In this document: positions 1 through 64,000 of the stretch, one piece after another
Numbering within the stretch: position 1 is the first letter of the stretch
Layout of the letters: each line of letters starts with the position of its first letter
NCBI RefSeq assembly: GCF_000013165.1
Contig: NC_007798.1
Location: forward strand, 124,001 to 188,000
Reading direction: 5' to 3'
Length of the DNA: 64,000 nt
From: Neorickettsia sennetsu str. Miyayama
GTDB lineage: Bacteria > Pseudomonadota > Alphaproteobacteria > Rickettsiales > Anaplasmataceae
Notes under the pieces: generated by a model
What the model was told of the DNA's origin: nothing
Databases searched by the model: none
Seen by the model: only the letters and a program-made list of their open reading frames with translations
Position numbers and translations under genes: made by a program

Positions 1-1
1 A

Positions 2-511
2 GTAACACCACACCACCTTCTTTTAACCGAAGAGGCTGTAGATGGATATAACACCGCTGCTAAAATGAACCCTCCGCTGCGAACAGAAGAAGATCGCCTC
101 TGCATGATTGAGGCGCTTAAAGATGGCACTATTGATGCTATAGCTTCAGATCATGCACCACATAACGAGGTTTATAAGGAGCTTCCGCTAAAAGAAGCTG
201 CGTTTGGAGTGGTTGGATTAGAGACAATACTACCACTGTCATTAGAGTTATATCACTCTGGGGCTCTGGAGCTGCATTCATTGCTTGCAAAACTGACATG
301 CAATCCTGCAAAGATTATTGGTTCTGAGGCTGGAAGAATAAAGGTGGGTGCTCCTGCGGACCTTGTTCTTCTGGATCTTAATTCAGAGGTAAGAATAGAG
401 ACAAGACAGTTTGTAAGTAAATCAAAGAATTCGCCTTTTGGAGGACGTAAGACCAGAGGCAAAGTTTTACGTACTATTGTTGGTGGAGATACAGTGTATA
501 TGGATGTGTAA
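2..511 (+). CDS. pyrC: dihydroorotase (3' part)
   Basis: This is the C-terminal part of dihydroorotase, the zinc amidohydrolase that closes carbamoyl-aspartate to dihydroorotate in pyrimidine synthesis. The reading frame is open from base 2, so the gene begins outside the window. The visible part opens with VTPHHL, followed by a KMNPPLR segment, then the metal-binding/catalytic SDHAPH motif, then GLETILPL and the C-terminal PADLVLLDL and SPFGG segments. All are typical of class I dihydroorotases (PyrC/AllB-like group). About 169 residues are present, against roughly 430 for the full family. Substrate assignment rests on family resemblance; hydantoinase or allantoinase is less likely because pyrD and carB are also present. 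A short AT-rich hairpin-like sequence follows the stop codon. Confidence 0.93.
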   Translation, partial: VTPHHLLLTEEAVDGYNTAAKMNPPLRTEEDRLCMIEALKDGTIDAIASDHAPHNEVYKELPLKEAAFGVVGLETILPLSLELYHSGALELHSLLAKLTCNPAKIIGSEAGRIKVGAPADLVLLDLNSEVRIETRQFVSKSKNSPFGGRKTRGKVLRTIVGGDTVYMDV

Positions 512-721
512 GAAAGCTCCCACTAATATCTCTTTCTTTTGAGGTTTCAGCACCAAATTGCTTGTTTACACCGACTTTTTAGGTATTGTCCTGTGTAGAT
601 GCGGTGCATATGAGTGTGTGAAAAAGGACTTTTGCTTTCCAAGAGGCTCAGATTGCAGGGCCCGTTTAGCACAAGACTTTTTGGAAATTTTGTGCGGAAA
701 GGGTTAGAACTTACACGATTT

Positions 722-3268
722 CTAAAAGGTAGATACTACTAATTCAGATAAATTTTTTAGGCAGCGATCCAGATCCTCTTTTTTAGAAAATGTGGCCTGA
801 ATGACATATGGTACAGAAGGGGTAACTTTTCCGTGCGATTTATCAATTGTCTCTTTCATAGAATCTATAAAACTTATGTTTTTGAAAATCTCCTTATCGA
901 GTATGATGAGCGAATATAGGGCTTCGCTCAGTTCTGTGTGAACAATTAGCACCCCCGTTTTGGGTCTTATTTCTGATGCAAGACTCAGCAGGATTTCTTT
1001 TGATATACCCTGAACATTTTTAGTAATTATTTCCACTGAGCCATATCTTTCTGTTCGGGCTTCTGCATTTGTGACAATGGACTGATATACGCGTGTAATC
1101 TCTTTTTGATGGCTCTTTTGCATTGCTTTGAGCTTTGCTTGATGTTCGGTAAGTTGATAAAGCTGTGCTTGTTCCGCTTCTCGTATGTATTGTAAGGCAG
1201 TAAGATGCGTTACTGCCTCTATTCTGCGAACACCGTGAGCCACAGATGACGCCGATAAAATCTTTACTAGTCCAATGGCTGAACTTTTTTTGACGTGCGT
1301 ACCTCCGCATAGCTCTACTGCTTCCCCTATTGAGACAACACGAACCGTATCGTCGTACTTTTCTCCGAACAATCCAATGGCGCCATCTCTTATAGCCTCA
1401 TCAGTCTTTTTGATTTCTGTCATTACAGGATGATCATCCCAGATCATAAGGTTTATACAGTCCTCTATTTTAGAAAGCTCTTCCTCCGTGATAGATTGGC
1501 TGTGACTAAAATCGAAACGCAACCTACTCGGTGCCACGAGAGAGCCACGTTGCGAGACATGTGCACCAAGCCTTTTTCTCAAAACATGATGTAGTATATG
1601 CGTTGCCGAGTGGTTCCTGGCTAGGCTGTTTCTGCGATTTATATCTATCTTGAGGTTTACTTTCTCGCCTCTACTCGTTACTTGACCCCTGATGATCGTA
1701 CACTCATGGAGGATAACTCCCTCAGTAGATTTGTAGACTTTTTCTACCTTCAGCAGGGTATTTTCTCCTTCTATTATGCCTTGATCGCTCTCTTGACCAC
1801 CTGATTCTGGGTAGAAAATCGTTTGGTCAAGTATAATTGTCAGTTTGTTAGATCCCTCTTTTTCTGTTATCGCAAGGATAAGCGCTAATCCTGTAAAATT
1901 TTCATAACCAATAAAAGGTGTTTTTCCGTGCTCTAGGAACACTGCTTTTACCTCATAACTTGAGGTTTGTGCCATATCCTTCATCCGAGAAGCTTGAGCA
2001 AGGAGCCTTTGCATTTTCATCCTTTCTGCAAAACCTTCTTCATCGACTGAAATTTTTCTCTCTTTTAAGATGTCTACCGTTATATCCAATGGGAATCCGT
2101 GGGTATCATATAGTGTGAATGCTATGTCTCCAGATAATGTATCGCCCTCCTTCATAGAGCTTGAAACTTCCTCGAGTAATTTCATTCCTGACTTGAGTGT
2201 GTTTCGAAAAGATTGTTCTTCTAGTGTTAATGTATCTAAAATGAGATTCTCAGCTCTTGTGAGTTCCTGGTAATGACTACCCATCCACTCCTTAAGTACC
2301 CAAAAAAGCTTTGGTAATAATACCGTATCAAAACCAAGTGCATGCGAGTACCGTACTGCTCTGCGTATTATTCTCCTCAAGACATACTCACGTCCAGTAT
2401 TACCTGGTAAAACACCATCCGCTATAAGAAAACTAGCAGAACGTAAATGATCGGCTATTACTTTGTGCGCAGCTTGATTGTCTTTGTTGCCGGTAACATT
2501 TTGTGATTCCTTTACAATGGCTTCGAACAATTTTGTTTTATAGTTATCATCTGTACCCTCTAGAATTGCGGCCACCCTTTCTAGCCCCATTCCTGTATCT
2601 ATACACGGACACTCCATGCGCGCCAGTTCTCCGCTTTGTTCCCTTATGTACTGCATGAAAACGAGGTTCCATATCTCGACGTATCTTTCCCCGGGGTCCT
2701 TTTTATCTTCAGGTATGTCACCGGATAAGTGTTCTCCATGGTCATAAAAGATCTCTGAGCAGGGACCACACGGGCCAATATCACCCATCTGCCAGAAATT
2801 ATCACTTGTGCTAATTCTCTTGATTTTTCTTTCCCCGAAGCCTGTTAATTTATCCCAAATCTCGAACGCTTCATCGTCCTCGTGGTAGACTGTAATGTAC
2901 AGTTTTTTCTTACTTAACGTGAGTTCTTCAGTGACAAATTTCCAAGCTAACTCTATTGCTCTTTCCTTGAAATAGCAGCCAAAGCTGAAATTTCCCAGCA
3001 TCTCAAAAAAGGTGTGGTGCCGTTTTGTAAATCCAACGTTTTCCAAGTCATTGTGTTTACCTCCAGCCCTCACGCATTTTTGTGCTGTTACGATGCTCGA
3101 GAATGGTGCTCTTCTGACATCCACAAAGTACTCCTTAAATGGAACCATACCCGCGTTGACGAACATCAGTGAAGGATCGTCTTTCGGTACTAAGGATGCA
3201 GAAGGAAGGTATGTGTGTCCGTTTTTGACGAAAAAATCTATGAATTTTTTTCTGAGGCCGTCTATCAT
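722..3268 (-). CDS. alaS: alanyl-tRNA synthetase
   Basis: This enzyme charges tRNA-Ala in the cytoplasm. It is a class II synthetase: the N-terminal catalytic domain contains the FVNAGMVPFK and KRHHTFFEMLGNFSFG segments. The editing domain carries the HxxxH zinc motif in HSATHILHH and the CGGTH motif (VELCGGTHV), which clear mischarged Ser and Gly. The C-terminal DHHA1-like domain follows. The reading frame extends six codons upstream to 3286, but the chosen start at 3268 gives MIDGLRKKFIDFF, the usual AlaS beginning. The resulting 848 residues are typical for the family. It is a monocistronic minus-strand gene facing the end of pyrC. Confidence 0.97.
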   Translation of the reverse strand: MIDGLRKKFIDFFVKNGHTYLPSASLVPKDDPSLMFVNAGMVPFKEYFVDVRRAPFSSIVTAQKCVRAGGKHNDLENVGFTKRHHTFFEMLGNFSFGCYFKERAIELAWKFVTEELTLSKKKLYITVYHEDDEAFEIWDKLTGFGERKIKRISTSDNFWQMGDIGPCGPCSEIFYDHGEHLSGDIPEDKKDPGERYVEIWNLVFMQYIREQSGELARMECPCIDTGMGLERVAAILEGTDDNYKTKLFEAIVKESQNVTGNKDNQAAHKVIADHLRSASFLIADGVLPGNTGREYVLRRIIRRAVRYSHALGFDTVLLPKLFWVLKEWMGSHYQELTRAENLILDTLTLEEQSFRNTLKSGMKLLEEVSSSMKEGDTLSGDIAFTLYDTHGFPLDITVDILKERKISVDEEGFAERMKMQRLLAQASRMKDMAQTSSYEVKAVFLEHGKTPFIGYENFTGLALILAITEKEGSNKLTIILDQTIFYPESGGQESDQGIIEGENTLLKVEKVYKSTEGVILHECTIIRGQVTSRGEKVNLKIDINRRNSLARNHSATHILHHVLRKRLGAHVSQRGSLVAPSRLRFDFSHSQSITEEELSKIEDCINLMIWDDHPVMTEIKKTDEAIRDGAIGLFGEKYDDTVRVVSIGEAVELCGGTHVKKSSAIGLVKILSASSVAHGVRRIEAVTHLTALQYIREAEQAQLYQLTEHQAKLKAMQKSHQKEITRVYQSIVTNAEARTERYGSVEIITKNVQGISKEILLSLASEIRPKTGVLIVHTELSEALYSLIILDKEIFKNISFIDSMKETIDKSHGKVTPSVPYVIQATFSKKEDLDRCLKNLSELVVSTF

Positions 3269-3546
3269 AAAGTAACCCCAATGCACAGGACACGAACGTA
3301 AATGTTATATGTTTTCGGGTCTTTAAAGTAAAGTACAGCAATTTTCTTACTAGGTCTTGCAGGCAGGGTTCTTGTGCTGCTTAGAAATTTGTATTGCGCC
3401 TGTAAAACACTGAGCCTTTTAGAGCTGGGTAGAGTTGTTTATGAAGGCTACTTTCCCGAAGATAACTTTTATACGGGATTCCTGTTTTATCATCAAAAAA
3501 AAGGCTTAATTTACGATATCCTGCAACCATCTGTAGCTGTGCTTTT

Positions 3547-5157
3547 TTGTTTCCAGTGCTTAATCAATTACTAGTCGATCTTGCGCCTCTTTATGTGGTG
3601 TCTGTTCTGATTGTGAGTACCTACCTACTAGTGAATGGTAGCTCTACTACAGAGAGAATAACCTTTGTCTCAATTGTGCTACTTGTAGTTTATCAGAGTT
3701 TTACTCTTTCAAAACCATTAGCTTTTTTAGAGAGTACAATGATTGCACCCGTTATTGCCATACTTGGTTTGGCTATAATGGGGAGATTAGTTGCTTGTAC
3801 TAGCGTCGTTAACAGAGCTGCGGTTCTCATAGTAGAAATCAAGCATAAGGCACTCATACCAGTCATTTTGATACTTTTGTGCTTCATACTGAGCGCCTTT
3901 GTTAACAATACACCTGTGGTGGTGCTTCTTATTTCATTTGTTTCCACATTTGGCAAGCAAGTAGGTATAGCCAATTCCAGAATGATGCTCCCGATTGCTT
4001 TTTCTGCATCCCTTGGTGGAATGCTCACAGTTCTTGGAAGTAGTACAAATTTCCTTATCTACTCAAAAGCTGAGGAGCTCGGTGTCGAATTAGGCTTCTT
4101 TGGATTCTTCTTACCAGCGATATTTGTAGGCATTTTTGGGATCATTTATGTGATCTTTCTTACGTTGATACTTCCAATAAGAAAACCCGTAGAAGAGCAC
4201 GTTAGAAGATTCCTCTTTGTTTTGAACTCGTCTAAGTCTGGGAGATTGATTTTCTCTTCAGTCGGAATACATGAGATAAAAAATATTCTACATAATCACG
4301 TATTTGGTGATAATCTGATAATGAATGAGATCGTGATTACGGAAAAATCTGAATTGATAGGCTATAGCATATTGTCCGATAACGTCGCGAGTTACTTTAA
4401 TGCATGTGCTGTTGGTATAACGCACACTTCAGAGAAGATAGTGCCTGGCTCTAGGTTAATTATTGTTTGTAAAGAAACGAGTCCCTATCATAGAGAGGGG
4501 GAAGTGTTTTTCGCAAAAGATAAATCGTGCATTCTGAGTCATGCTAATAGCGTAAAGGTAATATGTGCTTTTATTGGTATGGTTCTTTTATCTGGGATTT
4601 TGAAAATACCACTTGCTCTTACTGTTCTTTCTGGTCTTGCACTGTTGATTGTTTTGAATGCCGTTGACGTGAAAGAGGTTTTCAGATTTCTCGAAGTAAA
4701 GCTGCTGCTTATGCTTGTTTACTCGCTTACTATAGGAACATCACTAGAAATGACAGGTTTACCGGGGGATTTTGTGCAGCTTCTCTATCAATGTACCCGC
4801 ACATTATCCCCTATTGCCCTAATCTGTATACTTTTTGCTATAGTGACTTTACTGAACGAAGTTATGAGTAATAATGCAGTAGGATTAATTTTTACACCTG
4901 TTGTACTAAAACTCAGCCACATGATGGGATTAGAGGCAAAGTATCTACTGTGGACGCTGATATTTGCATCCAATAGTGCTTTTGCTACACCGTTTGGATA
5001 TCAAGTTAACCTTATCGTCATGGAAGCAGGAAAGTACAAGTATTCTGATTATCTAAAGTTTGGTTTTCCACTTAATGTAGTTGTTTTAGTTGGCTATATT
5101 CTCTATTTGCACCTCTTTTCTGAGCTAGATTTCTTTCATTGTGTCTCTCATCAGTAG
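3547..5157 (+). CDS. SLC13-family permease with internal TrkA-C-like domain
   Basis: This is a polytopic inner-membrane transporter of the SLC13/DASS (sodium:anion symporter) type. The N-terminal half has about six hydrophobic segments with FVNNTPVVV and a GSSTNFL loop, matching the conserved Asn-Thr re-entrant motif. A soluble stretch around residues 225-320 resembles a TrkA-C/RCK-type regulatory domain, placed as in other bacterial SLC13 permeases. The C-terminal half repeats the pattern with MSNNAVG and ATPFGYQVNL. The start is TTG at 3547; a GTG lies three codons later. The substrate (dicarboxylate, sulfate or other anion) cannot be told from sequence. A dicarboxylate would suit an intracellular bacterium feeding the TCA cycle, but that is inference. 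Confidence 0.85.
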   Translation: MFPVLNQLLVDLAPLYVVSVLIVSTYLLVNGSSTTERITFVSIVLLVVYQSFTLSKPLAFLESTMIAPVIAILGLAIMGRLVACTSVVNRAAVLIVEIKHKALIPVILILLCFILSAFVNNTPVVVLLISFVSTFGKQVGIANSRMMLPIAFSASLGGMLTVLGSSTNFLIYSKAEELGVELGFFGFFLPAIFVGIFGIIYVIFLTLILPIRKPVEEHVRRFLFVLNSSKSGRLIFSSVGIHEIKNILHNHVFGDNLIMNEIVITEKSELIGYSILSDNVASYFNACAVGITHTSEKIVPGSRLIIVCKETSPYHREGEVFFAKDKSCILSHANSVKVICAFIGMVLLSGILKIPLALTVLSGLALLIVLNAVDVKEVFRFLEVKLLLMLVYSLTIGTSLEMTGLPGDFVQLLYQCTRTLSPIALICILFAIVTLLNEVMSNNAVGLIFTPVVLKLSHMMGLEAKYLLWTLIFASNSAFATPFGYQVNLIVMEAGKYKYSDYLKFGFPLNVVVLVGYILYLHLFSELDFFHCVSHQ

Positions 5158-5164
5158 ATGAGAG
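5145..5164 (+). terminator. perfect 8-bp hairpin over the SLC13 stop codon
   Basis: CTCTCATC and GATGAGAG form a perfect 8-bp stem around an AGTA loop that contains part of the TAG stop codon. A T-rich stretch with a run of five T follows about 10 bases downstream. It may act as a weak intrinsic terminator or 3' stabilizer. The U-tract is not immediately adjacent, so the call is tentative. Confidence 0.4.
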
Positions 5165-5246
5165 TTCATGATAGTTTTTCTGGCTTTTTGGTATGGATAT
5201 TGCAATAGAGAAGTTTCTGTTTCTAAGTGGAAGGTGGTAGTACTCA

Positions 5247-5275
5247 TTGAACAACGTATATTTTAGGCGTACAAT
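5247..5275 (+). promoter_or_regulatory. sigma-70-type promoter of tRNA-Leu
   Basis: TTGAAC (5247-5252), a 17-base spacer and TACAAT (5270-5275) lie 12 bases before the mature 5' end of the tRNA. Each hexamer matches the sigma-70 consensus at 4 or 5 of 6 positions and the spacing is optimal. Confidence 0.65.
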
Positions 5276-5287
5276 TCTGAGTTGTTC

Positions 5288-5375
5288 GCGGTCGTGGTGG
5301 AATTGGTAGACACGCAGCGTTGAGGTCGCTGTGGCTAATTAAACGGCCTTGGAAGTTCAAGTCTTCTCGACCGCA
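5288..5375 (+). tRNA. tRNA-Leu (GAG anticodon)
   Basis: An 88-base class II tRNA with a long variable arm. The acceptor stem GCGGTCG pairs perfectly with CGACCGC and the discriminator base is A. The anticodon stem CAGCG/CGCTG encloses the loop TTGAGGT, giving anticodon GAG. The D-arm TGGTGGAATTGGTAGACA is characteristic of leucine tRNAs. CCA is not encoded. Confidence 0.96.
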
Positions 5376-5455
5376 CGTCTTTTTATGCGCTCTGTCGTGC
5401 CCGCATGATGAATGTTATCCATCAGGTATCTGTTTTGGATGTTTGTGCCTTTGGC

Positions 5456-6067
5456 TTATAAGTTTTCCAGAGTTTCTTTTAGTGCAATTTCCATCACTAG
5501 TGGGGATAACAGCACTGCAATCACGTTTCCAAAAAATAACGCTGAGAAAATCCCTGGACTGTTTATACCCCACTTTAAAAGTGCAAGTGCTGTTACGATT
5601 CCGGGAATCGAGATTGGTGCGGCAAGAATAATGGGTGTGATTCGATCCGAGCGAATACTTAAACTACTGCACAGCGCACCAGTGAAGGATAGCATTCCTG
5701 TCGAGTAGCAAAGTGAACCAGCAAATAAAATTATAGTCGGGGTGTGTATTTTGTCGGTGCTTAGAAGATAAAACAAACCTGTAGCCAGGAGTGTTAATAA
5801 AAGACCTTGTCTAATCCATAATCCTAAGACGGTCTTTACTATAAAGCTCCTGATGCCTGGGGTAAACGTAACGAGTTGCTCTAGGCTTCCAGTAGCCCAA
5901 TATTGTGAAAAAATTCCGCTCACTGAGACTAGATGTAGGATGTTTGTGGTTATCCAAAGCAACGGTCCGTCCATTGAGCAGTTTAAGATCTGTTTGTAGA
6001 GAAGTAGCTGAAAAAAGTTGATCAATAAGAATGCTAATAGTACTATTGACGACTTGCCACGAAACAT
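5456..6067 (-). CDS. ccmB: heme exporter subunit CcmB
   Basis: This is the membrane subunit of the CcmAB(CD) ABC system of cytochrome c maturation system I, located in the inner membrane. The protein is about 200 residues with roughly six hydrophobic helices. Family features are the GSLEQL segment after the second helix and the APISIPGIVTALAL helix near the C-terminus, matching the conserved Pro-rich CcmB helix. The reading frame extends to 6100, but the ATG at 6067 is preceded by an AAGAGAG ribosome-binding-like sequence, so I prefer it. The N-terminus is shorter than in E. coli CcmB. No other ccm gene is adjacent, in keeping with scattered ccm genes in Rickettsiales. Confidence 0.85.
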   Translation of the reverse strand: MFRGKSSIVLLAFLLINFFQLLLYKQILNCSMDGPLLWITTNILHLVSVSGIFSQYWATGSLEQLVTFTPGIRSFIVKTVLGLWIRQGLLLTLLATGLFYLLSTDKIHTPTIILFAGSLCYSTGMLSFTGALCSSLSIRSDRITPIILAAPISIPGIVTALALLKWGINSPGIFSALFFGNVIAVLLSPLVMEIALKETLENL

Positions 6068-6163
6068 ATAAGGTTCTCTCTTTGGTAGCAAGTATAACAT
6101 AATAGTTATTTAAGTTTATGATGTTAGAGTTCTGCCGGTGTGGCTTTTTTTTTCTTTTACCCG

Positions 6164-6553
6164 ATGTCTTCTGATGATATAAAAAATGCCGAGTATATGG
6201 GAGAAAGAATGCTTGCGTACTTTCATGAAAAGTTGATCGGTCTTAGGAATGCCATAGTAAATCAAGGGAAGGTTGTCAAAGACGTGCTGAGCAAGTGTGC
6301 GAACTCATATGAGGCGGACGACATCATAATGTCCGCACAAAAGCGCAACTCATTGTTGAGTGAAATAGATGAGGCGCTTGAACGCATGGAACAGGGTGTG
6401 TATGGCTACTGCGAGGAGACCGGTGACGAGATAGGCTTTGGTAGATTGGATCTCGAGCCTACGGCCAGGTACTGCGTTGATGTGCAGGAAAGACTGGATA
6501 AGAAAAATCGTTTTCTTCGGTCCCCTGGGAGCGTAAATAGTGAAGAGGGGTGA
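6164..6553 (+). CDS. dksA: DksA/TraR-family transcription factor
   Basis: This protein is expected to bind RNA polymerase through the secondary channel and adjust initiation at stringent-response promoters. The N-terminal part is helical and would form the coiled coil. The C-terminal part has the family pattern YGYCEETG...IG...RL...PTARYC. The zinc finger is only half preserved: the canonical four Cys are here Cys, Thr, Cys, Val. Such Cys-poor fingers occur in alphaproteobacterial and DksA2-type homologs. The frame begins with GTG at 6140, but ATG at 6164 (MSSDDIKN) gives a normal N-terminus. It is divergent from ccmB and 71 bases before thyX. Confidence 0.9.
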   Translation: MSSDDIKNAEYMGERMLAYFHEKLIGLRNAIVNQGKVVKDVLSKCANSYEADDIIMSAQKRNSLLSEIDEALERMEQGVYGYCEETGDEIGFGRLDLEPTARYCVDVQERLDKKNRFLRSPGSVNSEEG

Positions 6554-6624
6554 TTTTTTGCTTTTGACAACTGTAGCACATGAGTGCAGAATAGTTCCCG
6601 TGTCCTATTATTTGGTCTGACTTG

Positions 6625-7500
6625 GTGGATAAGGAGAATCTCAACAAAACTAAGAGAGTTGTCTCTGAGAGTCTAGAGGAGAAGCTTGGCGAGTCTTACC
6701 AAGTTTTTAATAGTGGGTTCGTGCGCGTTGTTGACTACATGGGAAACGATCAGGCGATTGTTCAGGCCGCTCGGGTTTCCTATGGAAAGGGAACAAAAAC
6801 AGTGAACCAAGATCGTGGTTTGATACATTACTTGATGCGACATGGGCACACTACACCATTCGAAATGTGTGAAATAAAGTTTCATGTCAAGATGCCTATA
6901 TTTGTTGCCAGACAATGGATTAGGCACAGGACAGCTAATGTTAACGAATACTCAGCGCGCTACTCAATTGTCAAGGAGGAGTTTTATATTCCTGAGATTG
7001 ACAAAGTTTGTTATCAATCTGCTACCAATTCTCAGGGAAGAGGAGATAGGCTCGAGCAGGAATTTGCACAAGAATTTCGTCATTTTCTCATAGAAAGTAA
7101 TAGTGCAACATACGATGAGTACACGCGCTTCATAGAGACAGGATTAGCTCGTGAGATCGCGCGTATTGCGATGCCCTTAAATACCTACACAGAAATGTAT
7201 TGGAAAGTGGATTTGCATAATCTGTTTCACTTTTTGAAATTACGTTCACATCAAGGGGCACAGTACGAGATTCGCAAGTATGCTGAGGTCATTGAGGAAA
7301 TTGTGGGTTCCTGGGTTCCGATGGCCTATGAAGCTTTTTTAGAATATGTAAAACACGCAAAGACCCTCTCTAGGAGTGCAATTAAATACGTTCGCGATAA
7401 TCTCAAAGGAGAACTTTCTTCCGAAAGGGAAAAATATGGTATTGGTATGCGTGAATTTACTGAAGTAACCGAGATACTTAGTGGAACGGAAGAGGGATAG
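6625..7500 (+). CDS. thyX: flavin-dependent thymidylate synthase
   Basis: ThyX makes dTMP from dUMP using methylene-tetrahydrofolate with FAD and NADPH, replacing ThyA. The diagnostic RHRX7S motif is present as RHRTANVNEYSARY, in the context HVKMPIFVARQWIRHR. The C-terminal RSHQGAQYEIR segment, which binds nucleotide and flavin, is also clear. Length is about 291 residues, within the family range. The frame opens with TTG GTG at 6622-6627; I take GTG at 6625, but the exact start is uncertain because no strong ribosome-binding site is seen. ThyX use is common in Rickettsiales. Confidence 0.95.
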   Translation: MDKENLNKTKRVVSESLEEKLGESYQVFNSGFVRVVDYMGNDQAIVQAARVSYGKGTKTVNQDRGLIHYLMRHGHTTPFEMCEIKFHVKMPIFVARQWIRHRTANVNEYSARYSIVKEEFYIPEIDKVCYQSATNSQGRGDRLEQEFAQEFRHFLIESNSATYDEYTRFIETGLAREIARIAMPLNTYTEMYWKVDLHNLFHFLKLRSHQGAQYEIRKYAEVIEEIVGSWVPMAYEAFLEYVKHAKTLSRSAIKYVRDNLKGELSSEREKYGIGMREFTEVTEILSGTEEG

Positions 7501-7616
7501 AGAGGGTTAGTTTAGTAGGCTTTTTAAGGTGGGATTATAGCCTTTTTTATCCTTGAAGCAAGAGTGAAAATCAATTAGATTTAATTAATCGTGGTGGTCT
7601 AGAGAGAAAATATAGG

Positions 7617-8660
7617 ATGACATTAGCTAGATATGACAACCCTTGGGGTTCTGACGACGAACCACCACGGAGGACGAGAGCAACTCGCAGAAATGTTTAC
7701 GATATAGAGGGACTTTTACTGTCTGTTCGTGGTAAGTTTTTCCGTCGTGGAGGATCAAGGTTTAGTTGGTGGTTCATCTTATGTCTCCTTAGTTTGTTTG
7801 GCATCCTTTGGGTTTTGTCGGGCTTTTATGTTGTTAACCCTGAGGAGCAGGCGGTGGAACTTACCTTTGGTAAGTATACAGGGATGGCGGATCCGGGTCT
7901 CAGGTACCATTTTCCTTTCCCGATTGGTCGTGTCGATAAGGTAAAGGTAGCTGCTATAAATCGTAACGAAATAGGTTATTCCTCTGGCAAGAAAGGGGAA
8001 GGTGAGGGCATAATGCTCACAGGTGATGAGAATATTCTCGACGCAAATTTCGAGGTTCAATGGCGGATAAAGGACGCCTATAAGTTTCTGTATAAAGTCA
8101 GGGATTATGGGTTTGGGTTGAGTGTCAAAGGTGCTGCCGAAAGTGCCATGAGGGATGCAATTGGACAAAATGAGATATCCTTTATTTTGAGAGGTGAAGG
8201 CAGAGCAAAAATCGCTTCAGATACGAAAAAACAATTGCAAGAAATTCTTGATGGTTATGATATGGGTGTCGAGATACTTTCAATCCAAATGAAAAAAGTT
8301 GACCCCCCTGAGAAAGTGATAGATGCTTTCCGTGATGTGCAGAGCGCTCGTGCTGATAAGGAAAGGGAAATCAACCAAGCCTACTCCTATAGGAACGACG
8401 CTTTACCTAGAGCTCGTGGTGAGGCTGAGGTTGCTCTGCAAGGTGCACAAGCCTACAAGATAGAAGCTATAAATCGCGCTGTGGGTGACACGAAGAGGTT
8501 CATCGAAATTTATAACCAGTATAGAGTTAACCCCGACATAACAAAGATGAGAATGCGAATTGAAATGCTCGAAGAGGTTTATAAGAACACCGAGAAAATC
8601 ATTGCTGATGATAGCAATATATTCAAGTTCTTCGATTTACAGAAGGGTGGTGTCAAATGA
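7617..8660 (+). CDS. hflK: HflK, SPFH-domain regulator of FtsH
   Basis: HflK forms with HflC the periplasm-facing ring that surrounds and modulates the membrane protease FtsH. The N-terminal ~50 residues are charged and proline-rich, beginning MTLARYDNPWG, a HflK signature. One transmembrane helix follows at about residues 57-77, then the SPFH/band-7 domain starting NPEEQAVELTFG, then a helical C-terminus. It overlaps hflC by 4 bases (ATGA), indicating translational coupling. Length of 347 is normal. It is the first gene of the hflK-hflC-degP-dnaE block. Confidence 0.96.
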   Translation: MTLARYDNPWGSDDEPPRRTRATRRNVYDIEGLLLSVRGKFFRRGGSRFSWWFILCLLSLFGILWVLSGFYVVNPEEQAVELTFGKYTGMADPGLRYHFPFPIGRVDKVKVAAINRNEIGYSSGKKGEGEGIMLTGDENILDANFEVQWRIKDAYKFLYKVRDYGFGLSVKGAAESAMRDAIGQNEISFILRGEGRAKIASDTKKQLQEILDGYDMGVEILSIQMKKVDPPEKVIDAFRDVQSARADKEREINQAYSYRNDALPRARGEAEVALQGAQAYKIEAINRAVGDTKRFIEIYNQYRVNPDITKMRMRIEMLEEVYKNTEKIIADDSNIFKFFDLQKGGVK

Positions 8661-9517
8661 GAGGAGTTTTAGCAGTTGTTATAGGCTTTTTTTTGCTGTT
8701 GAATCTCAGCGTGTTTGTGGTTCCCGAGGGGTATAAAGCTATAGTTTTACAGTTCGGTGAGGTGGTAACTGAAAAGCCACTTGAACCAGGTTTGCATTTT
8801 AAGATCCCGTTCATCAATAAAGTCATAGTGATCGATACTAGGATACAGGACTTATCATCCGATTCTAGGGAGGTCATCGCCGCTGATCAAAAGAGATTGA
8901 TAGTTAGTTACTACGCGAAATATAAGATTATAGATCCCGTACAATTTTATCGCTCTACTAGGAGTATAGCTAATCTTGAGAGTAGGTTGGCTCCAGTGGT
9001 TGAGGCAAATATGAGAGAACAGATAGGTCTGGTACCTCTTGTCAGTATTCTGACTGAGGAGAGAGCAGATGTGATGAACAAGATAAAATTGCATTCTGGA
9101 AATGTTGCGTCAGATTTTGGGGTCGCTGTAGTAGATGTTCGCATCAAAAGGACTGACCTTCCGGAAGAAAATAGTGATGCGATCTTTAAAAGGATGCAAA
9201 CAGAGCGAGAAAAAGAAGCACGTGAAATAAGGGCACGGGGTTACCAAGAAGCGCAGAAAATAATCGCGAATGCTGATAGGGAGAAGAAAGTCATTCTAAC
9301 TGAAGCATATGCAAAGGCGCAATCGATCAAAGGTGAAGGTGATGCTGAGGCTGCTAAACTATACGCGGAGGCGTATGCAGTTGATCAAGATTTCTATAAG
9401 TTTTACAGGACGATAATTGCCTACAGGAAGGTTTTTAGTCGGGGTAATACAAAATTTATTATCAACTCGAGTGATGAGTTTTTGGCTACATTGAAGGATG
9501 TTAATGAGAAGAAATAG
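8657..9517 (+). CDS. hflC: HflC, SPFH-domain regulator of FtsH
   Basis: Partner of HflK. It has an N-terminal transmembrane helix (about residues 5-22), then the SPFH domain starting VPEGYKAIVLQFGEV, then a long Ala/Glu/Lys-rich helix with the ARGYQEAQKI segment, and a C-terminal YRKVF region typical of HflC. Length of 286 matches the family. The 4-base overlap with hflK and the overlap with the downstream protease gene suggest one transcript. Confidence 0.96.
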   Translation: MRGVLAVVIGFFLLLNLSVFVVPEGYKAIVLQFGEVVTEKPLEPGLHFKIPFINKVIVIDTRIQDLSSDSREVIAADQKRLIVSYYAKYKIIDPVQFYRSTRSIANLESRLAPVVEANMREQIGLVPLVSILTEERADVMNKIKLHSGNVASDFGVAVVDVRIKRTDLPEENSDAIFKRMQTEREKEAREIRARGYQEAQKIIANADREKKVILTEAYAKAQSIKGEGDAEAAKLYAEAYAVDQDFYKFYRTIIAYRKVFSRGNTKFIINSSDEFLATLKDVNEKK

Positions 9518-10925
9518 GTTTTATGAGATATTTTTCCTAGCTGTACTTTTGAACTGTTCTTTTGCTGCTGGGGCTGTGCCATCTGAGGGATTTTCTGATG
9601 TTGTCTCAAGGCTTGCTCCTGCGGTTGTGAATATTTCCAGCGAATACAGGTTAAGGATGGATAACCAGGGTCTGTGTGGTAACCCGGCTATTTTGGAAGA
9701 GTTTTCTGAATTTTGTGAGCGCCTTAAGCCGTTTTTTCGCAACAAGAATCCGGGTAAGAAGTATGGGACATCTTTGGGTTCTGGCTTTTTGATTTCCGAT
9801 GATGGGCTTATAGTTACGAATTATCATGTCATTGCGAATGCTGATAAAATCAGGGTCGTTCTGAGTCAGTGTAGTGAAGCGTGCCAACAGTATGAGGCTA
9901 CGGTGATTGGGTATGATAAAAAAACCGACCTTGCTGCGCTAAAAATTTCTGGAGTAAGTGGTCTTCCATATTTGCGTTTTGGTGATTCGTCTAAAATGAG
10001 GCCCGGGGACTGGGTGATAGCAGTTGGTAATCCTTTTGGTTTAGGGGGCTCTGTCAGTGCTGGAATTGTTTCAGCGATCAGTAGAGAGATCGGTCTATCT
10101 CAGAACAGCGATTTTATACAGACGGACGTTGTGCTCAATTCTGGTAATTCTGGAGGACCGCTTTGTAATGCAAAGGGTGAAGTAATTGGTGTAAATACGG
10201 CTGCTGTGTATTCTAATGGTGGAAGTGCAGGGATTGGTTTTGCCGTGCCATCGAATGTTGCGAAGCCAGTGATAGAAGCTCTAGCTAAGGGTAAGCAGAT
10301 TCAGCGTGGATGGATAGGGATTGTCATCCAAGAGATCACAAACGAAACAAAAGACTCACTTGGTGGAGACTTATCCGGTGTTCTGGTGGCGAGTGTTGAA
10401 AAAGATGGACCTGCGTATAAAGCTGGGATGAGGGTTGGAGACGTTATTACAGCTGTGAACGGGGAGAAAATTAGCGGTTCAAGGAGATTAGTAAGGGAAG
10501 TTTCCGGGCGGAGAATAGGTGATACAATAGAACTGTCTGTAGTCAGGGATGCTCTTAAAAATAAGGAGACGGTGTCTTTGAAGGTAAAAATTGAAAAAAC
10601 ACCGCAAAGGTATGCAGACGATGGGGCATCGCAGTTAGAGGTCATAGGATTAGTGGTTTCCAATCTGACTGATACGATTAGAAATTCGTTTGGGCTTGGT
10701 GCTAGCATTGAAGGGGTGGTGGTCTTGGCCGTTGATCCTGACAAAGAGAGTTTTCTCAAAGCTGGGGATATAATTATTGGGGTTGGTACCAACAGGCAGA
10801 TTTCTACTGTCCAGGAGTTTAAACAGCACATAGACGAAGCAAAGAAAAAGGGGCAAAGGTCGCTCCTAATGCTGATAAATCGTGGTAAGCAGACGATCTT
10901 TGCGGCTGTAGGCTTGGATAACTAG
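9498..10925 (+). CDS. degP: periplasmic serine protease, DegP/HtrA family
   Basis: A Do-family protease/chaperone expected in the periplasm. The N-terminus has a Sec signal peptide (about residues 7-25, ending near AAGA). The catalytic triad is visible: His in TNYHVIANA, Asp in KKTDLAALK, Ser in LNSGNSGGPL. Two PDZ domains follow, around residues 255-350 and 375-470 (GWIGIVIQE, then GLGASIEGVVVL). Length of 475 fits. The first ATG at 9498 overlaps hflC by 20 bases; a second ATG at 9504 is equally possible. The order hflK-hflC-degP is common in alphaproteobacteria and links it to membrane protein quality control. Confidence 0.95.
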   Translation: MLMRRNRFYEIFFLAVLLNCSFAAGAVPSEGFSDVVSRLAPAVVNISSEYRLRMDNQGLCGNPAILEEFSEFCERLKPFFRNKNPGKKYGTSLGSGFLISDDGLIVTNYHVIANADKIRVVLSQCSEACQQYEATVIGYDKKTDLAALKISGVSGLPYLRFGDSSKMRPGDWVIAVGNPFGLGGSVSAGIVSAISREIGLSQNSDFIQTDVVLNSGNSGGPLCNAKGEVIGVNTAAVYSNGGSAGIGFAVPSNVAKPVIEALAKGKQIQRGWIGIVIQEITNETKDSLGGDLSGVLVASVEKDGPAYKAGMRVGDVITAVNGEKISGSRRLVREVSGRRIGDTIELSVVRDALKNKETVSLKVKIEKTPQRYADDGASQLEVIGLVVSNLTDTIRNSFGLGASIEGVVVLAVDPDKESFLKAGDIIIGVGTNRQISTVQEFKQHIDEAKKKGQRSLLMLINRGKQTIFAAVGLDN

Positions 10926-10936
10926 TTCTACCTCTA

Positions 10937-13900
10937 ATGCGGCGGCAGACATTCGTACATCTTAGAGTACGAAGCGATTATTCGCTCTTGAGGGCAGTAA
11001 CCAAACCTAGGAGAATTGTTGATCTGGCCCGTGCTGCTGGTATGCCAGCTGTGGCGCTCACTGATATTGATACAATGGCAGGGGCGCTTGAGTTTGCTGA
11101 GTATGCTAAGGCTTCTGGTATTCAGCCGATTATTGGGATTGATCTTTCGATTTCACATAATCGTGTTGATTCACGTGTACTCTTGATTGCAAAAAACGAA
11201 GAGGGCTATCACAACATGATTAAGCTTTCTGGGATAGTTTCCTTGCGGAGAGTTGCGCTGAATGAGGTTTTCACACATAGCAAGGGTCTAATTCTTCTGC
11301 TAGGAGAGTTCTTTATTGATGCTATCAACAGTTACTCGATTGATGCAGAAACTTTGGTATCCGATCTAAAGCAAGTTTTTGGTAAGGACCTTTTTGTCGA
11401 AATACAACGTTTGGGTAATCAATCTGCAGAGGAAAAACTTATTCAACTTGGATATGAGCATAATATTCCTTTTGTTGCTACGAACGATGTTCTTTTTCCA
11501 GATACGGATTTCAGGGAGGCGCATGACGTATTGACTTGCATAGGAAGCCTTACGTATGTCAACGATATAAACCGCGTACATTACTCTCCAGAATCGTATT
11601 TTAAAAGTGCAGAGGAAATGATTGCACTTTTTGCTGATTTGAAGGAGGCGCTGCACAATACTGTCTTGATAGCGCGTCGTTGTAGCTTTATGCCAGAAGT
11701 GAGAAGTCCTATTCTGCCCAAGTTTGAATGCGAAATGGACGAGAGCGATGAGTTGAGGCGTCTAAGTTACATTGGCTTACACAGAAGGATGGGGGCTGAT
11801 GTTCCACAAAATTATTTGGACAGGCTTGAGTACGAGCTTGGTATTATCATTGACATGAATTATGCTGGCTACTTTTTGATAGTGGCTGATTTTATACGTT
11901 GGAGTAAGGCCAACGGCATCGTCGTTGGTCCTGGAAGAGGATCTGGAGTCGGATCAATAGTTGCCTGGTGCCTCGGTATTACCGGTTTAGATCCACTGAA
12001 ATTTGCCCTTTTTTTTGAGAGGTTTTTGAATCCGGTTCGTGTATCGATGCCGGATTTTGATGTGGACTTCTGTCAGGAAAAGCGCCATCTTGTAATAGAG
12101 TACGTGAGAAAAAAATATGGTCACGTTGCTCAAATAATGACTTTTGGTACCCTCCAGCCCAGAGCTGCGTTGCGAGATGTTGGAAGGGTGCTCCAGCTAC
12201 CGTATGGTCGAGTCGATAGGATCTGTAAAATGATTCCTAACAATCCCGCTAATCCGATTTCTCTCCAGGAAGCAATAAATCTTGACAAAGATCTCCAAAG
12301 AGAAAGTGAAGATGATGAATCTATAGCAAAGTTGCTTGATCTTGCTCTTAAGTTGGAAGGAACGCTAAGACATACCTCTACCCATGCTGCTGGAATAGTT
12401 ATTAGTGATACTCCGATAGAGGATTATCTTCCCGTTTACCACGACAAGGAGTCAGATATTCCAGTTACCCAATATTCGATGAAATATGTTGAGAAAGCAG
12501 GATTAATAAAGTTTGATTTTCTTGGTTTGAAAACGTTAACAGTGATCAATCAGGCGTGCTTGTTGGTACGCTTAAAAAATCCCAATTTTGATATAGATTC
12601 TATTCCTCTTGACGATAAGAGAACGTATGACCTTCTTTCAGCAGGAAATGCGATAGGTGTATTCCAGTTGGATAACGCATACATGTGTGAGACGCTAAAA
12701 CGTCTGCACCCGGACTGTTTTGAAGATATAATTGCCCTGATCTCGCTTAATAGGCCTGGTCCTATGGCGAATATTCCGACATATATAGCAAGAAAACATG
12801 GAAAAGAGGCAGTCAAATATCCACATCCGCTACTTGAGTCTTCATTGAAGGAAACTTTTGGTGTTGTCATCTATCAAGAGCAGGTAATGGAAATGGTTAG
12901 GCTTCTTGCTGGGTATACACTAGCCGAAGCAGATATTCTCCGACGTGTTATGGGTAAGAAAATACGCGCGGAAATGTCAGAGCAAGCCGAGAAATTTGTC
13001 GAGGGTGCAAAACGTAACGGAATCGAGACAGAAAGAGCTCAAGAAATTTTCGAGATGATAGAAAAATTTGCTGGCTATGGTTTTAATAAGTCGCATGCTG
13101 CTGCATACGCGCTAATCTCATATCAAACAGCCTTCCTCAAGGCTAATTTTCCAATCGAATTTACCACGGCCGCTCTTAACCTTGAATTGCACCATACAGA
13201 CAAGCTCGCAATCCTAATACAAGATGCAAAAAATTATGGTATCACAATTCTGCCTCCAGATATAAATAAGTCAAAAATTTTATTCTCTATTGAAGATAAT
13301 GCGATAAGGTACTCGCTTGCAGCTTTGAAGAATGTTGGAGAAGCTGCAGCTTCAGCAATACAGAGAAGAAGTCCGTTCGCAACAATTCCAGAACTTCAAA
13401 GGTGCTTGGATGGAAAAATAGTTCATAGAAAGGCTGTTGAAAGTCTCATAAAGTCAGGTGCTACGGATGTACTTTCTCCTGATAGGAGTGGACTTTATTC
13501 TTGTCTGAAGGAATTAGTGGGAAAAGAGGATGATGGTGCACAGATGACATTATTTGATATCTCTGTGAACAAACCGGAAAAGACCGTAAAGCCCTGGAAT
13601 TTTTTTGAAAGGACACAGTGTGAATTTGATGCCTTTGGCTTTTTTCTTTTTGATCACCCTCTCTTTCCATATCGAAAGTTTTTAAAGCTTTCTCCGAATC
13701 AGATTGCTGGTGTGATAACTGAACTAAGGATAAGGTCCAGAGGGGACAGAAAGTTTGCTGTGATGCATGTTTCAACAGTAAACGACATATACACTGTTAT
13801 GTTTTACGAGTCCGACGTTATAGATTCCAGACGTGAACTTTTTGTAGTTGGTGTGAAAGTCGTACTGACTCTCTTAAAGAGTGATAATGGCTATGTATGT

Positions 13901-14170
13901 ACCAATTTAGCTGAATTACACGAATTTATCTTTTCGAATTATAACGGAAGATTTGCAATTCTCGTAAATCGCAAAGAACAGGTCACTGCACTGAAGGATG
14001 TTCTAAGGCGTGGTGGTAAGTATGAGGTTACACTCGTTGTGCGTAACGATTCTCAATACACGAGAATTGTTCTAGGACATGACTTTGATCTTGCAGTTGA
14101 CAAGCTTGCATTAATTGAAGGTGTGGAGATTCTCAAGTACAGGGTATGCTGCAGCGATATGATCAATTAG
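10937..14170 (+). CDS. dnaE: DNA polymerase III alpha subunit
   Basis: This is the replicative polymerase catalytic subunit. The N-terminal PHP domain starts with FVHLRVRSDYSLL. The polymerase core includes GPGRGSGVGSIVAW and the catalytic PDFDVDF aspartates, then the HAAGIVIS and KFDFLGLKTL segments and the QEQVM and KSHAAAYALISYQTAFLKA blocks. A helix-hairpin-helix region and an OB-fold follow. At 1,077 residues it is slightly short of E. coli DnaE (1,160) but complete. In the PHP domain the usual metal histidine pattern is partly changed (HLRVRSDYS), as in many proteobacterial enzymes that rely on DnaQ for proofreading. It starts 11 bases after degP. Confidence 0.97.
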   Translation: MRRQTFVHLRVRSDYSLLRAVTKPRRIVDLARAAGMPAVALTDIDTMAGALEFAEYAKASGIQPIIGIDLSISHNRVDSRVLLIAKNEEGYHNMIKLSGIVSLRRVALNEVFTHSKGLILLLGEFFIDAINSYSIDAETLVSDLKQVFGKDLFVEIQRLGNQSAEEKLIQLGYEHNIPFVATNDVLFPDTDFREAHDVLTCIGSLTYVNDINRVHYSPESYFKSAEEMIALFADLKEALHNTVLIARRCSFMPEVRSPILPKFECEMDESDELRRLSYIGLHRRMGADVPQNYLDRLEYELGIIIDMNYAGYFLIVADFIRWSKANGIVVGPGRGSGVGSIVAWCLGITGLDPLKFALFFERFLNPVRVSMPDFDVDFCQEKRHLVIEYVRKKYGHVAQIMTFGTLQPRAALRDVGRVLQLPYGRVDRICKMIPNNPANPISLQEAINLDKDLQRESEDDESIAKLLDLALKLEGTLRHTSTHAAGIVISDTPIEDYLPVYHDKESDIPVTQYSMKYVEKAGLIKFDFLGLKTLTVINQACLLVRLKNPNFDIDSIPLDDKRTYDLLSAGNAIGVFQLDNAYMCETLKRLHPDCFEDIIALISLNRPGPMANIPTYIARKHGKEAVKYPHPLLESSLKETFGVVIYQEQVMEMVRLLAGYTLAEADILRRVMGKKIRAEMSEQAEKFVEGAKRNGIETERAQEIFEMIEKFAGYGFNKSHAAAYALISYQTAFLKANFPIEFTTAALNLELHHTDKLAILIQDAKNYGITILPPDINKSKILFSIEDNAIRYSLAALKNVGEAAASAIQRRSPFATIPELQRCLDGKIVHRKAVESLIKSGATDVLSPDRSGLYSCLKELVGKEDDGAQMTLFDISVNKPEKTVKPWNFFERTQCEFDAFGFFLFDHPLFPYRKFLKLSPNQIAGVITELRIRSRGDRKFAVMHVSTVNDIYTVMFYESDVIDSRRELFVVGVKVVLTLLKSDNGYVCTNLAELHEFIFSNYNGRFAILVNRKEQVTALKDVLRRGGKYEVTLVVRNDSQYTRIVLGHDFDLAVDKLALIEGVEILKYRVCCSDMIN

Positions 14171-14289
14171 TACGTGAGTGCCGAGCGGATACTGTAAGAT
14201 CGTTTGTTCTAGCTTGTGGTGTATTTAAAATTACTGGTGCTGTGGCAATTTAATACTTCATACAAGTGTGTTACACTCTACGACGTCCT

Positions 14290-14361
14290 TGGGATGTAGC
14301 CAAGCGGTAAGGCAACGGTTTTTGGTATCGTGATGCGCAGGTTCGAATCCTGCCATCCCAG
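14290..14361 (+). tRNA. tRNA-Gln (TTG anticodon)
   Basis: A 72-base tRNA. The acceptor stem TGGGATG pairs with CATCCCA and the discriminator is G. The anticodon stem ACGGT/ATCGT (one G:T pair) encloses TTTTGGT, giving anticodon TTG. The T-arm GCAGG/CCTGC carries TTCGAAT. A weak -10-like TACACT at 14272-14277 precedes it with TTTAAT 17 bases further up. CCA is not encoded. Confidence 0.95.
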
Positions 14362-14385
14362 CTCTTATAGTTTTGTCTTGTGCTT

Positions 14386-15630
14386 CTATTCGTCGGATGG
14401 CTTTTTCCTTCTTAGAAGGACGTAATATGCCCCTTCGCCTCCGTGATGCGGCAGTGCCTCTGATACGAATTTGATCAGACCTTGTATTTCGGCGTTGTTT
14501 TCTAGCCATGATACAAAACTTGTCTTGATAACTGCGTCACCGGTTCTTCCTTTTCCGACAATAACTAGAAGGTGACGAAAACCGTTTACGTAATTTTCTA
14601 AAATGAATTTAATTGTTTTCTGGTAAGCGCTTTCCATAGTTTCACCGTGAAGATCTAGTGTTTTATCTATATTGATCTTTCCGCGTTTGATTTTTCGCAA
14701 AAAATCAGGATCCGCACTTTTAGCGAAATCAAGATTATTTGTGTTCAAGCTACTTGATTTATTGTATATCTCGACTTTGCCTTCTATGTTTTGTGTAATG
14801 TCCCTCGCAGGTTTTCTTAGGTTATGACATGGGTAGGCAAATCTGTCTGAAACCTTTGTGATATCTTGTATAAAACTGTCCCAGTCTGTTGTGCTTTCAC
14901 ACTGCATACTCATGTGAGAATTTTCTGTCGTGCTGATAGAAATCATGCTTATGTTGCAAGTTTTACTATCTTCTTTAGACACGTCAGGATTATCCCGAGT
15001 ACTTTCCTTTCCGTGTGAGTGAGTATACATGTTTATGCCCCGTATACTTCGTACTCCCACCTTCTCTAATAATTTTATGGAATGGTCATGTAAATTGATA
15101 GTACATTTCCAGGAAGGGTATTGTACGAAACTCGTGCTTGTATCACTGCTAGGGAGTCCGTTTTTCGTGTTGTTGTATTTGTCGTGCATGTACGGTCCTA
15201 GGACAGCGTTTATATACCTCATTTCAGCGCCAGACTCTAACATCCTAAGAACCGTATTTTGGACTAATTCATCTGACCTATTGAGATCTACATTTGCGAT
15301 CCCTATAACACGGTTTATATGATCAGAGAGTAGTAAAGGGACAGAATTTGTTGTTTTTATCACGAGAAATAGCTGAGGCTTGTTCGTTACAAGCGCGTTG
15401 CATTTTAGGATGCCAGTACTTGCACTATCTGCGAATATGCACACACTGGATTGCGATTGTTTAGGTAAAACATATGCTTTCCCCTGCAATTCCATATGGG
15501 TAAAATCCCTTAAGTTTGTCAGAGAGTCTCCTTCGAGTGGGACATCACAAAGAAAGGAATGTTCTATTATGTGTGTGTTATGCCTATCGAATGAAGGTAA
15601 AGCTATCCCAAAAGCGGATCTCTTACGCAT
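14386..15630 (-). CDS. fusion of degenerate PgeF/YfiH-like domain with Smr domain
   Basis: A single 414-residue frame joins two families. Residues about 15-205 follow the PgeF/YfiH (multicopper-polyphenol-oxidase-like, COG1496) pattern: NALVTN at 78-83, then SVPLLL, then VLGPYM at 143-148, and a ...KLLEKVGV... helix. The three conserved ligand/catalytic positions are changed: the His of QVH is Gln60, the Cys of ADCVP is Ser96, and the His of HAGWRG is Asn113. Residues about 235-414 look like a complete alphaproteobacterial Smr protein, with the basic KIKRGKINID lead-in, LDLHG at 325-329, VGKG at 40-43 of the domain, and HHGGEGAYYVLLRR at the end. Smr domains bind or nick nucleic acids. The N-terminal half is probably enzymatically dead; its present role is unknown. 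Confidence 0.8.
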   Translation of the reverse strand: MRKRSAFGIALPSFDRHNTHIIEHSFLCDVPLEGDSLTNLRDFTHMELQGKAYVLPKQSQSSVCIFADSASTGILKCNALVTNKPQLFLVIKTTNSVPLLLSDHINRVIGIANVDLNRSDELVQNTVLRMLESGAEMRYINAVLGPYMHDKYNNTKNGLPSSDTSTSFVQYPSWKCTINLHDHSIKLLEKVGVRSIRGINMYTHSHGKESTRDNPDVSKEDSKTCNISMISISTTENSHMSMQCESTTDWDSFIQDITKVSDRFAYPCHNLRKPARDITQNIEGKVEIYNKSSSLNTNNLDFAKSADPDFLRKIKRGKINIDKTLDLHGETMESAYQKTIKFILENYVNGFRHLLVIVGKGRTGDAVIKTSFVSWLENNAEIQGLIKFVSEALPHHGGEGAYYVLLRRKKPSDE

Positions 15631-15708
15631 CTGCTTCGGTTCTGGGAAATACTAGAACACTAACATACTAGTATAATCCCACACAACCCGTGCATGTGAA
15701 TCTTTAGG

Positions 15709-15737
15709 TTCACACTATACAGATAAATTGGTATAAT
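15709..15737 (+). promoter_or_regulatory. dnaN: sigma-70-type promoter of dnaN
   Basis: TTCACA (15709-15714), 17 bases, then a perfect TATAAT (15732-15737), 23 bases before the dnaN ATG. The decamer GTATAATCCC that contains this -10 box also occurs at 15671-15680, 60 bases upstream. Confidence 0.65.
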
Positions 15738-15760
15738 CCCCGCTGTTTCTCTCCGCTAAA

Positions 15761-16879
15761 ATGAAAGAAAACGCATACTCTTCCGTTACTGTGCAGCAAG
15801 ATGCGTTGACAAGAATTCTTGCGAATCTTGTCAGTGTGTCGACAAGGAAAAGCACTATAGCTTATTTGTCGCATGTTAGGGTGCGTTTCACTGGTACCTC
15901 AGTAGAGTTAACCACAACTGATAATGAGCTTTCACTTACGGATTCGTTGCTGGGAATTGAAGGTGTAATTGATGCAGTAATCTCAGTAGATGCGTTCAGA
16001 TTGTATGAGATAGTCAAGCGTCTTCCAACTGATGTTGGAGTTGTTCTCTCTATTGAAAAGAATAATTTAGTTGTTCGTAGCAGAAGAATAGAGTTCTCCT
16101 TACCATACTTAGATGCAAAACATTTTCCATTGATAAGTGAAGAGGAAAAAATTGGGCAAATTAACTTTGCGGTGGATGAAATAAGGAGTCTCTTCAATAA
16201 GGTGCGGTTTGCAACTTCAACTGAATCGACGAGGCAACATCTCAATGGTGTATATTTTGAGTCGGATGGTGAAAAAATAACCGTCGCTGCAACTGATGTA
16301 CACAGGCTTGCAGTGGCCACACTTATGAAAAAAACGGGTCTTAAGTTTTCTTGCATAATTCCAAAGAAGACCGTATTAGAGATGATCAAGCTTTCTTCGG
16401 GCAAAGAAGTTGAACTCTTTCTTCATGGGAGGGAGTATGTCAGTAGGATAAAGATGGTGTTCGGGGGTGTTCGTTTAAATTCGAAGTTGATAGCCGGTAC
16501 ATTCCCAAATTTTGCTGCGGTCATTCCACACAGCTTCAAGTCTTCTCTAACATTTGATAGAAAGGCTTTAGCGACCAGTATAGAAAGAGTTGGCCTTGTT
16601 TCACCCGATCAGAGTCGTGCAATTAGTATTGGCATTAAGGGCAAGCAGCTTTATCTCGATGCTAGCAATTCTGATGCGAGTTTTGGGCGAGAATCATTGG
16701 AATTAAATGAAGACATCGGTGAGGAGATTAGCATCTATTTTAATCATATTTACCTCTTGGATATACTCTTGGCTCTGGATAATAAAGAGGTGACAATGAA
16801 GTTTAACAATGCAACTTCCCAAGTATTATTTCAGGGTGATGAAAGTGCTTTGTATGTTGTTATGCCAATGGCTTTCTAG
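15761..16879 (+). CDS. dnaN: DNA polymerase III beta sliding clamp
   Basis: The ring-shaped processivity clamp that tethers DnaE to DNA. The 372-residue length and three-fold repeated clamp domains are typical. Visible signatures include TDNELSL in domain 1, FATSTESTRQHLNGVYFE and ATDVHRLAV in domain 2, and the C-terminal ending VVMPMAF, which resembles the usual MPMR/L end that lines the protein-binding cleft. It has its own promoter and is separated from dnaA, recF and gyrB, as in many Rickettsiales; recF lies about 29 kb downstream. Confidence 0.97.
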   Translation: MKENAYSSVTVQQDALTRILANLVSVSTRKSTIAYLSHVRVRFTGTSVELTTTDNELSLTDSLLGIEGVIDAVISVDAFRLYEIVKRLPTDVGVVLSIEKNNLVVRSRRIEFSLPYLDAKHFPLISEEEKIGQINFAVDEIRSLFNKVRFATSTESTRQHLNGVYFESDGEKITVAATDVHRLAVATLMKKTGLKFSCIIPKKTVLEMIKLSSGKEVELFLHGREYVSRIKMVFGGVRLNSKLIAGTFPNFAAVIPHSFKSSLTFDRKALATSIERVGLVSPDQSRAISIGIKGKQLYLDASNSDASFGRESLELNEDIGEEISIYFNHIYLLDILLALDNKEVTMKFNNATSQVLFQGDESALYVVMPMAF

Positions 16880-16924
16880 ATCTCTATGATTTTGCACCTC
16901 TCCTTCCTCCTGTGAAGAAGCATG

Positions 16925-16953
16925 TTTACAAAGCTAACCCTAAAGATTAGAAT
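16925..16953 (+). promoter_or_regulatory. sigma-70-type promoter of tRNA-Phe
   Basis: TTTACA (16925-16930), a 17-base spacer and TAGAAT (16948-16953) end 9 bases before the tRNA. Each hexamer has 5 of 6 consensus matches. Confidence 0.65.
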
Positions 16954-16962
16954 TTCTCTGCT

Positions 16963-17035
16963 GGCCCGGTAGCTCAGTTGGTAGAGCAAAGGACTGAAAA
17001 TCCTTGTGTCACTGGTTCGAGTCCGGTTCGGGCCA
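16963..17035 (+). tRNA. tRNA-Phe (GAA anticodon)
   Basis: A 73-base tRNA. The acceptor stem GGCCCGG pairs with TCGGGCC (one G:T) and the discriminator is A. The D-arm AGCTCAGTTGGTAGAGC is canonical. The anticodon stem AAGGA/TCCTT holds CTGAAAA, anticodon GAA. The T-arm has TTCGAGT. CCA is not encoded. Confidence 0.97.
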
Positions 17036-17194
17036 CGCGATGTAAGGCTTGTTAATTTGGGCTCTGTTCACCTCCGTGTTGTGGGTTCCGGCTTCTGTTG
17101 TTCTAAGTTGGGTATCTGGTTCCTTTTTACTTAAGGGTAAGATTCTGCATAAGTTCGCTGAGCAGAAGTCATGAACGCGAGGTATCACTATCTC

Positions 17195-18610
17195 TTAAAT
17201 ATTTGAAAACCCCGCTTCATCGCCAAAGGAGTAAAGTTTCTCCATTTTGGTGACCTCTATTGCTGAATTTTCTAGTTCACTTATTAGACCGCAGATAACT
17301 GTTGTGGCTAGACTCTTATTGGGTTCTGCCAAGAATCTACAACAAAGAGTGTCACTGTAGGGCATGACGGCTGTTTCTTCTGGCCAAATCAAGACGCCTT
17401 TGACGCTTATGCTACCCAGGATTATCACATCGTCTACTTTTATTTTTTCTAAAGCAGCCAAAAGGGCTGCTAAATTTGTACTATCCCAGCTAATAAAGAG
17501 ATCCACACCGATTAGAACTTTTTCCTTCTTACTCTGGTATCGGGGTTTAAGAAGTACACCTTCGACCAGACTGTTACATGAGAAAGCTACCAAACTTTTT
17601 CTGTCGATGTTGTGAATTATGTGTTCTGTAAACTTTTTAGTGCCAACCTTGAGCTTGCTGTGCAAAGGATTAAAAATGTCCGCGGTATGTACACCTGATT
17701 TTAGTGTCTTCAACCATGCAGAATAGACCTTTTGTGCAATTTCCTTCTGTCCTATATAACTGAGCATATACATTGCGGCGTTCAAAAGTCCGGAAGGATT
17801 TGCAATGTCTTGGTCTGCTATGTCAGGTGCAGAACCATGTACAGCCTCGAACATTGCGTATTCTTCGCCTATATTGATACTACCTCCAAGACCCACTGAT
17901 CCTGAAATTTCTGCTGCAATGTCCGAAATAATGTCTCCATATAGGTTAAGCGTGACGATCACATCAAATTTTTCAGGGTTTTTTGCTATTCTTGCTGCCC
18001 CTATATCTATAATGTAGTTTTCACTCTCGATATCTGGATACTCAAGCGCGACCTTCTTAAACAGTTTGTGAAAGATTCCATCAGTCAGTTTCATGATATT
18101 ATCTTTCACCATTACGGTGACTTTTTTTCTGCCGTTTTTGCGTGCGTATTCGAAAGCATATCTACAAATCCGCTCAGATGTACTTTCTGTAATAACCTTA
18201 GTGCAGTTGTATGTATCGAGGGTCTGTCTGTATTCTGTCCCTGAGTAGAGGTCTTCCTCATTTTCTCGGATAATGACGATATCCATTTTAGGGCTTTGCC
18301 ATTCTAAGTGCGATTTGCAGGGTCTAATATTGGCGAACAGTCCTAGCTTCTTTCTGAGCGTTACGTTAAGACTTCTTACACCCCCTCCGCGAGGAGTTGT
18401 TATCGGTGCTTTTAGGAGTACTTTATTTCTCTTGAGGGTTTCCCATCCGGAGTCAGAAATCCCAGAATGCCAGCCTTTTTCATAAATCTTCTGTCCAATT
18501 TCAATTGTATCAATCTGTATTTCTGCACCAGCCTCAAAAATAATTTCGAGCACCGATGTCATTATTTCTGGTCCGACTCCGTCACCGTACGCTACTGTCA
18601 ACTTGGGCAT
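17195..18610 (-). CDS. icd: isocitrate dehydrogenase (long, Thermus/Rickettsia type)
   Basis: This enzyme oxidatively decarboxylates isocitrate to 2-oxoglutarate in the TCA cycle. The N-terminal 330 residues form the isocitrate/isopropylmalate dehydrogenase fold. They contain AYGDGVGPEI at the start, the substrate loop SLNVTLRKKL with ANIRPCKS, RENEEDLYSG, the KDNIMKLTDG block, and the metal/NADP region YGDIISDIAAEISGSVGLGGS and AVHGSAPDIADQDIANPSG. An extra C-terminal domain of about 140 residues is present, as in Thermus and rickettsial enzymes (470-500 residues). Coenzyme specificity is assumed to be NADP from family, not shown directly. Confidence 0.92.
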   Translation of the reverse strand: MPKLTVAYGDGVGPEIMTSVLEIIFEAGAEIQIDTIEIGQKIYEKGWHSGISDSGWETLKRNKVLLKAPITTPRGGGVRSLNVTLRKKLGLFANIRPCKSHLEWQSPKMDIVIIRENEEDLYSGTEYRQTLDTYNCTKVITESTSERICRYAFEYARKNGRKKVTVMVKDNIMKLTDGIFHKLFKKVALEYPDIESENYIIDIGAARIAKNPEKFDVIVTLNLYGDIISDIAAEISGSVGLGGSINIGEEYAMFEAVHGSAPDIADQDIANPSGLLNAAMYMLSYIGQKEIAQKVYSAWLKTLKSGVHTADIFNPLHSKLKVGTKKFTEHIIHNIDRKSLVAFSCNSLVEGVLLKPRYQSKKEKVLIGVDLFISWDSTNLAALLAALEKIKVDDVIILGSISVKGVLIWPEETAVMPYSDTLCCRFLAEPNKSLATTVICGLISELENSAIEVTKMEKLYSFGDEAGFSNI

Positions 18611-18695
18611 ATTAATCTTCTGTATACTGTACTTCTTTCATTTTATAGAAAATTGTCGCTATTATAGTTTAGAGTTGTCCTGTTAGCAAAAGTAG

Positions 18696-19610
18696 GTGTT
18701 CTTCGTGGTTTTGGGGAAGATTTTCCCTCTTTATCTGATGATACTGCTGGGCTACATTGCTGGTAGGGTGCTTAATACCGATCGTAATACCATCGCAACC
18801 CTCCTTTTATATCTCCTCTCACCGTTGGTCATATTAAACGGGTTACTTGGTGTGAACAATATGCAGAAGCTATTACTTCTTCCTGTAATTGTTTTTCTAA
18901 CAAGTTGCTTCATGTGCTGGCTTGTGTATACAGTTACTCAGCTTTTTTATAATGATAGTCTCAGGAACATAATCGCATTTAGTTCAGGTAGCTTTAACAC
19001 GGGTCAATTTGGTCTTCCCGTCGCACTTATGATTGTTGATGCTGAAACCGTTGGGATATATATCCTTGCATACAGTGGAATCATTCTTTTTGAGAACACA
19101 TATGGTTTCTATGTTGCGTCTAAAGGAGCATTTTCTCCGATGTATTGTATAAAAAAGACGCTAAGCCTGCCTCCGCTACACGGGATAGTAATAGCATTTT
19201 CTATGAAGCTTTTGTGTTTACACTTTCCTGAATTTTTGGATCCATTTTTTGCAAACCTGAGAAGCACCTATGTGACTCTTGGTATGAGTACTATTGGTCT
19301 TGGTCTGGGCACTATAAAAAGGTTCGAAGTGGATTGGAAGTGCATTGGAATCACGATGTTTGTAAAGTACTTTCTTTGGCCGGTTCTAATGCTTAGTCTT
19401 GTTTATCTTGACGCCTCCTTTTTGCACGTTTTTGATAACAACAAAGTGTACAACGCCATGCTGATCCTTTCTGTGGTCCCAATTTCTGTTAGTACCATGC
19501 TTTTGGGTTGTGTTTTCAATTATCCGGCAGAGAAGGTTGCAGTTGTCGTTCTCATAAGTACGCTTACTGGCATAATATACATTCCTTTGGTGGTGAGATT
19601 CTTTTTTTAA
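18696..19610 (+). CDS. AEC-family (auxin efflux carrier-like) transporter
   Basis: An inner-membrane permease of about 304 residues with 9-10 hydrophobic helices. The start LYLMILLGYIAGR, the LSPLVILNGL helix and the middle segment SSGSFNTGQFGLPVALMI match the AEC/YfdV family, which moves small carboxylates such as malate, malonate or auxin-like acids. GTG at 18696 is the first in-frame start, with another GTG at 18705. The substrate cannot be predicted. It is divergent from icd, with the start codons about 85 bases apart. Confidence 0.82.
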   Translation: MFFVVLGKIFPLYLMILLGYIAGRVLNTDRNTIATLLLYLLSPLVILNGLLGVNNMQKLLLLPVIVFLTSCFMCWLVYTVTQLFYNDSLRNIIAFSSGSFNTGQFGLPVALMIVDAETVGIYILAYSGIILFENTYGFYVASKGAFSPMYCIKKTLSLPPLHGIVIAFSMKLLCLHFPEFLDPFFANLRSTYVTLGMSTIGLGLGTIKRFEVDWKCIGITMFVKYFLWPVLMLSLVYLDASFLHVFDNNKVYNAMLILSVVPISVSTMLLGCVFNYPAEKVAVVVLISTLTGIIYIPLVVRFFF

Positions 19611-19959
19611 ATCTTAATAAAGTAATTTCTTATTTTGTCAGTATGTATAACTCTGATTTGTAAATTTGCGAAAGAAAGTATTTTTTGAGGTTCGTTGGGT
19701 CATCGGTAACTTGAAAGGTGAGCTACTTCACTAGGTGGTTCCAAGTGAGCTAGGGTAGGAAACAGTTTCTACTTAGTGCTGAAAAGCGAGGAAAACACAA
19801 TTCTAATCATCTACTAGAAAAAATCCCTTAATTGTTGAGACATAGCGATTGAATTCGAATGTGGTGTGCCTTTTCTCCGGCTAAGAATGCATTTGTTCTC
19901 GAGTTGATTTCCCCGACTTCAAGTGCTAGAATCGGCCCCTGAAGCTTTCCACCAGAGAA
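19611..19959 (+). other. intergenic region with repeat/hairpin cluster
   Basis: No protein-coding frame is credible in these 349 bases. GTGAGCTA occurs twice (19718-19725 and 19745-19752). Between the copies CACT..GG and CC..AGTG can fold into a small hairpin (about 19729-19747). It could hold a small RNA or an untranslated leader of the M16 protease gene. I recognise no known RNA family (no tmRNA, SRP or RNase P core motif). Confidence 0.3.
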
Positions 19960-21231
19960 GTGCAAAACCTAGTTCAGAGACGTCTTGGAAATAATCTACC
20001 AGTTTTTGTGGATAGTATATCAGGGCATTATTCCGTTTCAATAAAGGTTTGGGTCAGAGCTGGTAGTGAATGTGAAACTCAAGAAAATGGTGGATTGGCA
20101 CACTTTCTTGAACATATGATTTTCAAGGGCACAAGCACACGAAATGCAGCACAAATAGCTGAAGATTTTGATCGACTTGGAGGTTATTTCAATGCCTGTA
20201 CTAGTAGGGGTTATACGGTTTACTATGTAAGGCTGTTGGAAGAGCACCTAGATAAGGGGATGGAGATTCTTTCCGACGTGATCAACAACTCGATCTTTCC
20301 AGAGGAAGAGCTTGAGCGTGAAAAATTGGTTGTCCTAGAGGAGATTTCTCAAACTGAGGATGCACCCGACGATATTATCTTCGACCGTTTTTTTGAGAGC
20401 ATATATCCGAATCAAGCTTACGGACGGCCTATTCTTGGTTCTAGGGAGAATGTTAAACGCTTTACAAGAAATGACATCGCTTCTTTCATATCTCAGCACT
20501 ACTACTCTGAGAATATGATGCTCATTGCGTCCGGCAAAGTGGATGCTGAGAGATTTATCTCACTGGCGGAGAAGTATTTTGGAGGTATAAAATCAATCAG
20601 CAGACGCGCCGCAAATAGGTTACCGGCAAAGTATGTTCCTGTTGAATATAGAGAAGAGCGCAAGTTAGAGCAGACCCATATCATTCTAGGATTGCCATGT
20701 GTTTCTTACTCAGATGGTATCTCTCAGGTATATTCTGCTAAGGTTCTTGCTATACTCTTTGGCGGTGGTATGTCTTCTAGATTGTTTCAAGAGGTGCGAG
20801 AAAAACGTGGTCTAGCTTACTCTATAAGCGCTTTTCATGCACCGAGTGAGACCTCAGCAATTATGGGTGTTTACTCTTCTACGGATCCAAAGAGACTAAA
20901 AGAGCTGGTTGCAGTGGTCCTTGGTGAATTGGCTAAGCTTCGGAATACTCTTACGATCGAGGAGGTTGAAAGCGCAAAACAGCAAATTAAGTCGTCGATT
21001 TTGATGAGTCTGGAAAGTAATGAGTCTCGTGCGTCTCATATAGGTAGGTCGATTCATTACTTTGGCAGGTACATAGATGGAGCCGAGCTGATCGAAGTTA
21101 TTGATGCTGTTGAAGTTGATGATGTTGCCTCAATTACAGAGTTTATGTTGCGGGGTAAGCGCTTGAGCCTTGCGTTGATTGGTGCAAAAGATGTATTGGA
21201 TGAGCGCGGAGTGTTAGCAGAAGCGCTGTAG
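19960..21231 (+). CDS. M16-family zinc metalloprotease (processing-peptidase-like)
   Basis: A pitrilysin-clan peptidase related to the beta subunit of mitochondrial processing peptidase and to PqqL/YmxG proteins. The inverted zinc motif HxxEH is present in HFLEHMIFKGT, and a downstream glutamate of the zinc site lies in the LEREKLVVLEEI helix. The C-terminal M16 repeat has GGGMSSRLFQEVREKRGLAYS. Length of 423 is typical. The start is GTG at 19960; no signal peptide is seen, so it is probably cytoplasmic. Its substrate in the bacterium is unknown. It lies 45 bases upstream of hslV. Confidence 0.92.
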   Translation: MQNLVQRRLGNNLPVFVDSISGHYSVSIKVWVRAGSECETQENGGLAHFLEHMIFKGTSTRNAAQIAEDFDRLGGYFNACTSRGYTVYYVRLLEEHLDKGMEILSDVINNSIFPEEELEREKLVVLEEISQTEDAPDDIIFDRFFESIYPNQAYGRPILGSRENVKRFTRNDIASFISQHYYSENMMLIASGKVDAERFISLAEKYFGGIKSISRRAANRLPAKYVPVEYREERKLEQTHIILGLPCVSYSDGISQVYSAKVLAILFGGGMSSRLFQEVREKRGLAYSISAFHAPSETSAIMGVYSSTDPKRLKELVAVVLGELAKLRNTLTIEEVESAKQQIKSSILMSLESNESRASHIGRSIHYFGRYIDGAELIEVIDAVEVDDVASITEFMLRGKRLSLALIGAKDVLDERGVLAEAL

Positions 21232-21276
21232 CATTCATTCGTGTAACCAATTTAGTTTAGCTTTTGGAGATATAAA

Positions 21277-21843
21277 ATGGGTACTGGGTTTCATGGGACT
21301 ACTATTCTTTCGATCAGAAAGGATGACAAGGTCGTCATGATAGGTGATGGACAAGTGACTATGGGAAATGCAGTCGTTGTAAAATCGACTGCACAGAAAG
21401 TGAAGCGTCTTTCAAATGGGAAGATAATATCGGGTTTTGCTGGATCAACTGCGGATGCATTCACATTATTTGAACGCCTAGAGTCAAAATTGGAAGCTCA
21501 TCCGGGGCAACTTCTGCGTGCGTGTGTGGAACTTGCGAAAGATTGGCGTACGGATAAATTTCTTCGTCGGTTAGAGGCGATGATGATTGTAGCTGATGCT
21601 AGGGGTACGCTCATTCTGAATGGTGCTGGTGATGTGATAGAGCCTGAGGATAGTGTTGCTGCTATTGGATCTGGGGGCAACTATGCTCTAGCTGCTGCTA
21701 AAGCGCTTATAGTTCACGCCAGTGATCTTGATGCTTTTCAGATTGCTGAAGCGGCTATGAAAATAGCTGCTAAGATCTGCGTTTTTACAAATGAAAATTT
21801 TACGGTTGAAGTCATCGATTGTGCTTCAAAAGAGTGTAGTTGA
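21277..21843 (+). CDS. hslV: HslV (ClpQ) peptidase subunit
   Basis: Proteolytic chamber of the HslUV ATP-dependent protease. The active N-terminal threonine is in GTTILSIRK, so a seven-residue propeptide (MGTGFHG) would be removed. The GDGQVTMGN and [15 protein letters not shown] segments are family signatures. The 188-residue length is normal. It lies 20 bases before hslU and should be co-transcribed with it. Confidence 0.97.
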
Positions 21844-21863
21844 AGTTAGTGAGAGTTTAAAAC

Positions 21864-23282
21864 ATGGGTACAGAGAAAGTCTTTAAGTATTCAGCTGCGG
21901 TTGGGCAGGATGCCGAACATATCTTGGAGGATGCTTATTCTGCTGCTCCAAAGGCGCTTGTAAGTTATCTAGACAGATTTGTTGTTGGGCAGAAGTTGGC
22001 CAAGAAAAAAATTGCGATTGCAATAAGAAACCGCTGGAGGAGAAATAATATCCCGAAGCCGCTTCATGATGAAATCATTCCGAAAAATATACTTATGATA
22101 GGACCAACTGGTGTTGGAAAAACGGAAATTGCTAGACGCGTGGCAAAACTCTCAGGGGCACCGTTTATTAAGGTCGAGGCAACAAAGTTTACCGAGGTCG
22201 GCTATGTCGGTCGGGATGTCGAATCGATAATTCGGGATCTTGTTGATAGTGCCGTTGCCCAGGTCAAAGATCAAAAGAGGAAGCAGTTTTCAAAAGAAGC
22301 TGAAGAATCTGCCAAGGAGAAAATTCTTGATGCGCTGGTTGGTAAAAAAAATACTGAGGACGACGATCTGGCTGATGGTGAGGATGAAAAACATGATGCA
22401 AGAGCTGTTTTTGAGAAAAAGCTCGATGAAGGGAAATTAGATGATGCAGAAATTGAAATAAATGTTCGTGAGCTTCCTCAGAATGTTTTTCCTACGATGG
22501 ATGTCCCAGGTATGCCAGGTACTCAGATCGGTATGATGAACATCGGGGACATGATGAGTAAGGTCTTTGGTGCCAATAAGAAGTTCAAAAGAAAGAGAGT
22601 TAAAGTCAAAGATGCTAGGAAAATCCTTGCGGATGCAGAAGTCGAGGATCTTTTCGATGAAGACGCAATAATCAAAGAAGCATTAGATCTGGTGACGAAC
22701 AGGGGTATGGTTTTTATCGATGAGATAGATAAAATCTGTGCTCGAACAGAGGTTAGAGGGGAAGTGAATAGAGAGGGTGTTCAGAGGGATTTGTTACCTC
22801 TTTTAGAGGGAACCACGGTAGTGACAAAATATGGTGTTGTAAAAACGGATCACATACTTTTTGTTGGTTCTGGAGCGTTTCACTTTGCTAAACCGTCAGA
22901 CTTGCTACCAGAATTACAGGGACGTTTGCCAATAAGGGTAGAACTTGACTCGCTTGATGTAGAAGATATGATCCGTATTCTTACTGAAACTGAGTCCAGC
23001 CTATTGAAGCAGTACTGTGCATTATTGGAGACAGAAGGTGTTTCTCTTGAATTCACAAAAGATGGTGTGCGTGCAATTGCTGAAGCTGCAATAACGGTCA
23101 ATAATGAAGTTGAAAATATTGGTGCGAGGCGTCTCCATACAATAATGGAAACACTACTTGAGGAAATTAACTTCGAGGCCAACGATAATGTGGGGAAGAC
23201 TTTTTCAATTGACCGTGAATATGTAGATAAACATCTGCAGACTATCATCAAGAAGCTGGATTTGTCGAAGTTTATTCTGTAA
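21864..23282 (+). CDS. hslU: HslU (ClpY) AAA+ unfoldase subunit
   Basis: The ATPase ring that unfolds substrates for HslV. Walker A is GPTGVGKTEIARR, the pore-loop region is KFTEVGYVGRDVE, Walker B is FIDEIDKI, and sensor/arginine regions follow with LPELQGRLPIRVEL. The variable I-domain (about residues 110-240) is present, with Asp/Glu-rich and Met/Gly-rich parts. The C-terminus ends LSKFIL, matching the tail that inserts into HslV. Length is 472, typical for alphaproteobacteria. Confidence 0.97.
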   Translation: MGTEKVFKYSAAVGQDAEHILEDAYSAAPKALVSYLDRFVVGQKLAKKKIAIAIRNRWRRNNIPKPLHDEIIPKNILMIGPTGVGKTEIARRVAKLSGAPFIKVEATKFTEVGYVGRDVESIIRDLVDSAVAQVKDQKRKQFSKEAEESAKEKILDALVGKKNTEDDDLADGEDEKHDARAVFEKKLDEGKLDDAEIEINVRELPQNVFPTMDVPGMPGTQIGMMNIGDMMSKVFGANKKFKRKRVKVKDARKILADAEVEDLFDEDAIIKEALDLVTNRGMVFIDEIDKICARTEVRGEVNREGVQRDLLPLLEGTTVVTKYGVVKTDHILFVGSGAFHFAKPSDLLPELQGRLPIRVELDSLDVEDMIRILTETESSLLKQYCALLETEGVSLEFTKDGVRAIAEAAITVNNEVENIGARRLHTIMETLLEEINFEANDNVGKTFSIDREYVDKHLQTIIKKLDLSKFIL

Positions 23283-23284
23283 GA

Positions 23285-23983
23285 ATGGGTAAAATTGCCG
23301 GTCTAGTTGTTGCTGGAGGTGGTGGTTCGAGGATAACGAATTCGGTTCTCCCAAAGCAGTACTTGCAGGTCCGCGGCAAGGCAATTTTGCAGTACACAGT
23401 TGAAGCCCTTTTTGCCCATCCGAAAATTGAGTGTGTACACCTTGTTGTCAATTCAAAGTGTGAGGTGCACTATTTGCCAATTTTGCGCAACTTGAGTGGG
23501 TATGTAGTTTCATTGTCAGAAGCTGGTAATACTCGAACGGATTCAGTTTTTTCTGGGCTAAAGGCGTTAGAGTGCTTAAATCCTAGTCACGTATTGATAC
23601 AGGATGCAGCTAGGCCTTTTACGACCCCTAAGGTGATCAATGCAGTAATTAAGAGCTTATTGGAGGGTTGTGAGGGTGTTGTTCCAGTTGTGCCGGTACA
23701 GGACACAATCATAAAAAGAGAACCTGAAGGTATAGTAACCGATGTCAATAGAGATGAGTTAAGAATAGTGCAGACGCCACAAGGGTTTGATTTTTGCAAG
23801 ATTTTTGCAGCATATAAGGCGCACTTCATGTGTCCTTCTAAGAGGTATACAGATGACGGAAGTCTAGCGCTTGCACACGGTATAAAGGTGGAATGTATCC
23901 CAGGTGACAGCAGTAATCTTAAGATTACCCATCCTTTTGATTTGAAGTTTGCTGATTTTCTCTTAGCACAGAGTCACCGATAA
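23285..23983 (+). CDS. ispD: 2-C-methyl-D-erythritol 4-phosphate cytidylyltransferase
   Basis: IspD makes CDP-methylerythritol in the non-mevalonate isoprenoid pathway. The CTP-binding start is AGLVVAGGGGSRI followed by LPKQYL; the conserved VLIQDAARPF segment and late RYTDDGSLALAHG block are clear. The Lys and Arg positions expected in the glycine-rich loop are partly changed (GSRI...LPKQ), but the key Lys of PKQ is kept. Length of 232 is that of monofunctional IspD. It starts 2 bases after the hslU stop codon, so it is probably translated from the same message. Confidence 0.94.
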   Translation: MGKIAGLVVAGGGGSRITNSVLPKQYLQVRGKAILQYTVEALFAHPKIECVHLVVNSKCEVHYLPILRNLSGYVVSLSEAGNTRTDSVFSGLKALECLNPSHVLIQDAARPFTTPKVINAVIKSLLEGCEGVVPVVPVQDTIIKREPEGIVTDVNRDELRIVQTPQGFDFCKIFAAYKAHFMCPSKRYTDDGSLALAHGIKVECIPGDSSNLKITHPFDLKFADFLLAQSHR

Positions 23984-24109
23984 AATAGGTTGCTTGTATT
24001 TCTCATACTGCTTGTACTTTTCGCTTCTTGCGTTTTATTTATCTATTCCATCTTGAAAATTTTCAGAAAGTGACGGAAAATTCGCAGGTCTCTCGCTTTT
24101 CTGAGTAAA

Positions 24110-25156
24110 ATGCATGAGAAGCTTTTAGTGGCACTTCTGCAGCGTTTGAACCCGTCGTTTGCGCATGATGTGACTCGCGTGGTACTCAAGCATTTTCCGG
24201 GATTTGTAAGCCAAAATTCTTTTGAGGACCCGATTCTGGAAAGTAGGGTGTGTGGTTTGCATTTTAAAAACCCAATTGGTATTGCAGCTGGATTTGATAA
24301 GAATGCTGAATGTGTTACTGCGCTCAGGAGAGTAGGATTTGGCTTCATTGAGCTTGGAACCGTCACACTTAAACCGCAAAAGGGGAACCCCAGTCCTCGA
24401 TTGTTTAGATTGCCGCAGGACGGTGCCATCATTAATCGACTTGGATTTAATAATAAAGGGATAGCCTATTTCCTCAAATCGCTTAAGAAAGCTATGACAC
24501 ACATGGATTTGCCACCTTTAGGAGTTAATATCGGAAAAAATGCTGTTTCAAGTAATGCCGTTTCTGATTATGCACGCTTGGCTGCCTATGTCTCCTCGGT
24601 TGCCGACTATATCACGCTAAATATCTCTTCTCCGAATACTGTTAGTCTCAGGGATATGCAAAAAGTGGAGATCCTTGAGGAACTTCTTATTGCTGTAAAG
24701 GCAGCAGTTGGAAGTAATGTACGGATTTTTATCAAGGTGGCTCCTGATCTTGCTGAGGGAGCAGAGGTCGGTATTATTTCGCTTGCTTTGAAGCACAAAG
24801 TAGCCGGGATCATAGTAAGTAATACTACTATTGGATGTAGGGAAAGCCTTCATAGTAAGCATAAAGTCGAATACGGTGGTTTAAGTGGTACACCACTGTT
24901 TAAACTTTCTACAGGTTTGTTGAGAAAAATGTATAGGTGCACAAACGGGGAATTGGTTTTCATAGGTTGTGGTGGCATTTCAGATGCAGAAACGGCTTAT
25001 GCGAAAATTAGAAATGGTGCTGCTTTAATTCAAGCTTATACGAGTTTCACCTATCATGGTTTTGGCCTTCTGAACCAGATCAAAAAAGATTTGGTTCAGA
25101 GACTTAAGGCTGATGGTTTTTCTTCTGTAAGTGAGGCTGTAGGTGTGGATGCGTAA
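24110..25156 (+). CDS. pyrD: dihydroorotate dehydrogenase, class 2 (quinone-linked)
   Basis: Oxidises dihydroorotate to orotate and passes electrons to the respiratory quinone at the inner membrane. It has the class 2 N-terminal helical extension (about residues 1-40) used for membrane association. FMN and substrate sites are GIAAGFDKN, IELGTVTLKPQ, NRLGFNN, and NISSPNT with the class 2 catalytic serine; KVAPDL and the GGLSGTPL and GCGGI phosphate loops follow. Length of 348 is normal. It is a single gene between ispD and the convergent aroA-like gene. Confidence 0.96.
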   Translation: MHEKLLVALLQRLNPSFAHDVTRVVLKHFPGFVSQNSFEDPILESRVCGLHFKNPIGIAAGFDKNAECVTALRRVGFGFIELGTVTLKPQKGNPSPRLFRLPQDGAIINRLGFNNKGIAYFLKSLKKAMTHMDLPPLGVNIGKNAVSSNAVSDYARLAAYVSSVADYITLNISSPNTVSLRDMQKVEILEELLIAVKAAVGSNVRIFIKVAPDLAEGAEVGIISLALKHKVAGIIVSNTTIGCRESLHSKHKVEYGGLSGTPLFKLSTGLLRKMYRCTNGELVFIGCGGISDAETAYAKIRNGAALIQAYTSFTYHGFGLLNQIKKDLVQRLKADGFSSVSEAVGVDA

Positions 25157-25373
25157 TTTTAGATTCCGGTTTTAATCCTCACATATAAATTTTGCAACGG
25201 GTAGGGAGTTTTTATGTGTAAAACTTAGTATGTACTTCCAATACAGCTATTGTTTTCTATACATGTTCCCGCTCTAACCGCTGTGCTATCGGGGTTACGC
25301 GGCTTGGATTGGCGGGTAAGGTGCTTTTTATGTGAGTATCCAGTGGGTTTATCTAGGTTTATATGCAGACACC

Positions 25374-26681
25374 TTACGAGGTTTTTTTGTTTGCATCGGT
25401 GGGCTTTCCAAAATTGTAATATAATTGAAGCCACTCTGGGTGATATCTAGATACTGTAATTGTTCCTTGGGTAATGAAACCTGCAAGAGTAAGTAAGTTG
25501 CCAAGCTGGTGATCATAGGATGCACTTACGAGGTTATTCCCCTTCAGTTGTGTGCCTCCTACATCTATTCTGTCATTCTTGAGTTTAATGTTTGCACCCA
25601 GCTTCTGCATTATTCCTACGAAGTCCATGAACCTCTCGTTCTGTGTGATTCTCAGGCCCTTCGGGTTCTCTATGGAACTTTTCTCGCTTGCTGTACATAG
25701 GAGAAAAAGTAAGGTCCTGAGATTCTCTGCATGGACATCATTCTCGTTTATTGTTATACCGTTGAGGGTAGCACTCTTAACGTGAAGCTCACCTATTTTT
25801 GCATTAAAAGTTGTTGTACTAACCTTAAACTCGATATTTGCGCCCATTTTCTTGAGGAGTTTATATATTTCAAGACGTTCCTCATCTAGGTAGACATTTC
25901 TGATTACAATTGCAGAATCAGCGAGCAAAGTTGCTGCCATGGCTAAGAACAAAGCCATGGACGAATCACCGGGAATTGTAATATTACGTGAGACAAATTC
26001 TTTGCCTCCGTGCACAATGACTGTTGTATTTTCTCTGGCTTTTGTTATTTTTATGTCGGCCCCCAAGTGCTCTAGGATTCCTGTAAGATAATCTCTGCTA
26101 CCGGAATAGGGTTCTGTTACTGTGGTAGTGCCGAGCATATTCAATCCGGCCATTAACAATGCACCTTTACTCTGTGAACAGGAGTGTCGTAATATATGTT
26201 CATGCGGAATACAGTGGTGGCAGCCTTTTATAACTGTTGGTAGAGTCTGTGAAACTATCTCTACGCCTATATCAGCAAAGTGTGGTGCGCACTTGATTTT
26301 CAACTTGCCAATTTGATACTGTGACCCGGTAATGATTGTCTGGAAAGAGTAGGTTGCAACTGAACCAAGCAATAGATGGAGTCCCATGTGTGAACTGCCA
26401 ATGTTTAAGATGTTTGCAGGAGTATGGAAGCCTCTCAAACCAATGCCGTATACTTCTATTGCTGATGAGTTCTTTATTTTTTTTATTCTTACGCCAAGTT
26501 GTTCTAAGCAGTGAATTGTTTGTATGACGCAGTCGTAAGCGAAAAAGGGTGACACAGTAGACCTACCCATTGCGTGTGCAAGCGCGAAAATGCTACTTTG
26601 CAGCATTGATACATCGGGTGGGACACTGTAGATTCCGTTCATTGGGGGAATTTTTTCTATTTTGTAGACTTTGCTATTCAT
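25374..26681 (-). CDS. EPSP synthase (AroA)-family protein with degraded active site
   Basis: The fold is that of 3-phosphoshikimate 1-carboxyvinyltransferase: a CSQSKGALLMAGL helix, SRDYLTGILEHLGA, IPGDSSMALFLAMAATLL and ASYDHQLG. However, most residues that bind shikimate-3-phosphate or PEP are gone. Counting from the upstream in-frame ATG at 26699, PGDKSxxxR is PPDVSMLQS (Lys to Val30, Arg to Ser35). GNSGTxxR is GSSHMGLH (Arg to His108). KESDR is TQNER at 352-356. DHR is DHQ at 396-398. Serine and glutamine of the central SSQ-type motif remain. No shikimate gene is nearby. I chose ATG at 26681 because AGGA lies 7 bases before it. It is probably not an active EPSP synthase; MurA is a less good fit. 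Confidence 0.75.
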   Translation of the reverse strand: MNSKVYKIEKIPPMNGIYSVPPDVSMLQSSIFALAHAMGRSTVSPFFAYDCVIQTIHCLEQLGVRIKKIKNSSAIEVYGIGLRGFHTPANILNIGSSHMGLHLLLGSVATYSFQTIITGSQYQIGKLKIKCAPHFADIGVEIVSQTLPTVIKGCHHCIPHEHILRHSCSQSKGALLMAGLNMLGTTTVTEPYSGSRDYLTGILEHLGADIKITKARENTTVIVHGGKEFVSRNITIPGDSSMALFLAMAATLLADSAIVIRNVYLDEERLEIYKLLKKMGANIEFKVSTTTFNAKIGELHVKSATLNGITINENDVHAENLRTLLFLLCTASEKSSIENPKGLRITQNERFMDFVGIMQKLGANIKLKNDRIDVGGTQLKGNNLVSASYDHQLGNLLTLAGFITQGTITVSRYHPEWLQLYYNFGKPTDANKKTS

Positions 26682-26942
26682 AATTTTTTCCTGGAGCATT
26701 GAACTTCTTTGTTGGAGCAGGACTTATAGCAAACCTAGGTGATACAAATTCCACGCGGGGTAAATATATTTAGCACCGAGGAACAAGTATAGAATTATTA
26801 CATACGCCTGAAAAGTAATACTCTAGTCAGGTGATAAGGATAGTACGTATCTGGTGTCCGGGTTTGTTATTTGTTGCAGTTTGTTTAATACGTGTGTACT
26901 GATGAATAATAGGGCCAAAATGAAGGAAATTTTCCTTTAGAA

Positions 26943-29774
26943 TCAATTAAAAACTTTAAAAAACTTATGCAGAATAGTTGGAGTAAATGTCGTGAGTGTA
27001 TTGACTGAAACTGTGGACTTATTCATTTTTCTCGTCAATGTATACTCCGCAGCAATTATGCCACGGTTCTTTCCGGCTGTTACTAACGTTCCTATTATCG
27101 GTACCTTCGAGATCAATTTGTTGAGCTTATACAGTGGTACAACGCTTCCGTGAATGATTGCTTCATCTTGTTTTAGGCTAAGAATCCCCATTATGCTTAG
27201 TCCTACTGGTGCTGCTTCTAGCCATGACTCTGAGATATAGAAAATACCGTCTGCATATTTAAACTGTGAAAAGAATCTTTCAAAGAAAATGCCTTCTCCA
27301 TTGAGGATGTTTGTTATTCCGTATAGAGAAGATAAGGAAAGAATGCGTGCTAGTATAGGAGCGTCCTGCATGTAAAAGTTTTCCACTACCAGAATCCCAT
27401 TGTTACTCCGCGTATCCTTTGTGCCGAGATAAAATGAAGCCCTTCCCCCCATTATTCCACTCTTAATACCAAGACTCTTGAGCAATGTTCCTATGTTCGT
27501 GCTATCCACAATCACACCACCATATTTACTGAAGCTTGCTCCTAGGATTGTGCCATCATTGAAGATTCCAGAGAGATTACCGTCTCCATTTTTGAGGTCG
27601 AGCTTTAAGTCTGAGAGCGAAAGTGCATTTTTTAGTTTGAGTGTGCCTATATTTACTTCTAAATTAGTTTTTGTTTTGCCTGGCCCGCCGAAATTTAACA
27701 CTCTGCTGAATGTTTTGGCATTTGATACGTCTAGTGTTTCGGAATTGATGATTAAGTTCGATGTATCCCCTTCTAGTGAATAATTGAATTTAAATTCAAG
27801 GCTAGAATCATTTATGTTTACCACTTGACTGTTTATGATAGTCTCTTTTGTGTCGATGCTTCCACTGAGACGCAATTCTAAAAATTTTCCTGTAAGATCA
27901 AGTTTCTTGAAATTATATTGCTCTCCAACGGAGTCGATCCTAAAGTTGAAAGTGGCATCGGGATCCTTTTCCCATCCAAAAAGTTGAAAGACTTCTTCGT
28001 GCACATCTTGCATACTAAGTCTTCCTTCTAAATCCAGATTTCCGTCTTGGAGAAGTTGCACTGCTACTCTTCCACGAATCTTTCCGCTAAATGGTAGGAA
28101 ACTTGGTAAAAAGCCAGAATTTTTGATTGTTTCTACGGAGCTTGTGCCTTCGAAGATGAAATCTGTTACTTGGGTATGAAAATCTCTGTCGAGCTTTACG
28201 CTGATCTCCCCATCTGCAGAAAGTAGACTTGCATCAATTTTGACCGTGTCATCATTCATCTCAAGTTGCCCTGTACCTGAAATAATTGAAAAGTCTCGAT
28301 AAAATTTATCTGCCTGGAGATTATCGGCTTCGACATGAAGTTTGGTGCTAATCTGTTCTTCATAGGTATGCGGTATATGCAACACTACATCTGCGTTACT
28401 ATTTCCGTTAAGTCCTTTTAGGTTAGTCACCTTTTCTATCTCGTCTATGCTATTTGGGCTTGCTTTTTCTCCTAGCAGGATAAGTTCACTGAGTTTTCCT
28501 GTAAGGGTGCCTGACAATTTTGTCTTTGCTGTATCAATAATTGCTTCGCACTTTTGACACGACAGACCTTCTACTACTCCAGAATCAGCTTTGATATATA
28601 AACTGCCACCTATTAGATTAAGCGTACCTGCGAATCTTTCCAAATTAATAAGACGTTTTGTTTCGTTGGTGTCATAGGAAACATCTATTTCTACCGCGGT
28701 ATTGACAAAACTAGCATCCCGAATCTCAAAGTTCTTGGTTTTGCTCTCCAATTTTATAGTTGCCTCTTTTATAGAGCCGTGCTTTATGCTGTTCTTGAAC
28801 CACTCTCTTGCTGCACTCTGGCTGCTCCAATACTTTAGTACATCTTTTGATGAGAGATTGCTAACCGTTCCCTGAAGAGAAATGCCATCACTGAAAAGGA
28901 TAGTACCGTTAAACTGTGTTCCGTCGATGTTGATTGCCACGTCGTCAAGTTCTATTATACTTGACTTGCCCGTTACTACGAATCTTCCGTGGTCAAAATT
29001 AAAGCTTGTTCCATTTCTTTTTATCGAGCCACGGAGGTCATTTACTGCTCCGCTGATCTTCTTTTCGTTTAGATTGAGTAGCGCGTGTCCACTAAAAGTG
29101 AAATTGTCATCTGAGATCTGCAGATTGGCCAGCTCCCTTATCAAAGGCGAGAAAACGCTATTATTAGGATTGAGGTTTTTTACTCTCATTGCGACGGTGT
29201 CGTACTTGGACTGAACTATTTCTAGCTCTATTTCTGCATTTTCTTCGTGTATACCAACTTGCAGAATTTTTTTGTGATTCATTTTTTTTATTCGCATGAA
29301 TCCCTCATTTATTTTGTGGCCGTTAAATCTCAGTCCTTTCACAAAGAGATCTGTGTTTAGGAGTCCGATTAGGGAAAAAACGCTGTCAATTTGGGCGCTC
29401 TCGGGTATGCTAACGTTTTTTTTCTGTGCTCCAATTTGCACGTACAGATCTGCATCATGTACAGTTGCACTTATCGGGTAAAGCTTGGTAAATGGGAAGC
29501 TCCAGCTGAATAAGAGGCTAACCTCTCTTATTAGAGCGACTTTCTCGGAATTAAATGTAGCTACAATTCCGCTTAAAACAAGTTTTTTCGAGTCATTAGA
29601 TTTTTCCAGTTCAAAATCTGTAAAAGAAATACTAAGTCCAGGATTGAATCGATGAAAACGGCCGTTTATGTAGTACTCAACAAATTTCTTTGATAGATTT
29701 CTGTTGTATTTGTACAGCAGAAATGGTGAAAGAATAGCAATAAGGAATAGTAATACGAATATTTTAAATTTCAT
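26943..29774 (-). CDS. AsmA/YhdP-like envelope protein
   Basis: A 943-residue protein with one N-terminal transmembrane anchor (about residues 4-22) and a very long, mostly beta-strand periplasmic part. The C-terminal 220 residues follow the AsmA-like C-terminal pattern (GIMGGRASFYLGT, ARILSLSSLYGI, GEGIFFERFFSQFKY, GLSIMGILSL, KVPIIGTLVTAG). Members of this group (AsmA, YhdP, TamB) are thought to form bridges that carry phospholipid to the outer membrane. The ATG at 29774 lies inside the preceding tiny ORF. A TTG at 29783 is an alternative. Notable for a bacterium with a simplified envelope, but widespread in alphaproteobacteria. Confidence 0.8.
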   Translation of the reverse strand: MKFKIFVLLFLIAILSPFLLYKYNRNLSKKFVEYYINGRFHRFNPGLSISFTDFELEKSNDSKKLVLSGIVATFNSEKVALIREVSLLFSWSFPFTKLYPISATVHDADLYVQIGAQKKNVSIPESAQIDSVFSLIGLLNTDLFVKGLRFNGHKINEGFMRIKKMNHKKILQVGIHEENAEIELEIVQSKYDTVAMRVKNLNPNNSVFSPLIRELANLQISDDNFTFSGHALLNLNEKKISGAVNDLRGSIKRNGTSFNFDHGRFVVTGKSSIIELDDVAINIDGTQFNGTILFSDGISLQGTVSNLSSKDVLKYWSSQSAAREWFKNSIKHGSIKEATIKLESKTKNFEIRDASFVNTAVEIDVSYDTNETKRLINLERFAGTLNLIGGSLYIKADSGVVEGLSCQKCEAIIDTAKTKLSGTLTGKLSELILLGEKASPNSIDEIEKVTNLKGLNGNSNADVVLHIPHTYEEQISTKLHVEADNLQADKFYRDFSIISGTGQLEMNDDTVKIDASLLSADGEISVKLDRDFHTQVTDFIFEGTSSVETIKNSGFLPSFLPFSGKIRGRVAVQLLQDGNLDLEGRLSMQDVHEEVFQLFGWEKDPDATFNFRIDSVGEQYNFKKLDLTGKFLELRLSGSIDTKETIINSQVVNINDSSLEFKFNYSLEGDTSNLIINSETLDVSNAKTFSRVLNFGGPGKTKTNLEVNIGTLKLKNALSLSDLKLDLKNGDGNLSGIFNDGTILGASFSKYGGVIVDSTNIGTLLKSLGIKSGIMGGRASFYLGTKDTRSNNGILVVENFYMQDAPILARILSLSSLYGITNILNGEGIFFERFFSQFKYADGIFYISESWLEAAPVGLSIMGILSLKQDEAIIHGSVVPLYKLNKLISKVPIIGTLVTAGKNRGIIAAEYTLTRKMNKSTVSVNTLTTFTPTILHKFFKVFN

Positions 29775-29913
29775 TTGAAACAACTATCCCTTGGTTATGG
29801 TAGTTGTAAACACCCAGCAGAACTATAGCTATAACAGTTTCTAGCCCGCTAAGAAAGACATGAAACACAAGATGAGGTGAGGGCTTCTCTGCTAGTGCGT
29901 TAGAAATATCCAT
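29764..29913 (-). CDS. 49-residue ORF, one possible membrane helix
   Basis: This small frame starts with ATG overlapping the mrpF stop codon (TGATG) and ends overlapping the start of the AsmA-like gene, so all three are chained. The product begins MDISNALAEKPS and has one hydrophobic segment (VIAIVLLGVYNY). It does not look like MrpG, MrpE or MrpC. It may be a real small subunit, or only a leader that couples translation of the two flanking genes. Unrecognised. Confidence 0.4.
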   Translation of the reverse strand: MDISNALAEKPSPHLVFHVFLSGLETVIAIVLLGVYNYHNQGIVVSNEI

Positions 29914-30260
29914 CAACGATGTCTTGAGTTGTTATAGAATATGAAGTTTACGATCCCCACCAGACCTATAAAACCCATAAAGGTATAAATGTAAGCAATA
30001 TCAAGGAAATTGCTATCTGGTACAAGGGTTGAATACAAGCATGAAAGGACTATCACATGAGTGCTTAGAGAATTTGCTGCTAAAATTTTGTCATGTTTTG
30101 CTTCGAAAAAGACTATACAAAAAGTCAAAAGGAGCATGCTAGAAAGCAAGACAGCCAAAACAATCAGAAGCATTAGAAGGAACCAGAATGCCAAGTAAAG
30201 TTGGAGGACAGAGGTGAGCCCACTCGCTTGCAAGAGCAGCACTGCCAAACTCCGAACCAC
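29913..30260 (-). CDS. mrpF: MrpF/MnhF-like subunit of a Na+/H+ antiporter
   Basis: A small protein (115 residues) with three hydrophobic helices. The segment EAKHDKILAANSLSTHVIV matches the conserved loop of MrpF/PhaF (usually a DRI/ILALN-type sequence) between the first and second helices, and LDIAYIYTFMGFIGLVGI matches the third helix. Mrp is a multi-subunit Na+(K+)/H+ antiporter of the inner membrane. Here mrpF stands without the other subunits, which are often scattered in Anaplasmataceae. The GTG start at 30260 is the most upstream choice; a shorter start is possible. Confidence 0.72.
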   Translation of the reverse strand: MVRSLAVLLLQASGLTSVLQLYLAFWFLLMLLIVLAVLLSSMLLLTFCIVFFEAKHDKILAANSLSTHVIVLSCLYSTLVPDSNFLDIAYIYTFMGFIGLVGIVNFIFYNNSRHR

Positions 30261-30793
30261 TTAGATTAAACTATGTGGCTACACAACGCTCTTAATCATA
30301 ATATGTTGGAGTCTAGATGTCGATTCCTGTGATCAAGAGTAGGTGCTTACTACACAATGTTTGCAGGAAACAAGTTCCAGGGGTCCTAGCTATGTTCCAT
30401 GCTGGCTTTTATATCAATTTGATATAGGCATTGATGGTGTGCTGGAAGGCATAAAGGCTGCAGAAGTAACACATGCCCAGTTTTTACAAAATTATGTATA
30501 CAAACATATAGCAAAGAGGTTCACGAGAATGTTGTGCTATTGTGGTTCTGGGTGAGTAAATATCCTCATCAACTCTGTGAGCGAATATAGCCAGTAGCAC
30601 ATCACTCTCTTTTGGTATGCGATTTCCCAATATACGGGCACCGGGCGGTTCTAGTGTGTACTTATCGCGATCCTGCAGACCGCTCCAAAGGCAATTTTGT
30701 TTTAAAAGGGGAATTCTTTAAAACAACAAAAGTCAAGTTCAAGGAAAATATCTAAAAATTTTCTAGGTCCCGTACCATCCAAGAAGGTTGCGA
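30261..30793. other. 533-base region without a clear gene
   Basis: Between mrpF and purH. On the minus strand a 77-codon stop-to-stop frame (30487-30717) reads through protein-like sequence (SGLQDRDKYTLEPP, then GARILGNRIPKE) but has no ATG or GTG at its head. A 70-codon plus-strand frame (30343-30555) does not look like protein. The stretch may be a decayed gene. Confidence 0.3.
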
Positions 30794-32266
30794 TCAGTGT
30801 CTGAAATGCCTCATTCGCGTAAATATCATCGCAATGTTATGATGATCGGCTGCTTCTATTACTTCTTTATCTCTGATTGAGCCACCTGGTTGGATAATTG
30901 ACTTTACACCACTCTTTGCTGCTAACTCTATACTATCCGCAAATGGAAAGAACGCATCCGACGCCATCGCAAGAGGCTGCCCGACTTTGCTTTTTCCCAG
31001 TGCTATTTCTACACTCTTAACGCGGCTCATTTGACCGGCACCTATTCCTACAGTTGTGTAATCGTGGGCAGTCACTATTGCGTTTGACTTGACATATTTG
31101 CAGATCTTCCAGGCAAAAATAAGTTGATTAACTTCTTCATTTGTTGGTTGTCTTTTTGTGACAATATCAAAGTCCTGAAATAATTTTGTATTTCCAGATT
31201 GTACTAAGAGTCCCCCGAGCAAACTGAGCATGTGTTTTTCTGGTGCAGTATAACCCTTGCATGTAAGGATGCGTAAATTTGGTTTGTTTGAAAAGAGAAA
31301 TATAGCGTCCTGTGTGATTCCATAAGCAACGATGACTTCAAAGAAGGTATTCAAAAGCTTTTCTGCCACGTTCCTAGTAACAATTTGATTCAATGCAACT
31401 ACACCACCAAAAGCACTTAACGAATCTGCAGCGAGTGCCTTCTCGTATGCCTGTTCCAGACTGGATTTGTGTGAGGCTACACCGCAGGGATTACTGTGTT
31501 TAATAATTGCACAAGTAGGTTCAGTGAAGTTTGTCACAATCGACAATGCGCTGTCTAGGTCGAGCAGGTTGTTATAACTTAGTTCTTTACCCTGAAGTTT
31601 TGTGAGTGGAAACTCTCCATTAGAGTAGAAAGATGCGTTCTGATGGGGATTTTCACCGTATCTGAAATCATTTTTCTTCATGACAGATAGATTTAGCACC
31701 TCTGGCAAAGAAGTAGAGGAAGCGAACCATTCTGCTATCTTACAGTCATATCTTGCGACCCGTGCAAATGCTTTTCTTGCCATTTTAGTTCTGAAAGATA
31801 AAGTTGGGTTTACGTCGAATGTACCGTAATCGCTTGGGTCAGAGAGGACACAAACATTTTTAAAATTCTTAGCTGCAGACCTTAATAGTGAAACACCACC
31901 AATATCTATGTTTTCTATAATTTCACTTTCTGGGGCACCACTATTTACGCACTTTTCAAATGGGTAAAGATTTACAACTACCAGATCTATTTGTTTTATT
32001 GTCAGTGTTTGCATTTCAGCTTCGTGTAAAGCCGGATCTGCCAGCAAGCCTGCGTGTATTAGGGGATGCAGCGTTTTCACCCTACCACCTAGTATTTCTG
32101 GTTGGTGCGTATAATCAGATAAATTGATTGCTCTGATTTGATTCTCTAGGAGATATTTATGTGTCTTTCCAGTTGCAATGATTTCAACATTTGCAGCTTG
32201 TAATTTGTGTGCCAGAGGCAAGAGATCCGTCTTATCGTAAACGGATATAAGCGCTCTTTTTATCAT
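30794..32266 (-). CDS. purH: bifunctional AICAR formyltransferase / IMP cyclohydrolase
   Basis: Catalyses the last two steps of purine synthesis, AICAR to IMP. The N-terminal cyclohydrolase domain (about 1-190) shows ALISVYDKTDL, LGGRVKTLHP and NLYPFEK. The transformylase domain shows RYGENPHQ, KELSYNNLLDLD and the catalytic KHSNPCG, then AFGGVVALN and GIGAGQMSRV, with ASDAFFPFADS near the end. Length of 490 is slightly short of the usual 510-530. With purF in this window it shows de novo purine synthesis is retained, as is usual in Anaplasmataceae and unlike Rickettsia. Confidence 0.96.
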   Translation of the reverse strand: MIKRALISVYDKTDLLPLAHKLQAANVEIIATGKTHKYLLENQIRAINLSDYTHQPEILGGRVKTLHPLIHAGLLADPALHEAEMQTLTIKQIDLVVVNLYPFEKCVNSGAPESEIIENIDIGGVSLLRSAAKNFKNVCVLSDPSDYGTFDVNPTLSFRTKMARKAFARVARYDCKIAEWFASSTSLPEVLNLSVMKKNDFRYGENPHQNASFYSNGEFPLTKLQGKELSYNNLLDLDSALSIVTNFTEPTCAIIKHSNPCGVASHKSSLEQAYEKALAADSLSAFGGVVALNQIVTRNVAEKLLNTFFEVIVAYGITQDAIFLFSNKPNLRILTCKGYTAPEKHMLSLLGGLLVQSGNTKLFQDFDIVTKRQPTNEEVNQLIFAWKICKYVKSNAIVTAHDYTTVGIGAGQMSRVKSVEIALGKSKVGQPLAMASDAFFPFADSIELAAKSGVKSIIQPGGSIRDKEVIEAADHHNIAMIFTRMRHFRH

Positions 32267-32484
32267 CTTAGTTTTTCAAGTCAAAAATACACATGGTACT
32301 GAGCCGAAACCTTAAGTACAAATCGAAAATAAGTACTAGGTTGTTTTTAGCACAAGTAATAGGCAAAGCGCAGAACAGCACCCTATAGATCATAGCCGAA
32401 TGTTAGCACTTTTACTGTTTTTTGTCTAGAATTCGAAAAAGAAATTGATTTTCTGCTGATTTTATGCAGAGGAGGTCTGCTTGC

Positions 32485-33408
32485 TTAACGCTTATGGGAC
32501 CACACCATTTCCTCAAAGACATCAAAGCACCTAGCGGCAGTGTTTATGTGGTAGAGTTCATTCAGTTCCGCTATGCAGGCTGTTGAAGTGACATTGATTT
32601 CGGTTATCCTCCCTGCAACGAGATCTATTCCTGCAAGTATGATACCTGATTCTTTTAGGTCTGAGGCAATCTTGTAGCATCTTTCTTCTTCTATTGGAGT
32701 AAGGGTACATGAGAAGAATTCACCTCCCTGGCGTAAATTTGTGATGAAACTGTTTTTATTATGTCGCTTTAGACAGCCCAGCAAGCCTCCATTGAGTACT
32801 ACAACTCGTTTATCACCTTGCTCAATCACAGATTCATCGTATTTTTGTATCACTACCGGAGTTCCAGTTTTTTCAATTAAACTCTGAACACGGGCAAGAG
32901 TACTCTCGTTTGCATTCGATATTTTTGTTACATCGATTCCAGCAAAAGCGTAAAGCGGCTTCACTACCACTTCTCTATATTGTTCGATGAAGAGTTTGAT
33001 ATTCCATATATCGCGTGATATGAGAGTTGGAAACGTATCCTCATAGTAATCCACGAATTTTTCAGGAAAATTGCGCACTGCTACTGGATTGTTTACGACC
33101 AAAGCGCCACTTCTTTCCAAGATGTATGTCGCAGTTATGTAGTCCATGTTGAACGGGGGGTCGTTTCTCATTAGGAGGAGATCTAATGTATCTAAATTCA
33201 CTTCTATTTCTTCCTTAGATAAAGTGATTGCGCCTTTATGACAGCTCTCCACATATTTCCCACGAGCGAAAACGCGACCACTGCAAATACACAGAGTTTT
33301 TACAGGATAGATAAAGACGCTGCACTCTCTTTCTAGAGCTTCTTCGAGTAGATAGATGCTGCTTTTTCCAGGTGCGTCAAGCTCAAGCACCTGTAATCCT
33401 ACTTTCAT
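32485..33408 (-). CDS. gshB: glutathione synthetase
   Basis: Joins gamma-glutamylcysteine and glycine with ATP. ATP-grasp protein of 307 residues, starting MKVGLQVLELD, with LLMRNDPPFNMDY (the GshB signature of RKDPPFD type), NNPVAVRNFPEK, VVKPLYAFAG, and the C-terminal LAGIDLVAG and NVTSTA segments. The family's GRGE loop region is altered. The open frame runs upstream to 33621, but the added 71 residues resemble nothing, so I use the ATG at 33408, which gives the usual N-terminus. Confidence 0.9.
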   Translation of the reverse strand: MKVGLQVLELDAPGKSSIYLLEEALERECSVFIYPVKTLCICSGRVFARGKYVESCHKGAITLSKEEIEVNLDTLDLLLMRNDPPFNMDYITATYILERSGALVVNNPVAVRNFPEKFVDYYEDTFPTLISRDIWNIKLFIEQYREVVVKPLYAFAGIDVTKISNANESTLARVQSLIEKTGTPVVIQKYDESVIEQGDKRVVVLNGGLLGCLKRHNKNSFITNLRQGGEFFSCTLTPIEEERCYKIASDLKESGIILAGIDLVAGRITEINVTSTACIAELNELYHINTAARCFDVFEEMVWSHKR

Positions 33409-34122
33409 TGTAATGTCCGGGTATCTTCTGTAGTCTATCTCAATTTCTAGACTGAACAAAGAGCTTGTGTATTTCCATTGCGAATGTGTATATGATAGTG
33501 AGATTTTACACATGTAATTTTTTAACTCGACAGGTCTTAATGATACATCTCCTGGCTTATTCCTAGACTTTGAGAGCGTCGTTCCTTGATATACATCATC
33601 TGCTGGTGTAAATGGGGGCAACTATACAGAAATATACCCATGCGGTCACGTGTCGGATCACACTTGCGGATATGAGTATTACGCCAGCGATTAAGGGCGC
33701 CTGTGATTCAATTGGTGTCATATTTGGTTACTGCTGTTAGATTTTTTCAGAGAGTATTCTGTTGGATGCCATCACATGTAGCAATTGTCCCGTTTATTAT
33801 TGTCCGAAAATTGGTTTGATGGTTCTTGGGCTACCACGATGGATATTCGGAGCGACAAAGTTGCTCAAGCTGTACTTAGCTGGAGAGATGCTTCTTATGT
33901 GGTTATTCCTGATACTCAGCCTGTTTTGTGTCATTTTATGCTCATTTTCGAAGACAAGTAACCTGCTAAATGAGGGTTTGATGGGATCCTGAGCTTGATA
34001 ATCGGAGTAAGCAAAGGATTAGATCTCATGTTAAAATATCTGAACCTACTTGCGATTGTTTTTGTTGTTCGCTTTATGATGAAGTGTGTCCTTGAGAGTG
34101 TTCCGAATGTTAGTTTGCATGG
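33409..34122. other. 714-base region with only doubtful small ORFs
   Basis: Contains the unlikely upstream extension of gshB and one plus-strand frame at 33762-33992 (76 codons, TTG start) with a cysteine-rich beginning (CSNCPVYYC) and one hydrophobic helix. A 48-codon frame at 34028 also starts with a hydrophobic helix and overlaps the next gene. None is recognised; either the region is a gene remnant or it encodes small membrane proteins. Confidence 0.25.
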
Positions 34123-35568
34123 ATGGACGATATGTTATACTCTTGGGATGCGTGTCTTAGTAGATCCAAGTTGAACATTGTAAAGAAACTGATCATCTCT
34201 GGTTGGCCTGTGTGGCCCATAATAGAAGGTGGTAAAGGTGTAGCTGTAAGTGATGGGGTTTCGTCAGGTGCTTTTGCTGCTGCAGGTTGTGTAGGCACCT
34301 TTTCCGCCGTTAACGCAAAGCTTATAGATGATAATGGGGAGATTGTCCCGCTCGAGTATCGTAGTAAGACCAGAAAAGGGCGCCATGACGAACTGATCGA
34401 GTACAGCATCAAGAGCGCGATAAGCCAGGCCAGGATAGCCCGTGAACGTTCAAAAGGAGAGGGAAGAATCCACATGAATGTGTTGTGGGAAATGGGCGGA
34501 GTCGAAAGAGTACTGGATGGCGTTTTGTCAAAGGTTAGTGGGTTAATTCATGGGATCACTTGTGGTGCGGGTATGCCTTATAAGCTCGCGGAAATAGCCT
34601 CACGCTACAAATTGTGTTACTACCCAATCATTTCTTCTGTTAAGGCTTTTAGAATTCTGTGGAAGCGTTCGTACAGAAAGCTTAGTGAGTTTCTCGGTGG
34701 TGTTGTTTACGAAGATCCGTGGCTTGCTGGTGGGCACAACGGTCTTAGCAACACTGATAGACCGGACGATATACAGGATCCTTATCCAAGAGTTGTTGAG
34801 TTGCGTTCTTTTATGAATGAGAACGGATTGAGCCAAGTTCCTATAGTTATGGCAGGTGGTGTATGGTCGCTCTCAGAATGGAAGCATTTCATGGATAATG
34901 ATGAGGTGGGTGCAGTTGCGTTTCAGTTTGGTACGCGTCCTCTTGTGACAAAGGAAAGCCCGATTCCTGCCATATGGAAACAAAGGTTATTGCAAGCTAA
35001 AAGGGGTGACGTCCTATTGCACAAGTTCAGTCCCACTGGATTTTATTCATCTGCTCTAAAAAATAAATTCATACAGGCTCTTATAGATCGTTCTGAAAGA
35101 CAGATTCCCTATTCCGAATCTCTGGAGGGGGAGTTTGTGCTATCCTTCGAATATGGTCCGCGTAAACGGCAGATCTTCATAAGACATCCTGACGAGTCTT
35201 TAGTACAGGGATGGCTTTCTTCTGGGTATACAGAGGTTGTTAAGACTCCTGATCGTTCTGTTGTGTTTCTCACACCGGATGAGTTTGCGTTGATTCGGGC
35301 AGATCAGATGAATTGTATGGGCTGCCTTAGCCATTGTAAGTTCAGCAATTGGAAAGACCATGATGATTACACAACAGGTGAATTACCGGATCCTAGAAGT
35401 TTTTGTATACAGAAAACGCTTCAGAACATGGTATACGGGGCTGATCCTGATACAGAGTTAGCCTTCGCTGGGCATAATGCGTATAGGTTTTCCACAGATC
35501 CTTTATACAGGGATGGACACGTACCAACCGTAAAAGAACTGGTCGAGAAGATTCTTGCTGGTGAATAA
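34123..35568 (+). CDS. nitronate monooxygenase-like flavoprotein with C-terminal Cys cluster
   Basis: An FMN-dependent TIM-barrel protein related to nitronate monooxygenase/2-nitropropane dioxygenase. N-terminal IIEGGKGVAVSDG, HGITCGAGMP, the LAGGHNG loop near the catalytic histidine position, IVMAGGVWS and FQFGTRPLVT phosphate-loop segments are clear. At 481 residues it is about 130 longer than class I enzymes. The extra C-terminal part contains Cys398-x2-Cys401-x3-Cys405 and Cys428, a spacing able to hold a metal or Fe-S cluster. Substrate is unknown; enoyl-reductase FabK-like or other FMN roles are possible. Confidence 0.8.
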   Translation: MDDMLYSWDACLSRSKLNIVKKLIISGWPVWPIIEGGKGVAVSDGVSSGAFAAAGCVGTFSAVNAKLIDDNGEIVPLEYRSKTRKGRHDELIEYSIKSAISQARIARERSKGEGRIHMNVLWEMGGVERVLDGVLSKVSGLIHGITCGAGMPYKLAEIASRYKLCYYPIISSVKAFRILWKRSYRKLSEFLGGVVYEDPWLAGGHNGLSNTDRPDDIQDPYPRVVELRSFMNENGLSQVPIVMAGGVWSLSEWKHFMDNDEVGAVAFQFGTRPLVTKESPIPAIWKQRLLQAKRGDVLLHKFSPTGFYSSALKNKFIQALIDRSERQIPYSESLEGEFVLSFEYGPRKRQIFIRHPDESLVQGWLSSGYTEVVKTPDRSVVFLTPDEFALIRADQMNCMGCLSHCKFSNWKDHDDYTTGELPDPRSFCIQKTLQNMVYGADPDTELAFAGHNAYRFSTDPLYRDGHVPTVKELVEKILAGE

Positions 35569-35744
35569 ATAGAATTTCTGGTGGTTGGCTTTGCTGTATC
35601 CATATATGAAAATGTTTTTACTTCCTTTCCAGCGATGGAGCGCGTTTTTGTGTCAATGTATCAAGTAGCTCTATTTGGAGTCCGTGTCAGCAGATCCACT
35701 CGATTTATTGGAGCTTGCATGACGATGACTTACTTGTGAAGCGC

Positions 35745-36416
35745 TTATTGGGATTGCTTTTGTTTGCTCACACAGGCACTTGCCTCGTGGAAAAGACGTG
35801 CGGAAATTGGCTTCCCTTTATGTAGTGCCTCCCTATTCAAAAGGGCCACAAAGTCTACTACGGCCTCTAATGATCTATCAACTCGCTGAAGCACAAGATC
35901 TACTATCTTTTCAGACACTCTGGTTTGATAGAGATAAAATTGTTTTCTTATTACTACCCGGAGTAGTTCATCATCTGGGGGAGGGATAGAATATGTAATA
36001 CTTGACCTCAGTCTAGAGCTTAGGTCAGGTAGAACATCCGAAAAGTCCAAACTCCTTGTGGTCATAAGGAGAATTTTTCCACTCTCTATAGCGCCGTTGT
36101 AAATATGAAGCAATGCTTCGATTTCCTCTTGTGTGGTCAGTTTGTCTATATCATCTATGAAACAGTGATTGTGAATTGCAAAATGTGTTTGCTCAGTGAG
36201 ATTGGACAAAATGTCAGCACCATGCTTCGATGCCCATACTCTACCAATATGTGTCTTACCGGATTTTGAATGACCTTTTAGTACAATTGGTTTCTGACTA
36301 AATGGCGTTTCGACTAACGATTTGTAAATGGATAGATTACTCTCTGAAACAAAATAGTCTGCAGCAGAGTAGGTATTCTGCCTAATTTGGTTATCAATCA
36401 GTATTAGTTGCCTCAT
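35745..36416 (-). CDS. hdaA: HdaA, DnaA-related regulator of replication initiation
   Basis: A AAA+ protein of 223 residues like the ATPase domain of DnaA but without the DNA-binding domain. Walker A is GHSKSGKTHI, Walker B is FIDDID, followed by LLMTTRSLDFSDVLPDLSSRLRS, which is the sensor/arginine region. In alphaproteobacteria HdaA binds the clamp (DnaN) and promotes hydrolysis of DnaA-ATP; a short start segment with RQLILI could carry the clamp-binding sequence. It overlaps the upstream perM-type gene by 23 bases, an order common in alphaproteobacteria. Confidence 0.88.
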   Translation of the reverse strand: MRQLILIDNQIRQNTYSAADYFVSESNLSIYKSLVETPFSQKPIVLKGHSKSGKTHIGRVWASKHGADILSNLTEQTHFAIHNHCFIDDIDKLTTQEEIEALLHIYNGAIESGKILLMTTRSLDFSDVLPDLSSRLRSSITYSIPPPDDELLRVVIRKQFYLYQTRVSEKIVDLVLQRVDRSLEAVVDFVALLNREALHKGKPISARLFHEASACVSKQKQSQ

Positions 36417-37377
36417 CTCTATAATAGGAGCTATCTTTGTAGTAAGAAATACCTAGTCGCACAAATCCTGCAACGGTTGCTGCAACAGGAACGGCCAGTA
36501 ATATTCCTGCTAGTCCGCACAGCATACCCCCGACTGTCATAGAGAAGATTACCCATAATGGGTGCAGGTTCACACTCTTACTTAGAAGTTTTGGTGATAG
36601 GAACAGACCTTCAATTGCGCCGCAAAAGATGAAGATCAGCGTGATTGGTAACACATCTAGGATACTTGAGGCACGAGACAGAGCAACTAGATGGCTCGTT
36701 ATAAGACCCGTTATGTTCCCAAAATATGGGATAATTGTTAGCATTCCCGTAGATACACCAATTAGGAAATAATATGGCATTCCTGCAAAAAAGAGCAGTA
36801 CTGTATACAACACACCTAAAATAAACGAAATCTTCATCTGTCCTAGTACATATCCGGAAATGCTTGCGTCCATCAGTGTAACCTGGTTGCTGAAGGCAGT
36901 TCTGTGTTTCAGAGGTATGATTTCCTTTATAGCGTTTGTCATTTTTGGCCAGTCCTGGAGGAGATAAAAGAGTATTACAGGAGTGAAAATTAGTAAGATC
37001 ACAATGTTTGCTAAAACGAGCGTTGAATTCCATAAATGTTGCGTAATCTTAGTCGAGAGCTGTGGCACAAGAGATAAGATGTACTCAAATAAGGAGGACA
37101 TTCCCCTTTCTTCGAGAAAACTATGTAGGCCTGGAGAAGAGATTTTAATTGAGTTTTCTATGTATGCAATTAGTTGCGGTGCTCCTTTAAGAAAGAGAAT
37201 CAGTTGATGATAAAGAAGAGGTATAGCAAGTGAGAAAACAAGGATGACAAGTATGCTGAGAAAAGCAACAACAAGTAAGGATGCGATACCTCTAGATCCA
37301 ATGAGAGCTGCTAGCTTTGTCGTAGAGCGATTCAAAAAATACGCGAGAATAAATGAAAATGCGAAGGCGAAAAGCAT
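36394..37377 (-). CDS. AI-2E/PerM-family transporter
   Basis: An inner-membrane protein of 327 residues with seven or eight helices. The family pattern is visible: an early FILAYFLNR, a large middle region, TPVILFYLLQDWPKM, SGYVLGQMKISFILGVLY, IPYFGNITG, GGAIEG-like FIFCGAIEGLFLSPKL, and GGMLCGLAGILLAVPVAA near the end. Function in these bacteria is unknown; relatives are linked to small-molecule export or to Na+/H+ antiport. Translationally coupled to hdaA. Confidence 0.88.
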   Translation of the reverse strand: MLFAFAFSFILAYFLNRSTTKLAALIGSRGIASLLVVAFLSILVILVFSLAIPLLYHQLILFLKGAPQLIAYIENSIKISSPGLHSFLEERGMSSLFEYILSLVPQLSTKITQHLWNSTLVLANIVILLIFTPVILFYLLQDWPKMTNAIKEIIPLKHRTAFSNQVTLMDASISGYVLGQMKISFILGVLYTVLLFFAGMPYYFLIGVSTGMLTIIPYFGNITGLITSHLVALSRASSILDVLPITLIFIFCGAIEGLFLSPKLLSKSVNLHPLWVIFSMTVGGMLCGLAGILLAVPVAATVAGFVRLGISYYKDSSYYRDEATNTD

Positions 37378-37490
37378 TGGGATACAGTAAGAAAGACCAG
37401 GGAGATTTATGTGTCAACCTCTTAAGATGTAAAGCATTCATTCCTCCGTGTCCAGCGTTTGTTTCAGTACCGCTTTGACAGATATGAGAT

Positions 37491-40400
37491 TTAAGTTCGT
37501 GTATTTAATTTTGGAGTAGGGGAAAGCATCAGTAGTGCTGGAGTCAGAATAAGTGTTAAAAGCGTCGTAAACGACAGTCCCCCTGCGACGGTTGTTGCCA
37601 AGCTTTGCCACCATTGTGTTGCTGGAGCTCCATACGAAATCGTGAAATCCACTAGGTTTATGGTTATGCAGAAAACCATTGGTAAAAGTCCTAGTACAGT
37701 TGTTCCTGAGGTGAGAAGTATTGGTCTGAATCTGGATATTGCAGCTCTTATGATTGAGCGCTTTTTGTCAGTAGACTCACTCATGTAATCGTTATAAGCA
37801 TCAATGAGTAGTATATTATTGTTTACTACTATTCCAGCTAGCGAGATTATTCCTATACCGCTCATCACGACAATAAATGGTTGATGCGTTATAAGTAATC
37901 CAAATGTCACACCTCCTGTGGATAGTGCAACGGCAGTTAAAATGATCAGAACTTGACAAAAACTGTTAAATTGAAGAAGTAAGATCAGTACCATACAAAG
38001 TGTGGATACAAGAAATGCAACCACCAAAAAACGTGTTGTCTCACTTTGATCTTGCTGTTCGCCCTTAAAACTGATCTTTAACTGGGATAGCTCTTTGTGC
38101 TTTTCAATTTCTTTTCTAAGCGATTTGACAATATTATGTGAAAGGAATCCCGGCTGCACATCCGAATACACGTGTATAGTTGGTTCAGAGTTAAACCGTT
38201 TTACTGTGGTAGTCTTTGCTATTGGTTTCACCTTCATTAAGGATGACAGTTGAATCATTCCTTTCTGAGATGGAATCATCATGCCCAGAATTGAGGAAAC
38301 ACTTTTTCCTTCTTCTGGGAGCGTGAGTACGATATCTAATTTTTCTTCGTGGTCATTGCCTCTGTACTCGCCAACTGTTATGCCACTAGTAGCAAGAGCT
38401 ATATATTGTCCAACTGTTGCAACATCAACTCCATAACGTGCAGCCTTGTTTCTATCTATAACTGCCTCCCAGGCCAGTTTCTGTACTGATGTATCGTCAC
38501 TGATACTCTTTGTACCATTAATTTTGCTGAGCATCTCTTCGATCGATGCTGCAGCCTGTGCAACTTCTCCGTATGACGTACCGCTTATGACAATTTTGAT
38601 AGGCTTTTCTTGTATTGGTCCATCTTTCTGGGTAAAAAGCTCAAACTGAATACCCTTAATAGACTGCATTCTTCTCTCTATATCGTCGTTGATCGCAGCA
38701 ATTTTTCTACGCTTTTTCCAATGTGCAAACTCGACTTGAACACTTCCTATTACATCATTGCCTAGTGTTCCGATCTTTGTATAGCAGGTTTTAATTTCTG
38801 GTGTCTCACAGATTGTTTTTTCCGCTGTTTCGACTATTGTCCTCTTTTGCGCGAGAGTGAGATTTTCGACCGCCTTAATCAAAATGGTAGAGCTTTTAGG
38901 TTCTACATTTGGTAAAAACTGCAGTCCTTTACCAAAAATGTAATAGCCTCCGATACTCAGTACAAGGAACACGGAGATTCCTGCAACTACAGCTTTCGGG
39001 TGATCGAGGAGCTTTTCTAGCAGTCGACAGTATTTCCCAGAAATTTTTCCCATTGCTGAAGGGTCCGCTTGATCTATTGCAAAGATCTTAGAAATTTCCA
39101 CTGGATCAGATGTCGATGGTGTCCCGATCATACTTCCGATAACCGGAGTGAAAACAACTGACATTAAGACTGATGCGGAAAGTGTAAAAATAAGTGTGAT
39201 TGGGAGGAACTTCATGAATTCACCTGCAAGCCCAGGCCAGAATAGCAAAGGCACCAAAACAATTAACGTGGTTGCAGTCGAAGATAGCACTGGCCAAAAC
39301 ATCTTCCTTGCTGACAAAGTGTAAGCTTCTCTTGCGGAAGAGCCCATAAGCATTTTTCTGTCTGCATACTCATTTACTATGATTGCTGCATCTACAATCA
39401 TTCCAACCGACATGATTAAACTGAAGAGAACCACGATGTTCATCGTGAATCCACCTACATACAGGAGCAAGATCGCTATGAATATCGAACCAGGTACTGT
39501 GAAAGCGGTCATAAGCGCCATCTTCCATCCTATGTAGACCACCATGATGGCAACAACCATCACGACAGTTAGTGCAATACTGTTCTTGAGGTCTGTGAGG
39601 ACCTCCTTAACCTCTGTTGAGGTATCAAATTCTGTTGATAAGGAGAATCCTTCAGGGAGAGTTGCCTGCATTTTGGAGACCTCCTCTTGTACTTGCTTGA
39701 CTGTTTCCAAAAGGTTCTTTCCACCTGCTTTTGACACCTCAATTACTACGGTATCCATCCCACCTATCCTTGAGAGGGCTTTCTCCCTTTCAAAAACGCC
39801 ATTTACATCTGCAATATCCTTTAGAGTTAATATGTTTCCGTTGTTCAATGATATAGGAAGTTCCTTGAGTTTATTGAGGTGAGTTACAAGTCCATTCGTG
39901 GAAACGAGATACTCGTTACTGGGGAAGCTACCTGAAAGAATAAGTGTGTTATTTTGGTGTAATGTGTTTACGATATTATGCAAGCCAATGTTGTACCTAG
40001 AGAATGTCTTCGGGTCGATCATAATTTCTACAATCTTTTTTCGTTTTCCAATTATCTTTGTCGAAAGAACATTTGCTAGAGTGTTTAATCTGTCACGTAG
40101 CTTAGTTGCAACCATTTGCGTTGCTTCCACTCCTAAATTGCTTGAGACTGTAACCACAACTGCAGGGATAAGAGCAGTACTAACCTGTTCGACGGTAGGT
40201 CTCAGCGTGTCTTTGGGAAGTTTACTAACAACTTGATCCAATTTATCCCTGATACTAGCTAAGGCTTTTGCACTATCAAATCCAACCTCAAACTCCATCA
40301 GTATGGATGAAGCATTTTCAACAGACTGTGAGGTAATGCTTTTCAGATGTTCGATAGATCGTAGAGAATCTTCGAGTTCTTTTGACAAAAATCTTGTGCT

Positions 40401-40568
40401 ATCCTCAGCTGACACCCCTGTTAAAACCGCATTTACCAGTATGTACGGTATTTCCATATTCGGAGTTTGTTCCTTCGAGATGACAAAACAAGAATAAAGG
40501 CCAGCCGCAATTAGAATGAACCAAAGCACCAATACAGCCTTGTTGCGCTCCAAAAGAAAATCAAGCAT
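37491..40568 (-). CDS. RND-superfamily efflux permease (AcrB/HAE-like)
   Basis: A 1,025-residue inner-membrane pump with 12 helices and two large periplasmic loops. It starts MLDFLLERNKAVL; TM4 reads SVGMIVDAAIIVNEYADRK, and TM10 has GIVVNNNILLIDAY. Residues that form the AcrB proton relay are only partly kept. Counting from the TTG at 40580, the first Asp is Asp397, the second is Ala, and the TM10 Lys is Asn920. The neighbouring genes include no membrane-fusion protein or outer membrane channel. The frame starts with TTG at 40580; I prefer ATG at 40568. Substrate unknown; drug or lipid export are possible. Confidence 0.9.
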   Translation of the reverse strand: MLDFLLERNKAVLVLWFILIAAGLYSCFVISKEQTPNMEIPYILVNAVLTGVSAEDSTRFLSKELEDSLRSIEHLKSITSQSVENASSILMEFEVGFDSAKALASIRDKLDQVVSKLPKDTLRPTVEQVSTALIPAVVVTVSSNLGVEATQMVATKLRDRLNTLANVLSTKIIGKRKKIVEIMIDPKTFSRYNIGLHNIVNTLHQNNTLILSGSFPSNEYLVSTNGLVTHLNKLKELPISLNNGNILTLKDIADVNGVFEREKALSRIGGMDTVVIEVSKAGGKNLLETVKQVQEEVSKMQATLPEGFSLSTEFDTSTEVKEVLTDLKNSIALTVVMVVAIMVVYIGWKMALMTAFTVPGSIFIAILLLYVGGFTMNIVVLFSLIMSVGMIVDAAIIVNEYADRKMLMGSSAREAYTLSARKMFWPVLSSTATTLIVLVPLLFWPGLAGEFMKFLPITLIFTLSASVLMSVVFTPVIGSMIGTPSTSDPVEISKIFAIDQADPSAMGKISGKYCRLLEKLLDHPKAVVAGISVFLVLSIGGYYIFGKGLQFLPNVEPKSSTILIKAVENLTLAQKRTIVETAEKTICETPEIKTCYTKIGTLGNDVIGSVQVEFAHWKKRRKIAAINDDIERRMQSIKGIQFELFTQKDGPIQEKPIKIVISGTSYGEVAQAAASIEEMLSKINGTKSISDDTSVQKLAWEAVIDRNKAARYGVDVATVGQYIALATSGITVGEYRGNDHEEKLDIVLTLPEEGKSVSSILGMMIPSQKGMIQLSSLMKVKPIAKTTTVKRFNSEPTIHVYSDVQPGFLSHNIVKSLRKEIEKHKELSQLKISFKGEQQDQSETTRFLVVAFLVSTLCMVLILLLQFNSFCQVLIILTAVALSTGGVTFGLLITHQPFIVVMSGIGIISLAGIVVNNNILLIDAYNDYMSESTDKKRSIIRAAISRFRPILLTSGTTVLGLLPMVFCITINLVDFTISYGAPATQWWQSLATTVAGGLSFTTLLTLILTPALLMLSPTPKLNTRT

Positions 40569-40596
40569 TTGTAAATCCAATGAAGGTTATGTACCT

Positions 40597-40761
40597 CTAA
40601 GACAGCATCACAAATTCGTTCTTAAAAAGAAACCACCTAGAAATACCAATCCTACCCACAATGAGAATACCATAAGTGGTTTGGTGTGTGCCAGTTGAAA
40701 GCGCACCTAATACAAAACTGCAGAGCAGTGCCACATTTATGGAACAGAAGATCCTGCTCAT
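40597..40761 (-). CDS. possible 54-residue membrane protein
   Basis: Between purF and the RND gene an ATG-started frame (MSRIFCSINVALLC...) encodes two hydrophobic helices and a basic end. AAGGA lies 2 bases before the ATG, too close to be ideal. It could be spurious, because part of the wider frame overlaps the purF end. No family recognised. Confidence 0.3.
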   Translation of the reverse strand: MSRIFCSINVALLCSFVLGALSTGTHQTTYGILIVGRIGISRWFLFKNEFVMLS

Positions 40762-40807
40762 AGTCCTTGTATGCACGAGTAACACTATAACTGAGACACC
40801 GTATAGG

Positions 40808-42199
40808 TCACGTACTTTGGGAAGTCCCAAGGCACTTTATCGGATAATCACCAGTGAAACAGGCATCACAAAAACCTATACGCTTCTCACTCCCGGATAC
40901 AGCTTTGTATAGCCCTTCAAGGGTAAGAAAGTACAAACTTGTTGCGCCTAAATACACGCTCATTTCTCCTAAAGGGAGGTTTGCCGATATCAGATCCTTT
41001 CTGTTAGGTGTGTCAACTCCGTAATAGCATGGATTAAGAATCCGTGGGCTTGATATTCTGACATGTATTTCACTTGTTCCGGCTTCCCACAACATAGTGA
41101 TCAGGTGCTTAAGTGTGGTCCCCCTCACTATGCTGTCATCCACAAGAACCACCTTCTTTCCCTTTAGCAAGAATCTATTTGCATTGTGTTTCAATTTGAC
41201 CCTCATGTTTCTCCGCTCCGGCGTAGGTTCTATAAAACTCCTGCTTGAATAATGGTTCTTTGTGATTGCAAGTTCGAGCGGTAAGTTGGACTCTTCTGAG
41301 TAACCAAGGGCTGCTACCACACCAGAATCAAGTACGGGTACTACCATATCGGCTTCGATTTTACTCTCACGAGCAAGTTCTTTCCCTATTTCTTTTCTTG
41401 AGGCGTAGACGCTACGCCCCTCTAAAACGCTATCTGGTCTAGCGAAATACACGTGCTCAAAGATACAAAATTTATGTTCCATTCTCTTAAACGGGAACAG
41501 AGATGTGAGCTTACCATCTTTTATTTGCAGCAGCTCACCAGGTGCCATATCCCTGACGAAAGTTGCTTTGAGCATGTCCAACGCACAGGTCTCAGATGCT
41601 ATGACAATCCCATCACCAAGTTTACCAAGACTAAGTGGCCTTACTCCATGAGGATCTCTTACAGCAAAGATCTCTCCTCCAACAAACAATAGTAATGAAT
41701 AGGCTCCCTCAACTTGTTGCAACGCATCCACAATTTTTTCTGTTGGAGTCTTCCTGCTAGAGCGGGCTATTAAGTGCGCTATGACCTCAGTATCAACCTC
41801 AGATTGCAAAACGCAACCTTCACTCTCAAGCTTGGTTCTTATCTCATCAGTGTTAGTGAGATTACCATTATGCGCTACCACTACTTCGCAAGACCGGTAT
41901 TTCAAGTATACTGGCTGGGAAAAGTCAGAGCCCCCACTCGTCGAGTATCTCACATGTCCAATTACCGTCTCAGCAGAGGGGATAGAAAGGTCAACTGGAT
42001 TGACCGACATAATCCTGCCAAAGCGGTGAACGACACCCACGTCACCATTATGCACAAATGCGATACCAAAGGCCTCGTGTCCTCTATGCTGTAGTCCATG
42101 GAGCCCCAAGAGAGAAAGCTCGACAGCATTGGGTGTGCCAACGACAGCTACAACACCACACTTCTCCGTGAGCCACCCAGACTGATCCCGCGACACCAT
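40808..42199 (-). CDS. purF: amidophosphoribosyltransferase
   Basis: First committed step of purine synthesis: PRPP plus glutamine to phosphoribosylamine. The glutaminase nucleophile Cys is in EKCGVVAV after a 13-residue propeptide. HRGHEAFGI, GHVRYSTSG and VAHNGNLTN define the Ntn domain. The PRPP loop is VVLVDDSIVRGTTL. The four cysteines of the Bacillus-type Fe-S cluster are all present (KFCIFEH, NPCYYGVD, and FCDACFTG twice). So this is the oxygen-sensitive Fe-S class, with 463 residues. Confidence 0.97.
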   Translation of the reverse strand: MVSRDQSGWLTEKCGVVAVVGTPNAVELSLLGLHGLQHRGHEAFGIAFVHNGDVGVVHRFGRIMSVNPVDLSIPSAETVIGHVRYSTSGGSDFSQPVYLKYRSCEVVVAHNGNLTNTDEIRTKLESEGCVLQSEVDTEVIAHLIARSSRKTPTEKIVDALQQVEGAYSLLLFVGGEIFAVRDPHGVRPLSLGKLGDGIVIASETCALDMLKATFVRDMAPGELLQIKDGKLTSLFPFKRMEHKFCIFEHVYFARPDSVLEGRSVYASRKEIGKELARESKIEADMVVPVLDSGVVAALGYSEESNLPLELAITKNHYSSRSFIEPTPERRNMRVKLKHNANRFLLKGKKVVLVDDSIVRGTTLKHLITMLWEAGTSEIHVRISSPRILNPCYYGVDTPNRKDLISANLPLGEMSVYLGATSLYFLTLEGLYKAVSGSEKRIGFCDACFTGDYPIKCLGTSQST

Positions 42200-42239
42200 G
42201 ACCTACCAACTTCCCTCAAAACGCAAGAGAAATCTCTGC

Positions 42240-42632
42240 TTACGCAGATGTCCGAAGCCACGTGACAAGGACTTCTTGGCTATTTTGATCGGCATCAAAA
42301 TTCTGAGTTTCTAGCTGTGCCTCACTGACAGAAGCATCTTGACCCGTAGCGCAGGAACACGAAACATCTGGAATGGTTTCAGTCGTTTCAGAGGATCCAA
42401 CCGGTTCCTCGGTTGGTGTTAAGTTAACATCCTGTGTGTCAGCAAGCAAAGTCGACTCAGAACCTTGAACAAGAGGAGTACTAGGCTGAAGCAATCCGCT
42501 AACGTGTATTGGAAAATTAACCATGGTTGAGAACTGCTCAAGAATTGGTATAGCACACCCACAATTCGTAAGATCAACGACGTCTAGCAAACCATTATCA
42601 TCAATCTGAAAAAAAAACATTCCATGTGTCAT
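42240..42632 (-). CDS. acidic hypothetical protein coupled to efp
   Basis: A 130-residue frame starting with an ATGA overlap of the efp stop codon, so it is likely translated after EF-P. Residues 1-50 look folded (FFFQIDDNGLLDVVDLTNCGCAIPIL), and the rest is acidic, Ser/Thr/Gln-rich and probably disordered, with paired cysteines (CSCATG). No signal peptide or helix is obvious. I do not recognise it. Confidence 0.6.
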   Translation of the reverse strand: MTHGMFFFQIDDNGLLDVVDLTNCGCAIPILEQFSTMVNFPIHVSGLLQPSTPLVQGSESTLLADTQDVNLTPTEEPVGSSETTETIPDVSCSCATGQDASVSEAQLETQNFDADQNSQEVLVTWLRTSA

Positions 42633-43204
42633 TTTTCGGTCCTCCCAACATATGTTCCATCTTCTGTTTTAACAACGATTTGATCCCCAACCTTGATAAA
42701 CGGGGGTACCATAACCTTCAGCAACCCACCGTTCAATATAGCAGGTTTGTAGGATGACGTAACAGTTTGACCCTTTATATAAGGTTCAGTTTCCTCAACC
42801 GTGTACGCCAGGTTATCTTGCACTTTCACACCAACAATTTTATCGCCGTGCCTAAGAAGTTTTACAACGACCTCTTCTTTCAAATACTTGTCTACATCTA
42901 CAAAAAGATCGGCATCAACGGAAAACTGCTCATAAGTCGAAAGGCTCATCAGAACGATGGCATCTCCCTCTTTGAAAAGGTAGTGACACTCATCTTCTTC
43001 TAGGAAAGCCTTAAAAACAACCTCATCAGACCTAAACCTGTGATTAACTTTGCTTGCTCCATCTATGCTCTTCATTTCGACATTGACAAAGGCACCACCC
43101 TTGCCAGGTTTTACGTGCTCCCGTTTCAAAACCTGGTACAGAGAATTCTTGTACTCTAGAACATTGCCTACCCTGATGTCATTTCCAAGGATTTTCTGTG
43201 ACAC
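42629..43204 (-). CDS. efp: elongation factor P
   Basis: EF-P relieves ribosome stalling at polyproline. The KOW-like N-terminal domain contains REHVKPGKGGAFVNVEMK; the lysine in the PGKG loop is the modified position in the family. OB domains follow (FVDVDKYLKEEVVVKLL and LKVMVPPFIKVGDQIVV). The frame extends to 43252, but GTG at 43204 (VSQKILGNDIRVGN) gives 191 residues, normal for the family. The gene is co-directional with and overlaps the acidic orphan downstream. Confidence 0.95.
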   Translation of the reverse strand: MSQKILGNDIRVGNVLEYKNSLYQVLKREHVKPGKGGAFVNVEMKSIDGASKVNHRFRSDEVVFKAFLEEDECHYLFKEGDAIVLMSLSTYEQFSVDADLFVDVDKYLKEEVVVKLLRHGDKIVGVKVQDNLAYTVEETEPYIKGQTVTSSYKPAILNGGLLKVMVPPFIKVGDQIVVKTEDGTYVGRTEK

Positions 43205-43306
43205 GGCGAACAAGTACAAGAAAACAGGCTGACATTGTAACTCACATCGCACGGACTTTCAATTGCCTGAACCACAGTCCAGGCATCGGGAAATGTACAG
43301 TTATAA

Positions 43307-43705
43307 TCAAGACGTACCAGTGAGTACATCTTCCAATTTTGTAGATCGATCGCTTTCCTCTTGAATTAACTTCTCACCTGGCATTCTGAGAGCCTTTTCC
43401 TTTGGGATATTTATCTTCTGGATGTCACTGACCACATCATTCTCGAAAACAACTTTCATCACATTTGAGGAGTAGCTTTTCCTGATCCCAATAGTATCAG
43501 AGTGTGTAGCTATTCTTACGTAGTACCACGTTTCACCATCTATCAGTGTAGGATCACCTGACATTACTCTGACTACTTCTTTGCGTTCTCCGATTTTGAT
43601 TGGGCTCTCAACGAGGTATCCATGTATAGCCGTTTTTTCTGCACATGCGGAAAGGAGCAGAAGACATACACACGTGGCGAACTTTTTTCTAGATGGGTTA
43701 AACAT
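43307..43705 (-). CDS. bamE: BamE/SmpA-like outer-membrane lipoprotein
   Basis: A 132-residue protein with a lipoprotein signal (LLLLSACA, lipidated Cys near residue 21). The body follows the BamE pattern: GYLVESPIKIGERKEVVRVMSGDPT and then TWYYVRIATH and MKVVFENDVVSDIQKI. BamE helps BamA insert beta-barrel proteins into the outer membrane. No bam gene is nearby. It is 100 bases upstream of efp on the same strand. Confidence 0.8.
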   Translation of the reverse strand: MFNPSRKKFATCVCLLLLSACAEKTAIHGYLVESPIKIGERKEVVRVMSGDPTLIDGETWYYVRIATHSDTIGIRKSYSSNVMKVVFENDVVSDIQKINIPKEKALRMPGEKLIQEESDRSTKLEDVLTGTS

Positions 43706-43973
43706 AATTTGTTAATTAAAAAGCAGCAAAACAGACATGAGATTTTTTTAGAAAACACACCGAAAAGGACCGTACCAGAAATGCAACAAGCCCCACTGAG
43801 TATCATGTTTACTTGATATGCGCGAAGATTAAAAGATGCCTCCTAAGTGGGGTGGGTTTTGGCTCATTGGAATTTGCACTCAATTATGGCAACTTTTTTT
43901 TAGTCTAGAGATGTACAATCCACGTAGGTGATTGTAGAATCCGTAGGAGTTGGGTTGATTCTCTAGGTCTATC

Positions 43974-45122
43974 ATGCGTATTTTCAATATCGCTACAGTT
44001 CTGATAATCATAGCAGTTTTCATGTGGGTGGATCATATTACTTTGAACATCCGTTCAGCTATGTATGCGGTCAGCTTGACGATTCAAGATGTGATTTTAA
44101 TGATCCTGCCTTTTGTAATTTTCAGTGCTCTGCTAGACTTGATAGTAAAGATGAGAGCAAAGGCGTCTGGTCTGCTTATTTCTTTTGTCTTTTTCGTTGT
44201 AGCTTCAAATGTGCTAGCGATCTGTCTTGCCTATTTGGTTGGACGTATCTTTTTACCAGATGTTCAAAACATTGTTGATGAATCCGTCGCCGTACTTGCA
44301 CCTATGTGGAGGTTGCATCTTCCTCAATTGATACGTACGGAGTACGCAATGCCACTGAGTGTTGTGACAGGAACCGTACTGCTTATGGTATTCGGTGATA
44401 AGGTGAACTTCCTAAATGAAAAACTGTACAATGCCTGCAATTTTTTATTAAACAAGATCATTATGCCTGTGATACCCGTCTTTATTGGCGGTCTGGCAGT
44501 CAAAATTGCGAGTGATAGAATGCTACAGCCTGTGATAGATCACTACTCAGTAATGTTGCTTGTGATACTGATTAGCTCTATTTCATATTCCTTATTTTGG
44601 TATTTGATTTTAACTGGAAAAAGGGTAGGCTCTGCTATCTTGAATGTTGCACCTGCACTGATTACAGCATTTACGACCATGTCAAGTGCTGTGACTCTGC
44701 CAGCTTTGTTGGTTGCAACAAAGAAAAATACTGATGATTCGCATGTGGCGAGTGCTATATTACCTCCAGCGGTGAACTTCCACGTTATGGGTGACACATT
44801 CAATATTACGATTACCTTGATGGCTATTCTCTTTACCTTCACGGGTAAAATGCTAGGTATATACGACCTATGCGTATACATCTTTTTCTTCATTGTTTAC
44901 CGTTTTGCCACTATTGGTATCCCAGGAGGGGGAATAATAATTTTATTACCTTTCTTTAGTTCACGCCTTGGATTCACGCCAGAAATGTTGACACTCATTA
45001 CCACTTTGTACGTTGTTTTTGATCCTTTCCAGACGGTGCTTAACATTTTTGGTAATGGTGCTTTCGCGATTTTTTTCAGTAAGCTGTACAAGGGTAAAAG
45101 GACAGCTACAGTTAGCAAATGA
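43974..45122 (+). CDS. dicarboxylate/amino acid:cation symporter (DAACS)
   Basis: An inner-membrane symporter of the glutamate/aspartate/dicarboxylate family (SDF, PF00375-like) with about eight helices. The serine-rich hairpin motif is FTTMSSAVTLPALL, and the later GIPGGGIIILLPF and FGNGAFAIFFSK segments are typical. Length of 382 is a little short of 410-430. Probably imports glutamate, aspartate or proline-like host nutrients; exact substrate unknown. Its stop codon overlaps the recF start (ATGA). Confidence 0.9.
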   Translation: MRIFNIATVLIIIAVFMWVDHITLNIRSAMYAVSLTIQDVILMILPFVIFSALLDLIVKMRAKASGLLISFVFFVVASNVLAICLAYLVGRIFLPDVQNIVDESVAVLAPMWRLHLPQLIRTEYAMPLSVVTGTVLLMVFGDKVNFLNEKLYNACNFLLNKIIMPVIPVFIGGLAVKIASDRMLQPVIDHYSVMLLVILISSISYSLFWYLILTGKRVGSAILNVAPALITAFTTMSSAVTLPALLVATKKNTDDSHVASAILPPAVNFHVMGDTFNITITLMAILFTFTGKMLGIYDLCVYIFFFIVYRFATIGIPGGGIIILLPFFSSRLGFTPEMLTLITTLYVVFDPFQTVLNIFGNGAFAIFFSKLYKGKRTATVSK

Positions 45123-46168
45123 GGCCTTATATTACGGGGGTCTTGGTTAAGGATTTCCGTAATCATGCTTTTTGGACGGGGTCATTTAAATGCAGGCATG
45201 TCTTGCTTTGCGGTAAAAACGGTGCCGGCAAAACAAGTATACTCGAAGCTATATCAAAGTTATCTCCTGGGTTGGGTCTCAGGTCTGCGAGTAATATCGA
45301 GATGGTTAGATCTGGGTCTCTTTCTTGGGAGGTAAGTCTGAAATTTGCCGGTAGCACTGACTTAAGGGAAGTCGGAATGGGCTATTATGAGGATAAACGA
45401 GTTACTAAATTAAATGGGAAGTCCATTCAGTGTTTCAAGAAGGTAATTGACCTTGTCAAGGTTATGTGGCTCACCCCGCAGATGTCTAATTTGTTTACCA
45501 CTGATAAGTCTGTTAGGAGAAAGTTTTTTGACCGTATGGTTGCACTTTCTGAACCTCAGCACCTTGAGAATCTTGTGATGTACGAACGTTTTAAGTCAGA
45601 ACGTCTGAAGATTCTTAACGCAGGTGCGTCCAAAATGTGGTTAGATGTTAACGAAAAAAAACTAGCAGAGTTATGCATAGCTATTACTGATGCCAGAGTG
45701 AGTTTCATCGGACAACTGATGAGTAATTTCCCTTCTAAAGGTTTTGGTTCTCCAGAAATTAAATTGTTCTGTCCTGTCGCAAGTGCAATTGGTAGGGTAG
45801 GTTCTTCTCAGCAGATGCAGTGTATTCAGTCCGCTCTTGAAAGAAGTAGAGCTATCGATACTGTCACTGGGAAGATGCAATTTGGTGTACACCGAACAGA
45901 CTTTCTTGCTACAGTACGACAAGGAGACAATACCGCTAGATGCTATTCTACTGGGGAGCAAAAGTTACTTATTTTAGGGATAATACTTGCTGCCGGTGAA
46001 CTAATAGACATAATACTTCTAGATGATATTTTTGCTCACCTAGATCTGCATAACTCTTCAGCCTTTCTTTTGGAGGCAACTAAAAAAAATTGTCAGTTTT
46101 TTTTTAGTGATCTTGACAACAGCAAGTTCGCGCAGTTTGCAAATGTGATACATACTATTCCGGTTTAG
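45119..46168 (+). CDS. recF: RecF recombination/repair protein
   Basis: RecF loads RecA through RecOR at stalled forks. It is an SMC-like ATPase with Walker A GKNGAGKTSI near the N-terminus, the ABC signature YSTGEQKLL, and Walker B ILLDDIFAHLD. The length of 349 is normal. It is translationally coupled to the DAACS transporter by a 4-base overlap, an unrelated partner. Confidence 0.96.
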   Translation: MRPYITGVLVKDFRNHAFWTGSFKCRHVLLCGKNGAGKTSILEAISKLSPGLGLRSASNIEMVRSGSLSWEVSLKFAGSTDLREVGMGYYEDKRVTKLNGKSIQCFKKVIDLVKVMWLTPQMSNLFTTDKSVRRKFFDRMVALSEPQHLENLVMYERFKSERLKILNAGASKMWLDVNEKKLAELCIAITDARVSFIGQLMSNFPSKGFGSPEIKLFCPVASAIGRVGSSQQMQCIQSALERSRAIDTVTGKMQFGVHRTDFLATVRQGDNTARCYSTGEQKLLILGIILAAGELIDIILLDDIFAHLDLHNSSAFLLEATKKNCQFFFSDLDNSKFAQFANVIHTIPV

Positions 46169-46641
46169 TAGTTAGACTGATCTCGGGACGTGTATCGTGA
46201 TGCTGAATGTACAGTTTGGGTCTGATACGTCGTGCTAGTAAGTACTGAGAAGGGTAGTAGACTGTGATAGGTACTTTGTTTCAATCGGTAGTATTTGTTG
46301 TAAGAAGTCTAGTTATGTGAAAGTCTGTCCGAAAAAGTTAGTCAATTATCCTTAGGGATTACCTTCCATTTATTTGTCTTAATGAGAAATTTTTTTTGCA
46401 ACTGCTTCGTATCAAACGTTGTTCTGCTAATATTTCTAAATCGTGTTTCAGCGTCGTTTTTGCTGAGAGAAGTGGAATATGTAATAGGTGCTAAAGGCTC
46501 TCGTTTAACTGATTGTCTTAAGCGGAAGTATTTTTATTTACAAAGAAATTTCTTTGGCATAAAGTCGATCCTGGTTCGAAAATTTCAGGAAAGCATTCAC
46601 TATTTGTGCTAAACTTATGCTGGTTGTTCATCCTTAAGTAG
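46169..46641 (+). other. 473-base region, one doubtful small ORF
   Basis: Mostly non-coding. A 76-codon frame (46382-46612) starts with a hydrophobic, signal-like stretch (MRNFFCNCFVSNVVLLIFLN) but has no ribosome-binding site and no recognisable body. No other structure found. Confidence 0.3.
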
Positions 46642-47238
46642 ATGCGTGTTATTTCTGGTAAATACAAAGAGAGGAAGATAGGTCTTATAAAAGGTGTCGA
46701 AATTAGACCCACCATGGGAAAAGTGCGTGAAGCGCTTTTTAACATCATCTTACACGCGCGTTTTGTGACAAAATTACCAGAAGAGACTCACTTTCTTGAT
46801 CTTTTTACAGGTACAGGTTCTGTTAGTATAGAAGCACTTTCTAGAGGTTTTGCCAGTGTTACAGCAATTGATATTGATACGCGGTGCATATATGCGAATC
46901 TCGAGAAAATGGCTATCCATGATAAAATCACCGTCATTAGCAGGGATATAGTAAAGCTAGAGGAGTCAGGCAAACGATATGATGTCGTATTCATGGATCC
47001 TCCATATAACGAGAAAACACATAAATATCGTGCATCTCAGATAACTGAGAAGAGTTTTACAGGGCTTCATGAACGTGGTTGGCTTTGTGATGGAAGTATT
47101 GTTATTCTAGAGAAACACAGGAAAGAGATATTCGAATTAAAGCATCGTGCCTTTGAGCTGATTGATTCAAGAAGATATGGAATGTCAGAGTTGCTAACAT
47201 TCATTTATAGAGGCTTTGATTCGCTACCAAAAGAGTAG
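46642..47238 (+). CDS. rsmD: 16S rRNA (guanine966-N2)-methyltransferase
   Basis: Methylates G966 in the 30S subunit. It starts MRVISGKYKERK with RPTMGKVREALFNII, the RsmD signature. The SAM-binding motif is FLDLFTGTGSVSIEALSRG and the catalytic DPPY is in VVFMDPPYNE. Length 198 is typical. Confidence 0.96.
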   Translation: MRVISGKYKERKIGLIKGVEIRPTMGKVREALFNIILHARFVTKLPEETHFLDLFTGTGSVSIEALSRGFASVTAIDIDTRCIYANLEKMAIHDKITVISRDIVKLEESGKRYDVVFMDPPYNEKTHKYRASQITEKSFTGLHERGWLCDGSIVILEKHRKEIFELKHRAFELIDSRRYGMSELLTFIYRGFDSLPKE

Positions 47239-47371
47239 AAACTTGAGTGCTCTTTGTTCTTGCAGATTTAGTTTTTGTCTGGAAGTAGCCAAATTAAGGA
47301 GGTGCAAGAATACGAAAGGGTTAATATTGATAACTTATATTCTTTGTGTTACCCCTTGGTGGTAGTTTTGT

Positions 47372-47632
47372 GTGATCGGAGTCGTTTTGCCCGTTGAAGA
47401 GAAGGAGATAACAAGGTTGCTTTTGGATGCATTTCCCGATGTGGACCCTGAGACTGATATACAGCTTGTTGACACTGTTGGTGATAAAGATCATTACCTC
47501 CTTAAGATCCGGTCTACATCTTTTGTTGGTAAATCAGCGGTGGAGCGTCACAGGTTAGTAGTTTCGGCTTTAGGAGAAATTCTTAAGGAGAGGCTCCACT
47601 CAATTTCTATTGAGGCTAAGGTTAAGAGTTAA
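47372..47632 (+). CDS. bolA: BolA-family protein
   Basis: An 86-residue BolA-fold protein, with the helix-turn pattern ending KSAVERHRLVVSALGEIL, which carries the conserved histidine region. BolA proteins bind an Fe-S cluster together with monothiol glutaredoxins. It starts with GTG at 47372 and lies 21 bases before grxD, so the two are likely one operon and one complex. Confidence 0.9.
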   Translation: MIGVVLPVEEKEITRLLLDAFPDVDPETDIQLVDTVGDKDHYLLKIRSTSFVGKSAVERHRLVVSALGEILKERLHSISIEAKVKS

Positions 47633-47653
47633 AAGATACGCAGTGCGTTTGTT

Positions 47654-47974
47654 ATGAAAGATATCTTTGCAAAAATAGAGGGAATAATTAGGCGGCATGA
47701 TGTTGTGCTTTTTATGAAGGGCACGTCTGGGCTGCCGATGTGCGGGTTTTCAGGTGCTGTCGTCAATATTCTCAAAGCTTTAGATGTCACCTTTTATGGG
47801 GTGAATGTCTTAGAGGATCCTGAGTTGAGGGAAGGAATAAAGAAGTTTGCAGATTGGCCGACTATCCCGCAGTTGTACGTGAAAGGTGAGTTTATTGGCG
47901 GATGTGACATCGTCAGGGAGATGTATGAGAACAGGGAATTGCAGACTCTTTTTGAGGATAGTTTAGCTGGCTGA
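47654..47974 (+). CDS. grxD: monothiol glutaredoxin (Grx4/GrxD type)
   Basis: A 106-residue CGFS glutaredoxin. The active site is [11 protein letters not shown], followed by [20 protein letters not shown], the conserved glutathione-binding block. It binds a [2Fe-2S] cluster with glutathione and delivers it, usually with BolA. The adjacent bolA supports a BolA-Grx Fe-S transfer pair. Confidence 0.97.
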
Positions 47975-48058
47975 GAAGCTGTCTCCGACTCAATTTTGAA
48001 TACATTTGATAAGGGGGCAAAGTTTTCCTTTTGCAGGATTCTGTTGTGTCCACTACAT

Positions 48059-49102
48059 CTAATGTACGTGCCTTTTAGACATAGACATTGAAACGGCGTT
48101 CAATACCCAGGTCAATATGAAGAGCGTCATACCTAGCGCGTATGCAGACAGACTTTCTTCAGTATTTAGTGTCTGGTCACCTGTTAAGATTGTGACAATC
48201 TGGACGGTCACCGTGGTGACTGTGTGGAGTATGTTGTAATCAATATTTGCTGAAATTCCGGTTAGCATGAGCACTACCATGGTCTCACCCAGTGCTCTTG
48301 AGAAACCTAAGAGAACAATTGCCACTAGTCCAGGTAGGCAGTTTGGCAAGACAGCTCTTAATATGATTTCAGTCTGTGTGCTACCAAGTGCTGCTGCGCC
48401 GTAATATAGGCTTTTCGGTGTTGTACGCAAAAGGTCGTCAGTGAGAGATGTGATAAGAGGAATGACCATAATACCTATGACTATCCCGGCAGATAAGGCA
48501 CTTTCAGTTGAAATGTTAAGGTGCAGAAGGTGTCCAAGTTTTTGCACCAAGGCTGGCACAAACGTCAGGGAAAAGTAGCCGTATATTACAGTTGGTATAC
48601 CAGCCATTATTTCTATTATTGGCTTAATCACATTCCTCACCTTTTTCGGTATGAAGTAGGTTAATGCTATGGCTGCTCCTATACCTATAGGTGTGCCAAC
48701 TATGCTACCAATTAAAGCCACCATTGTCGTTCCAAAAAGTAGTGGTAGTATACCGAAAAGTTTTTCGACTTGCCCGTCTACAATTGTTCCGTTTGGTGCC
48801 CACACGGTCCCAAAAAAGAAATCCGTTGGCGAAACCACACGGAAGAACGAAACCGTCTGTGTCACAAGGGACAAGATGATCAATGCTGTGACCATCGAAG
48901 TTGCGACCAACGCAATCGCAGCACACAAAACAAACATTCTCTTTGACCGGAGCAAGAGAGTAAAGAAAATACCTAAAAATAGGATAAGGGTACTGCTAAG
49001 GGAAAAAGCTAATACGGCAGACACGAGTAGCATCAACGCTGTATTTAGTCTAATTGCGCGACTTGTACCATCCACAAAATTACGACTGCCCTCCTGCTCC
49101 AA
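48059..49102 (-). CDS. pstC: phosphate ABC transporter permease PstC
   Basis: An inner-membrane permease of high-affinity phosphate uptake. It has eight or so helices, with FGILPLLFGT, IEIMAGIPTVIYGYFSL and the EAA-type loop YYGAAALGSTQTEIILRAVLPNCLPG followed by SRALGETM. The frame begins with TTG at 49102; the first Met is later in the first helix. No pstS, pstA or pstB lies in the window, so the partners are elsewhere or lost. Confidence 0.92.
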   Translation of the reverse strand: MEQEGSRNFVDGTSRAIRLNTALMLLVSAVLAFSLSSTLILFLGIFFTLLLRSKRMFVLCAAIALVATSMVTALIILSLVTQTVSFFRVVSPTDFFFGTVWAPNGTIVDGQVEKLFGILPLLFGTTMVALIGSIVGTPIGIGAAIALTYFIPKKVRNVIKPIIEIMAGIPTVIYGYFSLTFVPALVQKLGHLLHLNISTESALSAGIVIGIMVIPLITSLTDDLLRTTPKSLYYGAAALGSTQTEIILRAVLPNCLPGLVAIVLLGFSRALGETMVVLMLTGISANIDYNILHTVTTVTVQIVTILTGDQTLNTEESLSAYALGMTLFILTWVLNAVSMSMSKRHVH

Positions 49103-49276
49103 GGTTTACACACTTCTTGTGCTTTTTCTAGTAATTTTGATTAGTTAGCATATAAGGAAATAGTCTACCTATTACCTGGTTGAGGAGGTGATATGGATAG
49201 TTTACAATTGTTTCTTAGTTAAAAAGTGTTATAGCTTGTTGCAGTTTTTAGTAAGTTTTTTGTAAAGTCGTGCTTG

Positions 49277-50215
49277 ATGTCTGATTTCATGCGTGTTTTG
49301 TGTCTTAGGTTTATAGAGAAATTCACTTTTCCGTCCATTTGTTTTTTGCTTTTCTTGGTTCCTGCACTGGCTGTGCCAAGAATTGGGATTTTTTCTACGG
49401 ACTTATATGTTTACGAGCGTGAAGCTTTTGGAGTAGAAAAATTTTTTAAACTTCCAGAAGCACTTGGGCATGACTTTGAAGTTGTGATGGTAGATTACAA
49501 CTTGATTCATTCCGATTACCTCAAGAAAAATAAAAAAGTTCCGTTGGAGAAGCTGCTTGAGAATGCTTTAGAAGCAAAAGGAGTAAGACACCTGATCTTA
49601 CCAGGTGATGTATACAATGTGCATATGTCTCCCTTACATCCGACTTCCACAAAGAGCCATATGTACAAAGCGTTGCTTGGACTTGTAAAAGAAAACAAGG
49701 TCTCCATCTTTGGAATTTGTGGAGGTATGCAGCAATTTTTCAACGCCGATGGTATTCGCATATTAAATCTGTTGCAAATGGGTATTACGGAACCTCATAA
49801 AAAGCAGAAGGATCCCCATTCAGCGAGCAACTCAGGCCCACATCCGGATAGGTTGATCAGAAAAGTTATGGTCAATCCTGCAAGTAAAGTAGGTGCGATT
49901 ATTTCTCAGGTACCTCTTGAGGTTACAGCAAATGGCTGGTTGATCCTTTATGTTCCGGAGCTGCATTCAGAAGGTGTTGCGCTCGATAAGGCTAATCTCA
50001 AAACACTGCGAGATTTTGGTTACAAGGTAGTTGGTTTTGCTGAAGATGGTGTTATTGAAATTGTGGAAGATCAGTACGGTAATTTTTATTTTCAGCCCCA
50101 TATAGAGAGTTTTTTGCTTGAATTTACGCCAGAAAAAATAAATGAGCTGCCAGAGAAATTACTAAGCAGTGTTGATGCGGCAAAGTATTTACTTCTCCAT
50201 TTCGTCGGGTCGTAA
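49277..50215 (+). CDS. secreted C26-type (gamma-glutamyl hydrolase/GATase1-fold) protein
   Basis: A 312-residue protein with an N-terminal Sec signal peptide (hydrophobic SICFLLFLVPALA followed by V-P-R). The mature part has the class I glutamine amidotransferase/peptidase C26 fold: VRHLILPGDVYNVHMSP, the nucleophile elbow FGICGGMQQF (Cys near residue 149) and the late FYFQPHIES region, which offers the catalytic His and Glu. Relatives hydrolyse gamma-glutamyl bonds (gamma-Glu-GABA, folylpolyglutamate). A periplasmic or secreted location is unusual for this family. Divergent from pstC. Confidence 0.78.
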   Translation: MSDFMRVLCLRFIEKFTFPSICFLLFLVPALAVPRIGIFSTDLYVYEREAFGVEKFFKLPEALGHDFEVVMVDYNLIHSDYLKKNKKVPLEKLLENALEAKGVRHLILPGDVYNVHMSPLHPTSTKSHMYKALLGLVKENKVSIFGICGGMQQFFNADGIRILNLLQMGITEPHKKQKDPHSASNSGPHPDRLIRKVMVNPASKVGAIISQVPLEVTANGWLILYVPELHSEGVALDKANLKTLRDFGYKVVGFAEDGVIEIVEDQYGNFYFQPHIESFLLEFTPEKINELPEKLLSSVDAAKYLLLHFVGS

Positions 50216-50365
50216 CGTACCTACATGTCTCGTATTTGTACATGGGGTTACATTGGGTATAAGTTTTCTGGGGAAGAAATTTTGTTCGTACCTTAGTAAA
50301 TGTATGCGGCTATCTAAACGGATTTCTCGAATGTTACTATTGTTTGCACTAGTTTCTGTATCGAG

Positions 50366-52495
50366 ATGTACCTGAATGTCGTGCTGCCGCTCCCATTGGA
50401 TAGTGGGTTTCTGTACTCTTCTGGACATTTTGATGTGTATGTGGGGAGTCTTGTTAAAGTTGATTTCCGTGGGAGAAAAATAACAGGGCTCGTAACATCA
50501 GTGGTACCAGAGAGTGAACATGAATACATTATAAAAGAAATCCTGGCTGTAGAGCAGGTAAGGCCTTTTTCGTCTGAGTATGTGCAATTTCTCTCTTGGA
50601 TTGCATATTACAATTTCACCAAGCTTGGTTTGGTGCTGCGTTCCGCACTGGTTAAGGATATTCCTGATAGTGCTGCATATATTTTGACTAACAATAATAT
50701 TGAAAGATCTTGTTTAACCCCAGCAGTGTGCCGTGTGCTCGCGTTATTTAGGGGAAGTCAGTATATCACCTCGGATACGCTGGATGCGGAAAAGATCCAA
50801 AGGAAAACAGTGCAGAAACTTATCGATATTGGTGCAATAGAGCGTATTCATGCATCAGTTAGTGAGATAAAAGCTCTACCGGAGGAGCTAAAAAAACTCA
50901 AGTTCGAGCTTTCAGATGAGCAAAGTACTGCTAGAGAAAAAATCTGTATGGAGGGGTTTACTGTATACCTTTTGGATGGTGTTACAGGTTCGGGTAAGAC
51001 ATTAGTGTATCTTTCGGCTGCGCTTGAGATTCTACAGCGGGATGCAGCTGCGCAAGTTATAATGCTTTTTTCCGAGATAGCTCTTGCTTCTTACATTTTT
51101 GAGCGAATCAAGAAAAGTTTTCTCGGGATGGTTGAAATTGTAGAATGGCATTCAGATCTCTCTCCTGCACGTAGGAGAAAGAACTGGCACAAAGTCGTGA
51201 CAAATAAAGCCAGACTGATTATTGGAGCAAGGTCAGCAATCTTACTTCCAATACCTAATTTACAAATGATTGTTGTAGACGAGGAACACGATCAATCCTT
51301 CAAACAGGATCAAGGAGATTTTACATATAATGCCAGGGATCTGGCCATAATGAGGGGTAAGTTATTCAATATTCCAGTGATTCTATCATCAGCAACACCA
51401 TCTTTGGAAAGCTATTACAATGTGCAAAAAAAAGGGTTTGTCCACCTTACATTGGAGCGCAGATTTGGCGGAGCTCAGCTTCCAGATGTGAGGGTGGTTG
51501 ATATGCGTAAAGCTCAAAAAGTGAGTCAGCATATTTCTCATGAGTTATATGAAGAATTGAACTGTACTTTTGATTCTGGTATGCAGAGCCTTTTGTTTCT
51601 CAACAAACGAGGCTACGCATCGATAATAATATGTTCGAGTTGTGGTCATAGAATGAAGTGTCCCGACTGTATTGCATGGCTAGTTGAACATAAACAGAAC
51701 AACACACTTTTATGTCACTTGTGTGGTTTCAAACGCCCCATGATAACAAAGTGTGAGGAATGTTCGTCGGATAAAATAATATCATTCGGTCCCGGGGTGG
51801 AGAAAATTGCTGAAGAAATTGGTGAACTCTTTCCAAGTAAGGAAGTGCTTATCATGAGTAGTGATACAAAGATTACTGAAAACATCCAAAAAATAGAAAA
51901 GGGTGATGTTGATATAGTGATCGGTACGCAGATCATTGCTAAGGGTTATGATTTTCCTAGACTTACTCTTTTGGCGATCATTGACAGCGATGTTTCCATG
52001 CATACAGGTGATTTGCGTAACTCGGAAAAGAGTTTTCAGATATTGCAGCAAGCTATTGGACGTGTCGGTAGGAGAAAGGTGTATCCCGGTAGGGTGGTGC
52101 TACAGAGTTATTCTACAGATAGTGTCGTAGTAGAGGCTTTAAAAAACAATGACAGAGAAACTTTCTACAAAGAAGAGCTTAAAATGAGATTAGCTGAGGA
52201 AATGCCTCCTTTTAGTAGGCTTATTAGCATTATTATTTCTGGGCTGATAGAAAGGGAAGTCATCGCATACGCAAGAAAAATAGCAAAAACTATTATTCCG
52301 ATAAGGGAGATAAACGTTTTCGGACCTTGCCCTGCTGCAATAGGGATGAGAAAAAAACGATTTAGATATAGAATTCTTATTGTTGTCCCTAAAAATTTTT
52401 TCTCTCGTAATATGTTAACAGATTTGCTTACCCAATTTACCGCGGAGAAAAAAGTAGAAGTGCAAGTTGATACAGATCCCCTGTGCTTTTTGTAA
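50366..52495 (+). CDS. priA: PriA primosomal helicase
   Basis: Restarts stalled replication by loading the helicase. The N-terminal DNA-binding domain starts NVVLPLPLDSGFLY. The helicase core has Walker A GVTGSGKTLVY, the DEEHDQSFKQ box, and LATPSLES-like SSATPSLESY. Eight cysteines of the zinc-binding region appear as CSSCGHRMKCPDC and CHLCGFKRPMITKCEEC. The GTQIIAKGYDFPRLTLLAI and QAIGRVGRR motifs follow. Length 709 is typical. Confidence 0.96.
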   Translation: MYLNVVLPLPLDSGFLYSSGHFDVYVGSLVKVDFRGRKITGLVTSVVPESEHEYIIKEILAVEQVRPFSSEYVQFLSWIAYYNFTKLGLVLRSALVKDIPDSAAYILTNNNIERSCLTPAVCRVLALFRGSQYITSDTLDAEKIQRKTVQKLIDIGAIERIHASVSEIKALPEELKKLKFELSDEQSTAREKICMEGFTVYLLDGVTGSGKTLVYLSAALEILQRDAAAQVIMLFSEIALASYIFERIKKSFLGMVEIVEWHSDLSPARRRKNWHKVVTNKARLIIGARSAILLPIPNLQMIVVDEEHDQSFKQDQGDFTYNARDLAIMRGKLFNIPVILSSATPSLESYYNVQKKGFVHLTLERRFGGAQLPDVRVVDMRKAQKVSQHISHELYEELNCTFDSGMQSLLFLNKRGYASIIICSSCGHRMKCPDCIAWLVEHKQNNTLLCHLCGFKRPMITKCEECSSDKIISFGPGVEKIAEEIGELFPSKEVLIMSSDTKITENIQKIEKGDVDIVIGTQIIAKGYDFPRLTLLAIIDSDVSMHTGDLRNSEKSFQILQQAIGRVGRRKVYPGRVVLQSYSTDSVVVEALKNNDRETFYKEELKMRLAEEMPPFSRLISIIISGLIEREVIAYARKIAKTIIPIREINVFGPCPAAIGMRKKRFRYRILIVVPKNFFSRNMLTDLLTQFTAEKKVEVQVDTDPLCFL

Positions 52496-52686
52496 GTTCT
52501 ATATGGTAAAATGTTTACATGGATTGCAAAATTAATTATCCTAAAAGGGGCCTGGTTTTTGGTGCTAGCGTTTTTTACTTGTGGGCCAGGTGGTGCTTTC
52601 CTCCTATCTTATACTTGCCCTAACATTTCCTTTTTAGGATTTTTTGTGCGTGTTTTTACAGCAAATTTTCATCTTGGATTGTAAAT

Positions 52687-53796
52687 ATGAAAACTCCATT
52701 TGGACTTAAGAATAGCGGTGAGGGTCAGGTTTCTCGCTTGTTAGTTGAAATCGATGAGGACATGGAGAAGTGCCTTAAAACCTATGTGGCGCCAAATAGA
52801 GTACGAAGTTCTCTTTCCCTTTCGCAAGGTACAATTGGACGCAAAGAGATACCTGAGGATGCAATGTCTCTCCTGTTATGTGCTTTGGAGAGAAAACTTA
52901 GCTGCGTTGTGCGGGACTATACAAGGCTCAAAAAGTTGCAGAGAGGTTTTGTCTTTGCAGAATTGGCTGCGTTATGCGTATTCACAGTTGGTAGTTTGAC
53001 TATTTTTGTAGCGTTGCTGCGTCGTAATTTATTAATGAGCAGCACATTGGATAAAGTAGTAGAGATTGCCTTTCTTTTAGGTACCGCTGTTTTTTTTGCG
53101 ACTTTTCTTTTGAGGCGCTTTTTTCTGCCTAGGGTGCGTGCAGATATAGTGAATCGCATTGATTGTTATGAAGAAATACTTGATCCAAAAAGGAGAGGGT
53201 TAAGCGAGATAGTCTGTAAGATAAGGGAGGATTGCAAGCCTTCTTGCCCTACGAGGGACGACAGAATAGCTAATTGCCTCCGGTTTTTTACTCTACTTGG
53301 TGGTTTGGTGCTCGAGGTTTTGCTTGTTGTTAATCTGTTTCGCGATTTCGGCCTGACAAAAGTACGTGTAGGCTTTCTCTTTATGCTGGACGATACGCTA
53401 GAGCTCATCTTTACGCTTGTTGGATTGTTGTGCACATCGCTATATCTCTACTCATATTACTCAAAGCAGCAGAATAAGAGCGTGGACAAAAAAGATTGTG
53501 CTTCAACGGAAAAAACACCGTTTCTGCAAAGAGCTCCAAATGCGCTGTGGGTGTCCTTTGGTGCAGGGCTCCTATCCCTTGGTAATAGAATACTTAGAGG
53601 GTTTGAGGGTACTGGCCTTGCGAAAATATCTCTAAAGGAAGGTGTTATTCGTCTTGGTTTGTTATTTGCGACATTGTTATGTCTACTCGATATATACTTG
53701 ATCTCCAAGACGCAGGAAGAGCTTATTGAGTCCGAGCTTGTTGATGTAAGTGTGAGTGCACGTGCTGTGCCTTTAGTTATAGATATCGTTGCGTAA
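52687..53796 (+). CDS. orphan multi-pass membrane protein
   Basis: A 369-residue protein with about six hydrophobic helices (around residues 92-112, 122-142, 201-221, 238-258, 288-305 and 318-338). The N-terminal 85 residues are soluble and contain helical SxxE stretches; the middle loop has two Cys (CKPSC). Nothing in it matches a family I know. Codon use looks like its neighbours. It may be a lineage-specific envelope protein. Confidence 0.65.
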   Translation: MKTPFGLKNSGEGQVSRLLVEIDEDMEKCLKTYVAPNRVRSSLSLSQGTIGRKEIPEDAMSLLLCALERKLSCVVRDYTRLKKLQRGFVFAELAALCVFTVGSLTIFVALLRRNLLMSSTLDKVVEIAFLLGTAVFFATFLLRRFFLPRVRADIVNRIDCYEEILDPKRRGLSEIVCKIREDCKPSCPTRDDRIANCLRFFTLLGGLVLEVLLVVNLFRDFGLTKVRVGFLFMLDDTLELIFTLVGLLCTSLYLYSYYSKQQNKSVDKKDCASTEKTPFLQRAPNALWVSFGAGLLSLGNRILRGFEGTGLAKISLKEGVIRLGLLFATLLCLLDIYLISKTQEELIESELVDVSVSARAVPLVIDIVA

Positions 53797-53801
53797 GGGA
53801 A

Positions 53802-54425
53802 TCACAATTTCACTCCTAGGATAGAAAGGAGTTCGACAACCATTTTCTGTCCTAAGATGATTACTAAGGCTGAAATGAAAAGGCCTACGAATGATGTTAT
53901 TATTCCCAGTATACTGATTATCCCATCTCTGTTTAGTACCCCGAGAGACATCAGCGCGATTCCGCCGGCCGGGATGAAATTTGTTAATGGTAACGGAATT
54001 GCAATCGAAATAGCACACATCAGGGAGATGATACCGTAAATTCTTTCACCAAGAGCGTTGTTCAAAATAGGGAATCTGGGGCGTGTGAATTTTTCCACCT
54101 TGCGTAGCGTTGGGACCGTCTTCTCGATCAAGAAAGCGAGACTTTTGCGCTTCATCGATTTTTCCCCAAGGAATTTTGGTAACCACGGAGAATCGCATCC
54201 AAGAACAATCTGTACAGAGAAAAACAGTATAGGGATAGCGAGAACAGTTGTGTATCCAGGTGGAACAGGCAATGGTATTGAAAGCGGTAATGAAAAAAGG
54301 AGAAGTAGTAGTGCGAACCCACGTTCATGCAGGGCGTGCTTTACTTCAAATAAAGTAATAGAATCTGCTACGCCATGTACAACGACTGATTCCAACATAT
54401 CAGAAGTGTTCCGGTTCTTACCCAT
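53802..54425 (-). CDS. exoD: ExoD-family exopolysaccharide-synthesis-like membrane protein
   Basis: A 207-residue membrane protein with five or six helices. ExoD features are visible: HERGFALLLLLFSLPLSIPLPVPPGYTTV near residue 30-58 and, later, ISIAIPLPLTNFIPAGGIALMSLG. ExoD affects exopolysaccharide and alkali tolerance in rhizobia; the molecular role is unknown. It overlaps virB9 by 8 bases and is probably translated with it. Confidence 0.85.
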   Translation of the reverse strand: MGKNRNTSDMLESVVVHGVADSITLFEVKHALHERGFALLLLLFSLPLSIPLPVPPGYTTVLAIPILFFSVQIVLGCDSPWLPKFLGEKSMKRKSLAFLIEKTVPTLRKVEKFTRPRFPILNNALGERIYGIISLMCAISIAIPLPLTNFIPAGGIALMSLGVLNRDGIISILGIITSFVGLFISALVIILGQKMVVELLSILGVKL

Positions 54426-55218
54426 TTGTAAAAACCTTAGTACTGCCCTTTCTTTTCTTAATGGCAGCTTTCATGTTGAAAACACACACGTGATCATTTC
54501 CATGACGCAATGTGAACAATGGTGCAACCTCTTGCACTACCAGATATTTGCCCGAAATATGGTAATTCACCAAAGCCTCATATCCTTGCGAATCAACTCG
54601 GAAAACAGCCGGCAGGTTTGCATTTACACTTGGGAACTGCATATAAGTAAAGCGTCCATCATCAAAAACTTTGAGTGGTTTTATTGCATCATACCCAGAA
54701 AGCTTATACTCAAAATTCAGATATGCTTTTTTGCCAATGTCAAGCTCAGTACTTCCCACTGTTTCGTTCTGCACGCCTGTAATACCAGCGCTTTGTATAC
54801 TGACAGCATGCGAAGGATATCGGAAACGTACTTCGTATGCTAGCTCTGGATCGTACACATCCCGAGCTTCCTTGGCGTTGAAGACAAAATGATAAACCCG
54901 CTTGCTTGTAAGAATCGTGACGTTTGTTGTCGCGTTGTCTTCGACGGGTTTAAGGAAGAGTCTATTGCCCTGAGTATCAAGCTGCCAACCAGTGGAGTCG
55001 CCCATAGAAATAGTACTTATCACCTCTCCATCCTCGAAAACTATGCTGGACTGGTAGCCGAAAAACCCAGTGTACGTATGAATACCATTTGGATTGTAAA
55101 CCATCTCTTTTATATGCGGAGTAGAAGCCAACGAGTGAGCCTTTTGGTCAGCAAACACGGGTAAACAGAGCATGAACTGTAGTGTGAGTAAGATGGCAAA
55201 ATTATTGGATCTCTTCAT
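54418..55218 (-). CDS. virB9: VirB9, type IV secretion system outer channel subunit
   Basis: A 266-residue periplasmic/outer-membrane protein with a signal peptide (about residues 8-23, ending VFA). VirB9 features are FFGYQSSIVFEDGEVISTISMGDSTGWQL, VYHFVFNAK, and the C-terminal domain with FDDGRFTYMQFP and VQEVAPLFTLRHG, which fits around VirB10 and VirB7. It overlaps virB8 by 17 bases. VirB10, VirB11 and VirD4 do not follow here, so this is likely the second virB8-virB9 copy of the kind found in Rickettsiales. Confidence 0.93.
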   Translation of the reverse strand: MKRSNNFAILLTLQFMLCLPVFADQKAHSLASTPHIKEMVYNPNGIHTYTGFFGYQSSIVFEDGEVISTISMGDSTGWQLDTQGNRLFLKPVEDNATTNVTILTSKRVYHFVFNAKEARDVYDPELAYEVRFRYPSHAVSIQSAGITGVQNETVGSTELDIGKKAYLNFEYKLSGYDAIKPLKVFDDGRFTYMQFPSVNANLPAVFRVDSQGYEALVNYHISGKYLVVQEVAPLFTLRHGNDHVCVFNMKAAIKKRKGSTKVFTNG

Positions 55219-55849
55219 AACCGCTTACTATTAACTCTAATGGTGCGACGTCTCTATGCGCTAAAATAACATCTGTCGTCCTGAAAGCAACCTTTACCGT
55301 CTTTTCTCGGTTCTTATTGCCATTTTCGTAGGATCTTACCTTTGCTACCGCTACTTTTCCACTAGACTTGCTATCTTTATGAATTTGTATATCAGCTATT
55401 TCGATGTATTTGTTTGTCGTATTGGTAACCCCAGATTTAGATTTAAGGAATTTCTCATAAATTATGTGAGAAGAGTTTAGTTGTATAAACTTGTCTTGTT
55501 GTCCCGTCTTTTCTTCCCATACTTCTATGTACGTTGAGAGTAAATATTTGTCTACGACCGTCTGTAAGTCATTATTCTTTTTGTACACGTCGTACAGTCT
55601 AGTGGCTTTTATATTATCTACGCCTATGCTGTCGGTGTAACGAAGAAAGTTAGCAGTTGTTTTAAGTGGTAGGATAGAGTATATGTTCAGCCCCATAACA
55701 CAGAGTGTGGAAAAAAGGAGAGCGAGAAACATAAGCAACCAGACGCGTTCTACGAAGACATAATAGTTCTTTGTGCAGTGCCAGGATAGGCCCTCTTTAT
55801 AATACCTATCTCCTTCAACAAGAGCCTCTTTTAGATCTCGTTCGTGCAT
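55202..55849 (-). CDS. virB8: VirB8, type IV secretion system inner-membrane subunit
   Basis: A bitopic inner-membrane protein of 215 residues: a short cytoplasmic start, one helix (about residues 33-56, LLMFLALLFSTLCVMGL) and a periplasmic NTF2-like domain. The strands YIEVWEEKTGQQD and KVAVAKVRSYENG fit VirB8. It is the first gene of virB8-virB9-exoD. Confidence 0.9.
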   Translation of the reverse strand: MHERDLKEALVEGDRYYKEGLSWHCTKNYYVFVERVWLLMFLALLFSTLCVMGLNIYSILPLKTTANFLRYTDSIGVDNIKATRLYDVYKKNNDLQTVVDKYLLSTYIEVWEEKTGQQDKFIQLNSSHIIYEKFLKSKSGVTNTTNKYIEIADIQIHKDSKSSGKVAVAKVRSYENGNKNREKTVKVAFRTTDVILAHRDVAPLELIVSGYEEIQ

Positions 55850-55939
55850 GAGAAGTTTTCATTTACTGGATTCGATAATATAACCTATACTGAGTGTGTA
55901 TGATAATAAGGTTAACCAACAAAAGTTCGTGTGAGAGAT

Positions 55940-56494
55940 ATGAGTGAAAAGCAGCCAGAAAAACACAAAAAAGCGGAAGGTAAGCAGAATGCTGAATTAA
56001 AGGCAGATATTCAAGAAAAGCTTCTGAAAGTCGGTTTTGTTTCTGAAGAAGAGTTCAATAGGGAAAGGGAACGGTGGAAAAAGAGGTTGGCTTATGCACT
56101 TGCTGAACAGGAAAATCTTAAAAAAAGTGCTCAAAAGGAAATAGAGAAAGTGCGGGATTTTGCTATTTTGGACCTTGTTAAAGAGATTTTGGTGAGTGTT
56201 GAAAGTCTTGAGAGGGCGGTAGCTCATATGCTTGAACATAATGTTGAAGGACCCGTGTTTGAAGGTTCAAAACTTACCCTTGATGCGATTTTTTCCGCTC
56301 TTAAAAAAAATGGCATAGAAAAGATCGAAGCCAAAGGAGCGCGGTTTGATCACGATCTACATCAGGCAGTGAGTACGGTCAAAGCTGCAGATTTGCCTAA
56401 CAACACGGTTTTTGAAGTTCTGCAGGATGGCTATACAATTAAGGGGCGCCTTTTGCGTCCGGCAGTGGTGGTTGTTGTGGAAAATTTAGAGTAA
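55940..56494 (+). CDS. grpE: GrpE nucleotide exchange factor
   Basis: Releases ADP from DnaK. The charged, disordered N-terminus is followed by a long helix (RERERWKKRLAYALAEQENLKK) and the C-terminal beta domain with GIEKIEAKGARFDHDLHQAVSTV and GYTIKGRLLRPAVVVV, the family signature. I use ATG at 55940 rather than the GTG at 55931. Length 184. Transcribed away from virB8. Confidence 0.96.
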   Translation: MSEKQPEKHKKAEGKQNAELKADIQEKLLKVGFVSEEEFNRERERWKKRLAYALAEQENLKKSAQKEIEKVRDFAILDLVKEILVSVESLERAVAHMLEHNVEGPVFEGSKLTLDAIFSALKKNGIEKIEAKGARFDHDLHQAVSTVKAADLPNNTVFEVLQDGYTIKGRLLRPAVVVVVENLE

Positions 56495-56523
56495 GACTCT
56501 TCTCTTAAAAGGTAAATTGTTTA

Positions 56524-57516
56524 ATGGTACGGTCTACGGTGGAAGATAAAGCTGTTTTGTCTGGGATCCAGCCAACTGGGTATGTGCAGCTTGGAAATTT
56601 GCTTGGTGCCGTAGACGTATGGGTAGAAATACAGTCTCAGTATAAAAGGAAGTTTTTCTTTATGGCTGATCTACACTCCCTTGATGGGGGAACATTAGGT
56701 CTGGCTGATGCTTCCATAGAGATGGCTTGCACTTACATAGCGTGTGGCATAGATCCAAATGATTGTCGCATATTTGTGCAGTCCCATATCCCTCAGCATG
56801 TAGAGCTCTGTTGGTTGCTTGGTTGCATCACTCCTATGGGTCTGCTCAACAGGATGACTCAGTTTAAGGACAAGTCGAACAGGGAGGGCGTTACTCCGAT
56901 GCTCTCTTTATATGCTTATCCGGTTCTAATGGTGGCTGATATACTGCTGTACAATGCAGAAGTTATACCAGTGGGTGATGATCAAACCCAACACGTTGAG
57001 TTGGCAAGAGATGTGGTGCTGCGTTTTAATCAACGTTATGGTGAGTACTTCAGGTTGCCTACGATTCTCAAAAAGAAAGAAGCCACTAGGATAATGAGCC
57101 TCACGAATCCGACAAAAAAGATGAGTAAATCTGATCCCTCGGATTTTTCCAGAATAAATTTATCCGATCCAAAGGAGTTGATTGAAAAGAAGATATTATC
57201 TGCTAAGACAGACTCTATACTAGGTTTCTCTCCTGAAGGATTGCAAGACAGACCTGAGGCGTCTAATTTGCTCAACATAGCGGCTTGCCTTAGTGGTAAA
57301 AAAGTAGAGCAACTCTGCAACGAGGTGAGTAATTTTTCTGCTCTAAAATCTATGCTTATCGATCTGCTTCTTGCAAAGCTCCTACCGATACAGGAAAAGA
57401 GGAAGAATCTTGAAAGGGATGCAGTCAAAAAGATGCTTGCTGATTCTGCTGAGGCGATGAGAGAGATAGCTCGTGCAAACCTGACGCATATAAAACAGCT
57501 TATGCAACTCATTTGA
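56524..57516 (+). CDS. trpS: tryptophanyl-tRNA synthetase
   Basis: Class I synthetase of 330 residues charging tRNA-Trp. The HIGH-like motif is [13 protein letters not shown], with MADLHSLDG and [14 protein letters not shown], and the KMSKS motif is in [10 protein letters not shown]. Its start lies 30 bases after grpE and its stop 69 bases before the L35 start. Complete and typical. Confidence 0.97.
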
Positions 57517-57584
57517 TCACGTGTAGTTCTAGTTTGTTGCTGTGGGAAGGAATAGATGTTACTATTCCCCCTGAGGTTTTGAGA

Positions 57585-57785
57585 ATGCCTAAGTTAAAAA
57601 CTAATTCCAGCGCTAAAAAGCGATTTAAGGTGACTTCCACCGGAAAGGTCATGGTGACGCAGTCTGGTAAGCGTCATAACATGCGTAAGAGAAATAAGAG
57701 GATGCTTCTTGTTCAGAAGGGATATACCCTCATCAGTAAGAGCAAGATGCGTCTGATGAGGAGCGTGATGCCTTACAGTTTTTAG
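57585..57785 (+). CDS. rpmI: 50S ribosomal protein L35
   Basis: A 66-residue basic protein starting [17 protein letters not shown] and containing [12 protein letters not shown]. The reading frame extends to 57513, overlapping trpS, but the ATG at 57585 gives the standard start. It forms the usual rpmI-rplT-pheS group, without infC in front. Confidence 0.96.
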
Positions 57786-57798
57786 TTGGAGGAGCGAG

Positions 57799-58152
57799 AT
57801 GGCACGTGTAAAGAGGGGTGTACAGGTTAGGCAGCGTCACAAGAAGGTGATCAAGCAGGCCAAGGGTTTTCATGGGAGGTCGAAGAACTGCTACAGAATA
57901 GCTCTCCGCAGATTAGAGAAATCCTGGCAATATGCGTACCGTGACAGGAAAGTTAGAAAGCGTGACTTTCGCAGTTTGTGGATTCAAAGGATCAATGCAG
58001 CTGTGAGATCGTTTGGCTTGGTTTACTCTGTCTTCATGAAAGGTTTGAAAGCTGCTGGGGTGGATGTGAACAGAAAAGTACTTTCTGAGCTTGCTATAAG
58101 CCAGCCAAGTGCTTTTGGTGAAATAGTAAACAAAGCCAAAGCTGCGCTGTGA
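57799..58152 (+). CDS. rplT: 50S ribosomal protein L20
   Basis: A 117-residue basic protein starting [16 protein letters not shown], with [13 protein letters not shown] and the [21 protein letters not shown] block. L20 binds 23S rRNA early in 50S assembly and, in other bacteria, represses its own operon. It overlaps pheS by 4 bases (GTGA). Confidence 0.97.
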
Positions 58153-59126
58153 CTGTTAATTATGAGAAACTCAGAAGGCGTTTTTATTTACGTCTTGACG
58201 CTGTGTTTTCTGTTGAGGAGCTTAACAAGCTTCGGTTTGAGTACTTGTCTAGCAAGAGTGGCCTGGTTAGAGGTGCTTTGGCTGCCCTCATCCAGCAGGG
58301 TGTGGAAGCGGAACAACTCAGCATGTGGACTGGTCTACTGAAGGAGTGCAATCTGGCTCTAGCACGCAGGTTGGAGTTTATACGTGAAAGGGAGTCAAAT
58401 GAAAAACTTACTGCTGAGGCAGTAGATGTGTCCTATCCTGCCAGGCCTTTTAAAGTGGGGTTGAAGCATCCTCTTGTCAGAGTTATCGAGGATACTAGAA
58501 AAATTCTCACCTCACTCGGATTGGAACATGTAGACGGTCCGGAAGTAGAAGATGAGTATCACGTATTTGATGCTTTAAATACGCCTGCACATCACCCGTC
58601 ACGACAAATGCAGGATAGCTTCTACCTTTCTGAGGTAGGTAAGCTTTTACGTACGCATACGTCTTCTGTACAGATTCGAGCAATGGAGGAGCGCGAGCCG
58701 CCCTTTTATATTTTTTCGCTGGGCAAAGTCTATCGGAATGATTGGGATGCTACACATACCCCTATGTTCCATCAGGTGGAAGTTCTATGTGTCGACGTGG
58801 ATATAAATATGTCACATATGCGATATTGTGTTGGTTTCTTTCTGGAAAATCTCTTTGGATGCGCCAAAATGAGAATGAGACCGAGTTACTTTCCTTTTAC
58901 CGAGCCCTCCGCTGAGATCGATATAAGGCGCCAAGATGGAAAATGGCTAGAAGTGATGGGGTGTGGTATGGTACATCCAAATGTTTTGCAGAACGTTGGT
59001 ATATCGCCTGATAAGTATAGAGGTTTTGCTTTTGGTGCTGGGTTGGAAAGGCTGGCGGTACTGCGTTATGATATTCATGACTTGCGAAGCCTTTATTCAA
59101 ACGATTTGAGGTGGAAGGTAAGCTGA
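58149..59126 (+). CDS. pheS: phenylalanyl-tRNA synthetase alpha subunit
   Basis: Catalytic subunit of the class II (alpha-beta)2 synthetase. It has a coiled-coil N-terminus, then the [27 protein letters not shown] motif, [13 protein letters not shown] and motif 3-like [18 protein letters not shown]. The start is GTG overlapping the rplT stop codon. At 325 residues it is slightly short. pheT is not in the window. Confidence 0.97.
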
Positions 59127-59157
59127 TCGTGGTGTTTTTACTGTAAGGTGATTTTGC

Positions 59158-59616
59158 TTGAACGTGAGGGTTTCCATAGGTGCTGATCATGCGGGGTTTG
59201 CACTCAAAGCAGTTTTGATAGACTTCTTTAGGGCACGGGGATGCTTGCCCGTGGATAGGGGTGCGTATTGCTTAGATGTTTCTGATTATCCTGATTTTGC
59301 TAAATCTGTTTCCTTAGACGTATCGGATGGGAGGGTGGATTTTGGCATCTTAATATGTGGTTCTGGTATCGGGATGAGTATAACCGCCAACAGGTATAAA
59401 AAGGTCCGGGCTGCTCTGTGTTATGATGTGCGAGCAGCAAAGATGGCTAGGGAACATAATGATGCAAATGTCTTATGTCTTGCAGGAAGAGATCTGACTG
59501 TATCAAGGTGTCTTGAAATAGTTGAGGCATTTGTAAGTAGTAAGTTTAGTTGTGAGGAGCGTCACAAGAAAAGGATAGAAAAAATTGATGAGGGGGGGGG
59601 GAATAGTGTTTTTTAA
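59158..59616 (+). CDS. rpiB: ribose-5-phosphate isomerase B
   Basis: Interconverts ribose 5-phosphate and ribulose 5-phosphate. RpiB/LacAB fold of 152 residues: [28 protein letters not shown], the catalytic Cys in [13 protein letters not shown] and [13 protein letters not shown]. The start is TTG at 59158 (or GTG at 59164). Its last codons read through a run of ten G and overlap the region before glyA. Confidence 0.95.
59592..59601 (+). repeat. G10 homopolymer
   Basis: Ten consecutive G at the end of rpiB, just before the preferred glyA start. It forms the glycines of RpiB (EGGGN), and would serve as an over-long ribosome-binding sequence for glyA. Confidence 0.9.
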
Positions 59617-60847
59617 ATCTAGGATTTCTGCGGTTGATCCGGCTGTTGCTAGGATTATTGATGGTGAAGTTAGTAGACAGCGTAAACATCTGCAGTTGAT
59701 TGCTTCCGAGAACTTTGCTAGTGCTGCAGTCCTGGAGGCGCAGGGGTCCGTGTTTACAAATAAATATGCGGAGGGTTATCCAGGCAAGCGCTACTATTGC
59801 GGATGTGAATATGCAGATCAGATCGAGCGTCTTGCAATAGAAAGGGTCTGTAAGTTATTTGGGTGTTCTTATGCTAATGTTCAGCCGCACTCTGGTTCCC
59901 AGGCAAATCAGGCCGTATTTTTAGCGCTCCTAAACCCTGGTGATACGGTTCTTGGTTTTTCTCTCGCGTCAGGGGGACATCTTACTCATGGTGCAAGTGT
60001 CAACCTTTCCGGAAAATGGTTTAATGCGGTTCACTACAACGTCAGAAGAGATAATTTCGAGATAGACATGGATGAGGTCCGTGATTTGGCAAAGAAGCAT
60101 TCCCCAAGAATGATCATTGCGGGCGCGTCAGCATACTCGAAGTATATAGATTTTAAGAGCTTTCGTGAAATAGCAGACGAGGTTGGTGCTTATTTATTAG
60201 GTGATGTGGCACACTACGCTGGTTTGATAGCTGCAGGCGAGTATCCGTCTCCCTTCCCTTATGTAGACGTTATGACCTCTACAACACATAAAACTTTGCG
60301 TGGTCCGCGTGGTGCAATCGTTCTTACAAATAGTGAAGAACTCATAAGGAAAATAAATTCTGCTATATTTCCAGGATTGCAGGGTGGTCCTCAGATGCAT
60401 GCAATAGCTGCTAGGGCTGTTGCTTTTGGTGAAGCTCTTACTACGGAGTTCAAAGAGTACATCAGGTCTGTCATAAGGAATGCAAAAACTCTTGCAAACG
60501 TTTTAAGAGAGAGAGGTTTTGATGTCCTCTCTGGCGGTACTGATACCCACATCGTTATGATTGACTTGAGGAAGCTTAATCTGAAAGGTAATGTGAGCGC
60601 CTTAAAACTTGAGAGTGCTGGGATAATCTGCAACAAGAATGCTATTCCATTTGATGAGGAGAAGCCATTTGTGACGTCTGGCTTACGATTCGGTAGTCCC
60701 GCTGAAACCACCCGTGGAATGCGCGAATTGGAATTCGCGCACATCGGAGGGCTAATTGCTGACTTACTTGAGGAAAAAATCAGCACAGATAATGCAGCTG
60801 AAATGGTCTTGGACCTCACAAGCAAGTTCAACTTTTACAACGTGTAA
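59606..60847 (+). CDS. glyA: serine hydroxymethyltransferase
   Basis: PLP enzyme converting serine and tetrahydrofolate to glycine and methylene-THF. Signatures are [44 protein letters not shown] and the PLP-lysine motif [13 protein letters not shown]. About 413 residues from GTG at 59606; the frame also holds TTG/ATG at 59585-59590 before the G tract. The chosen GTG is preceded by the G-rich tract at suitable spacing. It feeds one-carbon units to thyX and the purine genes. Confidence 0.97.
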
Positions 60848-60858
60848 GGGTGCCAACG

Positions 60859-61110
60859 TCACGCGCTGCGATGCTTAATGAATTCTGCAAACGCCAAGAT
60901 GCCTTTGCAAAATAGAGGACAGAGGGAACTGATATCTATGTCTCCTTTGGTTTTGGTGTTTATATCACAAAGCATATCTGGGTGTGACTTATCCTGTGGA
61001 GCTGCCGTTTTAAGTGCTGGATCTGCAGATGGACCTTCACTTATATCAGTTGAAGGGACTATATCAATTAAGTAATCTCCGGAGTTAGTGAAATCAGTGA
61101 ATTCAGACAT
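60859..61110 (-). CDS. small hypothetical protein
   Basis: A minus-strand frame of 83 residues from ATG at 61110 (89 from 61128). It is polar and acidic (STDISEGPSADPALK) with a C-terminal segment SLCPLFCKGILAFAEF that looks amphipathic. No homology recognised, no clear ribosome-binding site; convergent with glyA. May be real or chance. Confidence 0.4.
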   Translation of the reverse strand: MSEFTDFTNSGDYLIDIVPSTDISEGPSADPALKTAAPQDKSHPDMLCDINTKTKGDIDISSLCPLFCKGILAFAEFIKHRSA

Positions 61111-61239
61111 GAAAAAAGTGTATATCAAACTAGATTAATCGTATAAGGTGAGTATTAAGAAGATATAAACAACTTAAAATTGAATAATTTTATACGTCCA
61201 CTCACGAGCTGTAGAATTTGACAAATATTTTGCTTGCGT

Positions 61240-61884
61240 ATGCAATTGAGTAAGGCCTTTTATATCCTTTCGCCAAATAGGCAAATTACCACTGCTGAAT
61301 ATGCTGATCTAGCAAGACTCTTTCGAAATTTTTCCACGTATGTGTATGCATTTCAGTTGCGCATCAAGGATAGGAATTTGTTAGAAAGGGAGATACCACG
61401 TCTTAGTGATCTTTGTCATGAGTATAAAATCCCCCTTATAGTCAATGATTTCATTGATTTGGCATTAAGGTTTGAGGCAGACGGTGTTCATGTAGGTGTA
61501 GCAGACAATACTCTAGAGCAGTGTCGGCATCTCTTACCAAGCGGAAAAATCGTAGGTGTAAGTTGTTATAATGATATTGATCGGGCAAAAAAGAATCTCT
61601 TCGCTGATTATGTGTCTTTTGGGTGTTTCTTCGAAAGTCAGACGAAACCCAATCCTGCAGCTAAAGCGAGTTTAGCAACACTAAATAATTGGAAAAATAT
61701 AGCTCCTAGAGTTCCTTGTGTATGTATTGGCGGGATAAATGAGAAGAACTTTGTGCAACTTCTGAGAAATGGTGCCGATATCGTTGCTTTCTCGAGTTAT
61801 TTATGGAGAGGAGAATCCCCATATGGTAAATTCGCAGCACTTATAGAAACAAGTAGACATTATGAAACTTATAGAAACAAGTAG
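61240..61884 (+). CDS. thiE: thiamine-phosphate synthase
   Basis: Joins HMP-PP and the thiazole phosphate. TIM-barrel of about 214 residues with QLRIKDRN, the substrate segment VNDFIDLALRFEADGVHVG, GVSCYN, SFGCFFESQTK and CIGGIN. ATG at 61240 is used; TTG at 61234 is upstream in frame. The last 15 codons lie in a 28-bp tandem duplication that ends the frame early. Confidence 0.88.
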   Translation: MQLSKAFYILSPNRQITTAEYADLARLFRNFSTYVYAFQLRIKDRNLLEREIPRLSDLCHEYKIPLIVNDFIDLALRFEADGVHVGVADNTLEQCRHLLPSGKIVGVSCYNDIDRAKKNLFADYVSFGCFFESQTKPNPAAKASLATLNNWKNIAPRVPCVCIGGINEKNFVQLLRNGADIVAFSSYLWRGESPYGKFAALIETSRHYETYRNK

Positions 61885-61894
61885 ACATTATGAA
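61839..61894 (+). repeat. perfect 28-bp tandem duplication
   Basis: Two identical 28-base units (61839-61866 and 61867-61894) cover the end of thiE. Because 28 is not a multiple of three, the second copy is read in another frame and supplies the TAG stop. With one copy the frame would run on to a TGA about 18 bases past the repeat. Confidence 0.95.
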
Positions 61895-62096
61895 AAGTTG
61901 CTGTATGAGTGATGACTTTAAATTTGATTAGGATCTACTCTGAAAACAGCAAAAGTGTCGGCTTTTGTACATAGATTTGCGTAAGAATGCTTTTATTTCT
62001 ATCTTACTCATGTTTTCCTATTTGGTTGCTTTCATGAGACTGTTATACAAACTTTCCTGTTATTAAGGTACAATCGAGGAGAACTTTAAACAAAGG

Positions 62097-64000
62097 ATGC
62101 AGGAAAAAAAGTCTACTATACTTGTGATAGGAGCTGGTCCAATAGTAATAGGGCAGGCGTGTGAATTCGATTACTCTGGTACGCAGGCATGTAGAATCCT
62201 GAGGAAATGCGGGTACAAAGTGGTCCTAATAAATCCCAATCCAGCGACTATAATGACGGATCCTGATACAGCCGACGTTGTCTATATAGAGCCAATCAAC
62301 ATTGGGATAATAGAGAGAATAATTGCCATAGAAAGACCTGATAAACTATTGCCGACTGTTGGAGGTCAGACAGCGCTAAATATAGCAATTGAGTTATTCG
62401 ATAGAGGGATACTTTCCAGGTACGGTGTTGAACTAATAGGGGCCTCAAAACGTGTAATTGAAAATGCAGAGAAAAGAAGCGTTTTCAATCGACTCATGGG
62501 CGAGATTGGCTTACAGGTCCCGAAAAACACTATGGTTACCCATGTAAATGAAATAGAAAAGGCTTTTGAATTTATCGGTGTCCCAGCAATAATAAGGCCA
62601 TCTTTTACCCTTGGTGGACTGGGTGGAGGTGTTGCAACTACAAAGTTTGACTTTTTCACGATTATCAATAATGGGCTTAAATTTTCACCAGTCAGTGAGG
62701 TACAAGTCGATGAGTCAGTCTTAGGGTGGCAAGAGTTTGAGCTCGAGGTTGTTCGTGATTCTGTTGGGAATTCAATTATTGTTTGTTCCATAGAAAACAC
62801 CGACCCAATGGGTGTTCATACTGGTGATAGTGTAACAGTCTCGCCTATTCTTACACTCAGAGACGAAGAATATCAGGAGATGAGGGATGCAGCCTTTAAG
62901 GTTTTGGATTGCATAGGTGTTACCACCGGTGGTGCAAACGTGCAGTTTGCTTTGAATCCGGAAAATGGTGAACTGCGTGTAATCGAAATGAATCCAAGGG
63001 TTTCCAGATCATCGGCTCTTGCCTCGAAAGCAACTGGGTATCCAATCGCAAAGGTTGCAGCACAACTGGCTGCCGGGCTTACTCTGCCAGAAATTTATAA
63101 TGATGCAGTTCCAACAATTCCTGCATCTTTTGAGCCAGCAATGGACTATGTGGTTGTAAAAATACCTCGCTTCAATTTTGAGAAGTTTTTCCATGCTGAG
63201 GAAAGGCTCTCTAGTTCCATGAAATCTGTAGGGACCACAATGGCAATTGGGAGATGCTTTCAGGAAGCGTTGCAAAAAGCTTTCAGTTCTTTGGAACAGG
63301 GTCTTGATGGTCTCAATACTGTACTTGATCTGAATGTTTCCCGTAAGGTTATTGAGAGAAAGCTACGCTCTCTCATTCCGAATAAAATTCTTGTTATTGC
63401 AGATGCCATTAGAGCTGGTTTTCAGATCAAGGAGATTGTGTATTTGAGCAAATACAATGAGTGGTTTCTTTTGCAAATTGATGAGTTGGTAAATTTAGAA
63501 AATGAAATTAAAAGTGGTAACTTTTCCCCGAATAGGCTTCTGATTTGGAAGAAAAAGGGTTTCTCAGATTCTAGGATAGCATCTCTGAAAGGTTGCGATG
63601 AAGCCTTTGTAAGGAGTACCCGTAAGAAGATGGCTATAAGGCCTGTATTTAAACGGGTAGACACGTGTGCTGCAGAATTTGAAAGCGATATAAAATATCT
63701 CTATTCCACTTATGAAGGTGATACTGTTACTCAGCCAGAATGCGAAGCCTATCCCTCTGATAGGAAGAAAGTAATTGTCCTAGGTAGTGGACCAAACAGA
63801 ATTGGACAGGGAATAGAGTTCGATTATACGTGTGTGCATGCGATTTCTGCGATAAAGGAACTCGGCTATGAAGCAATCATGGTAAATTGCAACCCAGAAA
63901 CGGTTTCAACTGATTACGATATCTCGGATAAACTCTACTTCAGTCCTATGAATGTTGAGTCAGTTCTAGACATTGTAGAGAAGGAGTCTGAGAGAGGAGA
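62097..64000 (+). CDS. carB: carbamoyl-phosphate synthase large subunit (5' part)
   Basis: Makes carbamoyl phosphate for pyrimidines and arginine. The first ATP-grasp domain begins IGAGPIVIGQACEFDYSGTQA, with NPNPATIMTDPD and TVGGQTALN; the second half starts at GSGPNRIGQGIEFDYTC. About 634 codons are present; the gene continues past the window. ATG at 62097 follows a CGAGGAG ribosome-binding sequence 12 bases upstream. Confidence 0.97.
   Translation, partial: MQEKKSTILVIGAGPIVIGQACEFDYSGTQACRILRKCGYKVVLINPNPATIMTDPDTADVVYIEPINIGIIERIIAIERPDKLLPTVGGQTALNIAIELFDRGILSRYGVELIGASKRVIENAEKRSVFNRLMGEIGLQVPKNTMVTHVNEIEKAFEFIGVPAIIRPSFTLGGLGGGVATTKFDFFTIINNGLKFSPVSEVQVDESVLGWQEFELEVVRDSVGNSIIVCSIENTDPMGVHTGDSVTVSPILTLRDEEYQEMRDAAFKVLDCIGVTTGGANVQFALNPENGELRVIEMNPRVSRSSALASKATGYPIAKVAAQLAAGLTLPEIYNDAVPTIPASFEPAMDYVVVKIPRFNFEKFFHAEERLSSSMKSVGTTMAIGRCFQEALQKAFSSLEQGLDGLNTVLDLNVSRKVIERKLRSLIPNKILVIADAIRAGFQIKEIVYLSKYNEWFLLQIDELVNLENEIKSGNFSPNRLLIWKKKGFSDSRIASLKGCDEAFVRSTRKKMAIRPVFKRVDTCAAEFESDIKYLYSTYEGDTVTQPECEAYPSDRKKVIVLGSGPNRIGQGIEFDYTCVHAISAIKELGYEAIMVNCNPETVSTDYDISDKLYFSPMNVESVLDIVEKESERG

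Follow-up and report, generated by a model that had tools for sequence, protein, structure and literature searches.

The gene at positions 14386-15630 on the minus strand of the window (the whole 64,000-nucleotide stretch of Neorickettsia sennetsu DNA analysed here) encodes a genuine and conserved fusion protein, in which a predicted pseudoenzyme is joined to an Smr protein. In our preferred reading, to which we give a probability of roughly 0.62, an old pgeF-smr fusion lost its active site together with the genes of peptidoglycan synthesis, the dead PgeF half now being carried as a folded passenger or scaffold and the Smr domain being the working unit.

The fused frame and its two parts

As originally predicted, one uninterrupted frame of 414 aa reads through a PgeF/YfiH part and then an Smr part; nothing longer than open reading frames (ORFs) of 97 and 91 aa lies opposite it on the plus strand. 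The fused frame is common to all four of the Neorickettsia genomes compared (N. sennetsu, 859,006 bases; N. helminthoeca, 884,232; N. risticii, 879,977; and the genome G003, 864,092), which, together with a dN/dS below 1 in its PgeF half, argues that it has not arisen by chance. The features of the gene and its surroundings are as follows.

14386-15630, minus strand: fused gene of 414 aa, with a PgeF-like domain ahead of an Smr protein (ORF list; single frame, ATG start)
14932-15630, minus strand: PgeF/YfiH domain without the active-site residues, residues 1-233 (PF02578, TIGR00726, hhalign, low-confidence model)
15013-15489, minus strand: PF02578 core, residues 48-206 (Pfam)
15451-15453, minus strand: codon 60, Gln in place of the substrate-contacting His71 of Escherichia coli YfiH (alignments; role from PMC8844914)
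15397-15399, minus strand: codon 78, Asn in place of Asp89 of the triad (alignments; role from PMC8844914)
15343-15345, minus strand: codon 96, Ser in place of Cys107, the nucleophile of the triad (alignments; role from PMC8844914)
15292-15294, minus strand: codon 113, Asn in place of His124 of the triad (alignments; role from PMC8844914)
14722-14931, minus strand: linker, residues 234-303, including the Trp250 region (alignments; dN/dS 0.50-0.83)
14911-14913, minus strand: internal ATG (Met240), ten codons ahead of Trp250, a possible second start (codon inspection)
14389-14721, minus strand: Smr part, residues 304-414 (PF01713; dN/dS; pLDDT)
14410-14658, minus strand: Pfam Smr domain, residues 325-407 (PF01713)
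14647-14655, minus strand: DLH, the DxH motif, residues 326-328 (alignment; motif role from PMC10897456)
14431-14445, minus strand: HGGEG, residues 396-400, containing the GxG motif (GEG, 398-400) (alignments; motif role from PMC10897456)
14290-14362: tRNA-Gln, on one flank of the fused gene
10937-14170, plus strand: dnaE-like gene, on the same flank as the tRNA (named by eye)
15761-16879: dnaN-like gene, on the other flank and divergent from the fused gene (named by eye)

The assignment of residues 15-205 or so to the PgeF/YfiH pattern, first made from the letters of the sequence, holds under profile searches. PF02578 matched residues 48-206 above its Pfam cut-off (E 4.9e-8; 33.1 bits against 22.9), and this is the single match genome-wide, with no second PF02578 copy in N. 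sennetsu. When the dead N-terminal parts of N. sennetsu, N. risticii and G003 were set against 20 living PgeF rows in hhalign, the probability was 99.3 (E 3.2e-20), and a profile built from 20 living rows found the dead half in the three species at E 1.3e-16, 4.2e-20, and 3.1e-19. TIGR00726, the equivalog model of functional PgeF, was also matched by the dead half (E 1e-8), at 34.8 bits against a cut-off of 141.15 and hence below it. Structure prediction, which had been proposed as a further check, may point to the PgeF fold: a low-confidence model of residues 1-233 (pLDDT 54.7, pTM 0.60), built from a three-row alignment of which two rows were living PgeF, returned only PgeF-family structures among its first 18 PDB matches in Foldseek (YfiH, YlmD and DUF152; best E 3.3e-10). 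A model of the full-length protein had pLDDT below 50 over most of the PgeF half. The likeness to the PgeF/YfiH/YlmD family (PF02578; E. coli YfiH) extends to the sequence profile, the order of the conserved blocks and probably the fold, and includes the groove residue Gln69, kept as Gln58 in the N. sennetsu protein; the differences are fusion to Smr and the loss of the active-site residues and the Ser-Tyr-Arg-Arg motif.

In E. coli YfiH, His71 and His124 contact the substrate, a C107A mutant is inactive, and the triad consists of Asp89, Cys107, and His124 (as described in PMC8844914). Alignments that bring in the N. helminthoeca protein as an intermediate (N. helminthoeca with YfiH, and N. 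helminthoeca with the window) place Gln60, Asn78, Ser96, and Asn113 at His71, Asp89, Cys107, and His124. They confirm the three replacements named in the original prediction (catalytic His, Cys, and His to Gln60, Ser96, and Asn113) and add a fourth, Asn78 for Asp89. All four positions are changed in each of the three dead rows and invariant in 20/20 living rows, including those of N. helminthoeca and of the related genomes G006, G007, and G010. Eighteen columns are invariant among the living rows and six are left once the dead rows join; the 12 that are lost include the four active-site residues, residues next to them in TADC and HAGW, and the Ser and Arg of SYRR. To judge from these residues, the PgeF half is probably a catalytically dead pseudoenzyme. 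Depositors have also named YfiH records purine nucleoside phosphorylase, so an activity other than wall editing may be what was lost.

The Smr part had been predicted to be complete, and it is: PF01713 matched residues 325-407 well above its Pfam cut-off (E 2.4e-15; 56.9 bits against 25.7), the full-length model has pLDDT 90-97 in ten-residue blocks across residues 311-410 (one block at 81), and the DxH and GxG motifs, which have been tied to mRNA cleavage and RNA binding (PMC10897456), are both present. DLH is invariant in the six rows aligned; the surrounding motif reads LDLHW in N. helminthoeca and LDLHG in the other five. Nuclease activity is not a property of every Smr domain, and gammaproteobacterial SmrA is described as lacking the nuclease residues (PMC10897456). 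The best NCBIfam match of the N. sennetsu Smr part is in fact the SmrA equivalog NF033154, although at 66.9 bits against a cut-off of 180 it falls far short; by motif, the Smr domain of the protein is of the nuclease-competent type. By analogy with SmrB, it would most likely bind mRNA and cut it where ribosomes have stalled or collided. It shares a full Smr domain with DxH and GxG with SmrB-kind proteobacterial Smr proteins (PF01713) but differs from them in that its front part is a whole former enzyme. The Trp250 region of the linker, for its part, corresponds in the alignments to the start of alphaproteobacterial Smr proteins that stand alone, where it likewise lies ahead of the Smr domain. 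Other multidomain Smr proteins, such as MutS2 and KOW-SMR (PMC10897456), also join an Smr domain to a partner domain, whereas the partner here is a PgeF pseudoenzyme.

Age of the fusion and loss of the peptidoglycan pathway

The original prediction set the fusion, perhaps through a lost stop codon, beside the loss of peptidoglycan; the fusion was no consequence of that loss. Six genomes carry the fused frame (the four Neorickettsia, G006, and G007), and in N. helminthoeca, G006, and G007 a single frame holds an intact PgeF together with Smr; these proteins have the same architecture and are taken as orthologous, but differ from the N. sennetsu protein in that their active-site residues are intact and murC is present. 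On this sequence comparison, the fusion predates the genus Neorickettsia. The junction in G010 holds a run of ten adenines (C1, about 959716-959743) at which the pgeF frame overlaps the smr frame, and the smr frame read from that run has, by eye, a Trp region resembling that of the fused proteins; the overlap could reflect slippage at this site (on slippage in general, see PMC5009743), an error of assembly or a break of recent origin. A DnaE tree with midpoint root unites G007, G006, G010, and Neorickettsia in one group (100/97), with G006 and G010 as weak sisters (85/87), both flagged for long branches; the PgeF tree also pairs G006 with G010 (95/94) but leaves the group otherwise unrecovered, with five open forks. 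The simplest reading would be that the group's ancestor underwent a single fusion, for which the trees are no proof.

A wider search of 343 Rickettsiales genomes and 289 genomes drawn from the class showed no further PgeF-Smr fusion among the matches listed: at 25 places in the class with an open frame of at least 345 aa and at three Rickettsiales places outside the group (G043, G192, and G240), a PgeF frame was found in 28/28 regions and Smr in none of these frames. In four of the 28 (L244, L245, L265, and L270) the PgeF frame itself measures 243-288 aa. One of the others, in G043 (C1:1222000-1226000; L045, L269), another member of the Rickettsiales, is a 429-aa frame that runs from PgeF into a part resembling peptide deformylase (by eye), with no Smr. 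Two scans of viral contigs for relatives gave no match.

We judged the status of the peptidoglycan pathway on murC and murG. Matches to murC (TIGR01082) are strong in N. helminthoeca (1.2e-106), G006 (2.8e-122), G007 (1.9e-136), and G010 (4.1e-102), weak in N. sennetsu (1.4e-5) and G003 (1.8e-5), where both are taken as a paralogue, and missing from N. risticii. Likewise, murG (TIGR01133) is present in N. helminthoeca, G007, and G010 and absent from the matches of N. sennetsu, N. risticii, and G003, as it is from those of G006, a genome 76% complete. This agrees with published work, in which the split between wall-making and wall-less Neorickettsia has already been drawn (PMC5481527; PMC8406291): N. 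helminthoeca is reported to have nearly all peptidoglycan genes and N. sennetsu and N. risticii very few (PMC5481527), and the latter two are classed as lacking peptidoglycan, with N. helminthoeca taking an intermediate place (PMC8406291). Since electron microscopy revealed no wall layer in N. helminthoeca (PMC5481527), that species may make precursors alone.

The proposed tie between active-site loss and peptidoglycan loss is hence upheld, N. helminthoeca keeping both pathway and residues and the dead clade having neither murG nor a strong murC, a further difference from the living PgeF family. The three genomes with a dead fusion are one clade, so residue loss and pathway loss coincide on a single branch; this is one event and not a replicated correlation. 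Among 33 family genomes scanned for both PF02578 and murC, the murC match is strong (E 6.5e-68 or better) in 17, four of them with PgeF, all with intact residues, and 13 with none (genera g2, g3, and g7), and so the wall pathway does not require PgeF. The remaining 16, with weak or no murC, comprise 13 without PgeF and the three with the fused dead PgeF; in all, 26 of the 33 lack a PF02578 match, which leaves few in which the suggested comparison of separate pgeF and smr genes would apply. An order in which fusion came first and wall loss followed together with active-site loss is well supported by these comparisons, though as one event.

The history that we propose would begin with a pgeF-smr fusion older than Neorickettsia, whose N-terminal half, as the intact residues in N. 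helminthoeca, G006, and G007 suggest, would have edited wrongly charged UDP-MurNAc-amino acids like YfiH while precursors were made. Comparison indicates that the branch leading to N. sennetsu, N. risticii, and G003 lost the peptidoglycan genes and, within PgeF, all four active-site residues along with part of the substrate groove, and the pathway loss would presumably have caused the loss of the active site. The dead half may then have been retained as the front of a protein still needed, persisting as a folded pseudoenzyme, passenger or scaffold, under relaxed constraint, with the Smr domain as the part that, as in SmrB of the same family, would cut mRNA at stalled or collided ribosomes.

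Evolutionary rates and the present role of the dead half

The stem of the dead clade measures 2.18 in the PgeF tree against 0.21 in the DnaE tree (about ten times longer), the corresponding values for the N. helminthoeca branch being 0.31 and 0.14. Residues 48-206 of the N. helminthoeca protein are 43% identical to those of G007 and only 32% identical to those of N. sennetsu, even though 45 genes of the window have a median identity of 67% to N. helminthoeca.

Within the dead clade, dN/dS (Nei-Gojobori; values in the order sennetsu-risticii, sennetsu-G003, risticii-G003) is 0.34, 0.37, and 0.33 for residues 1-233, with bootstrap ranges of 0.19-0.61, 0.25-0.54, and 0.21-0.50, all below 1. The half is uneven: residues 1-148, which held the former active site, give 0.26, 0.25, and 0.22 and residues 149-233 give 0.42, 0.50, and 0.51. 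The linker follows at 0.74, 0.83, and 0.50, and the Smr part at 0.08, 0.07, and 0.07; for comparison, window genes have a median of 0.107 against N. risticii and 0.098 against G003 (46 genes each), and 294 genes compared between N. risticii and G003 have a median of 0.105. The contrast between the PgeF half and the Smr part is inflated by a lower dS in the former (0.16 versus 0.29 and 0.44 versus 0.91), with dN at 0.056 versus 0.024 and 0.162 versus 0.063, or 2.3-2.6 times higher. In a rough simulation without constraint, 3.0 stop codons are expected at the N. risticii distance and 6.2 at the G003 distance; the share of the 4000 runs free of stop codons was 4.5% and 0.2%, respectively.

These values also bear on a different reading, in which the dead half has taken up a new job as a binding module. 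Its target might be a ligand, the ribosome or a partner protein, and by binding the module would steer, recruit or regulate the Smr domain. A frame open in three species where stop codons would be expected, a dN/dS below 1 even at the bootstrap limits, and a burst on the stem followed by slower change all fit such a change of role, and the stronger constraint on residues 1-148 than on 149-233 is left unexplained by a mere passenger. However, the same signal would come from a domain merely kept folded ahead of a needed one, residues 149-233 are only loosely held, and the three-row alignment, too shallow to decide, yielded no new conserved motif. We regard a new binding role as possible but unlikely, and a passenger or scaffold is favoured as the present state of the dead half.

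Considerably more doubtful is the suggestion that the gene gives two products, in which case translation starting at Met240 would yield an Smr protein and the PgeF half would be a decaying leftover. In N. sennetsu and N. risticii this internal ATG precedes Trp250 by ten codons, with GTG at the place in G003 and an ATG just ahead of the Trp in N. helminthoeca and G006 as well, and free-standing Smr proteins start in this region; yet we saw by eye no strong ribosome-binding site before Met240, G007 has no ATG, GTG or TTG there, and the upstream frame has been kept open and constrained. We give very little credence to a changed enzyme using Ser96, a possible nucleophile fixed in the three species, since the equivalents of His124, Asp89, and His71 and the Ser-Tyr-Arg-Arg motif are gone too. 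Faulty sequencing or assembly as the source of the fused junction is rejected as next to incredible given the fused frame in six genomes; N. sennetsu itself offers no sign of it, though the adenine run of G010 shows that such a break can arise.

Significance and two further frames

Neorickettsia offers a natural experiment, in which the same fused protein occurs with a living and a dead domain inside one genus and the state of the domain tracks the loss of the pathway that fed the enzyme. A useless enzyme may thus be protected from deletion by the partner to which it is fused: among the family genomes, 16 lack a strong murC, and PgeF is missing from 13 of these and fused in the other three. 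The case also raises the questions of what role PgeF has in a bacterium whose wall is minimal and whether an Smr nuclease can give work to a dead enzyme domain; were the dead half indeed a binding module, it would represent a new kind of ribosome-rescue or RNA factor derived from a dead cell-wall enzyme. We found no published description of a PgeF-Smr fusion or of a dead PgeF domain in the open-access literature, and neither laccase nor Smr appears as a gene name in the main text of PMC5481527.

Two other frames of the window were compared with their N. risticii counterparts. A 130-aa frame on the minus strand (42240-42632), with no match in a Pfam search up to E 1, has 59% identity and a dN/dS of about 1.16. 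A 369-aa frame on the plus strand (52687-53796), for which a Pfam search gave nothing near a cut-off, has 69% identity and a dN/dS of 0.45.
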